Assembly: GCA_900314765.1 (NCBI GenBank)
Contig: OMWN01000075.1
Location: forward strand, 1-60,739
Reading direction: 5' to 3'
Source of the DNA: an uncultured Selenomonadales bacterium
GTDB taxonomy: Bacteria > Bacillota > Negativicutes > Selenomonadales > Selenomonadaceae
DNA length: 60,739 bases
In this document: piece after piece, positions 1 to 60,739 of the stretch
Layout of the letters: every line of letters begins with the position of its first letter
Numbering within the stretch: position 1 is the first letter of the stretch
Notes under the pieces: generated by a model
What the model was told of the DNA's origin: nothing
Databases searched by the model: none
Seen by the model: the letters and a program-made list of their open reading frames with translations, nothing else
Program-made: the position numbers and the translations under genes

Positions 1-606
1 ACGGGCAACATCAATCTCCCTGGTCGCAGTGCCGTCAACAACGACCTCGGCGAATGGGACCTCAAGACGATTAATCCGCTCGATTTCATCGATGAATTCA
101 AGCGGATATTGAAGCCCAACGGCAACGCATTCATTTTCACGAGCTACAATCTCATTGGCAAATGGCACGAAGCGTTCGACGACGAGTTTGACACGTTCCA
201 ATATTTTATATGGCACAAGACGAACCCGATGCCGAAAATCTACAAGAACGGCTTCCTCAACAGCTGCGAGATGATCGTGTGCCTCTGGAACAAGGGACAC
301 AAATGGAATTTCACGACGCAGAACGAGATGCACAATTTCTTCGAGTGCCCGATTTGCATGGGCAAGGAGCGCCTCAAAAATCCAAAGCACCCGTCGCAGA
401 AGCCGCTGAGGCTGCTGCGCCATCTCGTGAAGACGGCGAGCGATGCGGGCGACATCGTGCTCGACCCATTCATGGGCGTCGGCTCGACGGGCGTCGCGGC
501 GGTCGAGCTCGGGCGCTCGTTCATCGGTTGCGAAATCGACAAAAAATTTTTCGACGCCGCGAAAAAAAGAATAGATGAGACAACGCCATTAAAAGAGAAT
601 ATGTAA
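1..606 (+). CDS. DNA methyltransferase, beta-class N4/N6 amino type (5'-truncated by window edge)
   Basis: The reading frame is open from base 1, so the N-terminus lies outside the window. The visible part ends with the SAM-binding motif I region (HPSQKPLRLL, then LDPFMGVGSTGVAA), which lies C-terminal to the catalytic region. That order is typical of beta-class adenine-N6 or cytosine-N4 DNA methyltransferases. The catalytic (D/N/S)PP(Y/W) motif is not visible and should lie upstream. The gene converges on a D12-class adenine methyltransferase across a shared terminator, so the pair may belong to a restriction-modification system. DpnII-type systems carry one enzyme of each class. No endonuclease is visible. 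The target sequence cannot be read from the protein. Confidence 0.85.
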   Translation, partial: TGNINLPGRSAVNNDLGEWDLKTINPLDFIDEFKRILKPNGNAFIFTSYNLIGKWHEAFDDEFDTFQYFIWHKTNPMPKIYKNGFLNSCEMIVCLWNKGHKWNFTTQNEMHNFFECPICMGKERLKNPKHPSQKPLRLLRHLVKTASDAGDIVLDPFMGVGSTGVAAVELGRSFIGCEIDKKFFDAAKKRIDETTPLKENM

Positions 607-610
607 GCGA

Positions 611-646
611 AAAGCCAGACCGTAATTTTGCAGGTCTGGCTTTTTC
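611..646 (+). terminator. Bidirectional terminator between the two methyltransferase genes
   Basis: A perfect 9-bp stem (AGCCAGACC / GGTCTGGCT) with an 11-nt loop is followed by TTTTT on the plus strand and, on the other strand, by the complement of an A-rich run. It lies between two convergent stop codons and can serve both genes. Confidence 0.85.
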
Positions 647-656
647 ATTTGCTGTT

Positions 657-1724
657 TCAATAGTTCGTGATAATCAGATGGCGCGTCCTGCGCTCGTTCC
701 TGTTCATGAAACTGACACGGTACGTTTTTTTGAAGCTGTCGATGATGTTGAATCGTTTTTCCTTCGCGTAGAGATCGTGAATAAATTGCGTGTTCTTGAT
801 GACGAGCATGAATTTCGCGCGCGTGCGCTTGAGACATGATGCGAGCCGCTCCTGCTCCGCCTTGCCAAACGCGTTCATCGCATACGTCGAGAAGTCGCTG
901 TCGTACGGCGGGTCGAGGAAAACGAAATCATCTCGCGTGAGATTGAGCCCGTCCATGAAATCCTCGAAGTCAAGACACGAGAGCGTTGCGCTCGAGAGCT
1001 TCTCGTGCACATCGTCCGAGAGCGCGTAGTCAATTTTGCGCCTAAAATCCTTGCGATTGTACGATATGCCGCCGTACGGCACGTTGAATTCGCCTTGGCT
1101 GTTGTAGCGGAACATCGACGAGTAGCAGTACTCCCGAACGAAAAAGAAAACAGCTGCCCGCGCGCCGTCGCTTAAGTTTTCGCCGTGATTAAAGCGCTGC
1201 CTCATGCACATGTAGTACGCCGATTTCAGCGCCGCCTCCATGTTGTCGAGCCTGTCGCTGTCGGAGAGCGCGCCCTTACGCGCCTCGATGCGCGCGGCGC
1301 GCTGTATCTTGCTCGCAAGGTTGCGCTTTAGCTCCGCGATGAAAATATCGCGATACGCTTCATCAACATGCGCATAGAGCGCGTCATGCGCCGAAAGAAA
1401 ATTGTCTATCGAAATTTTCGACGCGTAAAGCGCGAGCACGTCGCTCGCATTCCCATCGACGAAAGCGCTGATGCGCGTGAATTCGTCACACTCTTGATGA
1501 ATCGATTTCACAAAATTGTCGTCACGCCGCCCGACGCACGCATAGAAATTCATGAGGTCAGACGATTTGTCATTTATGAACGCGCGATGTCCGTCGATAG
1601 AGAAAAACACGGCACCCCCGCCCACGAACGGCTCTATGTATCGGCCGCTGAACGGCGGCATATTTTCCTGTATGTTTTTCAGCTCGTGCTCTTTGCCGCC
1701 CGGCCACTTCAAAATTGTCTTCAT
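657..1724 (-). CDS. D12-class (Dam/DpnM-like) adenine-specific DNA methyltransferase
   Basis: This enzyme would transfer a methyl group from SAM to adenine N6 in DNA. The protein has about 355 residues. The N-terminus is KWPGGKE and motif I is EPFVGGGAVFF (about 31-41). The catalytic motif is DPPY at 271-274, and the C-terminus is LIITNY as in DpnM/Dam relatives. It is longer than the roughly 280-residue Dam because of extra helical sequence between these motifs, around residues 60-170. I chose the ATG at 1724 rather than the in-frame TTG at 1742, because GGAGAGG sits 9 nt before the ATG. GATC specificity is plausible from the family but unproven here. See the convergent methyltransferase at 1-606. 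Confidence 0.88.
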   Translation of the reverse strand: MKTILKWPGGKEHELKNIQENMPPFSGRYIEPFVGGGAVFFSIDGHRAFINDKSSDLMNFYACVGRRDDNFVKSIHQECDEFTRISAFVDGNASDVLALYASKISIDNFLSAHDALYAHVDEAYRDIFIAELKRNLASKIQRAARIEARKGALSDSDRLDNMEAALKSAYYMCMRQRFNHGENLSDGARAAVFFFVREYCYSSMFRYNSQGEFNVPYGGISYNRKDFRRKIDYALSDDVHEKLSSATLSCLDFEDFMDGLNLTRDDFVFLDPPYDSDFSTYAMNAFGKAEQERLASCLKRTRAKFMLVIKNTQFIHDLYAKEKRFNIIDSFKKTYRVSFMNRNERRTRHLIITNY

Positions 1725-1748
1725 GCTCACATTCCTCTCCAATGTGAA

Positions 1749-1754
1749 ATTATA
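1749..1754 (-). promoter_or_regulatory. Extended -10 promoter of the D12 methyltransferase gene
   Basis: On the minus strand TGGTATAAT forms a perfect extended -10 element about 25 nt upstream of the chosen ATG. The predicted leader is very short. No good -35 hexamer is seen, as expected for an extended -10 promoter. Confidence 0.6.
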
Positions 1755-1857
1755 CCATAGCCATCGATTTTATTTTTTGTTCGCGTAAAAATTTTTTCTA
1801 TTATTGAATTTCGTCCAAATTGTCAAATAAATCTTTCATTTTGAACGGGATTTGATT

Positions 1858-1908
1858 ATAATAATATTCGTATAAATGGGACAAGCGATTTTTTAGATGA
1901 AAATCGCT
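1858..1908 (+). promoter_or_regulatory. Probable -10 element and operator-like inverted repeat upstream of the TetR gene
   Basis: TATAAT lies at 1858-1863 with a weak -35 (TTTCAT). Just downstream is a perfect 9-bp inverted repeat, AGCGATTTT (1884-1892) and AAAATCGCT (1900-1908), separated by 7 nt. The repeat covers the expected transcription start, a usual place for an autoregulatory TetR operator. It could also be a leader hairpin. Confidence 0.5.
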
Positions 1909-1947
1909 GAGATCTCAAATGTTATGAGCAATGACGGAGGTAATATC

Positions 1948-2562
1948 ATGGCTACTCTTATGGGGAGGCGTGAGCGCAAGAAGCTGCAATCAAAGCAGAC
2001 CATCATGGAGGCTGCGATCGAGAAATTTCAGTCAGACGGCGTTCGCGAGACGTCCATCGCCGACATCATGACGGCGGCCGGTCTGGGCATCGGGACGTTC
2101 TACAATTATTTCGAGTCAAAGGAAGCGCTGCTGCTGAGTCTTTTGGAGCAGGCGGTCGAGCAGACGCGCACGGTCTCGCAGCAGCTGATGGCGGAGAAAA
2201 TCTCGGCGCCCGAGGTGCTCTCAAACGTGATGCTGACCGCAGCGCAGCACCTCGACGAGAACCGCTACGTGCTGCCGCTTTTCCTGCGCGCAGCGGAAGC
2301 GGCAGGCCAACCGAAGGACTCCAGCGCGTCAGAAAAGTCGGGTCACGTCGTCGCGCCCGAATTCAAAACGGTATTCGTCGACATCGTGCGCTACGGGCAG
2401 GAGCGCGGCGAGTTCCGCACCGACGTGTCGCCTGAGATCATGACGGAAATGTTTCACTCGATCCTGCAGGCAGCGGCGTTCTCGACGCTTCCCGTGACAT
2501 TCATAGAAAACGTGAAAACGAAAGTCGAGCTGCTCCTCACGGGCATGGAGCCGCGCGGCTGA
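1948..2562 (+). CDS. TetR/AcrR family transcriptional regulator
   Basis: A 204-residue regulator with an N-terminal TetR helix-turn-helix at about 20-60 (TSIADIMTAAGLGIGTFYNYF) and an all-helical ligand/dimer domain behind it. The ATG at 1948 was chosen because CGGAGG lies 7 nt upstream. The in-frame ATG at 1897 has no ribosome-binding site and lies inside the upstream inverted repeat. The gene is co-oriented with the AhbC/AhbD-type genes 78 bp downstream, so it may regulate them as well as itself through the repeat at 1884-1908. The ligand is unknown. Confidence 0.9.
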   Translation: MATLMGRRERKKLQSKQTIMEAAIEKFQSDGVRETSIADIMTAAGLGIGTFYNYFESKEALLLSLLEQAVEQTRTVSQQLMAEKISAPEVLSNVMLTAAQHLDENRYVLPLFLRAAEAAGQPKDSSASEKSGHVVAPEFKTVFVDIVRYGQERGEFRTDVSPEIMTEMFHSILQAAAFSTLPVTFIENVKTKVELLLTGMEPRG

Positions 2563-2640
2563 GGAAATGAATTGACGATGGGAGTAATAAGCTTTTTCCA
2601 ATATACATAAATATACCCAAACATATCTGGAGGTAACGAT

Positions 2641-3837
2641 GTGATAAGCGTTACAAAGCTGCTTTTTGGTGATGAATACGGCGGCGACGCTCTGCGCTAC
2701 CACGCGGGCGCGTCGCGCATGAAGAACGGCGCATCTGAGGGGCATGGCCCTGTCGTCGTGTGGAATATGACGAAGACATGCAACCTCAAATGCCGCCACT
2801 GCTACATGGATGCGGACGAGAAAAAACACGCGGGCGAGCTCACGACGGACGAGGCGAAATCGTTCCTTGACGACCTCGCCGATTTTCGTGTGCCTGCGCT
2901 CCTGCTCTCGGGCGGCGAGCCACTCGCGCGGCCAGACTTTTTCGAGCTCGCCGAGTACGCACGCTCGCGCGGCATACGCCCGACGCTTTCGACGAACGGC
3001 ACGCTTATCACTCGCGACGTCGCGCGACGCCTCAAGGACATCGGCGTCGCTTACGTCGGCATATCGCTCGACGGTCTCAAGGACGTGAACGACGCATTCC
3101 GCGGCAAAGACGGCGCCTATGACGCCGCCATGCACGGCATCGAGAACTGCGTTGCCGTCGGCCAGCGCGTTGGGCTACGATTCACGATAAACGAGCACAA
3201 CGTCCGCGAGCTCGACAAGATTTTCGATTTCATCGAGCGCGAGAACATCGACAGGGCGTGCTTCTATCACCTCGTCTACTCGGGGCGCGGCGAGAGCATG
3301 ACGGACGAGGACGTGACGCCCGCCGAGTCGCGCCAAGCGATGGACACCATCATCGCGCGCACGGCGGACTACGCGCGGCGTGGGCTCAAAAAAGAGATAC
3401 TGACGGTCGACAACCACTGCGACGGCATCTACATGTACCTCAGGGCAAAGGCGAACGGCGACGAGCGCACGGCGGAAAACATCTACAAATACATCTCGAT
3501 GAACGGCGGCAATCGCTGCGGCATCGCGTTCGGCGAAGTAGACCCGTTCGGCGGCGTCCACCCAGACCAATTCACACAGCATCACACGTTCGGCAACGTG
3601 CGCGAGAAGAAATTCAGCGAGATTTGGACAGAGGCAAAGGACCCCATTCTCGCGGGACTCAAAGACAGAAAGCCGCTGCTCAAAGGTCGCTGCGCGAAAT
3701 GCAAGTTCCTCGACCTCTGCAACGGCAATTTCCGCTCGCGCGCCGAAGCGAAGACGGGCGACTATTGGGAGTCTGACCCGTCGTGCTATCTGACGAACGA
3801 GGAAATCGGTCTTGCGGGCGAGGAGGCAGGGAAATGA
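2641..3837 (+). CDS. ahbC: Radical SAM/SPASM protein, AhbC (NirJ1)-like; probable Fe-coproporphyrin III synthase
   Basis: A 398-residue radical SAM enzyme. The [4Fe-4S]/SAM motif CxxxCxxC is C47, C51, C54, followed by GGEP at 91-94. The C-terminal SPASM-like region has C293, C351, C354, C360 and C382. The start (MISVTKLL) and the segment GEVDPFGGVHPDQF look like the NirJ1/AhbC group, known to remove acetate side chains from didecarboxysirohaem in the sirohaem-dependent haem pathway. The family call is from remembered sequence pattern, not a search. Translation starts at GTG 2641, with TGGAGG 7 nt upstream. The stop overlaps the next radical SAM gene by 4 nt (ATGA), implying translational coupling. 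Confidence 0.8.
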   Translation: MISVTKLLFGDEYGGDALRYHAGASRMKNGASEGHGPVVVWNMTKTCNLKCRHCYMDADEKKHAGELTTDEAKSFLDDLADFRVPALLLSGGEPLARPDFFELAEYARSRGIRPTLSTNGTLITRDVARRLKDIGVAYVGISLDGLKDVNDAFRGKDGAYDAAMHGIENCVAVGQRVGLRFTINEHNVRELDKIFDFIERENIDRACFYHLVYSGRGESMTDEDVTPAESRQAMDTIIARTADYARRGLKKEILTVDNHCDGIYMYLRAKANGDERTAENIYKYISMNGGNRCGIAFGEVDPFGGVHPDQFTQHHTFGNVREKKFSEIWTEAKDPILAGLKDRKPLLKGRCAKCKFLDLCNGNFRSRAEAKTGDYWESDPSCYLTNEEIGLAGEEAGK

Positions 3838-4841
3838 TTGTCTCATGGAACACGACGAACGCCTGCAATCTCACGTGCGCGCACTGCTACCGCGACGCGG
3901 GCGCGAAGGCGTCGGACGAGCTCTCGACGGTCGAGGCAAAGAAAATGATCAGCGAGATAGCGCGCGCGGGATTTAAAATCATGATTTTCTCTGGCGGCGA
4001 GCCGCTGATGCGCCCCGACATCGTCGAGCTCGTACGCCACGCGTCGGCGTCGGGGCTAAGGCCCGTGTTCGGCACGAACGGCACGCTCATAACGGACGAA
4101 CTCGCGCGTGAGCTCAAGGATGCGGGCACGATGGGCATGGGCATATCGCTCGACTCGCTCGACAAATCGAAGCACGACCGCCTGCGCGGCAAAGTCGGCG
4201 CTTGGGACGAGGCCGTGCGCGGCATGGAGTGCTGCAAAAGGGCGGGGCTGCCATTTCAGATACACACGACGGTCATGGACTGGAACGCAGGCGAGCTCGA
4301 GGACATCACGGATTTTGCCGTGAAAATCGGCGCCGTCGCGCACCACTTTTTCTTCCTCGTGCCGACGGGGCGCGCCGCGCGTGACGAGATGGAGAAGACG
4401 TCGCTCCACGCCGAGGCGTATGAGAGCGTATTGACGCGCATTATGAAAAAACAGCAGACCGTCAGCATCGAGCTGAAGCCGACGTGCGCACCGCAGTTCA
4501 TGCGCATCGCGAAAATGATGGGCGTCAAAACGCGTTTTCGTCGCGGCTGCCTCGCGGGCACGGCGTACTGCATCATCGGCCCGCGCGGCAAAGTGCAGCC
4601 GTGCGCCTACCTCAACATGGAGGTCGGCGACGTGAGAAAGACGCCATTCGATGTGATATGGCAGACGAGCGACGTGCTCCAAAAGCTCCGCACGATGGAC
4701 TACAAAGGCGGCTGCGGCACGTGCGCGTACAAGAGAGTATGTGGCGGCTGTCGCGCGCGGGCGGCGTACTACCACGACGGCGATTACATGGCAGAGGAGC
4801 CCTGGTGTCTTTACAGGGAGGGTAAAAATCATGAGGAATAG
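3834..4841 (+). CDS. ahbD: Radical SAM/SPASM protein, AhbD (NirJ2)-like; probable haem synthase of the sirohaem pathway
   Basis: A 335-residue radical SAM enzyme that starts directly with its cluster motif: C11, C15, C18 (CNLTCAHC). The SPASM cysteines are C294, C297, C303, C306 and C325. It is clearly paralogous to the preceding gene. In known sirohaem-dependent haem pathways the second enzyme, AhbD/NirJ2, turns the two propionates of Fe-coproporphyrin III into vinyls. The ATG at 3834 has AGGAGG 7 nt upstream and overlaps the preceding stop. The 3' end overlaps the next gene by 11 nt, so the three genes form one operon. Other SPASM functions (e.g. peptide maturation) cannot be excluded, but no precursor peptide gene is visible. 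Confidence 0.8.
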   Translation: MIVSWNTTNACNLTCAHCYRDAGAKASDELSTVEAKKMISEIARAGFKIMIFSGGEPLMRPDIVELVRHASASGLRPVFGTNGTLITDELARELKDAGTMGMGISLDSLDKSKHDRLRGKVGAWDEAVRGMECCKRAGLPFQIHTTVMDWNAGELEDITDFAVKIGAVAHHFFFLVPTGRAARDEMEKTSLHAEAYESVLTRIMKKQQTVSIELKPTCAPQFMRIAKMMGVKTRFRRGCLAGTAYCIIGPRGKVQPCAYLNMEVGDVRKTPFDVIWQTSDVLQKLRTMDYKGGCGTCAYKRVCGGCRARAAYYHDGDYMAEEPWCLYREGKNHEE

Positions 4842-6738
4842 ACATTTCATCACGGCAGCCCTTACGGGCTGCTTTTTGTGTTCATCGGCCATTTTCTCAC
4901 CCGCCATGCCAATGGCAAGCGCGGCCATGCCCGTGCCGACGGCGCACTCGGACAATGCACATGAGCATCATGCAAATCCAAGCGTAAAAAACAATGATAA
5001 CAAAGCGATGGAAAGCAAAACGAACGAGAGGAAGGACAAGCCGCTCACGACGGAGGAGCGCGCCGCCAAGACGAACGCGACGCCCGAGGTCCCCGTCCCC
5101 GAGGCGGAGCGGCAGGCCATCGCGCAGATGACGATGCCGAGAAAATGGCGTTTTGTACCGTCAACGGAGCAGTCCATCGTGTTCACGTTCGGCGGGCTCA
5201 CGAAACGCGAGGCGCTCGAGCCGATACTCATCGATATGAGCGAAAACAACATGCGCGGCACATTTTTCGTGACGGACCGCGAGCTGAGGCAAAACCGTGA
5301 CAACATCGACCTCATCGCCTCGTACGGGCAAGACCTCGCCATCGGCCTGCGCCCGCTGAAGGACGCCACGTATGACGACTACATGAAGCAGATATCGTAC
5401 ATCACGGACACGCTCCGCGAGGACTACGGCGTGGAGACGATATTCGCGCGCCAGATGACGGGCAAAGACGACGAGGCGCTGATGAGCGCGGCCGAGGCCA
5501 GCGGACTGCAGCTCATCGGGCAAGGATTCAACGTCGTGCAGTCGCGACACAAGAACGCCGAAAGCGCGGACGAAGTCATGCCGACGCTGGCAGGCAAGGC
5601 CGTCACGTCGCTGAACCGCGGGGAAATCGTGTACATCAGAACGGATTTCTATACGCGGGCGACGCTCGCCGACGAAATCATGATGATGCTCAAAAAAGAA
5701 AAAATCGACAACATTGCGTACCGCACATTCGACGACACGCCCGAGACGAACCCCGACAACACATCGGGCTACAGCATCGTCTCGCTCGAGGACGCGTACA
5801 ATAGCCCCCACCGCTACAGCTACCCCGTCGACGTCGCGACGCTGCCACGCGAGATGCAGCCTGGCTACATGACGCTCCCCGAGGTCAATGACGACAATTT
5901 CAAGGCGCAATTCCTGCGCCGCTACATCGGGGCGCCGCAGGTCAGCGAGAACGACCGCATGCTCGATTTCAATCGTGACCTCATGCGGCTCTGCGACAAA
6001 TCGGGCGTCGTCAAGACCGTCACGGACAACACGATTTTCCTCACGTTCGACGACTGGGGCCTCGACGACTCCGTGAACAAACTGCTGTACGTGCTCCGAA
6101 AGCACCATGCGCCCGCCACATTTTTCATCATATCGCGAAACATCGAGAACAATCCCAATCTCCTGCGCGCCATCGTCGAGGAGGGCCACGAGGTCGGCAG
6201 CCATACGGACCAGCACATGCCGATGGCCATCTACAACGAGGAAGGCGACAAGATGGTGCCGACGCTCGACGAGCCGCACTACCTCGCCGACGTCGCGACT
6301 TCATACGCGAAGCTCGCCGCTGCCATCGGCGACGCGCGCCTCGCAAATGGTCGCCCTGCCCTCACGCATCTCATGCGCCCGCCGACGCTAGCCATCAGCC
6401 GCATGGGGCTCAAATCGCTCATGAACACAGGCTTCACATTCATCGTGAATGGCTACGGCAGCACGGAAGACTACGGCGCCGTGTCGCTTCAGTCGCTCGA
6501 GGGCATCATGGGTAACCTCGTGACGGAGACCGTGAACGGCACGCGCATGACGCGCCGCGGCTCCATCCTCATCATGCACATGAGCGGCACCGCGACGAAG
6601 ACCGCCCGCGCTCTCGACATCCTTCTGACGGAGAACGACGTGCGCCCCGACAACGACCCGATGAAATTCAAAATTGGGCTGCTCGGCGATTATCTCGACG
6701 CGAATTATGACCAAATGATAAAACAAGAGAAACGCTGA
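4831..6738 (+). CDS. Secreted protein with two NodB (polysaccharide deacetylase) domains, the first degenerate
   Basis: A 635-residue exported protein with an N-terminal signal peptide (hydrophobic core about 8-28, cleavage likely near ASA). The C-terminal NodB domain keeps the metal and catalytic residues: TFDDW (D407, D408) and the HxxxH pair H458/H462. An earlier segment (about 112-300) has the same fold pattern, but the TFDD motif has become TFGG at 119-122 and no HxxxH follows, so it is probably inactive. The likely substrate is cell-wall or exopolysaccharide N-acetylglucosamine. GGGAGGG lies 8 nt before the ATG at 4831, inside the end of ahbD. Why a deacetylase shares an operon with haem-type enzymes is unclear. 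Confidence 0.8.
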   Translation: MRNRHFITAALTGCFLCSSAIFSPAMPMASAAMPVPTAHSDNAHEHHANPSVKNNDNKAMESKTNERKDKPLTTEERAAKTNATPEVPVPEAERQAIAQMTMPRKWRFVPSTEQSIVFTFGGLTKREALEPILIDMSENNMRGTFFVTDRELRQNRDNIDLIASYGQDLAIGLRPLKDATYDDYMKQISYITDTLREDYGVETIFARQMTGKDDEALMSAAEASGLQLIGQGFNVVQSRHKNAESADEVMPTLAGKAVTSLNRGEIVYIRTDFYTRATLADEIMMMLKKEKIDNIAYRTFDDTPETNPDNTSGYSIVSLEDAYNSPHRYSYPVDVATLPREMQPGYMTLPEVNDDNFKAQFLRRYIGAPQVSENDRMLDFNRDLMRLCDKSGVVKTVTDNTIFLTFDDWGLDDSVNKLLYVLRKHHAPATFFIISRNIENNPNLLRAIVEEGHEVGSHTDQHMPMAIYNEEGDKMVPTLDEPHYLADVATSYAKLAAAIGDARLANGRPALTHLMRPPTLAISRMGLKSLMNTGFTFIVNGYGSTEDYGAVSLQSLEGIMGNLVTETVNGTRMTRRGSILIMHMSGTATKTARALDILLTENDVRPDNDPMKFKIGLLGDYLDANYDQMIKQEKR

Positions 6739-6873
6739 TTTATTGTGGTAAAAGTATTGTCGAGAAATTTTTCGCATAGCAATGGGAAACGCAGTGATGC
6801 TTCGTTGATTAGCCGCGACGCGGCAATGCGAAAAAATTTCGTCAAGGCTATCGCTGAAATAATCAGCATTTCC
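6726..6873. repeat. Family 3 palindromic element, copy A
   Basis: The ends are imperfect inverted repeats (GAAACGCTGATT at the left, AATCAGCATTTCC at the right), enclosing an inner hairpin that pairs GAAATTTTTCGCAT with ATGCGAAAAAATTTC. The left end includes the last codons and stop of the deacetylase-like gene. A diverged full-length copy is at 15191-15327. Shortened forms consisting only of the ends are at 33772-33803 and 37258-37288. Confidence 0.65.
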
Positions 6874-6893
6874 CTGCAAAGGAACGAAGATAA

Positions 6894-7892
6894 ATGACAT
6901 TCAACTGGAACACAGCAAAAGCCGAAATAGAAAAACGCATCAATGAAAAAGCCTCAACGGATGAGCACGGCCAGAAATACGTGCGCGTCGTCGTCCATGA
7001 TGGGATATTCCACGCGGACGATGTGATGTGCGTTGCGCTCATCCGCGTGATGACGACGCTGCCCGTGAGCGTGATACGCACGCGAAACTTAGGCGCGTAC
7101 AAAGACGAGGGATTCATCCTCGACGTCGGCGCGGAGGACAGCGAGGGCGCGCGATTTCTCCACCTCGACCATCACCAAGAGGGCAGCGGCGAGCGAGAGA
7201 ACGGCGTCAAAATGTCGGCCTGCGGCAAGCTCGCGGACTGGCTTTTCCGTGACACGCCCGAGGTGCTGACGGAGCTCCATCGTCAATTTCTCGCGCAAAT
7301 AGAGGCGATGGACAACGGGCAGGACATGCCCGAGCTCGGCGCGCACGTGCTCGCCTTCGTCTACACGTTCAACGGCACGTGGATAGAAACATCGGGGAGC
7401 GAAGAAGAGAGGAGAGCGTTCGCGGACAAAGCGTTCAGCGCGGCAAGCGACATCGCGACAATGATAGCGCGCCGCATGCTGCGCCGCATCGTGGACGACA
7501 TGGCGGCAGAGCAGCTCGTCGATGACTGCATCGCGAAGTCAAAAGGCAGGGTCATCACGCTAGACAAATATATGCCGTGGAAGCCGAGCGTCATACGCGA
7601 AAACAAACGCCGCAGAGAGAACGGCGAGCCGCCGTTTTTACTGATGCTGTTCCCCGGGCTCGACGGCAATTATCACATTCAGACCGTCCCAGTCGATTTT
7701 CATACATTTGAGGACGAAATGAAACTCCCCGAAGCATGGGCGGGGCTCGAAGGCGATGCCCTCGCAAAAGCGACAGGTCTCAGCGACGCCGTCTTCTGCC
7801 ACAAAGGAAGATTCATGGCCATATTCAAAAGCAAAGAGTCTGCCATAAAAGCCGCCCACATGGCACTAGAGGATGTGGGTGCGGTGGAGTGA
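6894..7892 (+). CDS. MYG1 / UPF0160 family metal-dependent protein
   Basis: 332 residues. Family motifs are HDGIFHADD at 35-43 and LDHHQEG around 91-97, which are metal-binding motifs resembling those of DHH-type phosphoesterases. The eukaryotic homologue MYG1 is reported as a 3'-5' RNA exonuclease; the bacterial role is not established. There is no signal peptide, so it should be cytoplasmic. The ATG at 6894 follows AAGGAA at a reasonable distance. The gene stands alone between a family 3 and a family 1 repeat. Confidence 0.82.
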   Translation: MTFNWNTAKAEIEKRINEKASTDEHGQKYVRVVVHDGIFHADDVMCVALIRVMTTLPVSVIRTRNLGAYKDEGFILDVGAEDSEGARFLHLDHHQEGSGERENGVKMSACGKLADWLFRDTPEVLTELHRQFLAQIEAMDNGQDMPELGAHVLAFVYTFNGTWIETSGSEEERRAFADKAFSAASDIATMIARRMLRRIVDDMAAEQLVDDCIAKSKGRVITLDKYMPWKPSVIRENKRRRENGEPPFLLMLFPGLDGNYHIQTVPVDFHTFEDEMKLPEAWAGLEGDALAKATGLSDAVFCHKGRFMAIFKSKESAIKAAHMALEDVGAVE

Positions 7893-7901
7893 GAAGGTGA
7901 A

Positions 7902-8159
7902 ACCCTCTCCGCCTCGCATTCGCTCGGCACCTCCCCCATTGGGGAGGCTGGCGTTACAGACGCTGAGATTATTTACATGGTCTGAATCTATTTGCTCGCA
8001 AAAGTGTGAAGCTTTTATTCTGGCTGAATAACCAACCCAACTGAATAATCGACAACTGAAAAGGTAAAATAATCTATTCTTTCGTTAAATTTGAAGCGCA
8101 AAGCCTCTCATCCTATGCCTCCCACTCTGGGGGAGGTGCCCCGAAGGGGCGGAGAGGGT
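7902..8159. repeat. Family 1 palindromic MITE-like element, copy 1
   Basis: 258 bp with terminal inverted repeats ACCCTCTCCGCC / GGCGGAGAGGGT. Each end carries its own hairpin (CCTCCCCCATTGGGGAGG on the left, CCTCCCACTCTGGGGGAGG on the right). The AT-rich middle contains the recurring motif GATTATTTACAT. No transposase is encoded and no target-site duplication is evident. It fills most of the gap 7893-8256. Confidence 0.85.
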
Positions 8160-8169
8160 TATGCTTTTG

Positions 8170-8198
8170 TTGAAACTAAATCCCTCACATGATAAAAT
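8170..8198 (+). promoter_or_regulatory. Promoter of the secreted protein gene at 8257
   Basis: TTGAAA (8170-8175), a 17-bp spacer and TAAAAT (8193-8198). It lies immediately outside the right end of the family 1 element and about 60 nt upstream of the start codon. Confidence 0.55.
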
Positions 8199-8256
8199 AC
8201 AATCATAGGCATAAAGCGTAACAATCATCCATCATGAACACAAAGAGGTGAGCTTC

Positions 8257-9123
8257 ATGAGATACACAAAATATAAAAAATTAATGGCCTCGCTCGCCAT
8301 TGCTGCCGTTGTGGCTTGTCCTCTGAGCTTTGGGCTGTGCTCGAGCGTCGCATCCGCGAGCGTCAGCGAGGCGGACGCAAACGCAGACTACGACGAGCTC
8401 GACTCGAACGGCGAGAGCGTCTATGTCGACAGCGAGGCGCGCACGGCGAAGGCCGCCGATACGGCGATTGCGACGGAAAGCGCCGACGCCTCCATCGATG
8501 ATGCCCATAGCGATTTCAGCAAAAATGTCGATGTCGATGATGACAGGACGGACGCAGAGCGAGAAGCGGCAAAAGCCGAGCGTGAAGAGAAGCGCAGAAA
8601 AAAGGCCGAGGAGAAAAAGGCGCGCGAGGAAAACAAAAAGCGCGAGCAGGGCGACACGGAATTTGAGGAACTCTTCCGCGACGACTCGTATGTCTATTCG
8701 TACGACAAGAAGAATATCAAATGGGAGCAGATACCATACCGCGACTCTAAGATGCTGAATTTCTGGGTGAAGCTCACGCCACGCGAGACGCTCGATGTGC
8801 CCGAGGACGAGCGCTCATCGGATGGCGCGGGCACAACGCTCTCGACATCGACGGACGCCGAGCACTATTTCCTCGAGCATTACTACCTGCGCCGCGACAC
8901 GCGACAAATCATGTTCCTCTGCGAGCTCGAAGTCACGGGCAAGCCGAACAACGACGTCTTCACGGGACGCTATGACCCATCGAAGTGGGAAGACCTCGTG
9001 CCCGGCAGCATAGAGGACTTGATATTCCACGCGATGATAAGGAAAATCAATAATCCGAAAAATGCCGTGGCCGACAGGCACGTGACAGACTTCCTCGAAG
9101 ACGTTTTCCACATTTCAATTTGA
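8257..9123 (+). CDS. Secreted protein of unknown function with a charged linker
   Basis: 288 residues counted from the ATG at 8257, which has GAGGTG 6 nt upstream (the in-frame GTG at 8248 is part of that site). It has a signal peptide (hydrophobic run about 12-28, then ASA). Next comes an acidic stretch, a lysine/glutamate-rich segment likely to be helical (about 105-135), and a C-terminal domain with YSYDKKNIKW, then W-x-x-LVPGS near the end. That ending resembles small domains common in secreted Negativicutes proteins, but I cannot name the family with confidence. No enzyme motif is seen. Confidence 0.7.
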   Translation: MRYTKYKKLMASLAIAAVVACPLSFGLCSSVASASVSEADANADYDELDSNGESVYVDSEARTAKAADTAIATESADASIDDAHSDFSKNVDVDDDRTDAEREAAKAEREEKRRKKAEEKKAREENKKREQGDTEFEELFRDDSYVYSYDKKNIKWEQIPYRDSKMLNFWVKLTPRETLDVPEDERSSDGAGTTLSTSTDAEHYFLEHYYLRRDTRQIMFLCELEVTGKPNNDVFTGRYDPSKWEDLVPGSIEDLIFHAMIRKINNPKNAVADRHVTDFLEDVFHISI

Positions 9124-9188
9124 GGAAGCATAAGCCTGTAAAAATCATCGAGTCATTTCGCCAATTTTCATGAAGTTGTGACTATCCC

Positions 9189-9335
9189 CGAGGCAATGCC
9201 AGTTCGAAGTAATTTAGCAATTTCTTATAGGCTCTTTGGCTGGCTCCGAAGCGGTGTGTCTTCGCTTTTACCGCGAGGAAGCCAGCCTTAGAGCCTGTCG
9301 AAATTGTGCAGTGAATGAGGACTGGCATCGCCGAG
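9189..9335. repeat. Family 2 structured 147-bp element, copy A
   Basis: Starts CGAGGCAATGCCAGT and ends ACTGGCATCGCCGAG. Nested inside are GCAATTTC/GAAATTG and GGCTCTTTGGCTGGC/GCCAGCCTTAGAGCC, so almost the whole element folds into one long hairpin. Copies B (24301-24447) and C (33837-33983) have exactly the same length. It encodes no plausible protein. Confidence 0.85.
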
Positions 9336-9418
9336 TCACTTCCTATCTGATCTCAAAATCCATAGATTCATTTCAAATAATCACCATCCACTTAGGATAT
9401 TCACACGATTCCATCGTG

Positions 9419-9459
9419 TTATCCACAAATTTATCCACAAAACATGTGATTTATGCACA
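9419..9459 (+). promoter_or_regulatory. Cluster of DnaA-box sequences
   Basis: Two perfect DnaA boxes (TTATCCACA at 9419-9427 and 9431-9439) and one near-box (TTATGCACA at 9451-9459) lie in the same orientation within 41 bp. No dnaA or dnaN gene is nearby, so this is not evidently oriC. A similar cluster is at 55427-55486. Confidence 0.6.
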
Positions 9460-9515
9460 AAAGCAAAGCCACCTGACGAGATTTCCTCGCCAAGCGGCTT
9501 TTTGATTCTCTTATT

Positions 9516-10826
9516 TTATTTTGATGATATGGACCTCAGCGTCACGATGAATTTCGTGCCCTTGCCCACTTCGCTTTGCACGCGTATCTCGCCTTTGTGC
9601 AGGTTCACGATTTCCTGCGCTATGGCGAGGCCAAGCCCATTGCCGCCCATCTCGCGCGAGCGCGCCTTGTCCACGCGGTAAAATCTGTCGAATATTTTCT
9701 TCTGGTCCTCTTTCGATATGCCAATGCCCGTGTCCGCGACGCAGAACGTCGCCTTGTCTTTCTCCGCGGCCGTGAGGCTCACCGTGACGGTGCCGCCGTC
9801 GGGCGTGTACTTCACGGCGTTGTCAACGAGTATCAGCATGAGCTGCTTTATCTTCTGCTCGTCGACCCTCAGCGTTATGTCCTTTTTCGCATCGCCATCG
9901 CGCACGAGCGATATGTGCTTCTTCTCCGCGAGCGGCTGCATGATGCGCGTCGTCTGGTCTGCCGCCTCCGAGATGTTCACCTTCAACGGCTTCACTTTGA
10001 GCGCGTTGTTGTCGGAGCGCGCGACGACGAGGAGGTCGGAGACGAGCTTCGTCATCTTTTTGACCTCGTCCTTCACATCGCCAATGACTTGCTTCAAAAA
10101 AGGCGACGTGATGGATTTGTCGTTGTCGAGGAGCTCCGCCGACGCCATGACGACAGAGAGCGGCGTCCTGAGCTCGTGCGACGCGTCCGCCGCGAACTGC
10201 CGTTGCTTCTCATACGCCTCGCGAAGCGGCACAATCGCGCGCCCCGCCATCACGTAGCCGACGCCCGACGCGATGATGAGCGCTATGACCGCGAGTGCCG
10301 CGAGCGCGTACGTCGATTTCTGCAGGCCATTGTAGACGGCTGAGACCTCCTTGCCGACGTAGACCATGCCCGCCACCTCGTCCTCCACGATGATGGGGTG
10401 CGCCGTCATCATGATGCGCACGGGACGATGCTTCACCGTTCGCGAAAATACGGCGACATCAGCGTCGTCGTGCATGTCCTCGCGCCAATCATTGATGATG
10501 TCGAGCACGAATGGCTCGATGAGATACGACGAGCGCGAGAAATTCACCATGTTTCCCTCGCTGTCATAGACGTAGAAAAACAGCCTGTCCTGGCTCGTCG
10601 TCCTCATGTCGTAGCTTTCCTCGTAGTGTATCTCCGAATGCTGGAAGAGAAACGCCTGGCTCGCGGCGACGTTTTTCGCCATGTCCATGAGCTCGCGTGC
10701 CTGCTCCGACGACACGGCCCACTTCATCGAGAAATGCATCGCGACGATGATGAAAATCAGAAAGAACGCCATGATGATGGCATAGAAGCATGTCAGCTGC
10801 TTTCGGCTTTCCTTAAAAACGTTCAT
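9516..10826 (-). CDS. Two-component sensor histidine kinase
   Basis: A 436-residue membrane kinase. TM1 is about 11-31, then an extracytoplasmic region of about 140 residues, TM2 about 172-194, HisKA with SHELRTP (phospho-acceptor H217), and a HATPase domain with DTGIGI and GLGLAIAQ. It would autophosphorylate and pass phosphate to the response regulator encoded just upstream, 12 nt away and in the same direction. It lacks a clear HAMP domain. The stimulus is unknown; no target operon adjoins the pair. Confidence 0.93.
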   Translation of the reverse strand: MNVFKESRKQLTCFYAIIMAFFLIFIIVAMHFSMKWAVSSEQARELMDMAKNVAASQAFLFQHSEIHYEESYDMRTTSQDRLFFYVYDSEGNMVNFSRSSYLIEPFVLDIINDWREDMHDDADVAVFSRTVKHRPVRIMMTAHPIIVEDEVAGMVYVGKEVSAVYNGLQKSTYALAALAVIALIIASGVGYVMAGRAIVPLREAYEKQRQFAADASHELRTPLSVVMASAELLDNDKSITSPFLKQVIGDVKDEVKKMTKLVSDLLVVARSDNNALKVKPLKVNISEAADQTTRIMQPLAEKKHISLVRDGDAKKDITLRVDEQKIKQLMLILVDNAVKYTPDGGTVTVSLTAAEKDKATFCVADTGIGISKEDQKKIFDRFYRVDKARSREMGGNGLGLAIAQEIVNLHKGEIRVQSEVGKGTKFIVTLRSISSK

Positions 10827-10838
10827 TTATCGCCCTCG

Positions 10839-11513
10839 TCACTCAGCGTCCAGCTTGTACCCCACGCCGCGTATCGTGTGTATCATCGTCTTGCCGTCGC
10901 CGAGGTCGAGCTTCTTTCTGATGAGCTTCACGTACGAGTCAATGTTGTTCGAGCTGACCTCCGACTCGAGGCCCCATATGCGGTCGAGGATAATCTCGCG
11001 CGGCACAACGATGCCGAGGTTCTGCGCGAGGAGGTCAAATATCTGGAACTCGCGCGGCGAAAGCTGAATGACTTGGTCGCCCTTTTTCAGCACCTTCGCC
11101 GTGCGGTTCAGCGTGAAATCGCCGACCTGCATGACGTCCTGCGTGATTTTCTGCGTGCTGCGACGCGAGAGCGCGCGCAGCCTCGCCATGAGCTCCGCGA
11201 ATTCGAACGGCTTCACGAGATAATCGTCGGCGCCCGAGTCTAGCCCCGAGACCCTGTCCTCGACGGCGTCGCGCGCCGTCAGTATGAGTATCGCCTTCTC
11301 ATAGCCCGACTCGCGCAGCCGCTTGCACGCGGCGACGCCCGACTCGCCCGGCATCATCCAGTCGAGCACAAGCACATCATAATCATCGTACGTCGCGTAG
11401 TCGTATATCTCATCGCCGCGCGTCACCCACTCGACGACGATGTTGTTCTGCTCCAGCATGTACTTTATGAGCTTGCCGAGCCTCGCGTCATCCTCCGCCA
11501 GCAAAACCTTCAT
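10839..11513 (-). CDS. OmpR/PhoB-type response regulator
   Basis: 224 residues. The receiver domain has the acidic pair E7/D8-D9, phospho-acceptor D51 (LVLDWMMPG) and K101 (LVKPFEF). The C-terminal winged helix ends with GVGYKLD, typical of the OmpR class. It is the first gene of a two-gene operon with the histidine kinase. GGAGG lies 8 nt before the ATG. Upstream are an AT-rich leader and a family 1 repeat. Confidence 0.95.
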   Translation of the reverse strand: MKVLLAEDDARLGKLIKYMLEQNNIVVEWVTRGDEIYDYATYDDYDVLVLDWMMPGESGVAACKRLRESGYEKAILILTARDAVEDRVSGLDSGADDYLVKPFEFAELMARLRALSRRSTQKITQDVMQVGDFTLNRTAKVLKKGDQVIQLSPREFQIFDLLAQNLGIVVPREIILDRIWGLESEVSSNNIDSYVKLIRKKLDLGDGKTMIHTIRGVGYKLDAE

Positions 11514-11574
11514 AGAAAATTCCTCCTTGTAAAAATATTTTTAGTAAATAATTTTCGTGCGTTTGGATTAGCTG

Positions 11575-11815
11575 ACCCTCTCCGCCCCTGCGGGGCACCT
11601 CCCCCAAGGTGGGAGGCATAGAATGCGAGACTTTATGCTCGAACTTAATGATTAAATAAAAAACGTCACACTTTCACTAGTCGATTATTTAGCTAGGGTA
11701 AATATTTCACAATTTCATGTATGAACCGATTCAGCTAATGTAAATAATCACAGTGTCTGTGAAGGTAGCCTCCCACTCTGGGGGAGGTGCCGAGCGAATG
11801 CGAGGCGGAGAGGGT
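11575..11815. repeat. Family 1 palindromic MITE-like element, copy 2 (inverted relative to copy 1)
   Basis: 241 bp, ACCCTCTCCGCCCCTGCGGGG at the left and GAGGCGGAGAGGGT at the right. The arm with CGAGCGAATGCGAGG is on the right here, the reverse of copy 1. It occupies most of the 457-bp gap between the response regulator and the DASS transporter gene. Confidence 0.85.
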
Positions 11816-11912
11816 TATTACGCCGCAAAAAAATTTATCATTATAAAAATTCCCGCGTTTGCATTTTCAGATTATGTTCTTTATTGTGCCAATGGTCGTT
11901 GAAATTACCATG

Positions 11913-11950
11913 AAAAAAGACCGCCCCGAAAATTCGAGATGGTCTTTTCA
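11913..11950 (-). terminator. Terminator of the DASS transporter gene
   Basis: AAAAGACC (11915-11922) pairs with GGTCTTTT (11941-11948) around an 18-nt loop, ending in a U-run on the minus strand just after the stop codon. Confidence 0.75.
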
Positions 11951-11970
11951 TTTTCAATCAACTAATCAAA

Positions 11971-13392
11971 TTACCAGAGGCCGATGACTTTCCACCAGAG
12001 CATGCCGATGCCGACGAAGCAAATCATGTTGCTGATGGAGACGATGAAGCCGACCTTCCACCACTCAGCCTGCGTGATGTAGTTCGCGCCGAAGAATATC
12101 GGCGCCGAGCCCGTGGCGTAGTGCGTGAGGCCGCCCATGATGCCCGTTTCGCAGCCGAGCATGAGAGCTGCGAGGAGAGGCGGTGCGCCCGCCGCGATGG
12201 CGACAGTGAGGAACGCCGCATAGACAGCGCCGACGTGAGCCGACATGCTTGCGAATGCGTAGTGGAGATACATATTGACGAGAGCGAGCACGAGAAGAGC
12301 CGTGACCCACGACACGCCGTCGAGGTTCGAGCCGACACCGTCAGCGAACCATTTGATGAAGCCAGACTTGTTGAGTCCCGTTGCGAGCGACATGAGGCCG
12401 CCCATCCATACGAGCGTGTTCCATGCACCCTTCTCCGTGATGACGTCTTCCCACTCGATAGCGCCGCCGATGAGCATGACGCCGACGCAGACGAGAGCCG
12501 TCATCGTCGCATTGATGCCCGTGAACGACGATGTCGCCCAGAGCGCGAGCGCGAGGATGAACGCGAAGAGCACGACCTTCTCATTGCCCTTCATCGAGCC
12601 CATTTCCTGGAGCTTCTCAGCCGCGATTTTCGGAGCATCAGGCGTTGCCTTCATCTCCGGCGGGAAAATCTTGTAGACGAGCAGCGGGCAAATGAGGAGC
12701 GCGAGCAGGCCCGGCACGATCATCGCGAGAGCCCACTGGCCCCAGCCGATGCTGACGCCTGCTGTCTCAGACGCGAGCGAGACGACGAGCAGGTTTGGCG
12801 CGACAGCCGTGATGAATATCGACGACGTGATGCAGTTCGCTTGGAACGTCGACGCTATGAGATACGAGCCGATCTTCTTCTGCGTGCCTTCCTCAGGCTC
12901 GGACTGGAAAGCCGAGCACAGGGAGCGCAGTATTGGGAAGACGATGCCGCCGCCGCGAGCCGTATTCGACGGCGTCGCAGGGGAAATGATGAAGTCCGTG
13001 AACGCCATCGTGTAGCCGAGCTTCAGAGAGTTCGTCGCGATTGCCTTCATTATCATGTACGCTATGCGCGCGCCGAGGCCCGTCTTTATGAAGCCCTTAG
13101 CGAAAAGGAACGCCGAAACGATGAGCCAGATTGTGCCGTTGCCGAAGCCCGAAAGCGCTGCAGCAGGCTTCAAAACCTTCAAAAAACCCGTGAGGCCGAC
13201 AGCTATAAGCGCGATTGCGCCGATAGGCATAGGCGTCAGAATGTAGCCGACGATGGTTGCGACGAATATGGCGAACATGTGCCATGCGTCCATCGTGAGG
13301 CCGTTTGGGAGCCCCGTCACCATCGGCAGGAACCAGAGCACAACGCCGACGAGAATGGTGAAAAGCCCCTTTTGTTTTTTCGTCTTGAACAC
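11971..13392 (-). CDS. DASS/SLC13-family anion transporter (CitT-like di/tricarboxylate symporter or antiporter)
   Basis: A 473-residue polytopic membrane protein with about 12 hydrophobic segments. The signature region SPATPSNTARGGGIVFPIL and the second half-repeat (GCETGIMGGLTHYATG) match the divalent anion:sodium symporter family, which moves citrate, succinate, tartrate or similar acids. Antiport of a dicarboxylate against succinate would suit an anaerobe, but that is inference. It starts at GTG 13392 after AGGGGG. The leader contains a GGGTG/CACCC hairpin and a palindromic TATAAT region. Confidence 0.9.
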   Translation of the reverse strand: MFKTKKQKGLFTILVGVVLWFLPMVTGLPNGLTMDAWHMFAIFVATIVGYILTPMPIGAIALIAVGLTGFLKVLKPAAALSGFGNGTIWLIVSAFLFAKGFIKTGLGARIAYMIMKAIATNSLKLGYTMAFTDFIISPATPSNTARGGGIVFPILRSLCSAFQSEPEEGTQKKIGSYLIASTFQANCITSSIFITAVAPNLLVVSLASETAGVSIGWGQWALAMIVPGLLALLICPLLVYKIFPPEMKATPDAPKIAAEKLQEMGSMKGNEKVVLFAFILALALWATSSFTGINATMTALVCVGVMLIGGAIEWEDVITEKGAWNTLVWMGGLMSLATGLNKSGFIKWFADGVGSNLDGVSWVTALLVLALVNMYLHYAFASMSAHVGAVYAAFLTVAIAAGAPPLLAALMLGCETGIMGGLTHYATGSAPIFFGANYITQAEWWKVGFIVSISNMICFVGIGMLWWKVIGLW

Positions 13393-13483
13393 TTTGTTAT
13401 TCCCCCTTTTTGATTTGCTGACCGTCGATTTTCCCCGCGCTGTCCCCCTTTCCAGAAAATGACTATGTATAAATAATTGCTAT

Positions 13484-13521
13484 GGGTGAGTGCCACCCTC
13501 TTATATTTTCATTATAATGAA
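13484..13521 (-). promoter_or_regulatory. Leader hairpin and palindromic -10 region upstream of the DASS gene
   Basis: The perfect 14-bp palindrome TTCATTATAATGAA (about 13507-13520) contains a minus-strand TATAAT. Downstream on that strand, GGGTG-GCACT-CACCC (13484-13498) forms a short hairpin in the leader. The palindrome may be an operator or coincidence of an AT-rich promoter. Confidence 0.35.
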
Positions 13522-13636
13522 GCGGCGAAACATTGTAAAGAAAAAACTTCTGAATCTTTCATATAACTTTCATGTCGCTCCCCTATCATCTACGGCATTT
13601 AATTCATAACGGCCTGTCAAATTCCTCATGTAAAAT

Positions 13637-13665
13637 TTACTATCGCATGGATAATATGATATAAT
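13637..13665 (+). promoter_or_regulatory. Promoter of the AMP-dependent ligase gene
   Basis: An extended -10 (TGATATAAT, hexamer 13660-13665) with a weak -35 (TTACTA at 13637-13642) 17 bp away, about 40 nt before the start codon. Confidence 0.5.
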
Positions 13666-13704
13666 AAGGCAATAAAGAAACCTATAAAAGAAGGAGACTA
13701 CAAG

Positions 13705-15189
13705 ATGCTTGTTCATGATATCCTGCGCCGCGGGCAGGACAACGACGACGCCATATACTCAAACCTCGGCGGCTTCACGTACCTAGGTCTCAGAGTCGCG
13801 GCCGAGAACTGCCGCCGCCGCCTCTATGCCGCAGGCGTGCGCATTCACGACAGGGTCGCCATCTACTCGCGCAATCGCGCCGAATTCATCGCGGCATACA
13901 TGGCCATATCGGCGCTCGGCGCTGTCGTCGTGCCAATAAATTTCCAGCTGTCGATGCGAGAGACGGCATACATCCTCAAAAACGCGGGCATACATCACAT
14001 CCTCGTCGACAAGCCGCTCGCGCTCGACGCCGCCATATCGGCGCTCGACTACGAGAGCGTGCAGCAGATAGACATCGGCGCATCCATAGACCCGACGACG
14101 CTACCGCCGCCGCCGCCGCTGCCGAAAGACTTCGGCCCCGACGAGCCGTGCACCATCATCTACACGTCGGGCACGACAGGCTCGCCGAAAGGCGCCGTTC
14201 TCTCACATAGGAACCTCGTCATGAATGCCATCGACATGCAGCAGCAAGTGCACATCGCGCGCCACGACAACGTCCTCTGCGTCCTGCCGATGTATCACTG
14301 CTTCGCGTGGACGTGCGCCGTCATGACGGAGCTCTCCGTCGGCGCCACCATCACCATACTCGACGCATTCACGCCGAAGAAAACCATAGACGTCACGCGC
14401 GCGCTCAAAGTCACCATCATCGTCATGGTGCCGTCGATACTATCGCTCGTCACGAAGCTCGCCACGAGCGAAGACATGAAGTCTCTCCGCTACGTCATAC
14501 TCGGCGGCACGAAGCTCCCGCTCCCCGTCGCGCAGGCATTCACCGATAAATTCCACCTGCCCATCGTCGAGGGCTACGGCCTCTCCGAGGCATCGCCTGT
14601 CGTCACGATGAATCCGCCCGAGGCGACACGCGAAGGCTCCGTCGGCCCCGCGATACCCGACGTCAAAGTCCGCATCGTCGACGCCCACGACCACGACGTC
14701 AAAGTGGGCGAGCCTGGCGAGCTCCTCGTGCAGGGACCAAACGTCATGCACGGCTACTTCAATCTCCCTGAGGCCACGGCCGCAGCGCTCCGCGACGGCT
14801 GGCTCCACACCGGCGACGTCGCGACAATGGACGAGGACGGCTACGTCTACATCGTTGACCGCATAAAAGACATGATCATCAGCATGGGCGAAAATATCTA
14901 CCCGCGCGAAATAGAGGAACTCGTCTACGCGTTCCCCGGCATCCACGAGGCCGCCGTCATCGCCATAGAGGACAAGCTGCGCGGACAGGCCGGCTGCTGC
15001 TACTACTCCGTGCAGCCCGACAGCTACGTCGAAGTGCGCGCGCTCAAAAAATATCTCCAGCAGAACCTCGCGCTCTTCAAAATCCCGCGCGAATTCCGCC
15101 AGATAGACGAGCTGCCGAAGACAGCGACAGGCAAAATCGCAAAGCGCGAGCTCGAAAACATGTACAAGCAGGAAGCCAGCCGCAAATAA
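13705..15189 (+). CDS. AMP-dependent acyl-CoA synthetase/ligase (FadD-like)
   Basis: A 494-residue adenylate-forming enzyme. Core motifs are the P-loop YTSGTTGSPKG (153-163), YGLSEASP (A5), GWLHTGDVA (A7), DRIKDMI (A8) and the C-terminal catalytic lysine motif TGKIAKREL. It would activate a carboxylic acid with ATP and join it to CoA. The size and motif set fit medium/long-chain acyl-CoA ligases, but the substrate cannot be read. A run of prolines around 132-139 is unusual. It is transcribed alone after AAGGAG and followed by a family 3 repeat and a strong terminator. Confidence 0.88.
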   Translation: MLVHDILRRGQDNDDAIYSNLGGFTYLGLRVAAENCRRRLYAAGVRIHDRVAIYSRNRAEFIAAYMAISALGAVVVPINFQLSMRETAYILKNAGIHHILVDKPLALDAAISALDYESVQQIDIGASIDPTTLPPPPPLPKDFGPDEPCTIIYTSGTTGSPKGAVLSHRNLVMNAIDMQQQVHIARHDNVLCVLPMYHCFAWTCAVMTELSVGATITILDAFTPKKTIDVTRALKVTIIVMVPSILSLVTKLATSEDMKSLRYVILGGTKLPLPVAQAFTDKFHLPIVEGYGLSEASPVVTMNPPEATREGSVGPAIPDVKVRIVDAHDHDVKVGEPGELLVQGPNVMHGYFNLPEATAAALRDGWLHTGDVATMDEDGYVYIVDRIKDMIISMGENIYPREIEELVYAFPGIHEAAVIAIEDKLRGQAGCCYYSVQPDSYVEVRALKKYLQQNLALFKIPREFRQIDELPKTATGKIAKRELENMYKQEASRK

Positions 15190-15190
15190 A

Positions 15191-15327
15191 GCTGATTAAA
15201 TGAAGCAGGAGTACTGACGAGAGATTTTTCGCATTACAATGATATGCGGAAGAGCTACGCTCAGAGCCGCGACAAAGATATGCAGAAAAGATTCATCAAC
15301 AGAGCTGCTGAAACCATCAATATTTCA
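15191..15327. repeat. Family 3 palindromic element, copy B
   Basis: A diverged copy of 6726-6873 starting 1 nt after a stop codon. It shares the order GCTGATT, GATTTTTCGCAT, AGCCGCGAC, ATGC-GAAAA, GCTGAAA and an AATATTTC end. Its right end is degraded compared with copy A. Confidence 0.55.
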
Positions 15328-15344
15328 TAAAATGCAATATGCAA

Positions 15345-15384
15345 AAAACAGCCTTCCAATCATAAAAAGAAGGCTGTTTTTTTG
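15345..15384 (+). terminator. Terminator of the AMP-dependent ligase gene
   Basis: A perfect 10-bp stem (AACAGCCTTC / GAAGGCTGTT) with a 12-nt loop and a T7 tail. Confidence 0.85.
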
Positions 15385-15395
15385 TGATAAATTCA

Positions 15396-15424
15396 TTGAC
15401 TAATGTAAATCTGTAAACTATAAT
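15396..15424 (+). promoter_or_regulatory. Strong promoter of the LivJ-like gene
   Basis: TTGACT (15396-15401), exactly 17 bp, TATAAT (15419-15424). Transcription should start near 15431, leaving a leader of about 120 nt that contains four 14-bp tandem repeats. Confidence 0.8.
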
Positions 15425-15453
15425 AACTTTGTTGGTGGACTTTCGCTGATTGC

Positions 15454-15509
15454 AGCATGACAATCAAAGCATGACAATCAAGGCACAACAATCACAGCTC
15501 GACAATCAA
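15454..15509 (+). repeat. Four tandem 14-bp repeats in the livJ-like leader
   Basis: Units start at 15454, 15468, 15482 and 15496. The first two are identical (AGCATGACAATCAA); the third (GGCACAACAATCAC) and fourth (AGCTCGACAATCAA) keep the core ACAATCA. They lie between the promoter and the ribosome-binding site, so they should be transcribed. Confidence 0.75.
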
Positions 15510-15552
15510 AAAAATCCACCCGATCCTTTTATAATTTTTAGGAGGGGTATCT

Positions 15553-16740
15553 ATGTTTTTTGGTAAGAAGGCAAAGAAATTTGCTGGTGCCATCCTCGGC
15601 GCGCTGATGCTCGGCGGCGTGCTCACAGGATGCGGCGGCGGCTCAGGCTCGAGCTCCGGCGGCAAAGACGCGGCTGACATCAAAGTCGGCGCGAACTTCG
15701 AGATGACAGGCAACGTCGCCAACTACGGCAACGCGACATACGAAGGTCTCGCGCTCGCCATCGACGAAGTCAATGCCGCAGGCGGCGTGAACGGCAAGAA
15801 AATCACGCTCGTAAAGGCAGACTCCAAGTCCGAGGCCTCCGAGGCAGCGAACGCCGCGACGAAGCTCATCTCCGATGACAAAGTCAAAGTGCTCGTCGGT
15901 CCTGCGACGACCGGCAGCGTGCTCGCCGAGGTCCGCATAGCGACAGACGCGAAGATCCCTATCATTGCGCCATGCGCGACGAGCCCGAAAGTCACCGTCG
16001 AGGACGGCAAAGTCCAGCCATACGTCTTCCGCAGCTGCTTCATCGACCCGCAGCAGGGCAGCGTCATGGCGAAATTCGCACAGGACAACCTCAAAGCAAA
16101 GACCGCTGTCGTCTACGTTGACTCCAGCTCCGACTACTCCAAGAGTCTCGGCCAGGTCTTCAAGCAGAAATTCGAAGAGGCCGGCGGCAAGGTGCTGATG
16201 GAAGAGGCATTCCTCCAGAAAGACCAGGACTTCAAAGCAACGCTCACAAAGCTCAAGACCGCAAATGCTGACGTCATGTTCGTTCCTGCGTACTACGAGG
16301 AAGTCGGCAAGATCGTGAAGCAGGCACGTGAGATTGGCATCACGACGCCAATCCTCGGCACCGACGGCTGGGATGATCCAAAAGTTGCCGACATCGCCGG
16401 CAAGGATGCCCTCAACAAGACATACTTCTCCACGCACTACTCCGACAAGGACGAGAGCGTAAAGCCGTTCATCGACGCATTCAACAAGAAATATGGCCAT
16501 GCTCCAAACGTCTTCGCAGCGCTCGGCTATGACGCCGGCAAGATGCTCATCGACGCCATCAAGCGCGCTGGCTCCGACGATCCTGCCAAGATCACCAAGA
16601 CCCTCGCTGAGACGAAAGACCTCAAGGCCGGCACTGGCACCCTCACCATGGACAAGAACCACAACCCAATCAAGCAGGCCGTCATCCTCGAGAACAAAGA
16701 CGGTGACCGCGTGATGGTTGCGAAGATCATGCCGGAATAA
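15553..16740 (+). CDS. LivJ-type branched-chain amino acid ABC transporter substrate-binding lipoprotein
   Basis: 395 residues with a lipoprotein signal peptide (LTGC, lipidated C27), followed by a type I periplasmic-binding fold (KVGANFEMTG, LVGPATTGSV, GTDGWDDP). It should capture branched-chain or related amino acids outside the cytoplasmic membrane. No permease (livH/M) or ATPase (livG/F) gene is adjacent, so its partners are encoded elsewhere. It has its own strong promoter and AGGAGG. It is followed after 6 nt by the promoter of tRNA-Leu. Confidence 0.9.
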   Translation: MFFGKKAKKFAGAILGALMLGGVLTGCGGGSGSSSGGKDAADIKVGANFEMTGNVANYGNATYEGLALAIDEVNAAGGVNGKKITLVKADSKSEASEAANAATKLISDDKVKVLVGPATTGSVLAEVRIATDAKIPIIAPCATSPKVTVEDGKVQPYVFRSCFIDPQQGSVMAKFAQDNLKAKTAVVYVDSSSDYSKSLGQVFKQKFEEAGGKVLMEEAFLQKDQDFKATLTKLKTANADVMFVPAYYEEVGKIVKQAREIGITTPILGTDGWDDPKVADIAGKDALNKTYFSTHYSDKDESVKPFIDAFNKKYGHAPNVFAALGYDAGKMLIDAIKRAGSDDPAKITKTLAETKDLKAGTGTLTMDKNHNPIKQAVILENKDGDRVMVAKIMPE

Positions 16741-16746
16741 ATCATA

Positions 16747-16776
16747 TTGACAACGGCGCAACATAAATAGTATACT
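16747..16776 (+). promoter_or_regulatory. Promoter of tRNA-Leu
   Basis: TTGACA (16747-16752), an 18-bp spacer and TATACT (16771-16776), about 55 nt before the mature tRNA. Confidence 0.75.
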
Positions 16777-16833
16777 ATTTACCGTTGACGCGAGACGTGC
16801 CACCGACGTGGCGGCACAAGCATCACATGAGTC

Positions 16834-16920
16834 GCCGGAGTGGCGGAATTGGCAGACGCACTTGACTCAAAATCAAGCGGTGTAACAGCCGTGCCGGTTC
16901 AAGTCCGGCCTTCGGCACCA
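16834..16920 (+). tRNA. tRNA-Leu (anticodon CAA)
   Basis: An 87-nt type II tRNA. The acceptor stem is GCCGGAG / CTTCGGC with a G-T pair and encoded ACCA. The D-arm is GGCGGAATTGGCAGACGC. The anticodon stem CTTGA / TCAAG holds loop CTCAAAA (anticodon CAA, reads UUG). It has a variable arm and the T-loop GGTTCAAGTCC. Its 3' portion and following terminator recur in degraded form at 20685-20787. Confidence 0.97.
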
Positions 16921-16930
16921 TAGAAAAATC

Positions 16931-16966
16931 AAGGCTTTCAGGGAATTCCCTGAAAGCCTTTTTTGT
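16931..16966 (+). terminator. Terminator of tRNA-Leu
   Basis: A perfect 13-bp stem (AAGGCTTTCAGGG / CCCTGAAAGCCTT) with an AATT loop and a T-run. An almost identical hairpin is at 20752-20787. The following stretch up to 17199 holds no convincing gene. Confidence 0.9.
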
Positions 16967-17199
16967 TTGCTTCTGCGTTTGTTACTTATAGTTGTTACTT
17001 ATGAGCACTTTCAGCGAATATGAATTCTAAAATCGGCTCGCTATAACAGCATCCAACCTTATTGCTGCGAATTACCGACTACACTACAAAAGCATCACGT
17101 CTTAAGCTATCCCATCTGCGACGAAATCAACGCCTGCTGCAAGTCGTTTTCGTCCTCGCTCTCCATGATTCCGTAGAGCGTCACGTCCTATTCTTTGCT

Positions 17200-18009
17200 T
17201 CAATCCACTTCCATTTCTTTGAGAAAGCTTATGATTTTGCGAAATGCGTCATCTGATGACATCTCATTCCAGTTTTTTCGCGATGTTGCGAGACGCTGCC
17301 GATAGCGTTTGTCGCTGAACGTCATTTCAAGGCGGCGAACGATGTCCGCAACGGTGTGTTCCCGCATGTCTCCCTTTCCAAAGATATAGAAGTCAAAACA
17401 GTGCTGGAGACGATTTTTGTCAACAACATCGACAAGATAGCTTAAGTCGAACACATCCTTGAACCGTGTAGAGAATGGGCCAAATTTCAAAAGTGATTTC
17501 AGCTTCTCCGTGAGCATCTGCTCCTTTGAATTGATGAGCAAGCTGGCACCGTCGTCATCCATGCAGACATCGAAGCAGTATTCGTCCTGCTCAATGTTGA
17601 AATCCTTGTGAACGCCGAAATCGATTTTCGTCTTGATGGAATTTCCCTCGCTGTCATGGATGATGACATAAACACGTTTTCCTTTATAGTCCTGCTGGCG
17701 AAGCGCTTCTATGCGCCCTGTTCGCTCAACGTGAAAATCCGAGTGCTTGTCTAGCTCCTGCAGAAAGCGGTCGATGGCAGCATCAGAAAGAGAATAGTGA
17801 ATGAAGTCCATGTCAATATCCTGCGTTGCCCTGCGCACATCTTTGGTGATGCTCTGCATCACGACGCCACCCTTGACGGTTACATTCCGATGCAGCGCAC
17901 TGTCTGAAATCGCCTTGAGCACGATGTCTTGGCAAAGCCTTGCCTGCGCATTCGCCTCGCCGTAGCCTTCCTGCCGAAGCATTGCGACCCATTCCGCCAA
18001 ATTCGCCAT
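17200..18009 (-). CDS. abiEii: AbiEii-type nucleotidyltransferase toxin (type IV toxin-antitoxin)
   Basis: 269 residues. The nucleotidyltransferase core is VKGGVVM (GG 47-48) followed by RRATQDIDMDF (D64, D66, D68), as in the AbiEii/MenT family. Downstream comes the basic helical region KEQMLTEKLKSLLKFG typical of the family. AbiE systems protect against phage by abortive infection; the related MenT toxins add nucleotides to tRNA acceptor ends. The ATG overlaps the stop of the antitoxin gene by 1 nt (TGATG), so the pair is translationally coupled. It lies inside the tRNA-Leu-bounded segment. Confidence 0.88.
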   Translation of the reverse strand: MANLAEWVAMLRQEGYGEANAQARLCQDIVLKAISDSALHRNVTVKGGVVMQSITKDVRRATQDIDMDFIHYSLSDAAIDRFLQELDKHSDFHVERTGRIEALRQQDYKGKRVYVIIHDSEGNSIKTKIDFGVHKDFNIEQDEYCFDVCMDDDGASLLINSKEQMLTEKLKSLLKFGPFSTRFKDVFDLSYLVDVVDKNRLQHCFDFYIFGKGDMREHTVADIVRRLEMTFSDKRYRQRLATSRKNWNEMSSDDAFRKIISFLKEMEVD

Positions 18010-18551
18010 CAGAAAACCTCCTGTTCCAAAATTTCCCGAATTTTGCCTGCCCGTGGGAATCGCATAAGGTATTCCTGCAAATTTGTTATGTCCAGTTCCT
18101 CCGCATGTGCGCGGTAGCGGCGCAGCACTTCCTTGTAGAAGTCGTATGGCAGCTTCGTCTTGTTTCGAGCAAGCTCTATCAGCATTCGCTCCTTGTCGTA
18201 GATGGGGACGGAAACGCCATCAATCTTGGCCGTTGTCTCACCAACATGAAGAATATGCGATGGGAGGAAATACTGATGCACGCGCGCATCGCGGATTTTT
18301 GCGTGGTCGGTGTCCGTCGCCAATGCGTAACGCTCGGGGATGTCATCCGTGAGGCCGTAATGGTAATAGGCACTCTCCATTGTCAGAATGGCGTTTGGGT
18401 ATTTCTTAATGATGACGGCAATTTCCGGCACGATTTTCTGCGTCGCATAGATGCCTCGCTCCAGTTTGAACAGTTCCTTCCGCTTGAGTGCGGCGTTAAT
18501 CTGATATGGGCTTTGGAAATGCTGCTCACATTCAGCGTAATTCATCAGCAT
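18009..18551 (-). CDS. abiEi: AbiEi-type antitoxin/autorepressor
   Basis: About 180 residues. An N-terminal winged-helix region (about 1-45, ending LERGIYATQ) is followed by the AbiEi-like middle part (ESAYYHYGLTDDIP, then YDKERMLIELAR). In characterised AbiE systems this protein represses its own promoter by binding inverted repeats and neutralises the nucleotidyltransferase. Here a 16-bp perfect inverted repeat lies in the leader. I placed the start at ATG 18551, 9 nt after AAGGAG; the ATG at 18560 abuts that site. Confidence 0.82.
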   Translation of the reverse strand: MLMNYAECEQHFQSPYQINAALKRKELFKLERGIYATQKIVPEIAVIIKKYPNAILTMESAYYHYGLTDDIPERYALATDTDHAKIRDARVHQYFLPSHILHVGETTAKIDGVSVPIYDKERMLIELARNKTKLPYDFYKEVLRRYRAHAEELDITNLQEYLMRFPRAGKIREILEQEVF

Positions 18552-18573
18552 GGTTTGCATCTCCTTTCGTTAG

Positions 18574-18621
18574 GTAAATATCCGTAAAAAATAAATTTTA
18601 CGGATATTTACTTTAATTATA
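18574..18621 (-). promoter_or_regulatory. AbiE promoter with a 16-bp perfect inverted-repeat operator
   Basis: On the minus strand an extended -10 (TGATATAAT, hexamer 18616-18621) is followed by the arms GTAAATATCCGTAAAA (18574-18589) and TTTTACGGATATTTAC (18596-18611), spaced by 6 nt. The repeat covers the expected start site. This fits negative autoregulation, as known for AbiEi. Confidence 0.75.
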
Positions 18622-18660
18622 TCACGCTTTTAAAAATTTGCTACAAACTTTTCCACATCA

Positions 18661-18694
18661 AAAAAAGAGCGGCTATGATGATTGCTCTTTTTTT
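18661..18694. terminator. Bidirectional terminator-like hairpin in the abiEi/AAA-ATPase gap
   Basis: AAAAAAGAGC (18661-18670) pairs with GCTCTTTTTT (18684-18693). It is not directly behind any called gene. It may insulate the divergent promoters or end a short minus-strand transcript from 18695-18840, where I see no good gene. Confidence 0.55.
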
Positions 18695-18839
18695 ACCCTC
18701 GTTGGGGGCAATTACCGCTGAGAGGGAAAAGCATACGTTGTCTGCGCATACAAAAAAGAACCAGCACATCCGCACCAGCTCTTTTCCTTCATTGAAAGCC
18801 TGTGAGGCGTACATTATCATGATGAATAGTGACGCTTTA

Positions 18840-18848
18840 TGATATAAT
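18840..18848 (+). promoter_or_regulatory. Extended -10 promoter of the AAA-ATPase gene
   Basis: TGATATAAT (hexamer 18843-18848), about 65 nt before the chosen start. No clear -35 is seen. Confidence 0.45.
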
Positions 18849-18913
18849 ATGGGCAAAAAGGAAGTCATGAGCAGTCGATGATTTATCTGCTCAAAAATGG
18901 AGAGGGCATCAGC

Positions 18914-20518
18914 ATGCGCGAAATCACAACATCGCTCTATACGTTCGAAGATTTAATAAAGGGCAACTGCATCTATGTCGATAAAACGAAATACATTTAC
19001 CAGCTTTTAAAAAAGGCAAAGGCTCAAATTTTTTGCTCTCGGCCACGCCGCTTTGGCAAAAGTCTCACGATATCGACGCTCGAAGCGATATTCGAAGGCA
19101 AGCGCGAGCTTTTCAAGGGGCTCTATATAGACAGCACCGACTACGATTGGTCTGTGCATCCTATCATTCATATTGATTTTGCAAATGGGAACGTACAGAC
19201 TTTGGAGCTATTAACACGCACCATTCTTGAAACAATGCAATCTACCGCACAATCCTATGGTGTGTCACTCCAAGAAGACGACCCGTCGCTTGCTTTCAAG
19301 GAGCTCATAAGAAAGCTCTACGACAAGACGGGCAAAGGCGTCGTGCTGCTCATAGATGAATACGACAAGCCTATCCTTGAGCATATAGGCAGCATGGAAG
19401 ACGCCGAAAAGTACAGAGACTATATCGGCAACTTCTATCAGATAATCAAAGGCTCAGAGCGGTATCTGCGCTTCACATTCATCACGGGCGTCACAAAATT
19501 TGCCAAGGTGTCGATTTTCAGCAAGCTCAATAATCTCGATGACATTTCGATGAACCCATCCTATGGCACCATGTTTGGCTACACGCAGGATGAGCTCGAG
19601 TCATACTTCAAAGAATACATTGATAAAGCCGTTGATGATACAGGCATGAAACGTGATGAGCTGCTTGCTGAAATCAAAAATTGGTATGACGGGTTCAAAT
19701 TCGCTGATAAATCGCTGTCCGTATATAATCCTGTATCCATTGGCAGCTTCTTCAACAACGGTTCTGATTTTGAAAATTATTGGTTTGCCACGGGGACGCC
19801 GACGTTTCTGATGAAACTCCTCCGAAGCAATCACATTGTATTGTCAGACCTTCCGAGGAGAACGCTAAACGGCACGTCTTTCAATACGTTCAATCTGACA
19901 GACCTCGCTCAGACGAGCCCCGACGACGAGCGCCTCACGCAGCTCCTCTATCAGACAGGATACCTCACGATTGACAAGCTCCTCTGGAGCAGCCCCGACA
20001 AGGTATATCAGCTCAAGTTCCCTAACTTTGAAGTGTCATATTCATTCGCTCAAAATCTGCTCTCAGAGTACGCGCCGAAAGCATCAGCCACAGACAACGT
20101 CACCAAAATACGCTTGGCAGCCATGGACGGCGATACGGAGGCCATGATAGAGCATCTCAAGGCTTTCTTCTCAGCATTGCCGTATGATATACAGGTCAAA
20201 GAGGAAAAGTACTACAAGTCAATCGTCTATACAATATTCAGAATGTGCAACATGAAGATGATGACGGAGGTCACGACAAGCATAGGACGCATTGACGGCG
20301 TACTTGATGCGGGAAAGCATCTCTACATCATAGAATTCAAGCTGAACAAGACAGCCGACGCCGCGCTCGAGCAGATCGACGAAAAGAAATACGCCGACAG
20401 CTTCATCATCCCTGCAAAAGAAAAAGGCCAAGTCATACACCAGCTCGGGATTAACTTCTCCTATGATGAGAAGACAAGGAATGTAAGTGACTGGAAGGAA
20501 GAAATCATAGGCAAATAA
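18914..20518 (+). CDS. AAA-ATPase-like protein with C-terminal PD-(D/E)XK nuclease-like domain
   Basis: 534 residues from the ATG at 18914, 8 nt after GGAGAGG; the ATG at 18878 has no such site. The N-terminus has an atypical Walker A, RPRRFGKS (43-50), and a Walker B, LLIDEYDKP (145-153). The C-terminal part has IDGVLDAGKHLYIIEFKLN, matching the D...ExK core of PD-(D/E)XK nucleases. This architecture (AAA-ATPase_like plus DUF1703) is abundant in gut anaerobes and of unknown function. Its place beside AbiE inside the tRNA-bounded segment suggests defence or element biology, which is inference. Confidence 0.85.
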   Translation: MREITTSLYTFEDLIKGNCIYVDKTKYIYQLLKKAKAQIFCSRPRRFGKSLTISTLEAIFEGKRELFKGLYIDSTDYDWSVHPIIHIDFANGNVQTLELLTRTILETMQSTAQSYGVSLQEDDPSLAFKELIRKLYDKTGKGVVLLIDEYDKPILEHIGSMEDAEKYRDYIGNFYQIIKGSERYLRFTFITGVTKFAKVSIFSKLNNLDDISMNPSYGTMFGYTQDELESYFKEYIDKAVDDTGMKRDELLAEIKNWYDGFKFADKSLSVYNPVSIGSFFNNGSDFENYWFATGTPTFLMKLLRSNHIVLSDLPRRTLNGTSFNTFNLTDLAQTSPDDERLTQLLYQTGYLTIDKLLWSSPDKVYQLKFPNFEVSYSFAQNLLSEYAPKASATDNVTKIRLAAMDGDTEAMIEHLKAFFSALPYDIQVKEEKYYKSIVYTIFRMCNMKMMTEVTTSIGRIDGVLDAGKHLYIIEFKLNKTADAALEQIDEKKYADSFIIPAKEKGQVIHQLGINFSYDEKTRNVSDWKEEIIGK

Positions 20519-20684
20519 AGGCTTCCTTAATTTCCAGCTGACAACATTTTGACAACAAACCACATAAAACAGACAGGGACGGGCAGTGACAGGCAGGAAA
20601 CATTATTCCTCTCCAGCCCAGTGATAGCAAGGCATTCAGGGATTTATAGGAATATATGAAGACAGCCTAAAATAGCTGACATAG

Positions 20685-20741
20685 AACTCAAAACCAAACG
20701 GTGTAAAAGCCGTGCCGATTCAAGTCCGGCCTTCGGCACCA
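20685..20741 (+). pseudogene. Degraded 3' fragment of tRNA-Leu
   Basis: It begins in the anticodon loop (ACTCAAAA), then runs CGGTGTAA-AGCCGTGCCG and ends with the T-arm and CTTCGGCACCA. There is no 5' acceptor or D-arm, and the anticodon stem is broken (ACCAAA), so it cannot form a tRNA. The fragment and the following hairpin match 16863-16966 with few mismatches. Read as one end (attR-like) of an insertion or duplication. Confidence 0.8.
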
Positions 20742-20751
20742 TAGTAAAATC

Positions 20752-20787
20752 AAGGCTTTCAGGGATTTCCCTGAAAGCCTTTTTTGT
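20752..20787 (+). terminator. Duplicate of the tRNA-Leu terminator
   Basis: The stem AAGGCTTTCAGGG / CCCTGAAAGCCTT has the loop ATTT-like instead of AATT and the same T-run. It can also terminate the AAA-ATPase transcript. Confidence 0.8.
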
Positions 20788-21160
20788 TTGCTTTTGCTAA
20801 AATTGACTTATTTTAGTGACTTATGAGTGTTTACAAAAATACGTTTCAGTGATTTTCTCTCTTTGAAAATTTTCCGTGGGGAACCGGGAAAATTTGATTT
20901 TTACCAATTTGCTATAATCAGCCATTACATATACAGCAGTTTTTATTCAGTAAAAAGATCGGCCGTCAGTTGTATAAATTTTGCCACATTCTGAATCGCA
21001 TAAGCCAAAGAGAAGGAATAGAGAGAAGTTTGATTATTGAACGAATGGACATGCTCGTATATTTTAGCGCATGACGAGCATAATGATGTCAGCTTTTTAT
21101 TCATTCAGCGGGCAATTTATTGTATAATATATGAAAGGATGTATTGCGGAGGACGAAAAA
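20788..21160 (+). other. AT-rich intergenic region with one inverted repeat and a promoter
   Basis: No gene is seen. A 9-bp inverted repeat, AAATTTTCC (20867-20875) and GGAAAATTT (20887-20895), could form a hairpin. TATAAT at 21123-21128 is a likely -10 for the gene at 21161, without a clear -35. The base composition is AT-richer than in most of the window. Confidence 0.4.
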
Positions 21161-22834
21161 ATGACGGTAAAGAGCACAATGCCAATCGGCGTGACGGACT
21201 TCAAGGAATTGCGGGAGAATTATTATCTCGTGGACAAGACCGATTTCATCAGACAGTTCATAGATGGCAGGAGTGCCGCGACGCTCATCACAAGGCCGCG
21301 TCGCTTTGGCAAGACGCTTTTCATGAGCATGATGGATTGGTTCTTTTCCATTGACAAAAAAGAGGCGAGTGAGCACCTCTTTGACGGCCTCGCGATAGAT
21401 AGGGCTGGCGAGAAATACATGGCGCAGCGTGGCTCGCGGCCCGTAATTTCTTTTTCACTGAAGGGAATTGAGGGAAGCACATGGACGACGGCAAGAAATA
21501 TTTTCTGCCGCCGAATTAGAGAACTTTATAAAAAATATTACTATTTATGGGAGAATAGCGACCTAAAGGATGACGACAAAACCTATGCCCAAAATATTGT
21601 AAATCTTAAGGGCGAGCCAGAGGACTACCTTGACAGTCTTAAAGATCTTTCGAGAATGCTCTTTGAGTACCACGGGATAAAGCCTGTTATGCTGATTGAT
21701 GAGTATGATGCTCCGCTTCAGTACGCATACGACAACGGCTATTATGACGAAGCAGTAACATTTTTCCGCACGTGCTACAATTACGCGTTTAAGGACAATG
21801 AGTATCTCGATTTCGCCATCATCACAGGCGTGCTCCGTGTTGCCAAGGAAAGCATATTCAGCGGGCTCAACAGTCTCGATGTGTGCTCGGTCACGACGGA
21901 CAAGTACACGGAAGCCTGCGGCTTTACGCCTGCCGAAGTGGAGAGCATGGCAAATGAGCTTGGCTTTGCTGACAAGCTGCCCGAAATAAAAGAGTGGTAT
22001 GACGGCTATCACTTCTCTCAAAGCGACATCTACAATCCGTGGTCTGTCATTAACTACGTCGACAAAAAATTCACGCCGCAGCCATACTGGATAAATACTT
22101 CGTCGAATGGCATACTGGAAAAGTTGCTAAGCCACGCGGACAAAGAGCGCTTTGATGAGCTTGATGGACTCATCAAAGGTGAGCCAATCTGCACCGTCCT
22201 TAACGAGGGAATAATGTATGAAAGCATCGGAAGGAATGCTGAAGACCTGTACAATATGCTCCTTACATCAGGCTATCTGACAATAGAAAAAAATAGCGGA
22301 CAGCTTGATCGCAGACCTGTTGACATGATTATTCCGAACAAAGAGATATGCATGGTGTATGCTGATGAAATACTTAGATCATTGATGCCAACATCAGGAG
22401 TCGGACTTTCGTTGATGATGCTTGAGTATATGCTCAGAGGAAATGCAGAGAAGTTTGAGTCATCATTGAAGAAAATAGTTGAACAAATAGCGAGCACTTT
22501 TGACACGGCCAAGGACAAGCAGGAAATATTTTATCACGGGCTCATGCTTGGCTTCACGGCGACGCTTCACGGCAACGGCTATCAAGTGAAGTCCGAAGGT
22601 GAAGCTGGCTATGGCAGATTTGACGTCGCGATTTTCCCTCTCGACAATAAAAACCCCGGCGTGATACTGGAATTCAAGGTAGCCGACGATGAGAAAAGCC
22701 TCGAAAAAGCTGCCGAGGATGCGAAAAATCAAATCAACGACAAAGGATACATCGCGGAATTCGACAGCAGAGGCGTGAGAAATGTTTGGAAATATGGCAT
22801 CGCCTTCTGCGGGAAGAACGTACTGATGAGATAA
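21161..22834 (+). CDS. AAA-ATPase-like protein with C-terminal PD-(D/E)XK nuclease-like domain (second copy of the family)
   Basis: 557 residues from the ATG at 21161, which has GGAGG 8 nt upstream (the ATG at 21131 does not). It has the same layout as the gene at 18914: TRPRRFGKT as an unusual Walker A (44-52), MLIDEYDAPL as Walker B, and a C-terminus with GRFDVAIFP and GVILEFKVADD (D...ExK). The two proteins are clearly related but diverged, so this is an older family expansion rather than a recent duplication. It lies just outside the right tRNA fragment. Function unknown. Confidence 0.87.
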   Translation: MTVKSTMPIGVTDFKELRENYYLVDKTDFIRQFIDGRSAATLITRPRRFGKTLFMSMMDWFFSIDKKEASEHLFDGLAIDRAGEKYMAQRGSRPVISFSLKGIEGSTWTTARNIFCRRIRELYKKYYYLWENSDLKDDDKTYAQNIVNLKGEPEDYLDSLKDLSRMLFEYHGIKPVMLIDEYDAPLQYAYDNGYYDEAVTFFRTCYNYAFKDNEYLDFAIITGVLRVAKESIFSGLNSLDVCSVTTDKYTEACGFTPAEVESMANELGFADKLPEIKEWYDGYHFSQSDIYNPWSVINYVDKKFTPQPYWINTSSNGILEKLLSHADKERFDELDGLIKGEPICTVLNEGIMYESIGRNAEDLYNMLLTSGYLTIEKNSGQLDRRPVDMIIPNKEICMVYADEILRSLMPTSGVGLSLMMLEYMLRGNAEKFESSLKKIVEQIASTFDTAKDKQEIFYHGLMLGFTATLHGNGYQVKSEGEAGYGRFDVAIFPLDNKNPGVILEFKVADDEKSLEKAAEDAKNQINDKGYIAEFDSRGVRNVWKYGIAFCGKNVLMR

Positions 22835-22840
22835 CATATT

Positions 22841-22881
22841 AAAAAGGCATTCGAAGAAAAATTCCCCGAATGCCTTTTTTG
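22841..22881. terminator. Bidirectional terminator between convergent genes
   Basis: AAAAAGGCATTCG pairs with CGAATGCCTTTTT around a 13-nt loop, with T-runs on both strands. It serves the AAA-ATPase gene (plus) and the PepSY gene (minus). Confidence 0.88.
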
Positions 22882-22906
22882 TATGCCACTTTATTTTACG
22901 CGCTCA

Positions 22907-24238
22907 TCATAATTTTCTCATACGCACGCCCATCGCAATCGCGCCGACGAGGTAAACGAGTGGAAGCGTGAGGGCGATAAGACCGATGATGTTGCCGATG
23001 CCGCCCCAGATTGGTGCTGTCATGCCGATGATGATGAGCACGGCGAATGTGATGGGCACTTTCCATATCGGCGCTTTGAAGTCTGGCACGAATCGGCCAG
23101 CAGATTTGTTCACTGTATTTTTCCAACGTGTCGAGTGAACCATGAGTCCGCTCACAATCATGATGACGGTGAAGATGAGGTAGACAGCCCATATAATTTT
23201 CTGAATGAAGAGGTCGTGACTGTGTATGTGGAGGTTGAGCGCAGATGAAGCGAGCTTTATCCACGCAGGCATCGGCGCGAGGTACGGCGCCGCGCTAGTC
23301 GATGCGTCCTTCGGCACGAATACCATTTCGCCGAGCATGAAGTTCGTCATTTTCTTTGGTGGCTCTGTCATCTGCACAATGTAGAAGTCGTCACCCGCGG
23401 ACGGCATAAGCACGGATATGGCCACCATGTCCGGGTGCTCCGCCCCAGCCCGCGCGAGCGCATCGGCCGCGCTGATGATGCGCGCCTCGTCCCCACCGTC
23501 CGCCCGCGCCGCTTCGTAATGCTCCGCGGCCATCACGGGCGCCGCCTCCCTGTAGTCGGCGACGCCCACGGAGTACGCGACGATCATGAGCGCCGACACA
23601 GAGAGGAGTCCCGCAAATGTCGCGGCCGCGACGGAAAATACCTTGTGCATGTCCGAGTAATAGAGCCGCGTCGATTGGCGGCGCATGATGCCGAAGCGCA
23701 CGCCCTTCATCATGGGCGCGTAGATGAAAAATCCGCTGATGATGGCGATGATGGACAGGAAGCACATGAACGTGAGGAAATATCGACCCGCCACGCCGAG
23801 CCCGAGCTGCACATGAAGGATGTGAATCTTGAACATGATGTCCTTCACGAGCTTCGAGCGATATTTGCGCTCTTTGCGGCTCATCATGTCGCCCGTGCGC
23901 ACGTCGTACATCACTTGCTCGCCGCCCATGCGGAGCTGCGCGGCCTCTGACTTGTTGCCGCTGCCAAGCCTAAAGTATATCGTGCCACTCCCCGCGTCTG
24001 GCGTCGCCGCGACGATTTGCTTGCCGCTGTATGCGGCGCCCACGCGCTCGAGGCCGTCTGTCAGCCCCTCCCATATTTCACCAATGGACATCGCGCCGTC
24101 AGTCGTCATCATGTTCATCGTGTTTGCCGCGTTTATCTCGCGTCTGAAAAGGAGCCCTATCCCCGTCACGGTGAGCAGCAACAAAAACACCGCGCAAATG
24201 AGGCTCACCCATCGATGAATTTTCAGCATTGTTTTCAT
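22907..24238 (-). CDS. PepSY-associated transmembrane protein
   Basis: A 443-residue protein with the PepSY_TM layout. The N-terminal helix HRWVSLICAVFLLLLTVTGI is followed by an extracytoplasmic domain, then helices around 145-170 and 210-230, a second periplasmic-type domain, a helix after LHIHSHD, and two C-terminal helices. Histidines near membrane segments (HRW, KIHILHVQLG, DMHKVF, HIHSHD) could bind haem or metal; relatives are linked to iron and siderophore reduction. That role is inference. AGGTGA precedes the ATG. Confidence 0.82.
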   Translation of the reverse strand: MKTMLKIHRWVSLICAVFLLLLTVTGIGLLFRREINAANTMNMMTTDGAMSIGEIWEGLTDGLERVGAAYSGKQIVAATPDAGSGTIYFRLGSGNKSEAAQLRMGGEQVMYDVRTGDMMSRKERKYRSKLVKDIMFKIHILHVQLGLGVAGRYFLTFMCFLSIIAIISGFFIYAPMMKGVRFGIMRRQSTRLYYSDMHKVFSVAAATFAGLLSVSALMIVAYSVGVADYREAAPVMAAEHYEAARADGGDEARIISAADALARAGAEHPDMVAISVLMPSAGDDFYIVQMTEPPKKMTNFMLGEMVFVPKDASTSAAPYLAPMPAWIKLASSALNLHIHSHDLFIQKIIWAVYLIFTVIMIVSGLMVHSTRWKNTVNKSAGRFVPDFKAPIWKVPITFAVLIIIGMTAPIWGGIGNIIGLIALTLPLVYLVGAIAMGVRMRKL

Positions 24239-24300
24239 GATTCATGTCACCTGTTTATCAGCTCGAAATGATAACAACCACATGAGTTTATGCCTATTGT

Positions 24301-24447
24301 CGAGGTGATGCCAGTCCAAAGTAACTTAGCAATTTCATATAGGCTCTTTGGCTGGCTCCGAAGCGACATGTTTTCGCTTTTGCCGCGAGGAAGCCAGCCT
24401 TAGAGCCTGTCGAAATTGCGCAGTGGATGAGGACTGGCATCACCGAG
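24301..24447. repeat. Family 2 structured 147-bp element, copy B
   Basis: Ends are CGAGGTGATGCCAGTCC and GGACTGGCATCACCGAG. Compared with copy C the pair GGCGATG/CATCGCC has become GGTGATG/CATCACC, a change in both arms that keeps pairing. Placed between the PepSY promoter region and the 3' end of the hybrid kinase gene. Confidence 0.85.
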
Positions 24448-24473
24448 TTATTTTCCATCTATTTTTTACAACC

Positions 24474-27016
24474 CTATCCCTTTATCGCCTCGGCGATGAC
24501 GCGTTTCACGCTTGGTATGTCGAGCGGCTTCGTGACGTAATCCGTCATACCGACTTCTTTCGCTATCCGCTTCGCCTCTTCGTAGGCGTCGGCTGTCATC
24601 GCGATGATGGGTATCGTCCGCGCGTCGCTCCTGTCGAGCGCTCTGATGGCCTTCGTCGACTCGTAGCCGTTCATGACGGGCATCTGTATGTCCATCAAAA
24701 TGATGGAGTAGTACCCGACGGGGGAGCGCTCGAACGCTTCCGCGGCGGCCTTGCCGTCCTCAGCCGCGTCAATGTCGAGCCCCATCTCCTCGAGTATGCG
24801 TGTCGCAATCTCGCGGTTGATCTCGTTGTCCTCGACGAGGAGCACGCGCCCCGTGAGGCTGAATTTTTCCTCGGGCTCCGCCGCGTCCTGCTTTTCCTCG
24901 ACCTCGGCGGCGATTTTCGCGGGCAGCGTGACGGTAACCGTCGTGCCTATGCCGACCTTGCTCTCGACGTCAATCGTGCCGCCCATGAGCGTCACGAGTT
25001 TTTGCACGATGTAGAGGCCGAGCCCCGTGCCGCTGCCGAGGTCCTTGCGCGCGGGATTGTCCATGTCCTGCGCAAACGCGTCGAACATCTCATGCTGAAA
25101 TTTCTCCGTCATGCCGATGCCGTTGTCCGTCACGGTGAGGCGGCATTGCGCGGTGCCGTCGCCCTTCGCATTTTCGTCAATATCTATCGAGACATCGCCG
25201 CCGCGCGGTGTGTAGTTCAGCGCGTTCATGATGATATTGAGACTCAGCTGGCGCAATCGATTGTGGTCCATGAGCACCGCCATGTCATCGCCGTGCTCTG
25301 CGAATGTGACGTTCAATCCCTTTTTCATCGCCTCGGCCTCGACGATGGGGCGTATCTCCTCGCCGTATTTTTTGAAATGATACGGCTCCGGCCTGAGATT
25401 CACCATGCCGCTGTTGATTTTCGAGACGTCGAGCACGTCGTCCATGAGGCTGTTGAGGTACGCGCTCGCGTTCATGATGTTCTTGAGGTCGTGCTCGAGC
25501 CTCGCCTTGTCATCCATGTCGCGCATCGCGAATTCCGTCATGCTCTTGACGGCGGCAAGCGGCGTCCTGATGTCGTGGCTGATGCGCGCGATGAAATTCG
25601 TCTTCGCCTCGCGCGCCGTCGCCGCCATTCCGAGCGCCGCGTCTATGCGCTTTTTGCTCTCCGCCGCCGCCGCGAGCCTCATGCGCGTCGCATCCGTGAC
25701 GTCAATCTGCACGTAGAGAATCCACTCGTGCTCCGTGTCCATCCAGCTGTAACGCATGAGCTTCCACTGTGGCTCATCGCCCGGCTCGCTGCCGTTGACC
25801 TTCACGCGCGCCTGATACGAGCCGTGCGCCGCGAGCTCCGCGAGCACCGTCGTCGCCTTCGCGCTGTCATACATCTTCTCCTTGTAGTCCTCTGTCGCCC
25901 ATTCACGCGACGCCGTACGGATGACATTGTCGTACGCCACGCCGTTCGTGACATCGCCGTACATCTTGCTCCAGTGGCTCGCGGGAATATTCACGCCGAA
26001 ATAGCAATAGTACATCATGAGCGTATGAACATCGATGAGCGCCATGCACTCGAAATTGATGCCGAGAATGCGCTGTATTTTCTCCTCCGCCATTTCCCTG
26101 TCGCTGAAAATGGTGAGGTGACGCGTGCGCTCGCCCGCCTCGGAGAACAGCGAAAACGAGTCAATGAGCGAGATTTCAAACGTGACGCCATTCAGCGCAT
26201 GCTCGCCCGCATTCGCCCGCTTTATGTCGGCGATGAGCGCCTCTATCTCGCTTGCGCTCTCGCACTGCTTCAGTATCGCGAATTCGCCGCCCGACAGCCG
26301 GCTTATCGACGCGGCCTGACCGCAGACGCGCTTTATGCTGTCCGCGACGATTTTTATGACATGCTCGCAAAATCTGCTGCCGTGGAGCCTTTCGAGCTCG
26401 TCGAGATTCGCGATGGAAATGCGGATATTCGCGAAATCCGTCTTGTGGAAATGGTACTCGTCCTCGTACATGAGATAGTCCGCCTGAAACCCGACGCTGT
26501 TCATGAGCCCCGTGAGCTCGTCGGCGCGGCTGCTGCGCGTGATGATTTCCTTCTCGCTCGCCGTGAGCGTCTTGTTCGAGTTGTCGCGAAAATACCCCAT
26601 GAGCCCGATTATGTGGCCGTCTCGGTCGCGCACTGGCATCTTTGACGCGATGATGTCGTGCACGCGGCCGCGCGCAATGCACGTGCCGTTGACATTGATC
26701 GACACCTCGCCGTCACGCAGCACGCGCAGTTCCTCGTCCCTGTACTTGCCGGGGCGCACATGCCAGCCCATGTCCTCGTCCGTCTTGCCGAGGATGGCGT
26801 CGACGCTCGAAAATCCATAGTAATCGAGGAAAAACTGATTGCAGCCGATGAAACGCCGCTCGCTGTCCTTCCAAAACACACCGAACTGACTGCCATCTAT
26901 GAACGCCTGCCAAAGCAGGCTGTTATAATCGAAATTCGGCGCGCGAGCGTGCCTTCTGATTTCGATTTCACGTTGTCCGTGGAAAATCCTCGAGAGAATT
27001 TTTCTTGCTCCTTCAT
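24474..27016 (-). CDS. Hybrid sensor histidine kinase: PAS, degenerate GGDEF, HisKA, HATPase, receiver
   Basis: About 850 cytoplasmic residues. Numbering from a far-upstream TTG at 27059: PAS about 45-160, a GGDEF-like domain from DELTGLMN to about 320 whose active motif is SGGEF (256-260), a second sensory region, HisKA with SHDIRTPL (H495), HATPase (DNGIGM, GLGLY), and a receiver with D790 (ILMDIQMP). No membrane segment is seen. The best start, ATG 27016 with GGGAG 8 nt upstream, is out of frame by one base at an A5 run, whereas A6 would restore the frame. In-frame TTG 27059 and GTG 27035 lack a ribosome-binding site. The 5' end is therefore uncertain. Confidence 0.85.
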
Positions 27017-27172
27017 GTCGTTCATCTCCCGTCACTGTATCAAAATTTTCGATTTCCAAAAATCATTTTCGCATTCTATTTTATAATAAATAATTTTTCT
27101 ATTCAATAAATTTATCATAGATGAATGCTTTTCTTCGGCTCACTGAGCGTGATGTGGTCATAATCAATATTA

Positions 27173-27416
27173 ACCCTCTCCGCCTCGCATTCGCTCGGCA
27201 CCTCCCCCATTGGGGAGGCTGGCGTTACAGATGCTGAGATTATTTACATTTACTAAATCGATTTACATATGAAAGTGTGAAACCTTTACACTAGCTGAAT
27301 TACCGACACATTAAAGTGTGGCGTCTTCTCTTCATTCGTTGGATTCTAGCGTGCAAACCTTCTCATCCTATGCCTCCCACTTTGGGGGAGGTGCCCCCGC
27401 AGGGGGCGGAGAGGGT
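27173..27416. repeat. Family 1 palindromic MITE-like element, copy 3
   Basis: 244 bp in the same orientation as copy 1; GATTATTTACAT is in the left half and TGGGGGAGGTGCCCCCGC in the right. It fills most of the 27060-27502 gap. Confidence 0.85.
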
Positions 27417-27433
27417 CAGCTTCATCACACATC

Positions 27434-27464
27434 AAAAAAGCCTCAGCGATTTCTCGCTGAGGCT
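27434..27464 (-). terminator. Terminator of purA
   Basis: GCCTCAGCGA / TCGCTGAGGC, a 10-bp perfect stem with a 4-nt loop, followed on the minus strand by TTTTTT. Confidence 0.88.
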
Positions 27465-27502
27465 CGTTTTGTTTATTCAGTTCATTCAGCTGCCGCTGTC
27501 AA

Positions 27503-28789
27503 TCAGAACATATCCTTGTGCACGATGATGGTCTGGTCGCGATTTGCGCCGACGGAGACGATGCCGAGCTCTATGCCCGTGACTTCGCTGAGGCGCTCGA
27601 GGTAGACGCGCGCTTCTTTCGGGAGCTTGTCGTACTCGCGAATGTCGGAGATCGGCGTCTTCCAGCCTTTGAATGTCTCATAGACCGGCTCGACTTCTTC
27701 GAGAACGTCGAGGCTTGCCGGCATTTCGTTGAGTATCTCGCCCTTGTATTTGTACGCGGTGCACATCTTTATCTCGTCAAATCCGTCGAGGATGTCGAGG
27801 CGCGTGATGGCCATGTAGTTTATGCCGCTGAGCATGCCCGCATAGCGCACGACGTGAGCGTCAAGCCAGCCCGTGCGACGTGGGCGCCCCGTGACGGTGC
27901 CGTACTCGTGGCCGGCCTCGCGGAGCTTCTCGCCCGCTTCGTTGAGCTGCTCCGTCGGGAATGGGCCCGCGCCGACGCGCGTGCAGTACGCCTTGACGAC
28001 GCCGACGACGTTCTTTATCTTGTTCGGCGCAACGCCAGCGCCGACGCCGACGCCGCCCGAGACCGGATGCGACGATGTGACGTACGGATATGTGCCATAG
28101 TCGATGTCGAGCATCGTGGCCTGTGCGCCCTCGAACAGCACTTTCTTGCCCGCCGCAAGCTCGTCGTTCAGAAGATAAATCGTATCGCAGACGTATGGGC
28201 GCAGCCTATCAGCGTAGCCCTCGTACTCTTTGAGGATTGTGTCATAGTCGAGCGGCTCATGCTTGTAGAGGCGCTCGAGCTCTATGTTCTTGACCGTGAG
28301 ATTCTCTTTGAGCTTCTGCGCGAATACCTCTTTGTCCATGAGGTCGCAGACGCGAATGCCGACGCGCTTCGCCTTGTCCTGATAGCATGGGCCGATGCCG
28401 CGCTTCGTCGTGCCGATTTTGCTCTTGCCGCGCAGCTCCTCGCCGAGACCGTCCATGAGGCTGTGATACGGCAGCACCACATGCGCGCGGTTCGAGAGGC
28501 GGATGCCCGAGACATCGATGCCGCGCTCCGTCATCGCGTCCATCTCCTGGAGCATGACCTTCGGGTCGACGACGACGCCGTTGCCGATGACGCAGAGCGT
28601 GCCCTTGTAGAGTATGCCCGACGGCAGGAGGCGGAGCTTGTACTCGTCGCCGTTCACCGTGACCGTGTGGCCGGCATTGCTGCCGCCCATGTAGCGCACG
28701 ACGGTGTCCGCCTGCTGCGCGAGGTAATCGACGATTTTGCCTTTGCCCTCGTCGCCCCACTGGCTTCCCATTACTACAACTGCTGACAT
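27503..28789 (-). CDS. purA: Adenylosuccinate synthetase
   Basis: 428 residues. Joins IMP and aspartate using GTP, the first step from IMP to AMP. GDEGKGK is at 12-18 (catalytic D13) and GGSNAGH ends at H41, both as in known PurA proteins. GTTKRGIGP and GRPRRTGW are also present. The ATG at 28789 was chosen because GGGAG precedes it by about 9 nt; the upstream TTG abuts that site. It is the second gene of a purB-purA operon with a 34-nt gap and ends at a strong terminator. Confidence 0.97.
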   Translation of the reverse strand: MSAVVVMGSQWGDEGKGKIVDYLAQQADTVVRYMGGSNAGHTVTVNGDEYKLRLLPSGILYKGTLCVIGNGVVVDPKVMLQEMDAMTERGIDVSGIRLSNRAHVVLPYHSLMDGLGEELRGKSKIGTTKRGIGPCYQDKAKRVGIRVCDLMDKEVFAQKLKENLTVKNIELERLYKHEPLDYDTILKEYEGYADRLRPYVCDTIYLLNDELAAGKKVLFEGAQATMLDIDYGTYPYVTSSHPVSGGVGVGAGVAPNKIKNVVGVVKAYCTRVGAGPFPTEQLNEAGEKLREAGHEYGTVTGRPRRTGWLDAHVVRYAGMLSGINYMAITRLDILDGFDEIKMCTAYKYKGEILNEMPASLDVLEEVEPVYETFKGWKTPISDIREYDKLPKEARVYLERLSEVTGIELGIVSVGANRDQTIIVHKDMF

Positions 28790-28823
28790 ATAAAACAACT
28801 CCCTTGCGAAATTTCTTGTTCCT

Positions 28824-30116
28824 TTAGAGTCCGAAGCGTGCGAATATCATGTCCACGTTGCGAAGGAAATAATTGTAATCGAAGCACTCGTCTATTTCCG
28901 ACTTCGAAAGATACTTCGTGATGTCTGGGTCTTTCTCGACATTCGTGCGGAAATCCTCGCCCTCGAGCCACCTCTTCATCGCGTTGCGCTGCACCCATTT
29001 GTATGCGTCCTCGCGCAGCACGCCCTTGCCGACGATGGCGAGCAGGATGCGCTGGCTGTAGATGAGGCCGCCCGTCTTGTTGAGATTTGCCATCATCGCG
29101 TCCGGATAGACGAGCAACTTGTCGATGATGTCCGTGAATTTCCTCACGCAATAATCAACGTTGATTGTGCTGTCGGGGAGAATCACGCGCTCAACGGAGC
29201 TGTGCGAAATGTCGCGCTCATGCCAGAGCGTTATGTCCTCCATCGAGGCAAGCGCGTTGCCGCGAACGAGGCGCGCCATGCCCGATATGCGCTCGCACGT
29301 GATAGGGTTCCTCTTGTGAGGCATCGCGGACGAGCCCTTCTGCCCCGGCGCGAAGTACTCCTCAGCCTCACGGATGTCCGTGCGCTGGAGATTTCTGACC
29401 TCCGTCGCGAATTTCTCAAACGAGCTCGCGACGATGGCGAGCGTCGTCATGTACTCGGCGTGGCGGTCGCGCTGAATGACCTGCGTCGCGAGTCTCACAG
29501 GCGTGAGGCCGAGCTTCTTGCAGACCATTTCCTCTATGCGCGGGTCGATGTTCGAGTACGTGCCGACAGCGCCCGAGAGCTTGCCGACGGCGATGTTCTT
29601 CTTCGCGTGCTCGACGCGGTCTATGTCGCGCTCGACCTCAGCCATCCAGAGGAGCAGCTTGAGGCCGAACGTCATCGGCTCCGCGTGGATGCCGTGCGTC
29701 CTGCCGATGCACGGCGTGTGCTTGAACTCGACGGCGCGGCGCTTCAAGACCTCATGGAACTTCTTGAGATCGTCGATGATGATGTCCGCCGACTTCTTCA
29801 GCGTGAGGTCCTGCGCGGTGTCCTCGACGTCGCTCGACGTGAGGCCCTGATGAATATACTTTGAGTCCTCGCCGACATTCTCGGCGACATTTGTCAGGAA
29901 TGCAATGAGGTCATGGTGCGTGACCTTCTCAATCTCAAGGATGCGGTCAACATCGAAGTCCGCCTTTGCGCGAATGTTCGCCGCCGCCTCCTTCGGTATC
30001 TTGCCGAGCTCCGCAGCAGCATCGCATGCGGCCATCTCGACCTCGAGGATCGTCTGCCACTTGTTGCGGTCAGACCACAGCGCGCCCATCTCTGGATTCG
30101 TGTAGCGCTTAATCAT
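28824..30116 (-). CDS. purB: Adenylosuccinate lyase
   Basis: 430 residues. Cleaves adenylosuccinate to AMP and fumarate, and SAICAR to AICAR. The family signature GSSAMPHKRNP is intact; TSSDVEDTAQ and GRTHGIHAEP are also present. The start at ATG 30116 follows GAGGGGG by 8 nt. It is co-transcribed with purA, so the two enzymes acting on adenylosuccinate are coupled. No purine riboswitch is visible in the 166-bp upstream gap. Confidence 0.97.
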   Translation of the reverse strand: MIKRYTNPEMGALWSDRNKWQTILEVEMAACDAAAELGKIPKEAAANIRAKADFDVDRILEIEKVTHHDLIAFLTNVAENVGEDSKYIHQGLTSSDVEDTAQDLTLKKSADIIIDDLKKFHEVLKRRAVEFKHTPCIGRTHGIHAEPMTFGLKLLLWMAEVERDIDRVEHAKKNIAVGKLSGAVGTYSNIDPRIEEMVCKKLGLTPVRLATQVIQRDRHAEYMTTLAIVASSFEKFATEVRNLQRTDIREAEEYFAPGQKGSSAMPHKRNPITCERISGMARLVRGNALASMEDITLWHERDISHSSVERVILPDSTINVDYCVRKFTDIIDKLLVYPDAMMANLNKTGGLIYSQRILLAIVGKGVLREDAYKWVQRNAMKRWLEGEDFRTNVEKDPDITKYLSKSEIDECFDYNYFLRNVDMIFARFGL

Positions 30117-30227
30117 GGAATGTTTCCCCCTCATCTTTTTAGATAAAATATTTGGGTAATACACAACAAAGTTTCCAACATTACAATGATAGCAAGTTGC
30201 GCGGCGCGTGTCAATAATGTGAGGATA

Positions 30228-30256
30228 TTGAAAAAAATTCCTTCTTATTATAGAAT
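30228..30256 (+). promoter_or_regulatory. Promoter of the metallophosphatase gene
   Basis: TTGAAA (30228-30233), 17 bp, TAGAAT (30251-30256), followed after about 20 nt by AGAGGAAA and the TTG start. Confidence 0.55.
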
Positions 30257-30282
30257 TAATTCATCAGAAAAGAGGAAATTTA

Positions 30283-31566
30283 TTGAACGACAGATTTAAC
30301 GATGACAAAAATTCAGCGATGTTCACGCGCCCGATGACGCGGCGTGTTTTCATAGGAGGAGCCATGCGCTCACTTTTATCTCTTTCGCTCGCGGGAATTC
30401 TCTCGCCAATAAAAAAAATATTCGCATCGCCCGCCATCGACGCGCGATACATCAGACAAATCGTCTCGGACGACGACACGACAGGCCGCACCATCATGTG
30501 GCATTCGTCGGGGCACTCGAGCGCGCTTCACCTCGATTGGCGTGAGCCCGACGCAAAAAGGGAGCACCGCGTCGACGCGACGGACGATTATTTCGTCGAC
30601 GACGGCGAGTCAGTGTTCATCCACTCGTCATACATCAAGGGACTCAAGCCCGGCCACACGTACGAGTACGCCATCAGCACGGAGGGCGGCAAATCGCCGT
30701 GGTATACGTTCAGGACAGACGACGGCCAAAGCATGAAGGCCATCATACTCTCGGACTCTCAGTGCGCCGACGACTACGCGACGTGGAGCCGCACAGTGAG
30801 CGACGCCGTGAAGTACATGCCCGACGCCGACGCGCTCATGGTGCTCGGCGACCTCGTCGACAACGGCGAGGACAGCTACCAATGGCGACGATGGTTCGAC
30901 ATGCTCACGGGCATCGCCGAGCGCATGACGCTCGTGCCCGTCATGGGCAATCACGAATGCTACGACATTCATTGGGGCAATCGCATCCCCGCCGCGTATC
31001 TCAACTTCTTCGATGTGCCGGGCAATGGCAGCACGCGCTTCCCGCGCTACTACTATTCGTTTGACTACGGACCCATTCACTTCGTCGTGCTCAACAACTG
31101 CTTTGAGGAGCTCGACGCTCTGCGCGGCGGCCTGCTCGCTGAGGAAATGGAGTGGCTGCGCGCCGACCTCGACGAGACACAGCAGAAATGGCGCGTCGTG
31201 CTCATGCACCGCGACATCATCGACTACGACGCGAGCCCGCTCAAAATCGAGAGCTTCGCAAAAAAATTCGCGCCGATTTTCGAAGAAGGCCATGTCGATA
31301 TCGTCATTGCGGCGCACATTCACTCATATCGTCGCCGCCCGCGGCTCAAAAATTTCCACAGAAACAAGGCGGGCATCATCTACATCAACGACGGCATCGC
31401 GGGCGACCAGCACCTCGTGCCGCCACTTTTCCCGTGGGACGAAGTCACCGCGCCGAAGCCCGAGACCACGAACTACATGACACTCGAGGCGACGATGGAC
31501 GCGCTTCACTTCCAGTGCGTCGTCCCCGGCAAAGGCGTCGTCGATGACTTCACGGTAAAGAAATAA
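30283..31566 (+). CDS. Exported metallophosphatase of the purple-acid-phosphatase type, probable Tat substrate
   Basis: 427 residues. The N-terminus has MTRRVFIGG and a hydrophobic run (LLSLSLAGIL), a Tat-type signal. A beta-sandwich domain (about 55-145) precedes a metallophosphoesterase domain with SDSQ, GDLVDNG, GNHE, LMHRD and AAHIHSY, the complete set of metal ligands. It would hydrolyse phosphate esters outside the cytoplasmic membrane after folding with its metals inside. The TTG at 30283 follows AGAGGAAA. A later ATG at 30364 has AGGAGG only 4 nt away, but would remove the twin arginines. Confidence 0.85.
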   Translation: MNDRFNDDKNSAMFTRPMTRRVFIGGAMRSLLSLSLAGILSPIKKIFASPAIDARYIRQIVSDDDTTGRTIMWHSSGHSSALHLDWREPDAKREHRVDATDDYFVDDGESVFIHSSYIKGLKPGHTYEYAISTEGGKSPWYTFRTDDGQSMKAIILSDSQCADDYATWSRTVSDAVKYMPDADALMVLGDLVDNGEDSYQWRRWFDMLTGIAERMTLVPVMGNHECYDIHWGNRIPAAYLNFFDVPGNGSTRFPRYYYSFDYGPIHFVVLNNCFEELDALRGGLLAEEMEWLRADLDETQQKWRVVLMHRDIIDYDASPLKIESFAKKFAPIFEEGHVDIVIAAHIHSYRRRPRLKNFHRNKAGIIYINDGIAGDQHLVPPLFPWDEVTAPKPETTNYMTLEATMDALHFQCVVPGKGVVDDFTVKK

Positions 31567-31594
31567 GGGTTTGGCGCAACATAGAAGTATCGCG

Positions 31595-31856
31595 ACCCTC
31601 TCCGGCCCCTGCGGGGCCACCTCCCCCAGAGTGGGAGGCATAGTATGAGAGTCTTTTCGCTAAATCTAAACGATTGAATCGAATATTTTATACTTTCATT
31701 AATCGATAATTTTGCTAAAGCAAAAGGCTTCACGTTTTCGTGTGTAGATTTTTGGCTAGTGTAAATAATCTCAAACTCTGTAACGCCAGCCTCCCCTATG
31801 GGGGGTAAACATGCCAGTGGCATGTTTACGCGAGCGAATACGAGGCGGAGAGGGTC
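31595..31856. repeat. Family 1 palindromic MITE-like element, copy 4, carrying the extra 25-nt hairpin
   Basis: The reverse orientation, ACCCTCTCCGGCCCCTGCGGG at the left. In the right arm the usual GGAGGTGCC is replaced by a 25-nt hairpin at 31806-31830 (GTAAACATGCC, AGT, GGCATGTTTAC). Confidence 0.85.
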
Positions 31857-31869
31857 TGCTAGCAAATCA

Positions 31870-31975
31870 ATTTAGCTATTGTAAATAATCTCAGACTCTG
31901 TAACGCCAGCCTCCCCCATGGGGGTAAACATGCCAGTGGCATGTTTGCGCGAGCGAATGCGAGGCGGCTGAGGGT
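31870..31975. repeat. Family 1 half element, directly behind copy 4
   Basis: Repeats the right half of copy 4 (from TTTAGCTATTGTAAATAATC to the end), including the 25-nt hairpin with one arm changed (31924-31948). The terminal GGCGGAGAGGGT has become GGCGGCTGAGGGT. The left half is missing. Confidence 0.75.
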
Positions 31976-32049
31976 TAGCAATAGCGAGACATACCATTTC
32001 AAGTACAACGTAGCGCAACAAAATCCAACCAAAGAGGTGTGCATGCATC

Positions 32050-33765
32050 ATGGCGATGGAGCAGCAGAAAAAAATCGAATATCTGACGACTGCGGACAAA
32101 TTTTTTCATCACGGCGATTTCCTCGCGATGAGAGCATGCGCGCGTGAGATACTGTCTCACGACCTCGACGATCTCGACGGGCTCGCGCTGCTCGCGCAGG
32201 CGTCGCTCTATCTCGGCGAGGAGGACTCGCTCGACACCATCATCACGCGCATCGCCGCCGCTGACCCGAGCAATCTGCGTATGCTGCTCGTCGCGGGCGA
32301 ACGCGCCGCCAAAGCGTTTGACCTGCACGACGAGGTGACGCTGCTGCGTCGCGTCTGGTCCATCGGCGAGGAAATGACGGGCACGGTGCCGCCCTTCGTC
32401 ACGTCGATACTCGAGCGCGCGGGGAGGCTCCTCGTCGATGCGTATTACCTACTCGCGAGGCCGCGCGAGGCGTCGGAGATGTGCTTTGCGCTCTCGGGAC
32501 TCGTGCGCGACACGAGCGAAAAAGCATCGCTCTACGGCATGGGGCTTTTCCTCTCGAATTATCTCCCGCCCGACAAAAAATTCCTCGCGCGCCGCGAGGG
32601 CTACAACGCATTCTTCGGCGCGAAAGTCACGATGCCGCACACGCCGCCCGAAAACGGCCAGCTGCCGAACAGGAAAATCCGCGTCGGCTACATATCGCCC
32701 GATTTTCGCGAGCACGCCGTCGCGAGCTTCCTCTCGCCGTTCCTCTCCGCGTACTCGAAAAAAGACTTCAACGTCTACTGCTACCAAGCAGGGCGCACCG
32801 ACCAAATCACGAAACGATTTAAGCGCCACGCCGTCTACTGGCGCGACGTCTCGCAGATGACGCCGCTCGAGGCCGCGCGCCAAATATTCAAAGACGGCAT
32901 CGACATCCTCGTCGATTTCTCCGGCCACTCGCAGGGCTCGTGCCTGCCGATACTCTCGCAGCGCCCCGCGCCCGTGCAGATGACGGCCATCGGCGACATA
33001 TACACGACGGGGCTCCACGAGGTAGACTACTTCCTCTCCGACATGACGTGCCTGCCGTCGACGCGCCCCGTGCACGGCTTCACCGAAAAAGTCGCACTGC
33101 TCCCCTACTGCCACCTCTGCTACGCGCCCGACATCGTCAAATCATTCCCTCCTGCGGCGAGCGAGCCTGCGACAAAGCGCAACGGCTACGTCACATTCGG
33201 CAGCTTCAACAATTTCAACAAAGTCGGCCACGAGACGCTGATGCTCTGGCGCGCCGTGCTCGAGATGGTGCCGTCGTCACGCCTCATCATCAAAGGGAAA
33301 ATCGCGAGCACGACGGACGGCTGCGACGAGGCAAACGAAAGGTTTCGCAAAATCGGCATCGACCCCGCGCGCGTCGAGCTCAGGCCGTACAGCCCCGACT
33401 ACCTCGAGCAATACGCCGACATCGACATCGCGCTCGACACGACGCCGTACTGCGGCGGGCTCACGACATGCGAGGCGCTCATGATGGGCGTGCCCGTCGT
33501 GACGCTCCGAGGCACGACACACGCCTCATCGTACGGCGCGACGATACTCGAGGCCGCAGGACTCCCCGAGCTCATCGCGCACACCGAGATGGAGTACGCG
33601 CGAAAAGCCGCGCGCATCGCGGGCTCGATGGAGATACTCGAGAAATTCCACTCGGGGCTCAGAGACGTGCTGCTCCATTCGCGCCTCATGAATCCCGCGC
33701 TCTACATGCACGACGTAGAGGAGCTGTATAAAAAATTATTGAGCGATTTCTGCGCGGGCAAATGA
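32050..33765 (+). CDS. SPINDLY/O-GlcNAc-transferase-like glycosyltransferase (GT41 type) with helical-repeat N-terminus
   Basis: 571 residues. The N-terminal part (about 1-190) is helical and TPR-like. The C-terminal catalytic region begins KIRVGYISPDFREH and includes DILVDFSGHSQGS, RPAPVQM, YVTFGSFNNFNKV, and DTTPYCGGLTTCEAL with GVPVVTL, all hallmarks of OGT/SPY-type enzymes. It has no signal peptide, so it would glycosylate proteins (Ser/Thr or Asn) in the cytoplasm before export. The autotransporter downstream (37478-40576) is a possible client, by inference. AAAGAGGTG precedes the ATG by 10 nt. Confidence 0.88.
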   Translation: MAMEQQKKIEYLTTADKFFHHGDFLAMRACAREILSHDLDDLDGLALLAQASLYLGEEDSLDTIITRIAAADPSNLRMLLVAGERAAKAFDLHDEVTLLRRVWSIGEEMTGTVPPFVTSILERAGRLLVDAYYLLARPREASEMCFALSGLVRDTSEKASLYGMGLFLSNYLPPDKKFLARREGYNAFFGAKVTMPHTPPENGQLPNRKIRVGYISPDFREHAVASFLSPFLSAYSKKDFNVYCYQAGRTDQITKRFKRHAVYWRDVSQMTPLEAARQIFKDGIDILVDFSGHSQGSCLPILSQRPAPVQMTAIGDIYTTGLHEVDYFLSDMTCLPSTRPVHGFTEKVALLPYCHLCYAPDIVKSFPPAASEPATKRNGYVTFGSFNNFNKVGHETLMLWRAVLEMVPSSRLIIKGKIASTTDGCDEANERFRKIGIDPARVELRPYSPDYLEQYADIDIALDTTPYCGGLTTCEALMMGVPVVTLRGTTHASSYGATILEAAGLPELIAHTEMEYARKAARIAGSMEILEKFHSGLRDVLLHSRLMNPALYMHDVEELYKKLLSDFCAGK

Positions 33766-33771
33766 CGCGCG

Positions 33772-33803
33772 ACTGATTTAGACTTCAATTAATCAGCGTT
33801 TCC
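33772..33803. repeat. Family 3 miniature palindrome
   Basis: CTGATT (33773-33778) and AATCAGCGTTTCC (33791-33803) with only 12 nt between: the ends of the family 3 element without its middle. Starts 7 nt after the OGT-like stop codon. Confidence 0.5.
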
Positions 33804-33836
33804 TTTACTCTAAAAAAATCATAGGCCTGTAATTCC

Positions 33837-33983
33837 CGAGGCGATGCCAGTCCGAAGAAACTTAGCAATTTTCTACAGGCTCTTTGGCTGGCTCCGAAGC
33901 GGCATGTCTTCGCTTTTGCCGCGAGGCAGCCAGCATTAGAGCCTGTCGAAATTGCGCAGTGAATGAGGACTGGCATCGCCGAG
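33837..33983. repeat. Family 2 structured 147-bp element, copy C
   Basis: Ends are CGAGGCGATGCCAGTCC and GGACTGGCATCGCCGAG, pairing without mismatch except the CGAG-like tips. The nested inner stems are as in copies A and B. Confidence 0.85.
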
Positions 33984-34034
33984 CCGCATTTCTTTACTCT
34001 TAAAAATTCATTAATTTGTATACATAAAATATTA

Positions 34035-34063
34035 TTGCGCTTTTTATTTTGATTCGCTATAAT
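34035..34063 (+). promoter_or_regulatory. Promoter of the YjfB-like gene
   Basis: TTGCGC (34035-34040), 17 bp, TATAAT (34058-34063). Confidence 0.6.
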
Positions 34064-34112
34064 GTGATTCGTTGATGATTCTGATTTTTCGATGAAGAAA
34101 GGACGTGAGCTT

Positions 34113-34301
34113 TTGGATACGAGCATGAGCATCGCAGCGCTCTCCGTCGACATGCACCAGGCGGAGAACATGCAGAACCTCGGCATCGCCGTGCTGAAAA
34201 AGGCAATGGACGCGAGCACCGAGGGCGTGGATGAGCTTTTGGACGTAGTATCGGGGAGCCTCGACCCTAATCTCGGCGGGAACATCGACGTGCTTGCCTA
34301 G
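34113..34301 (+). CDS. YjfB-like small protein (putative motility-associated family)
   Basis: 62 residues if translation begins at TTG 34113 (MDTSMSIAALSVDM), giving the usual YjfB-type start. AAGGA lies 10 nt upstream. The in-frame ATG at 34092 overlaps that site and is less likely. The pattern xIAALSxxMxQ, then a conserved ISVLKKAMD-like segment (here IAVLKKAMD), fits YjfB proteins, which are often encoded near flagellar genes. No other motility gene is present in the window. The exact function is unknown. Confidence 0.65.
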   Translation: MDTSMSIAALSVDMHQAENMQNLGIAVLKKAMDASTEGVDELLDVVSGSLDPNLGGNIDVLA

Positions 34302-34437
34302 CGGCAGGCGATCGGGGGAACGAGGAAAGGTACTGTTGTCGTAGTTTTCGGTAGGTTTCTCACAGGGCGCCGGACGATCGGAGCCTCAAAACCAGTTTGG
34401 GCAGGTGCCCAAAGAATCAATGCGAGGAGATTTTTTC
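34302..34437 (+). promoter_or_regulatory. Structured leader upstream of the zinc-ribbon gene (class not recognised)
   Basis: The 136 nt between the YjfB-like stop and the zinc-ribbon start contain nested complementary segments. CGATCG (near 34309) can pair with CGATCG (near 34375), enclosing GAGGAAA with TTTCTC and TACTG with CGGTA. A separate hairpin TTTGGGC/GCCCAAA (34396-34413) stands just before the ribosome-binding site. No promoter is obvious, so it may be part of the YjfB transcript. It matches no riboswitch consensus I could recall. Confidence 0.4.
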
Positions 34438-34728
34438 ATGGAGTATCAAGACAAGACATTAGTATGCAAGGACTGTGGCAAGGAGTTCATCTTCAGCGCA
34501 GGTGAGCAAGCTTTCTATGCTGAGAAGGGCTTCGAGAACGAGCCAGTCCGCTGCCGTGACTGCCGCGACAAACGCCGTCGTTCACGCGAGGGAGACCGTG
34601 AGCCACGCAAGATGTACACCGTCATCTGCGCGGAATGCGGCAAAGAGACACAGGTACCATTCGAGCCAAAGGATGACCGCCCAGTTTATTGCCGTGACTG
34701 CTTCAACAAGCGCCGCGGAAATCGCTGA
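34438..34728 (+). CDS. Small protein with two zinc ribbons
   Basis: 96 residues with four CxxC pairs: C10/C13 and C37/C40 make the first ribbon (KTLVCKDCGKEF ... RCRDCRDKRR). CAECGKETQVPF and VYCRDCFNKRR make the second, of the CxxC/VPF/RPVYC type often seen in small bacterial zinc proteins. The ends are basic, suggesting nucleic-acid binding. The ATG at 34438 has GAGGAG 8 nt upstream. A structured leader precedes it and a long hairpin follows. Function unknown. Confidence 0.85.
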   Translation: MEYQDKTLVCKDCGKEFIFSAGEQAFYAEKGFENEPVRCRDCRDKRRRSREGDREPRKMYTVICAECGKETQVPFEPKDDRPVYCRDCFNKRRGNR

Positions 34729-34762
34729 GCTTTAATGAAAGCTATTAAGATACGTTAACCCG

Positions 34763-34823
34763 CAGGGGCGCAACGGCGCGTCCTCCTGATTTTTCGTCAT
34801 GAGGGTGCAGCTGTGCGCCCCTG
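34763..34823 (+). terminator. Long hairpin behind the zinc-ribbon gene
   Basis: CAGGGGCGCA (34763-34772) pairs with TGCGCCCCTG (34814-34823), with an inner stem CCTC-CTGA / TCA-TGAGG. The T-tail is short (TTCAGTTATT), so it may be a weak terminator, an mRNA-protecting hairpin, or a leader structure for the next gene 45 nt downstream. Confidence 0.55.
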
Positions 34824-34867
34824 TTCAGTTATTCTAATCATTCACTAACCAAAGGAGAGATTGTGGA

Positions 34868-35662
34868 ATGAAAAAAGTATTGCTGATTTGCATGGCTCTC
34901 ATCATGTCCCTCTCAGTCCTCGTTGCGGGCTGCGGCGGCGGCAGTGAGAAAAAGGCCGACCAGAAAGCATCATCGACGGAGAAAGTGCTCCGCATCGGCA
35001 CGAACGCCGACTTCGCACCGTTCGAGTTCCAGGACGTCGACGGCAAAAACTACGAGGGCTTCGACATGGACCTCATCCGCGCCGTCGCCAAAGAGATGGG
35101 CTACAAGGCTGACATCCAGAACATCAACTTCGACGGCCTCATCCCTGCGATGGAGTCCGGCAACCTCGATGTCATCATCTCCGGCATGACGATAAACGAC
35201 GAGCGCAAGCAGAAAGTCGAGTTCTCTGACCCGTACTATAAATCTGGCCTCTCCATCGTCGTCAAGAAAGACAACAACGACATAAAGAAATTCACCGACC
35301 TCAAAGGCAAGAAAGTCGCTGTCCAGATTGGCACGACGAGCGCAAAAGAAGTCCACAAGATCGAGGGCGTCGAGGTCAAAGAGCTCAACAGCTCCGCTGA
35401 CACATTCATGGAGCTCAAGGCCGGCGGCGTCGATGCAGTCGTCAACGACCGTCCTGTCAACGACACATACATCAAGACGACCGGCGGCGCAGACGTCAAG
35501 GCGCTCGACGAGCTCCTCACGAGCGAGGACTACGGCATAGCGATGTCCAAGAAGAATCCAGAGCTCGTCAAATCCGTCAACGCTGCCCTCAAGAAACTCC
35601 ACGAGAACGGCGAGTACGACAAGATTTTCACGAAATGGTTCGGCGCTGCTCCGAAGAAATAA
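34868..35662 (+). CDS. Polar amino acid ABC transporter substrate-binding lipoprotein
   Basis: 264 residues. The lipoprotein signal has C22 in LVAGC. Then comes a type II periplasmic-binding fold (RIGTNADFAPFEFQD, EGFDMDLIRAVAKEMGY, DVIISGMTI, QIGTTSAKE). It belongs to the GlnH/ArtJ/FliY group; the ligand is unknown. The matching permease and ATPase genes are not adjacent but 5.6 kb downstream (41262, 41914), beyond the peptidase, the autotransporter and several repeats. AAAGGAGAG precedes the ATG and a strong terminator follows. Confidence 0.92.
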   Translation: MKKVLLICMALIMSLSVLVAGCGGGSEKKADQKASSTEKVLRIGTNADFAPFEFQDVDGKNYEGFDMDLIRAVAKEMGYKADIQNINFDGLIPAMESGNLDVIISGMTINDERKQKVEFSDPYYKSGLSIVVKKDNNDIKKFTDLKGKKVAVQIGTTSAKEVHKIEGVEVKELNSSADTFMELKAGGVDAVVNDRPVNDTYIKTTGGADVKALDELLTSEDYGIAMSKKNPELVKSVNAALKKLHENGEYDKIFTKWFGAAPKK

Positions 35663-35694
35663 TCAGAGCGCAAAGACAAGACACATAAACGCAT

Positions 35695-35733
35695 AAAAAA
35701 CCGACGCGATGAGATTCATCGCGTCGGTTTTTT
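35695..35733 (+). terminator. Terminator of the amino-acid-binding protein gene
   Basis: A near-perfect stem of about 18 bp (AAAAAACCGACGCGATGA and its complement) around GATT, ending in TTTTTT. Confidence 0.92.
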
Positions 35734-35799
35734 GTTGTGGGGAAAAGGAGCGTCACAGACGTAAGATTATTCACATACGCCAATTCGATTCGTTAGTTG

Positions 35800-36053
35800 A
35801 CCCTCTCCGCCTCGCATTCGCTCGGCACCTCCCCCATTGGGGAGGCTACCTTCACAGACGCTAAAATTATTCACACTAGCTAAATCGATTCAGTAGTGAA
35901 ATTGAAACTTCGTATTCCCATTGTAATCGAAAACGTGTAGCTTGCACACACGTAAAGCAAAGACTATCTTTCACTTTTCATCATATCGTAGAGCATCGCT
36001 TTCGCTATGCCTCCCACTCTGGGGGAGGTGGCCCCGCAGGGGCCGGAGAGGGT
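35800..36053. repeat. Family 1 palindromic MITE-like element, copy 5
   Basis: 254 bp in the same orientation as copy 1. Ends and much of the middle (GTGTAGCTTGC, GTAAAGCAAA, ATCGCTTTCGCTATGCC) agree closely with copy 6 at 40777-41031, so the two form direct repeats around the peptidase/autotransporter module. Confidence 0.85.
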
Positions 36054-36305
36054 TCGCTTTTCCCTAAAAAAATCTCCTCTCATCGCCTCAAAATCGCGAA
36101 CAAATTATCTCATCTCTCCATTCATCAAACGATTAGACATAAAAATCAACGATTAAACAGAAATTCACCAAAAATTTTTTGAATGTGTTAAAATGAATTC
36201 ACGCAAAGAAGTGTAATGCGTATCTATCTATGGTATACAGGCTTTCAAGGATGAATCGGATAAATTCAAGGGGGAATGGCCATGACGAATCAGCGAACAT
36301 ATTAA

Positions 36306-36545
36306 CCCCCGTCACTCGCTCGCTTTCGCTCGCGGGTGACTCCGACAGCGACGTCGCGCGCCTCTCGCCGCGCTCATCGCTCTCTCTTCGCCCCCGTCGC
36401 CCGCTCGCATTCGCTCGCGGGTGACTCCAACAGCGACACCGCGCGGCTCTCGCCGCGCTCGTCGCACTCATCACGCTCGTCGCTTTCATCACTTTCGTCG
36501 CGCTTGTCGCGCTCTCCACACTCTTCGCTCTCATCTCATTCATCG
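36306..36545. repeat. GC-rich tandem and simple-sequence repeat behind the M48 gene
   Basis: Two direct copies of a 75-bp unit (36306-36380 and 36391-36465, offset 85 bp) both contain CGCTCGCGGGTGACTCC and CTCTCGCCGCGCTC. They are followed by a degenerate run of TCGTCGC/TCATCAC triplet-like repeats up to the stop of the peptidase gene. The stretch from 36054 to 36305 holds no recognisable gene. Confidence 0.7.
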
Positions 36546-37232
36546 CATGGCGTAAATCTTTTTTCTCTCTTCGTACGATGGATGGGTGCGGGAGTCGTCG
36601 GGGATGCCGGCGGCTTCGAGGTGATCCCAAAGCCCTACGGCGACGGCGGGCGCGATGCCCGCGCGCGGCAGGAGCGCCGCCGCCCACTGGTCGGCCTCGC
36701 GCTCTTCGTGGAGTCCGAGGTCTGCGTGCATCGCGGCGTCGACGAAGGCTCTCGCGCCGTCGTCGATGTCTTTCGCCCGCGCCGCGCGCCGCGCGAGGTA
36801 GGCCGCGCGCAGGCTGCGGCGGATGCCGCGCACGGGGTGAGCGAGCGCGAGGTGGCCGAGCTCGTGCGCGAGGAGCACGGAGAGCTCGCCGTCGTCGGTG
36901 ACGAGCGCGAGCATGCCGCGATGCACGACGACGAGCCCCGGCAGGGCGTAGGCATTCACGTCATCGCGCGACGTCACGACGACGAGCGGCTGCTCCATCT
37001 GCGCGGCCCGTGTGAGCGGCAAAAGCAGCCGCTCGACGCGCGCCCGACCCGCGCCGCCATCGTCATCATTCGCCGCGCCGAAGCGCGCCTCGACGGCTCT
37101 GACATACGCCGCGCGCCCGTCCTCCGTGTCAGTATAGCGCGCGACAGCGGCATCGAGCGACGATGATGCAGACACCTGCGCGCTCGCCATCAAAATGGCG
37201 ACGACCATCAAAATCAATCGTATCGGATGCAT
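36540..37232 (-). CDS. Secreted M48-family metallopeptidase
   Basis: 230 residues. It has a signal peptide (LILMVVAILMASAQVSAS) and the zinc motif HELGH at 123-127, with the third ligand in EEREAD (about 176-181). The single-domain BepA/YcaL-like M48 layout suggests an envelope peptidase acting on misfolded outer-membrane or exported proteins. It is divergent from the autotransporter, so a quality-control role is plausible but inferred. The ATG at 37232 has GGGGGG 7-8 nt upstream. The gene is exceptionally GC-rich and runs straight into a simple-sequence repeat. Confidence 0.85.
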   Translation of the reverse strand: MHPIRLILMVVAILMASAQVSASSSLDAAVARYTDTEDGRAAYVRAVEARFGAANDDDGGAGRARVERLLLPLTRAAQMEQPLVVVTSRDDVNAYALPGLVVVHRGMLALVTDDGELSVLLAHELGHLALAHPVRGIRRSLRAAYLARRAARAKDIDDGARAFVDAAMHADLGLHEEREADQWAAALLPRAGIAPAVAVGLWDHLEAAGIPDDSRTHPSYEERKKIYAMR

Positions 37233-37257
37233 CGGACATCCCCCCTTCTGTTCTTTG

Positions 37258-37288
37258 GGAAACACTGCTTAAACTGATCAGCGTTTCC
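37258..37288. repeat. Family 3 miniature palindrome upstream of the M48 and autotransporter genes
   Basis: GGAAACACTG (37258-37267) and CAGCGTTTCC (37279-37288), 11 nt apart, with one mismatch. It shares GATCAGCGTTTCCTT with the miniature at 33772-33803. The rest of 37289-37477 is AT-rich promoter-like DNA without a clear gene. Confidence 0.5.
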
Positions 37289-37477
37289 TTCATTCTACGA
37301 AAAATGTTCGTCATAATCAATGCGCCATCGCCGTTTTTTGTATTTCATGCCCCAAAAATGCATTTCATGCCACTTTTGCGCAGCGCTCGGCTGATTTGTG
37401 ATATGATGGCCATGCAAAGGAAAAGAAATGACTGACCGCATCAATACGCGAGTCATACAGAAAGAAAGGTGTTTTAT

Positions 37478-38733
37478 ATGAAAAAGTGGAGGTCACAAAA
37501 GAAAAATCGCCGTCTGGCGCTGCTCGTCGCGGGCACGCTCAGCCTGACGGCCGCGCTCACGTTCTGCCCCCCGTCGTGGACATGCGCGCTGCCGGTGTGG
37601 AAATCGGCAGCAGCATCGCCTATGCGGCGGATGTCACATACGAACTGGTGAAGGCTTCGGCGCTGAATAGCACGACATTCACTGCGGGTCAGAGCTACAA
37701 AGTGGTCAACGACGCTGGCAAGGAACTTGCTCGCTTCACGACGGTGGAGGTATATGGGCGGGCGAATGGGAAATATAGTGAGAATCCTATCGAAACAGAA
37801 CTCACCTATGACCCGTCCGCTGGGAAGATTACCTTAACCAAGGGGGCCGTCGAAAACTTGACAATTTCCGCGAACACGGAAGTAATGTATGATAAATCCT
37901 CCGGGGGATTCACCGCGGATGATAAAGAGCACGGTTATATAAATGCAAAAAGTGTCATTGGGAATGTCACGCTCGAAGGCGGCGGGGCAACGTATTCGAC
38001 AAACATCGGCAGTTCTGGCTATCATATTGTAGCTGCGACGGCGGAGGGCAGCACGGGAACCTTAACGTATCAAAAGGATGGGAGTCAAGTGGCGGTGTAC
38101 AAGTGTACGGGGGGCACGAAAATTTCCGCTATCGATTCTACGAATGCTTCCAGCTTCCAGCACATTTCCGGGACTTCGGACGGGGGTGTGATAGATATCA
38201 GCGGGATTGCTGGCGACGGGAATACGTATAAGCTGACAATTCAGGGCGGCACCACCGTCGATACGGGCCAAGCCAAGATCACGACCCCTGCGTATGGAAG
38301 GTGCGATCTTTCTCTTCAAAAGGATACGACCATCATGGGTGACGGAGCTTATGACGACATCAAGAAATCGGAAGTTGGAACAGGCACGCTGAAATTCAAG
38401 GATCAGGTAAGCATAACGGTAAACAACCTCGCGGCGGATACGCTCAATGTATTTGAAATCAAGGCTAATAACCTCACCGTGGGCACGCTCATTACAGGGT
38501 CTGAACATGGAGCTACCGTGGAGGACACCCTCACGGTGGAACATGCTGTCGACCAGCTTGGCGACCTCATAGCTGGCACCATCATAGGAGGAGGCGACAT
38601 CAAAACGACGGGGGGGGTATATCAATGTGACGAAGGGCGACCTCGTGGCGGGAAATGTCTACACGGTACAAACCCTCAATGTGAAGGGCGATGTCATCGC
38701 AACGGGCAACGTCTCTGCGACGCTTGGTATTAA
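37478..38733 (+). CDS. Autotransporter adhesin, N-terminal part (signal peptide and first passenger section; frame-broken)
   Basis: The true start is ATG 37478 (AGAAAGGTG upstream; MKKWRSQKKNRR, then a hydrophobic run), a long signal peptide. At a C6 run (37567-37572) the frame must change to give a sensible continuation, GSSIAYAADVTYEL, with likely cleavage near AYA-AD. That second frame runs to 38733, but from the G8 run at 38610 the coding continues in the frame of 38627-40576. With C7 and G7 the gene would be a single open frame of about 1030 codons. The passenger here is Gly/Thr/Ser-rich beta-helix-like sequence. Phase variation, pseudogene or sequencing error are all possible. Confidence 0.75.
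37567..37572 (+). repeat. C6 homopolymer at a frame change in the autotransporter gene
   Basis: The signal-peptide frame ends soon after this run (stop near 37651). The frame shifted by one encodes the mature N-terminus. Adding one C would join them. Confidence 0.6.
38610..38617 (+). repeat. G8 homopolymer at a frame change in the autotransporter gene
   Basis: Upstream coding (GGGDIKTTGG) and downstream coding (YINVTKGDLVAGN) are in different frames. Removing one G joins them exactly. Poly-G runs of this length are classic slipped-strand sites. Confidence 0.7.
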
Positions 38734-40576
38734 GGCAAACTCCATCAATGCAACGGGAAATGTCACTTCGAGCGCGAGAAATGTTGAAGTGACCGGCAAC
38801 CTCACGGCGAAGAATGTCGAGGCGGGCACCACCCTCACGGCGGCATCCATCAACGCATCGGGCAAGGTCTCTGCAAAAGAGAATATTACGGTGACAGGTA
38901 ACCTTAAGGCGAATGAGGTCGAGCTCGCAAAGACCGAGAATGGAGATGGAGTCATCAAAGCCGACTCCATCACAGCAACAGGCAATGTCTCTGCAAATAA
39001 TAATAAAATCAATGTAACAAACGACCTCACAGCGAAGGACGTCTCGGGGAAAGCCGTCACGGCGGACTCCATCAGCGCAACGGGCAACGTCACGGCGAGC
39101 AATGGCGATGTCAACGTGACGAACAACCTCACAGCGAAGGATGTCTCAGGCAAAAACGTCACGGCGAACAACATCACGGCGGACACGGTCACTGCGAGCG
39201 AGCGCGTCAGCGTGGCGGACACGCTTTCTGTCACAAAATCGCTGAATGCATCGGAAGCCACCGCCTCGACCGTCATCCTTTCCAAAGGCGCGACGGCGAC
39301 AGGCAATATCACGACGGATACGCTGCAAGTCGATCCGTCGACCGCAGCCACCGCACTCGCGAACACGACCGTGAAGGCAGCGACGGCCGGCAGCACGATC
39401 AATATCGCGGATGCGGACGGATTTGCCATCACGAACCAGAACCTCCTCGCGTCCATCGCGGCGGCGGCCGGCCTCCAGTCGGGCAGCTATATCTCCGTGA
39501 TCACGGATTTTGGAAAACAGAACATCCCGGGGATGATTGACAGGATTGGCACGTGGAATCCCTTTGAAGAAAAACTCTTTGACATCGCGAGCCTGGGAGA
39601 CCTCCCGGAAGCTGACATAGCGAAATGGAGAGCGCAGTTCGCGCAGGCGTACCGCGAGAGCGAGCCGGTGCACGACCTCGTCAACGCCACGGCGAATGCA
39701 GGCGCAGTGACGACGCAGGCCATCTCGGGCGCGTTCACGCTCGGCGCGGCGTCGCGCACGGCCGACCTGCGCGCGGGCGCCCCGGCCTCGGCTGTCATCG
39801 ACAATGGCGGCGCAGAGAGCGACACCAGCAGCCTCTGGGTCTCCATCAAGGGCGGCAAGACGACAGTCGACGGCGGCGACTACGCCGACACGCGCGTCCG
39901 CGTCACGACGTATCAGGCGGGCTATGACTTCAGGCTCAGCGATGCCGACTACCTCGGCGTCTATCTCGGCACCGCCACAGGCTACGCGCAGACCGATGGC
40001 CGCTACAGCAAGCGCATCGACATAAAGCACGCGTGGAACTATGGGCTCTACGGCACGCACGAGTTCGGCGGCGGCCGCTACCTCGACTACATGCTGCAGG
40101 GCGGCAAATTCGACAACAAAATCGAGGGCCACGACACGTGGGGCACGAAGAGCTTCGGCGGCGTCATCGGCTACGGCTGGAAATATCGCACGCAAAGCAA
40201 GCAGCACGAACTCACGTGGAACCCGTACGTCCGCTTCAAGTACGACCACATCAAGATGGACGACCGCACATTCGCGGGCAACAAGGTCACGACCGACGAC
40301 GAGAACGCCCTCTCCATGAAGCTCGGCCTGGACGTCTCCACCGACTTCGGCCTCTACGGCGGCATCGCCTACAGCCGCGGCCTCTCGGGCTCACTCTCAT
40401 CCTACGTCAACTCGTTCGCCATGCCCTCCTCCGACTTCGATGACAACGTCATCTATCTGAACCTCGGCTACAAAGGCTACGTGAACGAAAACACCATGTT
40501 CAACCTCAACTTTGAGAAAACATTCTGCGACTACGACGGCTGGACCGCCGAAGCCCGCGTCGACTTCCTGTTCTGA
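38627..40576 (+). CDS. Autotransporter adhesin, C-terminal part (repeat passenger and outer-membrane beta-barrel)
   Basis: 649 residues in the frame after the G8 run; the 38627 GTG is probably not a real start. About the first 250 residues are imperfect repeats of the kind TADSISATGNVTASNG-DVNVTNNLTAKDVSG, a beta-solenoid-like passenger. A linker with helix-forming sequence follows (NLLASIAAAAG to VHDLVNATANAG). The last 260 residues are a type V autotransporter beta-barrel (SLWVSIKGGKT, alternating aromatic strands, ending ARVDFLF with terminal Phe). This shows the cell has an outer membrane. Near-identical repeat units could recombine. It is continuous with 37478-38610 apart from the frame breaks. 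Confidence 0.9.
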   Translation: MTKGDLVAGNVYTVQTLNVKGDVIATGNVSATLGIKANSINATGNVTSSARNVEVTGNLTAKNVEAGTTLTAASINASGKVSAKENITVTGNLKANEVELAKTENGDGVIKADSITATGNVSANNNKINVTNDLTAKDVSGKAVTADSISATGNVTASNGDVNVTNNLTAKDVSGKNVTANNITADTVTASERVSVADTLSVTKSLNASEATASTVILSKGATATGNITTDTLQVDPSTAATALANTTVKAATAGSTINIADADGFAITNQNLLASIAAAAGLQSGSYISVITDFGKQNIPGMIDRIGTWNPFEEKLFDIASLGDLPEADIAKWRAQFAQAYRESEPVHDLVNATANAGAVTTQAISGAFTLGAASRTADLRAGAPASAVIDNGGAESDTSSLWVSIKGGKTTVDGGDYADTRVRVTTYQAGYDFRLSDADYLGVYLGTATGYAQTDGRYSKRIDIKHAWNYGLYGTHEFGGGRYLDYMLQGGKFDNKIEGHDTWGTKSFGGVIGYGWKYRTQSKQHELTWNPYVRFKYDHIKMDDRTFAGNKVTTDDENALSMKLGLDVSTDFGLYGGIAYSRGLSGSLSSYVNSFAMPSSDFDDNVIYLNLGYKGYVNENTMFNLNFEKTFCDYDGWTAEARVDFLF

Positions 40577-40599
40577 GGAAGAAATAGGATATGAATGAA

Positions 40600-40636
40600 A
40601 ATAGAGCTGTTGCGGCTTGCAACAGCTCTATTTTTG
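40600..40636 (+). terminator. Terminator of the autotransporter gene
   Basis: A perfect 14-bp stem, AATAGAGCTGTTGC / GCAACAGCTCTATT, with a 5-nt loop and a T-run. Confidence 0.92.
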
Positions 40637-40654
40637 TGTGAGGGGTAATAGACG

Positions 40655-40775
40655 ACCCTCTCCGCCTCGCATTCGCTCGCGTAAACATTCCACTGGCATG
40701 TTTACCCCCCCAAAGTGTGAGGCTGGCGTTACAGAGTCTGCGATTATTTACGCTAGCTAAAACGATTCATTAGCA
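40655..40775. repeat. Family 1 half element in front of copy 6
   Basis: A left half only: ACCCTCTCCGCCTCGCATTC, then a 25-nt hairpin variant (40681-40705, GTAAACATTCC/GGCATGTTTAC), then the GATTATTTAC middle. It ends where copy 6 begins. Confidence 0.75.
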
Positions 40776-40776
40776 G

Positions 40777-41031
40777 ACCCTCTCCGCCTCGCATTCGCTC
40801 GGCACCTCCCCCATTGGGGAGGCTACCTTTACGGAAGCTGTGATTATCTACATAAGCTAAAAAGATTCATTAGGCAAAACACAATTTCACAATCCAAGAG
40901 TAATAGAAAGCGTGTAGCTTGCTCCCGCGTAAAGCAAAAGACTATCGTTCACTTTCAATCATATCGTAAAGCACCGCTTTCGCTATGCCTCCCACTCTGG
41001 GGGAGGTGGCCCCGCAGGGGCCGGAGAGGGT
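40777..41031. repeat. Family 1 palindromic MITE-like element, copy 6
   Basis: 255 bp, directly oriented and closely similar to copy 5 (35800-36053); the outer 50-60 bp at each end are practically identical. Confidence 0.85.
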
Positions 41032-41106
41032 CGTGAAAAGACTTTCATTTCACATCAAGCGTATCGTTTGAATTCCATCATTCACTTTTCCCCATCATCA
41101 AAACTC

Positions 41107-41210
41107 TTGACGAAACGCTTCTTTCGTGCAATAATACGTGTGATAAATCATGCAAAGACGCAGACATTTAGTGTCGGCGTCTTTTATTTTTTATTAAGAT
41201 TTGCTATAAT
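41107..41210 (+). promoter_or_regulatory. Promoter, terminator-like hairpin and second promoter upstream of the amino acid permease gene
   Basis: TTGACG (41107), 17 bp, AATAAT (41130-41135) would start an RNA near 41142. It runs at once into the hairpin AAAGACGCAGACA / TGTCGGCGTCTTT (41154-41184) followed by a T-rich tail. A second -10, TATAAT (41205-41210), lies behind the hairpin. The arrangement looks like an attenuator or a very short separate transcript. Confidence 0.5.
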
Positions 41211-41261
41211 AATAAACATTCATGTGAGTGCATAAAGTTTCACAAGAGAAAGGGTGTTAAT

Positions 41262-41930
41262 ATGGAATTTAATTTTGACCTCGCGCTGAGATCGATGCCG
41301 CTGCTTTTGATGGGCGCCGTGGTCACAGTGAAGATAACGGCGCTTTCTGTCGCGCTCGGCATCGTGATTGGTCTTTTTGTCGGCATCGCGCGCATTTCGT
41401 CGATACGCATCATCCGCATTCTCGCGGCGATTTATGTGGATTTCCTGCGCGGCACGCCACTCCTCGTTCAGATTTTCCTCATTTATTTCGCGCTGCCTGT
41501 GGTGACGGGCATCCACATGGACCCGTTCATCGCGGCCATCGCGTCGTGCAGTATCAATTCGGGCGCGTATGTCGCTGAGATTTTCCGCGCTGGCATACAG
41601 TCGATAGACGAGGGGCAGATGGAGGCAGGCCGCTCGCTCGGCATGACGTGGGCGCAGACGATGCGCTACATCATCGTGCCGCAGGCTTTCAAGCGCGTCA
41701 TCCCGCCGCTCGGCAACGAGTTCATCGCACTGCTGAAGGACTCGTCGCTCGTGTCGGTCATCGGCTTTGAGGAGCTCACGCGCCGTGGCCAGCTCGTCAT
41801 CGCGAGGACGTACGGCTCGCTCGAGATATGGGTCTGCGTCGCGCTCATTTACCTCGCCATGACAATCACGATTTCGCGCTTCGTGGCGTACCTCGAGAGG
41901 AGGAACAAGACAGTTGATAATAGAGATTAA
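41262..41930 (+). CDS. glnP: Polar amino acid ABC transporter permease (GlnP/HisM type)
   Basis: 222 residues, about five transmembrane segments. The ABC permease EAA loop [23 protein letters not shown] is preceded by the family segment [17 protein letters not shown]. It forms the membrane channel of a polar amino acid importer. The 3' end overlaps the ATPase gene by 17 nt. The probable binding protein is 5.6 kb upstream at 34868. GAAAGGGTG precedes the ATG. The gene symbol is by family; the amino acid is not known. Confidence 0.92.
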
Positions 41931-42636
41931 GGGACTCAAGAAGGCATTCGGCGACAATGAAGTGCTCCACGGCGTTGACCTCTCGGTGAAGGAGAAGGAG
42001 GTCGTCGTCATCATCGGGCCGTCGGGCAGCGGCAAATCGACGCTGCTCAGGTGCATAAATTATCTCGAGAAGCCGACGGGCGGCTCGGTCACGGTCGACG
42101 GCATCAATCTTGACAGCGACGCCAATATAAACAAGGTGCGTGAGGAGGTCGGCATGGTCTTCCAGCGCTTCAATCTGTTCCCGCACATGACGGTGCTCAA
42201 AAACATCACGCTCGCGCCGATGAAGGTAAAGCACATAGCGCAGGACGAGGCGGAGGAGATGGCGCGAAAGCTCCTCGAGCGCGTCGGGCTCAAGGACAAA
42301 ATCGACGCGTACCCCGAGCAGCTCTCGGGCGGCCAGCAGCAACGCGTGGCCATCGCGCGCGCGCTCGCGATGAAGCCGAAAATCATGCTTTTCGATGAGC
42401 CGACGAGCGCGCTCGACCCGGAGATGGTCAAAGAGGTGCTGAACGTCATGAAGGCGCTCGCCGAGGGCGGCATGACGATGGTCGTCGTGACGCACGAGAT
42501 GGGATTTGCGCGCGAGGTCGGCGACAGGGTGCTGTTCGTCGACGACGGCATGATTGTGGAGCAAGGCACGCCGGACGATGTGTTCAATCACCCGAAGGAA
42601 TCGCGCACGAAGACGTTTTTGTCGCAGATTCTCTGA
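41914..42636 (+). CDS. glnQ: Polar amino acid ABC transporter ATP-binding protein (GlnQ type)
   Basis: 240 residues. Walker [10 protein letters not shown] is at 35-43, Q-loop VFQRFNLF, signature LSGGQQQR, Walker [14 protein letters not shown] and the H-loop [12 protein letters not shown]. It powers the importer with the preceding permease. It starts at TTG 41914 inside the permease gene, with GAGGAGG upstream, so it is translationally coupled. It is followed by a family 1 repeat. Confidence 0.95.
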
Positions 42637-42687
42637 TGGGAGCGTCGGGCAAGTTCTGATTTATTTTTATAATTTTGTGAAGACTAA

Positions 42688-42962
42688 ACCCTCTCCGCCC
42701 CCTGCGGGGGCACCTCCCCCAGAGTGGGAGGCATAGCGAAAGCGATGCTTTACTATATGATTGATAGTGAACGATAGTCTTTCACTTTATGTGCGTGCAA
42801 GCTAAACAAAGTTGATTATTCAAAATTGTTAAATTGCGTTTTGTCTAACGAATCGATTTGGCGTATATAAATAATTTCAGCGTCTGTTACGCCAGCCTCC
42901 CCAATGGGGGGGTAAACATGCCAGTGGCATGTTTACGCGAGCGAATGCGAGGCGGAGAGGGT
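42688..42962. repeat. Family 1 palindromic MITE-like element, copy 7, carrying the 25-nt hairpin
   Basis: 275 bp, opposite in orientation to copies 5 and 6 and similar to them when reversed (ATAGCGAAAGCGATGCTTTAC). The extra hairpin is at 42912-42936. It accounts for most of the 42637-43119 gap. Confidence 0.85.
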
Positions 42963-43029
42963 CTCACACTATCATTGCACTCGTCTAGAAGAGATGGGCA
43001 CAAATTCGCAAACTTATCATTTTTTAATA

Positions 43030-43058
43030 TTGACAGAAGTGTGCCTGACGGCTATAAT
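43030..43058 (+). promoter_or_regulatory. Consensus promoter of the cold-shock gene
   Basis: Perfect TTGACA (43030-43035), 17 bp, perfect TATAAT (43053-43058). The leader is about 55 nt with AGGAGG before the ATG. Confidence 0.9.
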
Positions 43059-43119
43059 AACATCTGTGACCTAGACAGGCCACGCCGAGTAACATGTTTT
43101 GTAGGAGGAATATTTAGTA

Positions 43120-43323
43120 ATGACCGGAAAAGTAAAATGGTTCAGCGCAGAAAAAGGCTACGGATTCATTGAGAGAGAAGACGGTGGCGATGTGTTCGTT
43201 CACTTCTCAGCTATCCAGAGCGAGGGCTTCAAGACCCTGAACGAGGGCGAGGAAGTCGAGTTCGATATCGTTGAGGGTGCACGTGGCCCACAGGCTGCAA
43301 ACGTCGTCAAAAAGTCTGCTTGA
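43120..43323 (+). CDS. Cold-shock protein (CspA family)
   Basis: 67 residues, one OB-fold domain with RNP1 KGYGFI (12-17) and RNP2 VFVHF (25-29). It binds single-stranded RNA/DNA and acts as an RNA chaperone. A perfect consensus promoter and AGGAGG suggest very high expression. The leader is much shorter than that of E. coli cspA, so cold control by a long leader is unlikely. Ends at a hairpin terminator. Confidence 0.97.
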
Positions 43324-43338
43324 TAGAGACGTAAAGAG

Positions 43339-43376
43339 ATCGGCTGATGCGATTTGCATTGGCCGATTTTTATTTT
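43339..43376 (+). terminator. Terminator of the cold-shock gene
   Basis: ATCGGC-TGATGC and GCATT-GGCCGAT pair around GATTT, followed by a T-rich tail. Confidence 0.75.
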
Positions 43377-43541
43377 ACGGAGATACGCCGAAATAATCTG
43401 AAATATTCCTTCTTTCCTCGAAAAAAAAGAAGGAATTCTCAAACTTTTATAGAATATATACAGAGTAAGAGGATACAATAATCCAAAAAGATAGGAATGT
43501 TTCAGATTCCTTGATAATATCCAAAAAAGGGGGACTATCCT

Positions 43542-44090
43542 ATGGCAACATTCACTGTAAGAGGGAAGAACATGGAAGTGACGCCTGCTCTGCGCGAATA
43601 TGTCGAGAAGCGTGTCGGAAAGGTCACGAAATATTTCGAGCACGTCGGTGAGATCACCGTGCTTCTGACCGCTTCCAAAGGACGCCACATCGTCGAGGTG
43701 ACCGTGCCGGTAGACAAGGGCGTGATACTGCGCGGCGAGGAGGCCACGATGGACATGTACACATCCATCGACCTCGTCGTTGACAAGCTCGAGCGTCAGA
43801 TTCACAAGCATAAAACGAAGCTCCAGAAGCGTTTCCGTGGCGGCGGGTTCAAGTCCGAAATGGTCGCCGAGGAGGCGGGCCGCCCGCAGACGCATATCGA
43901 CGAGTCGGCCGAGTACACTGTCGTCAAGACGAAGAGATTTGCCGTGAAGCCGATGGACGTGCAGGAAGCCATCATGCAGATGAACATGATAAACCACGAC
44001 TTCTTCGTATTCAGAGACTCCGACACGGAGGAAGTCTCCGTCGTCTATCGCCGCACAGACGGCAACTACGGCCTCATCCAGCCAAACTGA
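43542..44090 (+). CDS. hpf: Ribosome hibernation promoting factor, long form
   Basis: 182 residues. The N-terminal S30AE domain (about 1-105) and the C-terminal dimerisation domain (about 120-182, KRFAVKPMDVQEAIMQMNMINHDF to the end) together mark the long HPF that pairs 70S ribosomes into 100S dimers in Firmicutes. The starting residues MATFTVRGKNMEVT are typical. AAGGGGGAC precedes the ATG. Monocistronic, between two terminators. Confidence 0.96.
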   Translation: MATFTVRGKNMEVTPALREYVEKRVGKVTKYFEHVGEITVLLTASKGRHIVEVTVPVDKGVILRGEEATMDMYTSIDLVVDKLERQIHKHKTKLQKRFRGGGFKSEMVAEEAGRPQTHIDESAEYTVVKTKRFAVKPMDVQEAIMQMNMINHDFFVFRDSDTEEVSVVYRRTDGNYGLIQPN

Positions 44091-44120
44091 CGGGGAAAAA
44101 ATCTAATGTAAGCTAAAACG

Positions 44121-44159
44121 AAAATCGCGACTGCGCAATCGCGCAATCGCGATTTTTTT
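44121..44159. terminator. Bidirectional terminator between hpf and the convergent ATPase gene
   Basis: AAAATCGCGA / TCGCGATTTT with T7 on the plus strand. The loop repeats GCGCAATC twice, allowing alternative pairings. Confidence 0.8.
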
Positions 44160-44160
44160 G

Positions 44161-45366
44161 TTACGATTCTTCCAAAAGAAAATCAATGATATTTTTATGT
44201 ATGATGCCGCCCCGACTCATATCTATCCTGTCGTTTGAGATGACCCACTTTGGATAGTTGTCGCCAATCATTTCGAGGTTGCCAAATTCGCGCGCCTCAT
44301 CCTCATCGGTGATTGCGTACGCGACTTGTATGTAGATTTTCTCATTGCCGCGCCGCGCGATGAAGTCTATCTCGAGGTCGTCAAGCTTGCCGACCTGCAT
44401 CTCGTAGCCGCGCGACATCATTTCGAGATAGACGACGTTCTCGAACAGCTTGCTGAGGTCGATTTTCTCGCTCGATTTCACGATGTTTCTTATGCCGAGG
44501 TCACCCGCATAGTATTTCTCGGTTGACGTCAAAATGTCCTTGCCCTTGATGTCATAGCGTGCCGCCGCGTGTATGATGAACGCTTCGCTCAGCCACGCGA
44601 TGTAGTTCTGCACGGTCGGTGTCGTGATTTTTATGCCGCGCGAGACCATCGCGCCCGTGATTTTCCGCGCGGAAAATGGGTTGCCGATATTGTCGAGCAT
44701 GAAAAGCGTGACGCGCCGCAGCGCTGAGACGTCTCTGATGCTGTGGCGACTGATGACGTCACGATTTGCCACGGCGTCGAACAAATCGAAAAGATACGAC
44801 TCGACGGACTGCGCATCAGGCAGATAAAAGCGCTGCGGCATGCCGCCGTATTTGATGTAATCAGCGAAAAGCTCGTCGTCGCTCTTTGATGCGCCGATTT
44901 CACGTGTTATCTCCTTCGCCTCGGCAAACGAGAATGGGTAGACGCTGAACCGCACGTATCTGCCCGAGAGGTGCGAGGCGAGCTCATCCGCGAACAGCGT
45001 GGAATTCGAGCCCGTGATGTAGATGTCGCAGTCGATGTCAACGCGCAGTGAATTGACAATGAGCTGCCAATCCTTCACATCCTGCACCTCATCGAGCATG
45101 ATGTACGTGCGTCCCTCAAACGCTTTCGATTGCTCGACGATGTAGTCATAGAGCGCGCCGCCCGCCGCGAGCCGCCGATATTTCATCGACTCCATGTTGA
45201 TAGAGATGATGTTCTCGCGCTTGACGCCGCGCTTCATGATAATCTCCGCGACTTGGTGAAGCAACACGGTCTTCCCTGCGCGTCTGATGCCCGTGAGTAC
45301 TTTTATCAAGTTCTTGTCGATGAAAGGAATGATTTTCTTCAAATATCTCGTGCGCGTAATCACCAA
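44161..45366 (-). CDS. ATPase of the AAA_14/DUF4143 family
   Basis: 401 residues. Walker A GIRRAGKTVLL and Walker B YIMLDEVQDV are in the N-terminal half, with TGSNSTLF as the sensor. The C-terminal half (DUF4143) includes EIDFIARRGNEKIYIQVAY, a degenerate PD-(D/E)XK-type core. Such proteins are widespread and uncharacterised; roles in defence or as mobile passenger genes have been suggested. It starts at TTG 45366 or GTG 45363 (weak GAGG upstream). It stands alone, convergent with hpf. Confidence 0.87.
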   Translation of the reverse strand: MVITRTRYLKKIIPFIDKNLIKVLTGIRRAGKTVLLHQVAEIIMKRGVKRENIISINMESMKYRRLAAGGALYDYIVEQSKAFEGRTYIMLDEVQDVKDWQLIVNSLRVDIDCDIYITGSNSTLFADELASHLSGRYVRFSVYPFSFAEAKEITREIGASKSDDELFADYIKYGGMPQRFYLPDAQSVESYLFDLFDAVANRDVISRHSIRDVSALRRVTLFMLDNIGNPFSARKITGAMVSRGIKITTPTVQNYIAWLSEAFIIHAAARYDIKGKDILTSTEKYYAGDLGIRNIVKSSEKIDLSKLFENVVYLEMMSRGYEMQVGKLDDLEIDFIARRGNEKIYIQVAYAITDEDEAREFGNLEMIGDNYPKWVISNDRIDMSRGGIIHKNIIDFLLEES

Positions 45367-45481
45367 AATCGCCTCATTTTGTTCGTCTATATTTTACATT
45401 CTATCCTTATTCGATAATTTTGTAAAGTATAGCCACACACTTTTCCCGATTTCACCAAAAATATAAAATACATCCACACAC

Positions 45482-45515
45482 AAAAAAGGCATCGCCATTT
45501 TTGACGATGCCTTTT
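45482..45515 (-). terminator. Terminator of the trmB-ftsW operon
   Basis: AAAAGGCATCG / CGATGCCTTTT around an 11-nt loop, with a U-run on the minus strand. Confidence 0.85.
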
Positions 45516-45525
45516 CGTTTTGCGC

Positions 45526-46722
45526 TTATTTTACTCTTTTCAGCGTTGGTCTGCCGAACACGTCTTTTGGCGGGGCGCTTGTGACGAGCATTTTTGGCGG
45601 AGCTGCCTGCATGCCGATGTTCATGATGATGCCGATTGCCCAGAGGTTCGTCAATAGCGATGAGCCGCCGTAGCTGATAAATGGCAGCGGCACGCCGATG
45701 ACAGGCATCCAGCCCGCGACCATGAACATGTTCGCGACGGCCTGTATAATGATGAGCGCCGTGAGTCCAAAGCCGAGCATTTGCCCGAGCGGGTCTTTCG
45801 CGGAGTTTGCGATTTTCACGCCGTAGTACGCGAACGCCGCGAACAGCGCGAGCACGATGATGACGCCGACGAAGCCGATTTCTTGGCTCCATATCGCGAA
45901 CGCGAAATCCGTATGGCCTTCGGGCAAGTAGTTATATTTGCTGATGCCGACGCCGATGCCCATGCCGAAAAGCCCGCCCGAGCCAATCGCCGAGAGCGAC
46001 TGCACGACTTGATAGCCCGTGTCCATCGGGTCGGACCACGGGTCGAGCATCGTGATGATGCGCTCCATTCGGTACGGTTGCAGAATACAGATGCCGATGA
46101 CAGATAGAATGCCCACGACAATCAGACCTATCTTTTGTTTCTTTGGCATATTCGAGATGAGCAGCATGACCATCGGTATGCCCGCGACGATGGCCATTGT
46201 CGCGCCGTCCGGCTCGCGCTCGATGAGAAACGCCATCACGCCGTAGATGATAATCTGCTTGTGAAAAATCACCGCCGGTCGCCCCTTGCTCACGCGCGAC
46301 GCAATGTACGAAGCCTCAACGAATATCGTCACGATTTTCGCGAACTCCGCCGGCTGCACGGTCATGAATTTGAGCGACAGCCAGCGCTGTGCGCCGTTGA
46401 TGTACTCGCCGAATATGAGCACGAGGATGAGCCCCAAAATGACGGCGCCCGTGATGAAGAGCATCCAGTCGCGCCATTTGTGGTAGTCCACGCGCACGGC
46501 GAAGGCGAACACGAACAGCCCTATGAGGAGGTTGATGCCGTGCTTTTTTATGAAGAAATACGGCGAACCGTAGTTCGTGTCGGCGATGATGAAGCTCGAG
46601 CTGAAGACGTTGAGCGAGCCCACGATGATGAGGAGAATCACGATGCCCAAGAGCGCCTCGCGGTCATTCATCCAAAAATGACGCTTCGTCTCGAGTGTCT
46701 TCGCGTCATCCGCCGCAATCAT
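45526..46722 (-). CDS. ftsW: SEDS peptidoglycan glycosyltransferase, FtsW/SpoVE-like
   Basis: 398 residues, about ten transmembrane segments. SEDS signature regions are GAQRWLSLKFMTVQPAEFAKI and GISKYNYLPEGHTDFAFAIWSQEIGF, and near the end PFISYGGSSLL. It polymerises lipid II during septal or lateral wall growth with a partner class B PBP that is not in the window. FtsW versus RodA cannot be settled by reading; the LPEGHTDF form fits FtsW/SpoVE. The ATG overlaps the trmB stop (ATGA). Confidence 0.88.
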   Translation of the reverse strand: MIAADDAKTLETKRHFWMNDREALLGIVILLIIVGSLNVFSSSFIIADTNYGSPYFFIKKHGINLLIGLFVFAFAVRVDYHKWRDWMLFITGAVILGLILVLIFGEYINGAQRWLSLKFMTVQPAEFAKIVTIFVEASYIASRVSKGRPAVIFHKQIIIYGVMAFLIEREPDGATMAIVAGIPMVMLLISNMPKKQKIGLIVVGILSVIGICILQPYRMERIITMLDPWSDPMDTGYQVVQSLSAIGSGGLFGMGIGVGISKYNYLPEGHTDFAFAIWSQEIGFVGVIIVLALFAAFAYYGVKIANSAKDPLGQMLGFGLTALIIIQAVANMFMVAGWMPVIGVPLPFISYGGSSLLTNLWAIGIIMNIGMQAAPPKMLVTSAPPKDVFGRPTLKRVK

Positions 46723-47372
46723 GGGAATATCACCTCACAGCGATTGATTTTCTCGCCAAATCCCGAGAATTTGCGCTCGTACTCTGTCTCGATGTTGTCC
46801 TCGCGCGCCTCGGCGTGGAGGTCAAACGACACGTCCTCGACTCGTAGCCCCGCCGCCGCGAATTCCTCGAGCGACCAGTCAAAGAGCGGGCGATTGTCCG
46901 TCTTTAAATAAATCCTGCCGCCTGGCACGAGGAGCTCGCGATATTTCGCGAGGAACGTCCTGCCCGTGAGGCGCCGTTTTGCGTGGCGCTTTTTCGGCCA
47001 CGGGTCGCAGAAATTGATGTAGAATCCCGTGACCTCGTGCGGCGCGAAAATCGTCTCTATGTTGTTGATGTCGAACACGAGCAGGCGCACATTCGTGAGC
47101 TTCGGCTCCGCCGCATCGATTTTCTTTGCGGCCGAGTAGAGGACATCCTGCTGCGCCTCGATGCCGATGAAGTTGTGCTCCGGCTCACGCGCGGCAAGCT
47201 GGCTGATGAAGTCGCCCTTGCCCGTCCCGAGCTCCACGAAAAGCGGCGCATCGCGATGGAACACCTCGCGCCAGTGGCCGCGCTCGCTTTCGCTCGCGGG
47301 CGCGTCCTTCGGGAACACGAACGGGAAATCGTGTATGGCTGTGTCAACCCAGGGCTTTCGACGTAGTCGCAA
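46719..47372 (-). CDS. trmB: tRNA (guanine-N7-)-methyltransferase
   Basis: 217 residues. SAM-dependent enzyme making m7G46 in tRNA. The SAM site is FVELGTGKGDF and the family motif FCDPWPKKRHAKRRL; the C-terminal TEYERKF motif is present. It starts at TTG 47372 with AAAGGAG 9 nt upstream. It is the first gene of a two-gene operon with ftsW, overlapping by 4 nt. Confidence 0.95.
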   Translation of the reverse strand: MRLRRKPWVDTAIHDFPFVFPKDAPASESERGHWREVFHRDAPLFVELGTGKGDFISQLAAREPEHNFIGIEAQQDVLYSAAKKIDAAEPKLTNVRLLVFDINNIETIFAPHEVTGFYINFCDPWPKKRHAKRRLTGRTFLAKYRELLVPGGRIYLKTDNRPLFDWSLEEFAAAGLRVEDVSFDLHAEAREDNIETEYERKFSGFGEKINRCEVIFP

Positions 47373-47406
47373 TGATTATTTCTCCTTTTGTTATGAATTC
47401 GTGAAG

Positions 47407-47605
47407 ACCCTCTCCGCCCCTACGGGGCACCTCCCCCAGAGTGGGAGGCAAAGTTCGAGCGCCTTTGCATCTAAAGTTGAGGGATTGAATAAAATTTCTC
47501 ACGTTTTCATTAGTCGCTTATTAAGCTAATGTAAATAATTCTAGAATCTCTGACGCCAGCCTCCCCAATGGGGGAGGTGCCGAGCGAATGCGAGGCGGAG
47601 AGGGT
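47407..47605. repeat. Family 1 palindromic MITE-like element, copy 8
   Basis: 199 bp, the shortest full copy; reverse orientation (CGCCCCTACGGGGCACC at the left, CGAGCGAATGCGAGGCGG at the right). The middle is shortened. Confidence 0.85.
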
Positions 47606-47645
47606 TTGCACTAGTCAAGAAAACTGGACACAAATTTTCCCTCAC

Positions 47646-49556
47646 TCATGGCTTTTCGAGGCCGAATTTTTTCAAATATCTGTAGAGCGTGACGCGCGAG
47701 ACGCCCAAGAGGTTCGCGAGGCGGCTGACGTTGCCGCCCGCCGATTTCCACGCCTTGATGAATATCTCCTTGTCCTCTTTCCATTTGTTGTCGGGCCGCA
47801 CGTCGCCCATGAGGTTGACGTCGCTCTTCTCGATGACGTCTTTCTGCGTGTTGAAAAACGCGTACTCGAGGACGCTCTGGAGCTGCTTTATGTTGCCCGG
47901 CCAATCGTACTCCGTGAGGAGCTTGACCGTCTCGGGCGCGACTTTCTTCGGCTCCATCTGATGCTGAGCGGCCAGCTCGTCGACGATGTGCGTGATGAGG
48001 TGCGGTATGTCCTCGCGGCGCGCGCGGAGTGGTGGCACTCTGATGACGCTCTTTGAGACGATGTCGTAGAGGTCGTGGTCAAACAGCCCACGCTCCGTGA
48101 GGCGCTTCAAGTCGCTGTCGCAGGCCGCGATGATGCGCACGTCTATCGGGCGCTCGACCGTCTCGTTTATGCGGCACGACGCGCCGCGCAGGAGATATTT
48201 CGCGAGCCGCGCGGCCATCGTCTTCGGCATTTTCTCGACCTCATCGAGGAACAGCGTGCCGCCCGACGCGAGCTCGAGGCGCCCCGGATGGCTCACATCA
48301 GAGCTCATGGCCACACCGAAAAGCTCCTGCTCCATGAGCTCGGGCGTCGCATCGCCGCAGCGGAGCGTGATGAGTGGCCCTGCCGCGCGCGGGCTCGCCT
48401 GATGTATGCCGTGCGCGAGACGCTGCTTTCCTGTGCCCGACTCGCCCTGTATCAAAAGGTGATGCCTGTTCTTCGCGACGCGCGCGGCCTTGTCCTTCAT
48501 CGTGTGGAACGCCGCGCAGTCGCCGACCATCGAGTCGAGGCTGTACTTCGCTGTGTAGCCTGCGGCATGCGCCACGAGCGTCCTGAGGTCCTCTATCGGC
48601 ATCGAGACGACGACGACGCTGGAGACGTTGTGCGACGAGTCACGCTCGAGCGGCACGACCGTCGTGATGTCCTCGTACGTCTTCGCCTGCGTGATCCACG
48701 TGACTTCCTTGTTGTGCGACGGCACACCGCCAAATCCCTTGTATATCGGCGTGTGACGATAGTTCAGCACGACGTCGTTCAAGTTCGGCATGCGTTCCTC
48801 GTCCTTTTTCGCGCCGATATTCTCAAGCCGCGAGTGGCCGAGCGAGTTCGCGTATGCGACATCGCCGCCCGGCATCACATGATACACAGCGAACGGCGTC
48901 GCGTCAAGTATGGCCTCCGCCGCACGGATGTGAAGGAGCTCCGTGAGATACGTCTCGAGCGACTGGCGCATCGTAAGGAGCATCGCGATGATGGCGTCCT
49001 GCTGGAGCGGCGTGCGCTCCACGGCGACGAGCGTTATCATGTATGAGAGCTCGCCCGCGACAAACACAGGCGCCGAGCACGCGTCGCCCTTCTGGCAGTC
49101 CTTGACCCACATCTCGGGGCCGAAAAGCCAAAACGGTGCCTCATGCTCGAGCGCGATGCTGATGCTCGACGTGCCGACCTCCTCGACGCCGACGCGCACG
49201 CCCTCTATCTCGCCCGCCGTCATCTCGAAATACGGCAGTGCGTAGCTTTTTATGACGACACACTCAGGGTCTAGGAGCAGCAGGCACAGATTATATTTCT
49301 GGAAAAATTCGCGCGTGTTCTCGACGATTTTCTCGAGGTGCTCGCTCGCGGCGCGGTGCTTTTCCTGGAGCGCATGGAACTCATCGCTCGTGAGCCGCTT
49401 CGTCGTGTCCATGTGCTCCGTCGGCGCGCCGAGCTCCTTGCTCTCCTTCCACGACTCCGCGACCCACGGATGGACATTCGGATCGATCTCGCCCTCCGCC
49501 AAAAACTTCTGATAGTAGCCCTCAAGCTTTTCCCTGCTCCGCTGCTCTCGAATCAT
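47646..49556 (-). CDS. AcoR-like Fis-family regulator with AAA+ domain lacking the GAFTGA motif
   Basis: 636 residues from ATG 49556 (GGGGAG 8 nt upstream). The order is an N-terminal GAF-type domain as in AcoR, a PAS-like segment (about 210-330), an AAA+ sigma-54-activator-type domain with Walker A GESGTGKQ (371-378) and Walker B GGTLFLDEVEKM, and a C-terminal Fis helix-turn-helix (GGNVSRLANLLGVSRVTLYRYL). Where activators carry LFG...GAFTGA, this protein has LFGVAMSSDVSHPGRLE: the sigma-54 contact loop is missing. It may therefore act with sigma-70 RNA polymerase (as TyrR does) or as a repressor. The target is unknown. Confidence 0.88.
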   Translation of the reverse strand: MIREQRSREKLEGYYQKFLAEGEIDPNVHPWVAESWKESKELGAPTEHMDTTKRLTSDEFHALQEKHRAASEHLEKIVENTREFFQKYNLCLLLLDPECVVIKSYALPYFEMTAGEIEGVRVGVEEVGTSSISIALEHEAPFWLFGPEMWVKDCQKGDACSAPVFVAGELSYMITLVAVERTPLQQDAIIAMLLTMRQSLETYLTELLHIRAAEAILDATPFAVYHVMPGGDVAYANSLGHSRLENIGAKKDEERMPNLNDVVLNYRHTPIYKGFGGVPSHNKEVTWITQAKTYEDITTVVPLERDSSHNVSSVVVVSMPIEDLRTLVAHAAGYTAKYSLDSMVGDCAAFHTMKDKAARVAKNRHHLLIQGESGTGKQRLAHGIHQASPRAAGPLITLRCGDATPELMEQELFGVAMSSDVSHPGRLELASGGTLFLDEVEKMPKTMAARLAKYLLRGASCRINETVERPIDVRIIAACDSDLKRLTERGLFDHDLYDIVSKSVIRVPPLRARREDIPHLITHIVDELAAQHQMEPKKVAPETVKLLTEYDWPGNIKQLQSVLEYAFFNTQKDVIEKSDVNLMGDVRPDNKWKEDKEIFIKAWKSAGGNVSRLANLLGVSRVTLYRYLKKFGLEKP

Positions 49557-49772
49557 TATCGTGTCTCCCCTCGTGTGGCAAATTATGCAAATCGCAAAAT
49601 CGCTTTGCATTTCGGATATTTAGGAAATATTCTTCTTCCATGAAAACATTTCGTCAAAAAATGTTACACTATTTTTCATAATTCTTTCCTATTTTACTAT
49701 TGATTTACGAATTTCGCAATCTTTTATTTTCGTTTAATGTGAAATTTATACTTGCTGATGAAAATTTATTCG

Positions 49773-49852
49773 CGCAAAACAATTCATTTTCACAAATTCA
49801 TGAGAGAAACGCAAAACAATTCTCACACTAACGCAAAAATGTATGTTATAAT
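49773..49852 (+). promoter_or_regulatory. 13-bp direct repeats and a -10 element between the AcoR-like regulator and the gene at 49926
   Basis: CGCAAAACAATTC occurs at 49773-49785 and 49810-49822. A TATAAT -10 follows at 49847-49852. These are candidate binding sites for a regulator of the plus-strand gene, perhaps the neighbouring Fis-type protein. The rest of 49557-49925 is AT-rich, plus a GC-rich hairpin (TGCCGC / GCGGCGGCA, about 49880-49902) in the leader. Confidence 0.4.
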
Positions 49853-49925
49853 AGTGAAGTTAACTTTGCCTTGCCATTTTTGCCGCATCGTGCGCGGCGG
49901 CAGGCTATATGATAAGGAACGGTGA

Positions 49926-50288
49926 TTGAGTTTTATGGCAAAACAGACAAAAAAAATCTTGAGGAATATCAAGAAGACGGAGGAAATCGAGAAGGAGCTC
50001 GTCGAGCCGGAGAAGCCGAAGCACAAGGCGTGGGAGTCATACGTGCTCGGCGCCGTCATCTGCCTATCGCTCTTCCTGCTCACGGCGGGCTGGGACGTGC
50101 TGAACAACGTCAACCGCGCGATGTACATCACAATATCGCTCGGCCTCATCTCCATGTACGCGGAGAGAAAGCTCGAGTCGAAGTGGCCAAAGGAGCGACT
50201 CGTCTGGCTGTCGCGCGGCACGGCTGCGTTCATCATCATCGCAATCGGTCTCTTCATCCTCGCGGTCTACACGGATCATTTCGCTTAA
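49926..50288 (+). CDS. Small membrane protein of unknown function
   Basis: 120 residues. A basic, charged N-terminus (KKILRNIKKTEEIEKELVEPEKPKHK written in parts: KKILRNIKK, then EIEKELVEPEKP) is followed by three hydrophobic segments at about 37-54, 65-78 and 95-113. No known family is recognised. The TTG at 49926 has AAGGA 7 nt upstream; the ATG at 49935 is too far from that site, though it remains possible. Monocistronic, ending at a hairpin terminator. Confidence 0.7.
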   Translation: MSFMAKQTKKILRNIKKTEEIEKELVEPEKPKHKAWESYVLGAVICLSLFLLTAGWDVLNNVNRAMYITISLGLISMYAERKLESKWPKERLVWLSRGTAAFIIIAIGLFILAVYTDHFA

Positions 50289-50310
50289 TTGATTCAAATT
50301 CAAAACGAAA

Positions 50311-50368
50311 AGGACGCATGACACGCCTTCACATGAGTGAAGCGCATCACGCGCCCTTATTTTTTTGC
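50311..50368 (+). terminator. Terminator of the small membrane protein gene
   Basis: A long imperfect stem (GGACGC-TGA-CGCCTTCA with TGAAGCG-TCA-GCGCCC), loop CATGAG, then TTATTTTTTT. Confidence 0.8.
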
Positions 50369-50392
50369 TCTTATTTTGCTGTCACGCCATCG

Positions 50393-50659
50393 TCAGCCCG
50401 CGAAAAATTTCTCGTAAATAAATAGTATCACTACGCCTGGTATGCCGAACACGCCGCAGAAAAGCGATTTCAAAATCGTGAGCTCTATGTTCGCGCCGAA
50501 CACATTGACGACGAGAAGCATGAGCGCCCCGACTACGCTGTTCGATATGAATTTCAGGAGCAGGTCTATCGACAGGCCGATGATTTTCGCAATGATGACA
50601 ATCGCGAGTATGCCCACCGCGAAAGAGACGATAAGCGGTGCCTCACTTGTATCCACCAT
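50393..50659 (-). CDS. bofA: BofA-family membrane protein
   Basis: 88 residues with three hydrophobic segments and the family pattern GALMLLVVNVFG ... GIPGVVILF. In Bacillus BofA inhibits pro-sigma-K processing during sporulation. The gene is conserved at the end of dnaX-recR operons in many Firmicutes that do not sporulate, so the role here is open. AGAGGAGG lies about 11 nt before the ATG. Last gene of the dnaX operon. Confidence 0.88.
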   Translation of the reverse strand: MVDTSEAPLIVSFAVGILAIVIIAKIIGLSIDLLLKFISNSVVGALMLLVVNVFGANIELTILKSLFCGVFGIPGVVILFIYEKFFAG

Positions 50660-50688
50660 CTGGTGCGATGCCTCCTCTAATATTAACG

Positions 50689-51297
50689 CTAAAGATCTAT
50701 GCGGTTCTCCATTGCCTTCGCGAGCGTCACCTCGTCCGCATACTCGAGGTCACCGCCGACGGGCAGGCCATGCGCTATGCGCGTCACGCGCACGCCGAAA
50801 GGCTTCAGAAGTTTCGCGATGTACATGGCCGTCGCCTCGCCCTCGACGTTCGGGTTCGTCGCCATGATGACCTCGCGCACGCCTTCGCCCTCACCGCTCG
50901 ACGATATGCGCGCGATGAGTTCCTTTATGCGAAGGTCGTCCGGTCCGACGCCGTCGAGAGGCGACAGCGCGCCGTGCAGCACGTGGTACACGCCCGAAAA
51001 TCCATGCGACCGCTCCATCGCCGCCACGTCCTGCGGCTGCTCCACGACACAGATGACGCCGTGGTCACGCTTTTCGGACGCGCATATCGCGCAGGGATTG
51101 CGGTCGGAAAGATTGAAGCACGTGTTGCAGAAGCCGATTTTCTCCTTGGCATCGACGATGGCAGAGGCAAGCGCTCGCGCATCGTCCGCATCCATGTCGA
51201 GAACGTGATACGCGAGGCGCACTGCCGTCTTCGTGCCGATGCCGGGGAGCGCGCGGAAATGCTCTATGAGCTTTTGAAGCGGTGCAATGGTCTGCAT
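50689..51297 (-). CDS. recR: Recombination mediator protein RecR
   Basis: 202 residues. N-terminal helix-hairpin-helix ([15 protein letters not shown]), a C4 zinc finger (C57, C60, C69, C72), and a Toprim domain ([13 protein letters not shown]). It loads RecA onto gaps with RecO/RecF. The start overlaps the ybaB stop by 1 nt, a conserved arrangement. Confidence 0.97.
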
Positions 51298-51635
51298 CAG
51301 AACATCCCCGGAGGCAGCCCGAGACCCGCCGTGAGCTTCGACATCTCCGAGTTCGTCATCTCATCGACTTTCTTGATGGACTCGTTCACTGCGGCCATGA
51401 CGAGGTCCTGCAGCATCTCGACGTCCTCCGGGTCCACAGCTGACTTGTCGATGACGAGCTTCTCGATGACCTTGTCGCCGTTGATGGTGACCTTCACGGC
51501 TCCGCCGCCCGCCGTCGCCTCGACGGTCTTGTGCTTGAGCTCCTCCTGCATCGCCTTTATCTGCGCCTGCAGCTTCTGTACCTTTTTCATCATGGCGCCC
51601 ATGTTGTTCATGCCGCCACCCATTCCACCATACAT
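51297..51635 (-). CDS. YbaB/EbfC nucleoid-associated protein
   Basis: 112 residues. A glycine/methionine-rich start ([11 protein letters not shown]), then the coiled helix [19 protein letters not shown], a beta sheet and a C-terminal helix, ending LGLPPGMF as in the family. A dimeric DNA-binding protein. Located between dnaX and recR as in most bacteria. Confidence 0.96.
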
Positions 51636-51724
51636 ATTTTTTACGCTCCTTCTGACTATAAATTCATGGCATTAATAAATCCACATTCCTCATTACTATA
51701 GCAAAATAGCTTATTTCCGTCAAT

Positions 51725-53515
51725 TCAATTTTCATCGTCCTCCGGCGGCAGGTAGTCCTTGTCGTCTGGCAGCGGAATGAAGTCGTCGCCGAAATAATCT
51801 ATCGCTGTCTCGATGGGCTTTCTTTGCTCCTCAGGCATCGAGGCGAGGTCTGGCACGTATTCAGGCCTCGGTTCGGGCGCAGGCGCGGGCTTTGGCGGCT
51901 CGGGCGTGGGCTCATCGCACACGACGTGCCATGTCTCGCCCGTGAGCTTCGCCAGTTTTTCGTCAATCACATCTTTGTAATCCTTGCGCTCGACTCTGCC
52001 GCGCAGGAATGAGCTTTTGAACCAGAGATGAATGAAGCCCGGCGTCGTGCCGACGAATTCGCCCTTCGAGACGCAGTTGTGCATGACGTGATGACGTTCC
52101 TCGCTCGCGAGGCTCGCCAATAAATTCTCCCATAGCTTTTGTCCCTCGGGCGTCTTGACGGGACGCGCGCCGCTCTGTGGCACTGATGCCGACGCTGCCT
52201 TTGGCGACGGCATCTTCTTTTTCGGCTTCGTTGGCGCCTCATCCGCTGGCTTTTGGACGGTGGCGGGACGCGACTCAAGCGCCGCGACCTTCGTCGAAAG
52301 CTCCGCGATGCGCGCCGTGAGCTCCGCTATGCGCGTATCCGTCACGGGCACTGCGCCGCCCGCCGTCATTGCTTCATTGCGCGGCTCATTTGCTTGCGAC
52401 AATGGCGCCTCAACATTTGATGACGGCGCGTTTCCCATGCCGCATATATCGAGCAGCGCCGTCTCAATCGTGATGCGCGGCTCCGTTGACCACTTCATTT
52501 CGCTCAGCGCGTCATGGAGAATTTTCATCATCGTCATGAATGATTCGGGTCTAAAATATGTTGCCTCTTTTTTGAGGAGCTCCTCGGGCATGCTGTGAAT
52601 GGCGACGCCCTCGAGCGTGCCCGCCGCCTGATACACCATGACGGCTCTGAGCTCCGCGATGAGCTCTGCCGCGAGTTCCTTGACGTCTTTGCCCTCGGCG
52701 ATGATTTTCGATATGAGCGAGAGCACCGCCTTTGCATCGTGTGCGGCGAGTGCCGCGAGCATGTCCGTCACGAACTCGCGCCCGATGAGGCCAAGCATGT
52801 CGCTCACGACCTTCGCCGTGACCGTGCCTTCCGCGAGCGCCGCGCACTGGTCGAGCGTGCTGAGCGCGTCGCGCATGCCGCCGTCCGCCTCGCGTGCAAT
52901 GATGGCGAGCGCGTCGTCGTCCGCCTTTATGTCCGAGTGGTCAGCGACGTAGCGCAGGCGTCCCTCGATGTCCCGTGCCGATATGCGTTTGAAATCGTAG
53001 CGCTGACAGCGCGACTGTATCGTCGCGGGCACCTTGTGTATCTCCGTCGTCGCAAGTATGAAGACGACGCGCTCTGGCGGCTCCTCGAGCGTTTTGAGGA
53101 GCGCATTGAACGCCTCCGACGTCAGCATGTGCACCTCGTCGATGATGTAGACCTTGTATTTGCCGTCGGCCGCCACGAACTTCACCGTCTCTCTGAGTCC
53201 GCGTATCTCGTCGATGCCGCGGTTCGACGCCGCGTCGATTTCGAATACGTCCATCGACGTGCCGTCATTCACGCGCAGACAGCTCTCGCACGCGTTGCAC
53301 GGCTCGGGCGTCGGCCCCTTCACGCAGTTCAGCGCCTTCGCGAGAATTTTCGCCGTGCTCGTCTTGCCCGTGCCGCGCGGCCCCGAGAAAAGATACGCGT
53401 GGCCGACGCGCCCCGTCTCTATGGCCTGCGCCAGCGTGCGGCTCACATGCTGCTGGCCGACGAGGTCAGCAAATGTCGTTGGCCGCCATTTGCGGTAAAG
53501 CGCCACATACGCCAT
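51725..53515 (-). CDS. dnaX: DNA polymerase III subunit gamma/tau
   Basis: 596 residues. AAA+ clamp-loader ATPase with Walker A GPRGTGKT (45-52), zinc cysteines C64, C73, C76, C79, and DEVHML as Walker B. A proline/alanine-rich linker follows (about 365-460), then the tau C-terminal part. No clear A-rich slippery site for a gamma frameshift was noticed. First gene of the dnaX-ybaB-recR-bofA operon. Confidence 0.97.
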   Translation of the reverse strand: MAYVALYRKWRPTTFADLVGQQHVSRTLAQAIETGRVGHAYLFSGPRGTGKTSTAKILAKALNCVKGPTPEPCNACESCLRVNDGTSMDVFEIDAASNRGIDEIRGLRETVKFVAADGKYKVYIIDEVHMLTSEAFNALLKTLEEPPERVVFILATTEIHKVPATIQSRCQRYDFKRISARDIEGRLRYVADHSDIKADDDALAIIAREADGGMRDALSTLDQCAALAEGTVTAKVVSDMLGLIGREFVTDMLAALAAHDAKAVLSLISKIIAEGKDVKELAAELIAELRAVMVYQAAGTLEGVAIHSMPEELLKKEATYFRPESFMTMMKILHDALSEMKWSTEPRITIETALLDICGMGNAPSSNVEAPLSQANEPRNEAMTAGGAVPVTDTRIAELTARIAELSTKVAALESRPATVQKPADEAPTKPKKKMPSPKAASASVPQSGARPVKTPEGQKLWENLLASLASEERHHVMHNCVSKGEFVGTTPGFIHLWFKSSFLRGRVERKDYKDVIDEKLAKLTGETWHVVCDEPTPEPPKPAPAPEPRPEYVPDLASMPEEQRKPIETAIDYFGDDFIPLPDDKDYLPPEDDEN

Positions 53516-53609
53516 AACATGACTCCTTCATATAATTCAAAATTCATTTTCGACTATCTATGAGTTTATAAAATCCGTATCAATCTTTTAATAATGCAAT
53601 GGTTGCGAG

Positions 53610-53852
53610 ACCCTCTCCGCCTCGCATTCGCTCGGCACCTCCCCCATTGGGGAGGCTGGCGCTACAGACGCTGAAATTATTTACATTAGCTAATAATTTA
53701 CACATAAAAGCGTGAAATTCTTAATTCCAACTGAATAATCTACTAACGAAAGCGTAAAATATTTTATTCAATCGTCAAGCTTTAGCGCTTCAAAGCTCTC
53801 ATCATATGCCTCCCACTCTGGGGGAGGTGCCCCCGCAGGGGGCGGAGAGGGT
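53610..53852. repeat. Family 1 palindromic MITE-like element, copy 9
   Basis: 243 bp in the same orientation as copy 1, in the dnaX / MRJP-like gap (53516-53864), which holds nothing else. Confidence 0.85.
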
Positions 53853-53864
53853 CTTCTCAATGTA

Positions 53865-54983
53865 TCAGCTATTGTTGCCGACAGGTATGTCTCTGAGCTT
53901 TATCGGGTCGTTCTTGTCGTCCCAAGTGAGAGTGTAGAGCTCATACGGCTGCTGCTGATCGACGGGGTAGTTGCTGGCCGACGTCGTGAAATACACCTTG
54001 CCGTCGGGCGCCGTCGCGAACGAGTTCGCCCAGCGAATATCCTTCTTGAGATTGAGGATGGCGCCCGCCTCTTTTTTGTTCGTCTCCTCAAGGTCAATCT
54101 CAAAAACGCCCTCGTCCGCGAGATCGCCCATGTAGAGGAAATCCCCGCGCAGCGTCATGCCGTCGGACGGCACGCCGTCAAGCGTCACGAGCTCGAGCGC
54201 GCTTTGCTTTTTGTCCATCGTCATCGTCTGGTCTTTGAGCACGGCCGTCGGGATGCTGTAGAGGTCCTCGGCGCCCATCGCCGAGAAATAAAGTTTTTTG
54301 CCGTCCTTCGAGAGCTCGAGGCCGTCCGTCTGGCCGACATTCGTGTAGAGCCCCGTCGTCGGGAAATATATGCCCATCGAAAGCGTCGAGCGCACCTCAG
54401 GGATGTCGCTGAGCGCCCTGTACGATGCGCCCGAGCCGAGATCGAGCACGATGATGCCGCCGTGTCCCGAGTCCGTGAGATACGCCGTGCCGCCTGCGTT
54501 GTCGATGCGCACGTCATTCAGATACGTGTCGGGCAGAATGACATCGGCGCCGAACGTGAACGTATCGAGCACCGTGTCCATCTCAATGTCAACGCGACAG
54601 AGCTTTGAGCGCGCGCCCGCCGAGTCGAGCACCCAGAGCATATTCTCGCCGTCGGCGTAGATGCTCTGCACGTTCTCGAATGTGCCCTGCATTTCGTCCG
54701 ATGGAAATGGCATCGTGATGCCGTTCACCATCTCAGCGATTTTGAATGTCGGGCTGTTTTCGCTCGTCGGGAAGCAGACAAATATGCGCCCCGATGGCGC
54801 GACCGTCACGCCCGACCACTGAAACGACGACGTCGCGACGAGCGTGAGCGTCGGCGGCACGTCCTGCGAGACAGAAGCGGCCCCCGCCACGCCGCTCCCT
54901 GCGAGCAAACCGCTCGCGCCTATCATCGCCGCCGCAGCGACGACTGCAAATTTTTTCGTAAGGAATTTTTTAAAGCTGCACAT
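53865..54983 (-). CDS. Secreted yellow/major-royal-jelly-protein-like beta-propeller protein
   Basis: 372 residues. It has a signal peptide (FAVVAAAAMIGASGLLAGSGVAGAAS). The mature part has propeller-like repeats, with LWVLDSAG, LNDVRIDNAGGTAYLTDSG and GIIVLDLGSGASYRAL matching the yellow/MRJP family. Functions of bacterial members are mostly unknown; some may bind amines or sugars. AAGGAGGAC lies just before the ATG. It stands alone between repeat elements. Confidence 0.8.
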   Translation of the reverse strand: MCSFKKFLTKKFAVVAAAAMIGASGLLAGSGVAGAASVSQDVPPTLTLVATSSFQWSGVTVAPSGRIFVCFPTSENSPTFKIAEMVNGITMPFPSDEMQGTFENVQSIYADGENMLWVLDSAGARSKLCRVDIEMDTVLDTFTFGADVILPDTYLNDVRIDNAGGTAYLTDSGHGGIIVLDLGSGASYRALSDIPEVRSTLSMGIYFPTTGLYTNVGQTDGLELSKDGKKLYFSAMGAEDLYSIPTAVLKDQTMTMDKKQSALELVTLDGVPSDGMTLRGDFLYMGDLADEGVFEIDLEETNKKEAGAILNLKKDIRWANSFATAPDGKVYFTTSASNYPVDQQQPYELYTLTWDDKNDPIKLRDIPVGNNS

Positions 54984-55098
54984 TTTTTGTCCTCCTTGCG
55001 CATAAATCGTGAATGCTTTTATTATTTTATCACAAAAGCCCCTCGCGAATCACCTGCTCATTTTTCATTTTTATGAGTTTACGAAATCGTGATGCCCT

Positions 55099-55399
55099 GT
55101 CACCCCACCACCATGCTTCGCATGGTCCCCCGCCCCTCGAGGGGCGGACGAGAGCGAAAGCAACCTTTTCATTACATTTGAAAATTTTTTGTTTCATCAT
55201 CATTGATTATTCGTAACAGAAATTGCAATTTAACGTTTTCAGCGTATCCGTGAAGAAAATGATTATGCTGACAAATCGTCGATATTAGCATATCCTTAAT
55301 GCTATAGTCACACCGCACGCAACAACCTTTGTCCGCCCCTTGAGGGAAGGGGGAAGACAAGCCAGTGGCATGTCTTCCCGCAGGCGGTGGTGGGGTGAC
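55099..55399. repeat. Family 4 palindromic element
   Basis: 301 bp with perfect 14-bp terminal inverted repeats, GTCACCCCACCACC (55099-55112) and GGTGGTGGGGTGAC (55386-55399). Inner segments also pair (GGGGCGGAC / GTCCGCCCC, each next to AACCTTT). A 25-nt hairpin at 55354-55378 (GAAGACAAGCC, AGT, GGCATGTCTTC) is a variant of the one in family 1. No coding capacity. Confidence 0.75.
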
Positions 55400-55426
55400 T
55401 ATGCTTTGTTGCCTCATTTTTCCGCT

Positions 55427-55486
55427 TTATCCACAGTTATCCACAAATATCGAGGCGTTGCACCGCTATTTTCACGTTTATCCACA
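55427..55486 (+). promoter_or_regulatory. Cluster of DnaA boxes near enolase
   Basis: Three perfect TTATCCACA boxes (55427-55435, 55437-55445, 55478-55486) and a near match (ATATCCACA, about 55499-55507), all in the same orientation, in the gap behind eno. Compare 9419-9459. Confidence 0.65.
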
Positions 55487-55560
55487 CACTTTATTAACAT
55501 ATCCACACACAAAATCACGGAATCGGTGGATATTTTACAGTTTCTTTACAGATACGCAAA

Positions 55561-55590
55561 ACAAAAGGGACGCCGAAGCGTCCCAAAAAA
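55561..55590 (-). terminator. Terminator of eno
   Basis: GGGACGC / GCGTCCC with a 4-nt loop, flanked by A- and T-runs suited to the minus strand. Confidence 0.85.
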
Positions 55591-55621
55591 TTTTGCTGTT
55601 GATTTTTTCGATTAGCCGCGG

Positions 55622-56917
55622 TTACTTTCTGAGGAAGCAAGCCTTGCCTGGGTACATGGCCGCACCGCCAAGCTCTTCCTCTATTCTGAGGAGCTGGTTG
55701 TATTTCGCGACGCGCTCGCTGCGGCACGGCGCACCCGTCTTTATCATGCGCGTGTTGAGCGCGACGGCGAGGTCCGCTATCGTCGTGTCCGTCGTCTCGC
55801 CGGAGCGATGCGACGTGACAGCCGTGTAGCCGTGCTCGTGCGCCATCTTGATGCACTCGAGCGTCTCGGAGACCGTGCCAATCTGATTGAGCTTTATGAG
55901 TATGGAGTTCGCGCAGCCGAGCTTTATGCCCTTCGCGAGTCTCTCCGTGTTCGTGACGAAAAGATCGTCGCCGACGAGCTGTATCTTGCTGCCGAGCTCC
56001 TTCGTGAGCAGCGCCCAGCCTTCCCAATCCTCCTCGTCGAGACCATCCTCTATTGAGGCGATTGGATATTTCTCAACGAGAGACTTCCAGTGCTCGACGA
56101 GCTCCGCCGACGTGAATTTCTTGCCGGACTTCGGCTGAATGTACTCGCCTTTCTTTTTGCCTTTCCACTCGGAGGCCGCCGCGTCCATCGAGAACACGAA
56201 GTCGCGCTCGAGCTTGTAGCCCGCGCCCTCGACCGCGTTCATGAGCTCGTCGAGGACTTCCTCGTCCGTGTTGAGATTTGGCGCGAAGCCACCCTCGTCG
56301 CCGACCGCAGCCGAGAGCCCTTTCGCCTTGAGATTTTTCTGCAGCTCATGGAACACCTCTGAGCACCAGCGCAGTGCCTCGCTGAATGACGGAGCGCCCG
56401 CAGGCATGATCATGAATTCCTGCGTGTCAACCGTGTTCGTCGCATGTGCGCCGCCGTTCAGTACGTTCATCATTGGCACAGGCAGACGATTGCCATTCGC
56501 GCCGCCGAGGAAACGATAAAGAGGAATCCCGAGCGACTCAGCCGCCGCGCGCGCCGCCGCGATGGAGACCGCGAGCGTCGCATTCGCGCCGAGCTTTGAC
56601 TTGTCCTTCGTGCCGTCGGCCTTCAGCATGGCGGCATCGACCGCATAAATGTCCTGCGGGTCGAGTCCCTTGACCGCCTTCGCTATCGTCGTGTTGACGT
56701 TCTTGACGGCCTTCAGCACGCCCTTGCCGCCGTATTTCTTCTTGTCGCCGTCGCGCAGCTCCAGCGCCTCGAACTCGCCCGTCGATGCGCCGCTCGGGCT
56801 CGCGCCGCGCGCGCACGTGCCATCCGAAAGCATGACCTCCGCCTCGACGGTCGGATTGCCGCGCGAGTCGATGATCTGACGACCTATGACCTTCTCGATT
56901 TCAAGATGTTTCCTCAA
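55622..56917 (-). CDS. eno: Enolase
   Basis: 431 residues. Converts 2-phosphoglycerate to phosphoenolpyruvate. Family motifs include [56 protein letters not shown] and SHRSGETTD. It starts at TTG 56917 with AGGGGG 9 nt upstream. Monocistronic. Confidence 0.98.
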
Positions 56918-57062
56918 AGGATACAGCCCCCTTCAATGATATGGCCACGCCCCCGCGCAGCCTGCTAAATTATGATTAAATCAGCGTCCTATGAAATCAT
57001 TATACGACATGCATCTGAGAAATGAAAGAAAAAGTTTTTGTTTCGTGAAAATTTATGTTAAT

Positions 57063-57584
57063 TCAAATCTCTTTCACGAACTCGCTCAGCGCCTTTGATT
57101 TTTCGTGGAGCGGTGCGGGCTTTGCATCATCGGCGCGGTAGCCCGTTGGAATGAGCAGCACGGGCTTCTCATTGTCTGGCAGCCCGAGCGCCTTCTTCGT
57201 TTTCTCGACGGGGAACCACATCACGTAGCATGTGCCGAGACCTAAGTCCTCCGCTTCCATTATCATGTGCGTCGCCACGATTGCCGCATCGACTTCGCCC
57301 GAGTGGACGTCGCCGTCCTCTGGATACGGCGTCGTCCACTGCGCATCAGTGTCGTACGCCACGAGGAACACGAGCGGCGCGCCGTAGATGCAGCGCGTGA
57401 GCGCGTTCAGCTTCGCGATGACCTCGGGCGACTTTATGACGTATATGCGCTCGCACTGGAAATTTTTTGCCGTCGGCGCGATGCGCGCCGCCTCGAGCAT
57501 CGCATCGATTTTCTCCTGCTCGACGGGCGTGCTCTTAAATTTCCTCACAGAATACCGCTTCTTCGCAAGCTCCATGAATGTCAT
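57063..57584 (-). CDS. Nitroreductase-family FMN oxidoreductase
   Basis: 173 residues. FMN-binding pattern KKRYSVRKF at the start, AARIAPTAKNFQ, EAEDLGLGTCYV and LIPTGYR. It would reduce nitro compounds, quinones or similar with NAD(P)H. The start overlaps the stop of the tautomerase-like gene by 4 nt (ATGA), with AGGGAGG upstream, so the two are translated together. Confidence 0.9.
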   Translation of the reverse strand: MTFMELAKKRYSVRKFKSTPVEQEKIDAMLEAARIAPTAKNFQCERIYVIKSPEVIAKLNALTRCIYGAPLVFLVAYDTDAQWTTPYPEDGDVHSGEVDAAIVATHMIMEAEDLGLGTCYVMWFPVEKTKKALGLPDNEKPVLLIPTGYRADDAKPAPLHEKSKALSEFVKEI

Positions 57585-57835
57585 GACACATTGCCTCCCT
57601 TTTCACTTTCCGATTCCTTTGCGGCTTTCTCCTTCGCGGCGCGGCGAATCTCCGTCACGGGCACGCCGCCGATGCCCCAGTTGTCCGTGTCTACCTCGTC
57701 AATCGTGACGACGAGCGACTTCGTGTTCTTGTGAAGCACGTCGCCGATGAGCTTCGTCACGCCCTCGATGAGCGCCTTCTTCTGCTCGCGCGTGACATTG
57801 CCTTCCTTCGTGATTTTGATGTTGACATACGGCAT
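57581..57835 (-). CDS. 4-oxalocrotonate tautomerase-like protein
   Basis: 84 residues starting MPYVNIKITKEG. After removal of Met the catalytic Pro-1 would be exposed, as in the family. The second ATG (57835) was chosen: AGGGGG is 7 nt away, whereas the first ATG at 57838 would hide the proline. The C-terminal tail (about 62-84, Lys/Glu-rich) is longer than in the classical 62-residue enzyme. It is coupled to the nitroreductase gene. Confidence 0.85.
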   Translation of the reverse strand: MPYVNIKITKEGNVTREQKKALIEGVTKLIGDVLHKNTKSLVVTIDEVDTDNWGIGGVPVTEIRRAAKEKAAKESESEKGGNVS

Positions 57836-57944
57836 CATGATTCCCCCTTTCGTTAAGCGTTCGCTTTGATGAGCTCGGCGCGATTTCCCGCTTGCTTTAA
57901 TTTCATATTACACGATGTTCAAATCATCGTCAATCATCATGATG

Positions 57945-57973
57945 TGTCAAGAAAATGATAATCGTGGTATAAT
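57945..57973 (+). promoter_or_regulatory. Promoter of the mannose-1-phosphate guanylyltransferase gene
   Basis: An extended -10 (TGGTATAAT, hexamer 57968-57973) with a weak -35 (TGTCAA) 17 bp upstream. Confidence 0.55.
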
Positions 57974-58067
57974 AACGACAAATTACGCGCTTTGATAAAC
58001 GCTTTATCAACACAAATCAATGCAAGCGGACGTAAATCTCATCCGCAAAAAGGAGCTTCAGCGCAAA

Positions 58068-59453
58068 ATGAAAATCGTCATACTCGCAGGCGGCACGGGC
58101 ACGCGCCTTTTTCCTCTCTCACGCTCATGCTATCCGAAACAATTTCTCGAAATCGCGGGGCAGCCGTCGCTCTTGTCGCAGACAATCACGAGGTTTCGCG
58201 GCATCGCGAAAGACAGCGACATCATCATCACGACGAACGAGCAATATTATTTTCATGTGAAGGACGAGCTTCAGCGTCTCAACGCAACGGACATCAACGT
58301 CATCACGGAGTCCGAGGGACGAAACACGGCGCCCGCCATCGCTCTTGCCATGACATACGCCGTGGACGCGCTCGGCGCTGACGCATCCGAGGTCATGCTC
58401 GTGAGCCCATCCGACCACATCATAAAGCCTGTCGATAAATTTGCCGCGCTTGTCGAGGAGGCGATGCCGATAGCCGCAGGCGGCAACATCGTCACGCTCG
58501 GCGTTCGCCCTACGAAGCCCGAAACGGAATACGGCTACATCGAGGCGACGGACGAGGCGATTGGTTGCGGCAAAAAAGTCGCGGCGTTCAGAGAGAAGCC
58601 GGACGCGGAAACCGCGCGAAAATATTTGGAGGCGGGAAATTATTTCTGGAACAGCGGCATACTGATTTTCTCCATTGGCACGATGCAAAAAGAAATGGAA
58701 TCGCTCGCGTCCGATATATTCGCACTCGCAAAGGACGGCTACCGCGAGGCAAAAGCGCGCTTCACGAAAATGCCGAACATTTCCATAGACTACGCCATCG
58801 CGGAGAAGTCCGACAAAATGGCTGTCGCGCTCATGGACGGCATCGAGTGGCGGGACATCGGCAGCTTTGACGCGATTTTTAATCTGCTCAAAGGCGACGA
58901 CGGCAACGCGATATACGGCGATGTCAAATCCGCTGATTGTCATAACACGATGATGCTCGGCGGCAAACGTCTCATCGTCGGCATGGGACTCGAAAATATC
59001 ATGGTCGTCGACACGCCCGACGCGCTCCTCGTCACGCAGCGCGGCGAGTCATCAAAAGTAAAAGACATCGTAAAAGAGCTGACAGCGGAAGAGCGGCGTG
59101 AGACGAATGAAAATCTCACGATGTACCGCCCGTGGGGGAACTACACGGTGCTCATCGACGGCGACGGCTACAAAGTCAAACGCATCGTCGTCAACCCCGG
59201 CGCGCGGCTCTCGCTACAGATGCACTATCACCGAAGCGAGCATTGGACCGTCATCAGCGGCACAGGCAAAGTGACGCTCGACGACAAGGAAATCATATTC
59301 CGCGAGAACGAAAGCACATTCATCCCGATAGGCACGCGCCACCGCCTCGAGAACCCCGGCAAAATACCACTCGCCGTCATAGAGGTGCAATGCGGCAAAT
59401 ACCTCGGCGAAGACGACATCGTACGTTTCGATGACGACTACGACAGAAAATAA
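58068..59453 (+). CDS. manC: Mannose-1-phosphate guanylyltransferase / mannose-6-phosphate isomerase (bifunctional type)
   Basis: 461 residues. The nucleotidyltransferase domain has the loop ILAGGTGTRLFPLSR and YPKQFL; ESEGRNTAPAIALA and PSDHII follow. The C-terminal cupin (YRPWGNYTVL, MHYHRSEHW, GTRHRLENPG) is the isomerase domain. It makes GDP-mannose for polysaccharide or LPS, which suits the presumed surface-polysaccharide genes that follow on the other strand. The ATG at 58068 lies 12 nt after AAGGAG, a rather long spacing; no better start is seen. Confidence 0.93.
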   Translation: MKIVILAGGTGTRLFPLSRSCYPKQFLEIAGQPSLLSQTITRFRGIAKDSDIIITTNEQYYFHVKDELQRLNATDINVITESEGRNTAPAIALAMTYAVDALGADASEVMLVSPSDHIIKPVDKFAALVEEAMPIAAGGNIVTLGVRPTKPETEYGYIEATDEAIGCGKKVAAFREKPDAETARKYLEAGNYFWNSGILIFSIGTMQKEMESLASDIFALAKDGYREAKARFTKMPNISIDYAIAEKSDKMAVALMDGIEWRDIGSFDAIFNLLKGDDGNAIYGDVKSADCHNTMMLGGKRLIVGMGLENIMVVDTPDALLVTQRGESSKVKDIVKELTAEERRETNENLTMYRPWGNYTVLIDGDGYKVKRIVVNPGARLSLQMHYHRSEHWTVISGTGKVTLDDKEIIFRENESTFIPIGTRHRLENPGKIPLAVIEVQCGKYLGEDDIVRFDDDYDRK

Positions 59454-59490
59454 TAGACGTCATTGAAATTTATCATCAAAATACGATAAT

Positions 59491-59545
59491 AAAAAGAGCT
59501 AGGAAACAACACGACATGTGTTAAATCCTGGCTCCTTTGTTTTTA
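59491..59545. terminator. Bidirectional terminator between manC and the GNAT-type gene
   Basis: GAGCTAGGA (59496-59504) pairs with TCCTGGCTC (59526-59534), with one mismatch. A-rich on the left, T-rich on the right, between convergent genes. Confidence 0.75.
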
Positions 59546-59603
59546 GGTACACTCCACATTTCATGAGCATATGCGAAAAGAATCAACTTACATTTACAAT
59601 TCT

Positions 59604-60622
59604 TTAAAGCGTAAGTGTACACGTAAAATTTAAATGCTTTTGCCCTCCCATTTCTCTTTTGTATCGTTCCTCGCCGCGTGACAAATCAATATATCGAATA
59701 TCAGTGTTTTCCTGAAGATATTTCACGCTCTCGGCAATCATTACCTTTCCCGGAGAAAATCTTTGCCAATCGCTATTCATCGCTACGATGGGAAACACAA
59801 TGCCATGATCATTCATCTCGAATCCCGTCATCACCGCTGCGAGTTCACCATTTAGATACAATAGGAAGCTGTACTGGCTATCCAACTGTTCCATTGCCCA
59901 CGTCAAAGCTGACAGATACCGATTTTTTAAGTATTTTCCAAAATTGATGGATCGATGTATGATTTCACCCTGTCGTTTCGTATAAACTTGCAGCAATTCT
60001 TTCAAAGAATGCAGGTCTGAAAATGGACCATGTATAACATTTAATTCCATGTGCGTTCCTGTTTTATTTATTCGGTTATAACATTTTTTCATGTTTGCTT
60101 TTGAATTCTTTGTCAATTGCTGAAAATATTCGTCGTATGTCTCTCCAAAAGGGATTTTATAGCAACCCTTCTCTCCTTCTATTTTAGCCCCTTCCTCATC
60201 CATATTGTTTCGCAACCATTCACACAGACGGGAACGTTCATTGAGTTTGTCAAGTTTCATCATCATTCCACGATGTAAAATGCGCAATTCGTCAAACGCT
60301 GCCTTAAAATCACTATCAGAAACATCCTGTGGATATATGAAATCCAAATGACCCGCACCGCTTATATTGTCGCCAAACAGCGATAATTGATGATGTGATA
60401 ACGTTAGCGGCAAAATTAGACCTTTGCCCCCCCGTGAGAGACATCTTGATAAACATAGAAATACTGCCGTTCAAGCAACGCCTGCGGTTTCCACCGCTTA
60501 TATCTCATAACAATTTCATTGTATTCCCAGGACGAATACGGGAACAGATACGGATTATTCCGATACATTGTTTGCCATATTTCACGCAGTTTCGTGTCTC
60601 TTAAATCATATCGTTTTAACAT
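59604..60622 (-). CDS. GNAT-type (FemAB/CelD-like) acyltransferase, frame-broken at a G7 run
   Basis: Two reading frames form one protein. The first (from about 60622, MLKRYDLRDTKL) runs to YVYQDVSHGG and stops at 60416. The second (59604-60413) continues LPLTLSHHQLSLFGD to the end. On the minus strand the break falls in G7; with G8 the text reads HGGGKGLILPLTLSHH in one frame, about 340 residues. The C-terminal region (TKNSKANMKKCYNRINK, LYLNGELAAVMTGF, DLSRGEERYKREMGG) fits the GNAT_6/CelD-like family, often found in polysaccharide clusters. The DNA is clearly AT-richer than upstream genes, suggesting acquisition. Phase variation, decay or sequencing error are open. The start is uncertain; AAAGGA is 15 nt from the ATG. 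Confidence 0.72.
60427..60433 (-). repeat. G7 homopolymer (minus strand) at the frame break in the GNAT-type gene
   Basis: Seven C on the plus strand, i.e. seven G in the coding strand. One additional G would restore a continuous frame. Confidence 0.65.
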
Positions 60623-60651
60623 GATATTAAAATTCAATCCTTTATTTTATC

Positions 60652-60739
60652 CTAACTCAAACTTCGCACATGGAAAACATCCCGTGCGCCTTTAAAATCA
60701 ACATTATGCGAAAGCATAATTCCGCTCAAGCACATTTTC
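60652..60739 (-). CDS. 3' end of an unidentified gene running off the window
   Basis: On the minus strand one frame stays open from the window edge to TAG at 60652-60654 and ends SHNVDFKGARDVFHVRSLS. The gap to the next gene is short, as in an operon. Too short to assign a family. Confidence 0.3.
   Translation of the reverse strand, partial: KMCLSGIMLSHNVDFKGARDVFHVRSLS

Follow-up and report, generated by a model that had tools for sequence, protein, structure and literature searches.

Islands of Islander class A comprise an intact tDNA and, in direct orientation, a displaced 3′ fragment of the same gene, with the crossover at the anticodon. Of the two Islander classes the anticodon-centred one is the more frequent (2083 of 3919 islands), and the Islander filters accept only islands that contain an integrase gene (PMC4383910). 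A second described state is the CIME (cis-mobilizable element). As set out in PMC5704250, CIMEs derive from ICEs or IMEs, keep their att sites, have lost the genes for integration and transfer, and pile up at tRNA genes by accretion, a concept for which that paper cites Pavlovic 2004 and Bellanger 2011. Among possible cargo genes, AbiE pairs are able to confer phage resistance and to stabilise mobile DNA (PMC3985639), and AbiEi is autoregulated through promoter inverted repeats in Streptococcus agalactiae and Mycobacterium tuberculosis (PMC7319586). The domain PF09820 is listed among those of RADAR and PARIS components (PMC10952713), and proteins of the DUF1703 type, which share Walker A and B motifs and a C-terminal ExK motif, have been described previously (PMC1913061), including an expansion in Cardinium (PMC6387759).

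The window analysed here is a stretch of 60,739 nucleotides and corresponds to contig C94 in a draft genome of 2.3 Mb (103 contigs) from a rumen-type bacterium of the Selenomonadaceae, close to Schwartzia. The protein encoded beside its tRNA-Leu(CAA), of LivJ type (gene at 15553–16740), is 91% identical to the LivJ-type protein of a Schwartzia sp. MAG; on the other side of the locus lies a PepSY gene (22907–24238). The locus around this tRNA gene is most fittingly classed as a decayed tRNA-island accretion resembling a CIME; such genomic fossils are a known kind, and this one is unusually clear. Its features are as follows.

16834–16920, plus strand: intact tRNA-Leu(CAA), the integration target (ARAGORN)
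16865–16976, plus strand: left att-type repeat, from the anticodon loop to the tRNA 3′ end plus terminator (112-bp direct repeat)
16931–16960, plus strand: tRNA-Leu terminator hairpin, a 30-bp palindrome with a run of T after it (self-inverse matches, sequence)
16979–17002, plus strand: arm-type tandem repeat TTGTTACTTAT-AG-TTGTTACTTAT, period 13 (sequence pattern)
17200–18009, minus strand: AbiEii nucleotidyltransferase toxin, 269 aa, motifs I–IV (PF08843, E=1e-16; PADLOC AbiEii, E=1e-116)
18009–18560, minus strand: AbiEi antitoxin/autorepressor, 183 aa (PADLOC AbiEi, E=1e-68)
18574–18611, no strand: probable AbiEi operator palindrome TAAATATCCGTAAAA/TTTTACGGATATTTA beside a TATAAT −10 box (palindrome search)
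18878–20518, plus strand: AAA1, 546 aa, PF09820 AAA/STAND-like NTPase plus PF08011 PD-(D/E)XK nuclease (Pfam, structure model)
20539–20557, plus strand: possible second arm-type repeat TGACAACA-TTT-TGACAACA (8/8 unit, weaker, could be chance)
20686–20797, plus strand: right att-type repeat, a non-functional tRNA-Leu 3′ remnant plus terminator (direct repeat)
20805–20824, plus strand: arm-type repeat after the remnant, GACTTAT-TTTAGT-GACTTAT, period 13 (sequence pattern)
21131–22834, plus strand: AAA2, 567 aa, likewise PF09820+PF08011, sharing 26% identity with AAA1 (Pfam; low GC)

The tRNA-Leu(CAA) is the single tRNA that ARAGORN finds in the whole window. Aligning 16865–16976 with 20686–20797 gives 105 of 112 identical positions (93.75%) in direct orientation, with four of the seven mismatches in the tRNA part and three in the terminator and flank. 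When the window was shuffled 50 times, the 112-bp query matched at best 53/112, so that a repeat by chance is excluded. Weaker homology continues past the right repeat to 20825, the longer match being 88% identical. The repeat begins at tRNA nucleotide 32, the 5′ edge of the anticodon loop; the remnant thus lacks the first 31 nucleotides of the tRNA and is therefore non-functional. The original prediction, of a 3′ half of tRNA-Leu(CAA) repeated downstream with its terminator as a dead remnant, is borne out, and so is its suggestion that the event may be old. As in class A islands, an intact tDNA is accompanied by a displaced 3′ fragment in direct orientation. Only abiEii, abiEi and AAA1 lie between the two copies, as had been predicted, although the second PF09820+PF08011 gene just outside this interval had been missed.

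A DNA search of 189 Selenomonadaceae genomes for the tRNA-Leu region gave matches in 186, several of these relatives being drafts. In a complete genome (G141), a second, partial tRNA-Leu(CAA) copy of 100 bp, 99% identical, lies 42 kb downstream of the tRNA gene. This copy begins at tRNA position 32, like the repeat in the window, and includes the terminator. An integrase gene lies about 100 bp from the G141 tRNA-Leu(CAA), and the 42-kb interval holds repressor-like, single-strand-binding, terminase-like and tape-measure-sized ORFs, the prophage character of which was judged from their N-termini and sizes. The G141 prophage and the island in the window therefore share the tRNA, the start of the repeat, the terminator inside the repeat and tandem repeats of arm type. 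They differ in that the G141 element is 42 kb long with an integrase and phage-like genes, and in the sequence of the arms. In the one congeneric genome compared (G140), neither a second tRNA 3′ copy nor an arm repeat occurs in the approximately 17.9 kb examined downstream. Because the G141 repeat has the same start and terminator and G140 has no second copy, the repeat in the window has the anatomy of an att site.

Across the relatives the site is found empty, occupied by a prophage, or with arm repeats only. An orthologous empty site was not found, the tRNA of the congeneric genome lying between other genes, and a LivJ gene near tRNA-Leu(CAA) was not found in any relative scanned. The original prediction had named two observations that would speak against it, an invariant site across strains and an ancestral tandem tRNA array. 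The site does vary, and the breakpoint is that of the integrase-bearing G141 prophage, which speaks against a decayed array. Site-specific integration in the 3′ half of tRNA-Leu(CAA) is thus strongly supported by the G141 breakpoint together with the arms. Some viral contigs do carry a tRNA-Leu 3′ end, but both this tRNA and its flanking sequence differ in type from those in the window and apparently belong to other taxa; in the phage collection the matches were confined to tRNA-Leu of Salmonella.

Where the site is occupied, a unit of about 10 bp is directly repeated in tandem behind the terminator, the period being 11–13. In G141 the repeat after the terminator is TTTTTGACATCATTTTTGACATCA, and on the far side TTTGACATC-tt-TTTGACATC lies 127 bp before the far core, so that repeats of the TTTGACATC type are present at both sides of the prophage. 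Arm-like repeats 45–125 bp after tRNA-Leu(CAA) are found at 11 of 32 sites and in 19 of 964 control windows (2%; p=2e-10). From their position and their pairing with the G141 integrase, these tandem repeats are read as putative integrase arm-binding sites. In the 2.3-Mb genome the pattern KACTTAT-N6-KACTTAT occurs in exactly two places, after the tRNA and after the remnant, and the exact left arm form was found in none of the 188 other genomes of the family, nor was the arm repeat of the window found in the viral collection. The possible arm at 20539 is placed 147 bp before the remnant core, compared with 127 bp for the right arm of G141. The left arm at 16979 and this possible right arm differ in sequence; should the latter be genuine, the inner interval might perhaps have its two ends from different elements joined by deletion.

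The tyrosine integrase gene expected inside a class A island is missing here. Neither annotation nor profile and tblastn searches for relics found a PF00589 integrase in the window, and nothing in the intergenic gaps rose above noise, in agreement with the prediction that the integrase is gone. The island is therefore decayed and not active. Elsewhere in the genome there are three PF00589 hits, none with matching arms; one is probably an Xer protein, with a profile range (18–167) common to nearly every genome. An integrase encoded elsewhere in this genome with matching arms was rejected as a candidate, the KACTTAT pattern being confined to the two island sites. As no relic is left in the window, the former integrase is deduced from relatives. 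In another genus the arm GTGAGCACATGGTGAGCACAT, or a one-base variant, is common to three genomes at the same tRNA: G013 has an intact 400-aa integrase there, G016 a 126-aa C-terminal integrase fragment, and G008 only the arms, with no integrase within 17 kb. Two further genomes, G040 and G177, have arms without a nearby PF00589 hit; the survey covers sites with sufficient downstream sequence, which sets aside G005, G007, G017 and G120, where the downstream contig is short.

The island is longer than its two repeats suggest. The GC content is 0.556 in the left flank, falls to 0.33–0.49 over 16976–22834 and returns to 0.575–0.582 in the next genes (flanks 0.55–0.58). Foreign, low-GC DNA thus extends past the predicted boundary to about 22.9 kb and takes in AAA2, which is probably the cargo of an older insertion layer. 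A single insertion into an untouched tRNA would leave an arm only on the tRNA side, whereas here a further arm stands after the remnant. The inner element must then have entered a tRNA that was occupied before, which makes two or more layers likely. Arm-like repeats are found beyond the far remnant of G141 as well, and a third tRNA remnant beyond AAA2 was not found. The prediction of a small element ending at 20.8 kb accordingly needs correcting: the amended reading is of a decayed tRNA-Leu(CAA) island, about 6 kb long, in which at least two insertions are likely to be stacked, their integrases having been lost.

Very probably, then, the locus is a decayed integration hotspot at which insertions were stacked, integrases were lost and cargo was kept. 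A single small integrative element bounded at 16865–20797, either lacking nothing but its integrase, as originally predicted, or satellite-like and mobilised in trans by the integrase of another element, would account for the compact 3.8-kb unit enclosed by two att-type repeats and for the arms at its left end, and the possible right arm lies 147 bp from the core, near the 127 bp of G141. It leaves unaccounted for the second arm of the same type after the remnant, which is unexpected for a single insertion into a naive tRNA, and the low GC and second ATPase–nuclease that run on beyond it; moreover, the genome holds no integrase with matching arms. Such an element is improbable.

The two explanations that dispense with integration fare worse. 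A decayed tandem duplication, in which the second copy of an ancestral two-tRNA array lost its 5′ half, finds precedent in the tandem tRNA-Leu(CAA) genes of G049 and G050 in the same family, and the remnant does retain its terminator. It is nevertheless very hard to reconcile with a 5′ break at the exact base where the G141 prophage repeat begins, with 3.8 kb of low-GC accessory genes between the copies, or with arm-type repeats at both copies when these otherwise occur at a minority of sites, and its probability is very small. Smaller still, if by little, is that of a duplication by homologous recombination or an assembly error, independent of any integrase. The draft state of the genome (103 contigs) and the similar terminators at tRNA-Ser(CGA) would allow it, but the seven substitutions argue against an assembly duplicate, and the breakpoint and arms agree both with the chemistry of integrases and with the live element known at this tRNA.

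The decayed hotspot would have formed as follows. Mobile elements, at least one of them probably phage-like, would enter through a tyrosine integrase that recombines the chromosomal tRNA gene with an attP bearing the tRNA-Leu(CAA) 3′ half and its terminator. Every insertion would rebuild a working tRNA and displace the old 3′ half outward, so that two or more insertions could accumulate. Deletion would then have removed the integrases together with the majority of the remaining mobility genes, so that what is left is the intact tRNA with its arm, the displaced remnant with a second arm, and cargo between and beyond. Selection would have kept, as cargo, AbiEi/AbiEii and both STAND-like NTPase/PD-(D/E)XK nucleases. 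The island presumably no longer excises itself, although its att sites could in principle still serve an integrase that recognises such arms. As in CIMEs and accretion, att sites are kept, integration and transfer genes are lost, and decayed elements appear stacked at a tRNA 3′ end. CIMEs descend from conjugative or mobilizable elements, whereas this island may be of phage rather than ICE or IME origin, judging from the prophage-like element at the same tRNA in a relative. With Islander class A islands it shares the intact tDNA, the displaced direct 3′ fragment and the anticodon crossover, but it lacks the internal integrase gene that the Islander filters require.

The AbiE genes form a bicistronic pair, abiEi–abiEii, overlapping by 1 nt at 18009. 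By the motif definitions of PMC3985639, AbiEii has motifs I and II (hGG-x15-DhD, here VKGG-x15-DID, with the motif-II Arg), a motif III containing Lys and a motif IV (+DxxD) that reads KDVFD. AbiEii has a solved relative in AbiGII (9hlo), and AbiEi is a relative of the solved AbiEi 6y8q (E=1.3e-9), having no Pfam hit at 1e-3. The putative operator palindrome provides the promoter inverted repeat of an autoregulated AbiE system; it directly follows the TATAAT box, its arms carry matching changes, CCG with CGG, and in relatives the region upstream of abiEi is arranged alike, with a palindrome that may be perfect or imperfect. The gene order, the overlap, the four AbiEii motifs and the promoter palindrome are shared with the S. 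agalactiae AbiE (PMC3985639), in which the overlap is 4 nt rather than 1. The pair named in the original prediction is thus a genuine AbiE type IV toxin–antitoxin by PADLOC and motifs, and by analogy it most likely acts here as elsewhere. AbiEi would repress its own promoter via the palindrome and neutralise AbiEii, which as a GTP-binding nucleotidyltransferase would halt growth once released. Either phage resistance or stabilisation of mobile DNA would explain its retention.

AAA1 carries the Walker A (RPRRFGKS) and Walker B (DEYD) motifs and a C-terminal nuclease ExK, and thus has both domains and the motifs of DUF1703 proteins. Its predicted model (mean pLDDT 83.7) matches the STAND/NLR NTPase fold over residues 14–460, the comparison covering mostly residues 10–402, with Z scores of 16.8 for the archaeal ATPase 2qen, 14.9 for the plant NLR RPP1 and 14.3 for CED-4. 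The values for Avs5 (11.7) and Avs3 (11.3) are middling and denote similarity of fold. The C-terminal part matches the PD-(D/E)XK domain of Wolbachia CidB (Z 12.0 over 144 residues), and sequence relatives of AAA1 were not found in the PDB. AAA1 is accordingly modelled as a STAND-like NTPase with a PD-(D/E)XK nuclease. Its predicted N-terminal fold is that of Avs and NLR STAND NTPases, but it lacks the C-terminal sensor repeat domain with which Avs proteins recognise phage proteins and ends in the nuclease instead; a fold common to AAA1 and STAND proteins does not imply a common function.

Contig C62 holds a paralogue of AAA1 whose protein is 95.6% identical; a tRNA-Ser(CGA), which has an arm-like repeat as well, lies some 0.5 kb away from it. 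Between the two genes 88 of 108 changes fall at third codon positions, and the dN/dS of ~0.04 indicates that the AAA1 protein is maintained by strong purifying selection. About eight PF09820+PF08011 proteins are encoded in this genome, one of them in the tRNA island beside AbiE, which sets this occurrence apart from DUF1703 proteins described elsewhere. PF09820 genes as a general cargo of tRNA sites were rejected, as among ~30 relatives of AAA1 just one lies 1.5 kb or less from a tRNA. So was a two-part system of AbiE and AAA1: AbiE is found in 7 and AAA1-like genes in 17 of the 189 family genomes with only three in common, and in the two other genomes with both the genes are not adjacent. The resemblance of the cargo to phage defence, as originally predicted, is well founded by homology for AbiE; for the ATPase–nucleases a defence role is plausible by analogy. 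That PF09820+PF08011 proteins are compact STAND-type nucleases without a separate sensor, in which an NTPase core like that of NLR and Avs proteins is fused straight to a PD-(D/E)XK nuclease, and that they act as anti-phage effectors retained by selection along with AbiE as the mobile elements that carried them to tRNA hotspots decay, is a tentative and rather doubtful proposal.

The retained, selected DUF1703 genes are concrete candidates for a phage test. Islands without an integrase escape finders that rely on that gene, and the arm-type repeats are a simple mark in the sequence by which they may be recognised. With a live prophage, a truncated integrase and arms-only sites at one tRNA in one family, the stepwise loss of mobility becomes traceable, and the island in the window gives a clear picture of defence-type cargo outliving the mobile elements that delivered it.

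The tRNA-Ser(CGA) locus on contig C62 is a second tRNA site in this genome (G000) with a cargo gene of the type of AAA1, the NTPase-nuclease gene with PF09820 and PF08011. The loci considered here are:

G000 C62:27158-28833 (L097 18325-20000), tRNA-Ser(CGA), arm-like repeat and AAA1 paralogue
G000 C99:5603-6754 (L102), short PF09820 gene
G177 C1, around 2243646 (L107; complete genome), tRNA-Leu(CAA) site with arm repeats
G040 C1, around 379736-381600 (L108), repeated terminator and arm repeat of tRNA-Leu(CAA)
G152, L175 4513-6359, AbiE pair directly downstream of tRNA-Ala(CGC)
G001 (congeneric), L015 4751-5443, gene after the LivJ gene, methyltransferase-like N-terminus

On C62 the arm-like repeat TTTTTGGGCACATTTTGGGCACA follows the tRNA, and the paralogue (95.6% identical to AAA1; incomplete at the contig end) lies ~0.5 kb beyond. 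G000 contains eight PF09820 matches in total; that on C99 stops after ~391 residues, inside the contig, and is probably a truncated paralogue.

Downstream of tRNA-Leu(CAA) in G177 lie large minus-strand ORFs (2236 and 856 aa) that look phage-like. Despite these and the arm repeats, no PF00589 integrase was found within ~190 kb. In G040 the terminator and arm repeat recur 1.8 kb downstream (89% over 80 bp) without the tRNA part, likely as another layered remnant. The G152 AbiE pair has a near-perfect promoter palindrome; no arm-like repeat is obvious at that site.

Judged from the sequence alone, the N-terminus of the G001 gene resembles that of a large restriction-modification-type methyltransferase. 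The LivJ neighbourhood, too, is thus variable between species.

Follow-up and report, generated by a model that had tools for sequence, protein, structure and literature searches.

The window, i.e., the whole stretch of 60,739 nucleotides analysed here, carries on its forward strand an autotransporter gene that extends from an ATG at position 37478 to a stop codon at 40574–40576 and falls into three pieces: a signal peptide, a first passenger part, and a second passenger part joined to the barrel. The initial annotation had placed these in frames 2, 1 and 2, and the open frames agree with this assignment. Both frame changes coincide with a homopolymer, a run of six C residues (C6, 37567–37572) and a run of eight G residues (G8, 38610–38617), respectively, which are present exactly as had been reported. 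Within 37478–40576, no further stop or frame change was found outside these two tracts, and the arithmetic of the proposal that C7 plus G7 would give one continuous autotransporter is consistent with the observed frame offsets.

A likely ribosome-binding site (GAAAGAAAGG), assigned by reading the sequence, is located at 37460–37469. The signal peptide (MKKWRSQKKNRRLALLVAGTLSLTAALTFC) is encoded in frame 2 at positions 37478–37566, and its frame reaches a stop at 37649, shortly past the C run. The first passenger part (37573–38609, about 346 codons) is read in frame 1, which stays open up to 38730; membership of a known domain family was rejected for this part, as it gave no Pfam or NCBIfam match. 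The second part (652 codons) shares the frame of the signal, which is open between 38588 and the stop codon at 40574–40576. According to this open frame and a structure model, it comprises a second passenger part, predicted to be beta-helix-like, with an alpha-helical linker (38618–39775), followed by the autotransporter beta-barrel and the stop codon (39830–40576). The strong hairpin right after the stop (40595–40637; folding energy of −26.7 kcal/mol, z of −6.1) is a likely terminator and is absent from the output of a simple terminator scan. At 40660–41030, intergenic repeats (GACCCTCTCCGCCTCGCATTCGCTCG and relatives) are situated between the autotransporter gene and ABC transporter genes.

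The proposed autotransporter identity holds, as one of the classical type, with the 3′ part matching PF03797 (E of 4.8e-17) and TIGR01414. An AlphaFold model based on nine aligned sequences displays beta-helix-type strands and a helix (349–386) before the C-terminal barrel, with a mean pLDDT of 76.6 and a pTM of 0.53, and the best PDB matches to the model of the 3′ part are the autotransporters EstA, EspP, NalP and AIDA-I. Of the hallmarks of type Va autotransporters, the C-terminal PF03797 barrel (a 12-strand family) is present and a beta-helix-like passenger with a helical linker is predicted, while the Sec signal peptide, as sequenced, is not in the reading frame of the first passenger part. 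From the gene parts, the PF03797 and TIGR01414 matches, the model with its PDB matches and the hairpin after the stop, we therefore conclude that 37478–40576 forms the transcription unit of a classical autotransporter whose only defect is in the reading frame. The putative surface autotransporter may function as an adhesin.

By the open frames alone, the first break could fall anywhere from the start region to approximately 37648, and the second anywhere from 38588 to 38730. The breaks were assigned to the two runs because homology and codon usage put them there: the conserved GVEIG block starts 21 bases after C6, and a six-frame codon HMM switches frame at 38616/38617. The short signal part was not scored as coding by the HMM and rests on its hydrophobic signal and on its similarity to the signals of relatives (L038, L040, L031 and L032). 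A separate signal peptide in the passenger frame was ruled out, since this frame has no upstream hydrophobic segment.

Across the whole window, the same HMM yielded 45 coding segments, with gene boundaries judged by eye, and the autotransporter gene contains the sole within-gene frame break unexplained by a neighbouring start or stop. Eight G or C runs of at least six bases occur in the window, two of them at the autotransporter breaks. Under a first-order model, about 0.27 runs of at least eight are expected in 60.7 kb. The window's own genome (2.33 Mb) has nine distinct G/C tracts of at least eight versus about ten expected, and a general excess of long G/C runs was therefore rejected. The unusual feature is the coincidence of tracts with frame changes, not the presence of tracts.

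The C run in related genomes

The lineage of the window is Selenomonadaceae-like, in line with the Negativicutes setting that had been proposed, and its named relatives are rumen MAGs of Selenomonas, Veillonellaceae and Selenomonadales. The 3′ half of the autotransporter has matches in 14 of 189 genomes of the same family. A sequence-only model of the signal-to-passenger junction, built from five genes, produced strong matches (E of about 1e-26 or better) in five of the 189 genomes, which were the five source genes with no additional copy. Weak matches to this model (E up to 0.01) were obtained in 29 further genomes, and none of the four loci examined among them showed a tract. A search of genome contigs with the 3′ part gave no confirmed relative, and a loose 26-base pattern matched 133 of the 189 family genomes, mostly by chance.

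Four relatives keep the signal region, all of them rumen MAGs: RUG072 (G182), RUG371 (G175), RUG12578 (G176) and SUG490 (G172). Together with the window copy, these five genes from three genera all possess a C run at the equivalent place (C6 in the window, RUG072 and RUG371, C8 in SUG490 and C9 in RUG12578), and in every case the frame of the signal differs from that of the GVEIG block behind it. The differences in C-run length are between species only. RUG371 and RUG12578 share an identical signal peptide with one silent change, yet carry C6 and C9, respectively. The retention of the C run could partly stem from conserved Ala-Pro-Pro codons, which would account for neither the differing lengths nor the frame offsets. 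An in-frame (ON) allele was seen in none of the five copies, an outcome with a probability of about 0.13 if a third were ON. With respect to the hypermutability cut-off for G/C tracts (at least 7), G8 lies above and C6 below, and the relatives reach C9. A counterpart of G8, which is not conserved, was not seen in the relatives, and the corresponding region of RUG072 is covered by a single frame. Two tracts in one gene had been claimed, and both do sit at breaks in the window copy; judged from these sequences, only the C run is a common feature of the relatives, G8 being specific to the window copy.

The frame changes might also be sequencing or assembly errors at homopolymers, the real gene being whole, as the initial annotation had cautioned. 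Homopolymers are error-prone, and all three coding G8 tracts of the window's genome are out of frame. However, independent assemblies show C runs of differing length in this gene, likewise out of frame, which makes such an error less likely. Moreover, Illumina data underlie the RUG assemblies of the 2019 study (PMC6785717), a C8 (L008) and two C7 tracts (L128 and L141) in coding sequence of the window's own genome stay in frame, and none of the A7 and A8 runs of the window coincides with a frame change. Taken together, we consider this explanation improbable.

Even less credit is given to programmed ribosomal frameshifting or transcriptional slippage on the C run, by which signal and passenger would be joined with the DNA unchanged. 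The length of the run is a multiple of three in four of the five copies (6, 6, 6 and 9), where the same shift would serve, but the C8 of SUG490 would need another shift and G8 would be left unexplained. In addition, the poly-G/C tracts of the relatives are spread over numerous genes unrelated to one another and are also placed between the hexamers of promoters, which fits slippage on DNA. This reading is therefore very improbable.

Further lesions in all relatives had been named as evidence that would speak against switching. Outside the tracts, they were found in three of the four relatives keeping the signal region: the passenger of RUG12578 has a TAG and a frame change at a repeat junction, RUG371 has one frame change away from the tracts, and RUG072 has two. 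RUG12578 has a further frame change at a G7. The SUG490 copy is open to the contig end without further lesion, and the window copy has none either. In G183 and G125, only the 3′ part is left and the signal is absent. Decay of the relatives' copies is plausible, and short-read assembly of repeats may contribute to their lesions. For the window copy, these observations raise the alternative of a pseudogene in decay, in which two ordinary slippage indels occurred at homopolymers, being the first sites of indels, and switching was lost. The 5′-truncated remnants and the lesions in relatives agree with this alternative, as do the two tracts being out of frame simultaneously and the dN/dS of 1.38 for the 5′ passenger of RUG371 versus RUG12578, a value from one pair that is compatible with either diversification or loss of constraint. 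In the same pair, one passenger stop was seen versus 3.0 expected under neutral substitution (P(≤1) of 0.18). A decaying gene is harder to reconcile with about 1000 codons that carry no other lesion, and with the 3′ half, whose pN/pS of 0.49 versus G183 and 0.41 versus G125 shows the signature of protein-level selection. Further arguments against it are the kept position and changing length of the C run and the tract-associated breaks of additional surface genes, both in the window's genome and elsewhere in the family. We thus regard a pseudogene as rather unlikely, although it is the most serious of the alternatives. In G183 and G182 (L030 and L040), the related autotransporter locus, of which G183 has the 3′ part only, adjoins a gene that we take to be radA, and the remnant in G183 presumably has a YgiT/MqsA antitoxin-like neighbour.

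Poly-G/C tracts in the window's genome and across the family

In the window's own genome, 29 G/C tracts of at least seven were examined with the HMM; one was at a frame change, five were in frame and 23 were neither, compared with 45 frame changes at 1300 control positions. The HMM alone missed two more breaks, which rest on homologues. The gene of an MBOAT acyltransferase (PF03062; L004:2901–4322, G000:C16) changes frame in its N-terminal part at a G8, and that of a GT8 glycosyltransferase (PF01501; L010:2189–3260, G000:C99) is split within a short region including a G8. The homologues compared, four of nine for MBOAT and four of seven for GT8, are all whole and without the tract. An intact MBOAT paralogue is located at G000:C90:47689–48969.

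In the same genome, a G9 is placed where the ribosome-binding site of an epimerase gene probably lies, and two flagellin genes have a G9 and a G11 upstream. Acyltransferase, glycosyltransferase, epimerase and flagellin-type genes are classes usually found under contingency control. The G11 upstream of a flagellin gene (L007:3077–3087) and a G9 elsewhere (L009:3082–3090) have common flanks, CATTTGTCTTGC-Gn-ACA, followed by TATAAT or TATGAT, and just upstream of the second flagellin gene (L005:2970–3025) a G9 lies inside an inverted repeat (TTTACCCC...GGGGTAAA). Only two poly-G instances of TTGTCTTGC-Gn-ACA exist in this genome, and its reading as a shared promoter-like element was rejected.

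Poly-G tracts of at least nine were counted in three genomes of the family, giving 88 in G069, 13 in SUG490 and 6 in RUG12578. G069 belongs to another genus (g11) and is 2.4 Mb in size and 100% complete (loci among L181–L209 and L211–L270). Among its 83 tracts examined, G12 was the commonest length. Coding sequence on the same strand flanks 59 of them on both sides, of which 31 are at a frame change and 28 in frame; a further 23 were classed as other and one as edge. By comparison, among 1597 control positions lying no closer than 250 bases to a tract, 67 showed a frame change and 1530 did not. A TTGA(C/T)-type hexamer at most 14 bases upstream accompanies 20 of the 83 tracts versus 162 of 7732 control positions, and several of these tracts also have a TATAAT-like hexamer after the tract. 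When the 20 hexamer-linked tracts are removed, 27 with and 24 without a frame change are left. Thirty of the 31 genes with a frame change were scanned, and 20 passed the Pfam cut-off: seven glycosyltransferases, three DUF4422, four methyltransferases, two WcbI, and one each of TupA, hexapeptide transferase, ATP-grasp and citrate lyase ligase. The G069 tract set looks like an undescribed large phasome.

In SUG490, three of the 12 tracts classified are at a frame change and two are in frame. In RUG12578, two of the six classified are at a frame change and one is in frame, the latter being the C9 of the autotransporter (L189), mis-scored because the HMM is blind to the short signal. RUG12578 also has a second autotransporter-like gene (L198/L271, G176:C182), in which a signal plus 94 codons is followed by a frame change exactly at a G9 and then by 949 open codons that reach the end of the contig. 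In SUG490 (L272, G172:C14), glycosyltransferase-like genes related to one another lie in a row, two of them with a G10 and a G9 at frame changes, and a gene of RUG12578 similar to these (L183) has a G12. The poly-G/C slipped-strand control originally proposed thus gains from tracts at frame changes in surface genes of the same family, but it has to accommodate a C6 below the usual cut-off. On balance, we lean towards the view that Selenomonadaceae of the rumen and gut possess a poly-G/C contingency system on the scale of the whole genome. In this view, one species can have as many as 88 tracts of at least nine, located both inside genes for surface glycans and adhesins and in the spacer from the −35 to the −10 hexamer, and the window autotransporter would be a doubly gated member requiring two tracts in frame.

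Predicted switching of the autotransporter and known systems

A simple repeat is present at the point of frame change, and the tract length differs between orthologues, both features of slipped-strand genes. On the basis of sequence comparison, slipped-strand phase variation appears to be the best-supported mechanism. The gene at 37478–40576 probably encodes a surface autotransporter and is probably subject to slipped-strand contingency control, the sequenced copy being OFF. Translation initiated at the ATG at 37478 would then cover the signal and end shortly past the C run, whereby no barrel would be made and nothing would reach the outer membrane. Replication slippage at the tracts would shift the frame in single cells. 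With both tracts in frame, the entire protein would be exported and displayed in some cells, while most cells would be without it. The C run would represent the older switch common to relatives, and G8 a second, lineage-specific switch. One slip alone would be insufficient with the two tracts both out of frame, and the OFF state would be a deep one. Frequent switching of the window copy is doubtful in view of this double OFF state and of C6, and the copy may be drifting towards a pseudogene. With these qualifications, we infer switching in the window strain, surface display and a role in adhesion.

Most known examples of surface genes controlled by slippage come from Gram-negative pathogens (Neisseria, Campylobacter and Helicobacter). 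If the large Negativicutes set is real, random surface switching would be a strategy of gut and rumen commensals too, with relevance to phage escape, to attachment to the host or to feed particles, and to strain typing. A further implication would be that automatic annotation and MAG pipelines lose genes of this type by treating them as fragments or pseudogenes.

The poly-G/C contingency autotransporter is a kind already known, and it is apparently undescribed in Negativicutes within the literature searched. Homopolymer phase variation in Selenomonas, Veillonella, Megasphaera or Negativicutes was not found in that literature, most subscription journals lying outside it; invertons have been reported in this group (PMC11892184). 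Criteria separating phase variation from pseudogenes and programmed frameshifts are set out in PMC3711429, and the tract-associated frame change in surface genes of several genera fits its phase-variation class.

NalP and MspA of Neisseria meningitidis are, like the window gene, autotransporters with a homopolymeric tract inside the coding sequence (PMC3723659), and the window barrel model matches the NalP translocator domain (1uyn). In contrast to the window gene, whose switching is deduced, switching of NalP and MspA is documented in isolates (PMC3723659); the window gene also has an unrelated passenger and two tracts, one of which is at the signal/passenger junction. In Campylobacter, poly-G/C contingency autotransporters include a C. 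fetus autotransporter domain protein with C 8–11 and a VacA-type protein with G 8–10 (PMC6321876). As with the window gene, the poly-G/C tract is found there in an autotransporter gene that belongs to a larger group of phase-variable genes for the cell surface, but Campylobacter belongs to a different phylum and its tracts of 8–11 vary between strains, whereas the window has C6 and G8 in one genome; the cut-off used by PhasomeIt is G/C tracts of at least 7 (PMC6321876). In Bifidobacterium pilins, the secretion signal and the remainder form two ORFs separated by a G tract, and slippage has been measured (PMC9187656). The sortase-pilus switch of the gut commensal B. breve resembles the window gene in this split of signal and remainder by a homopolymer, but it concerns a Gram-positive pilin with longer tracts (G11/G12), for which switching was measured by deep sequencing and in mice (PMC9187656).
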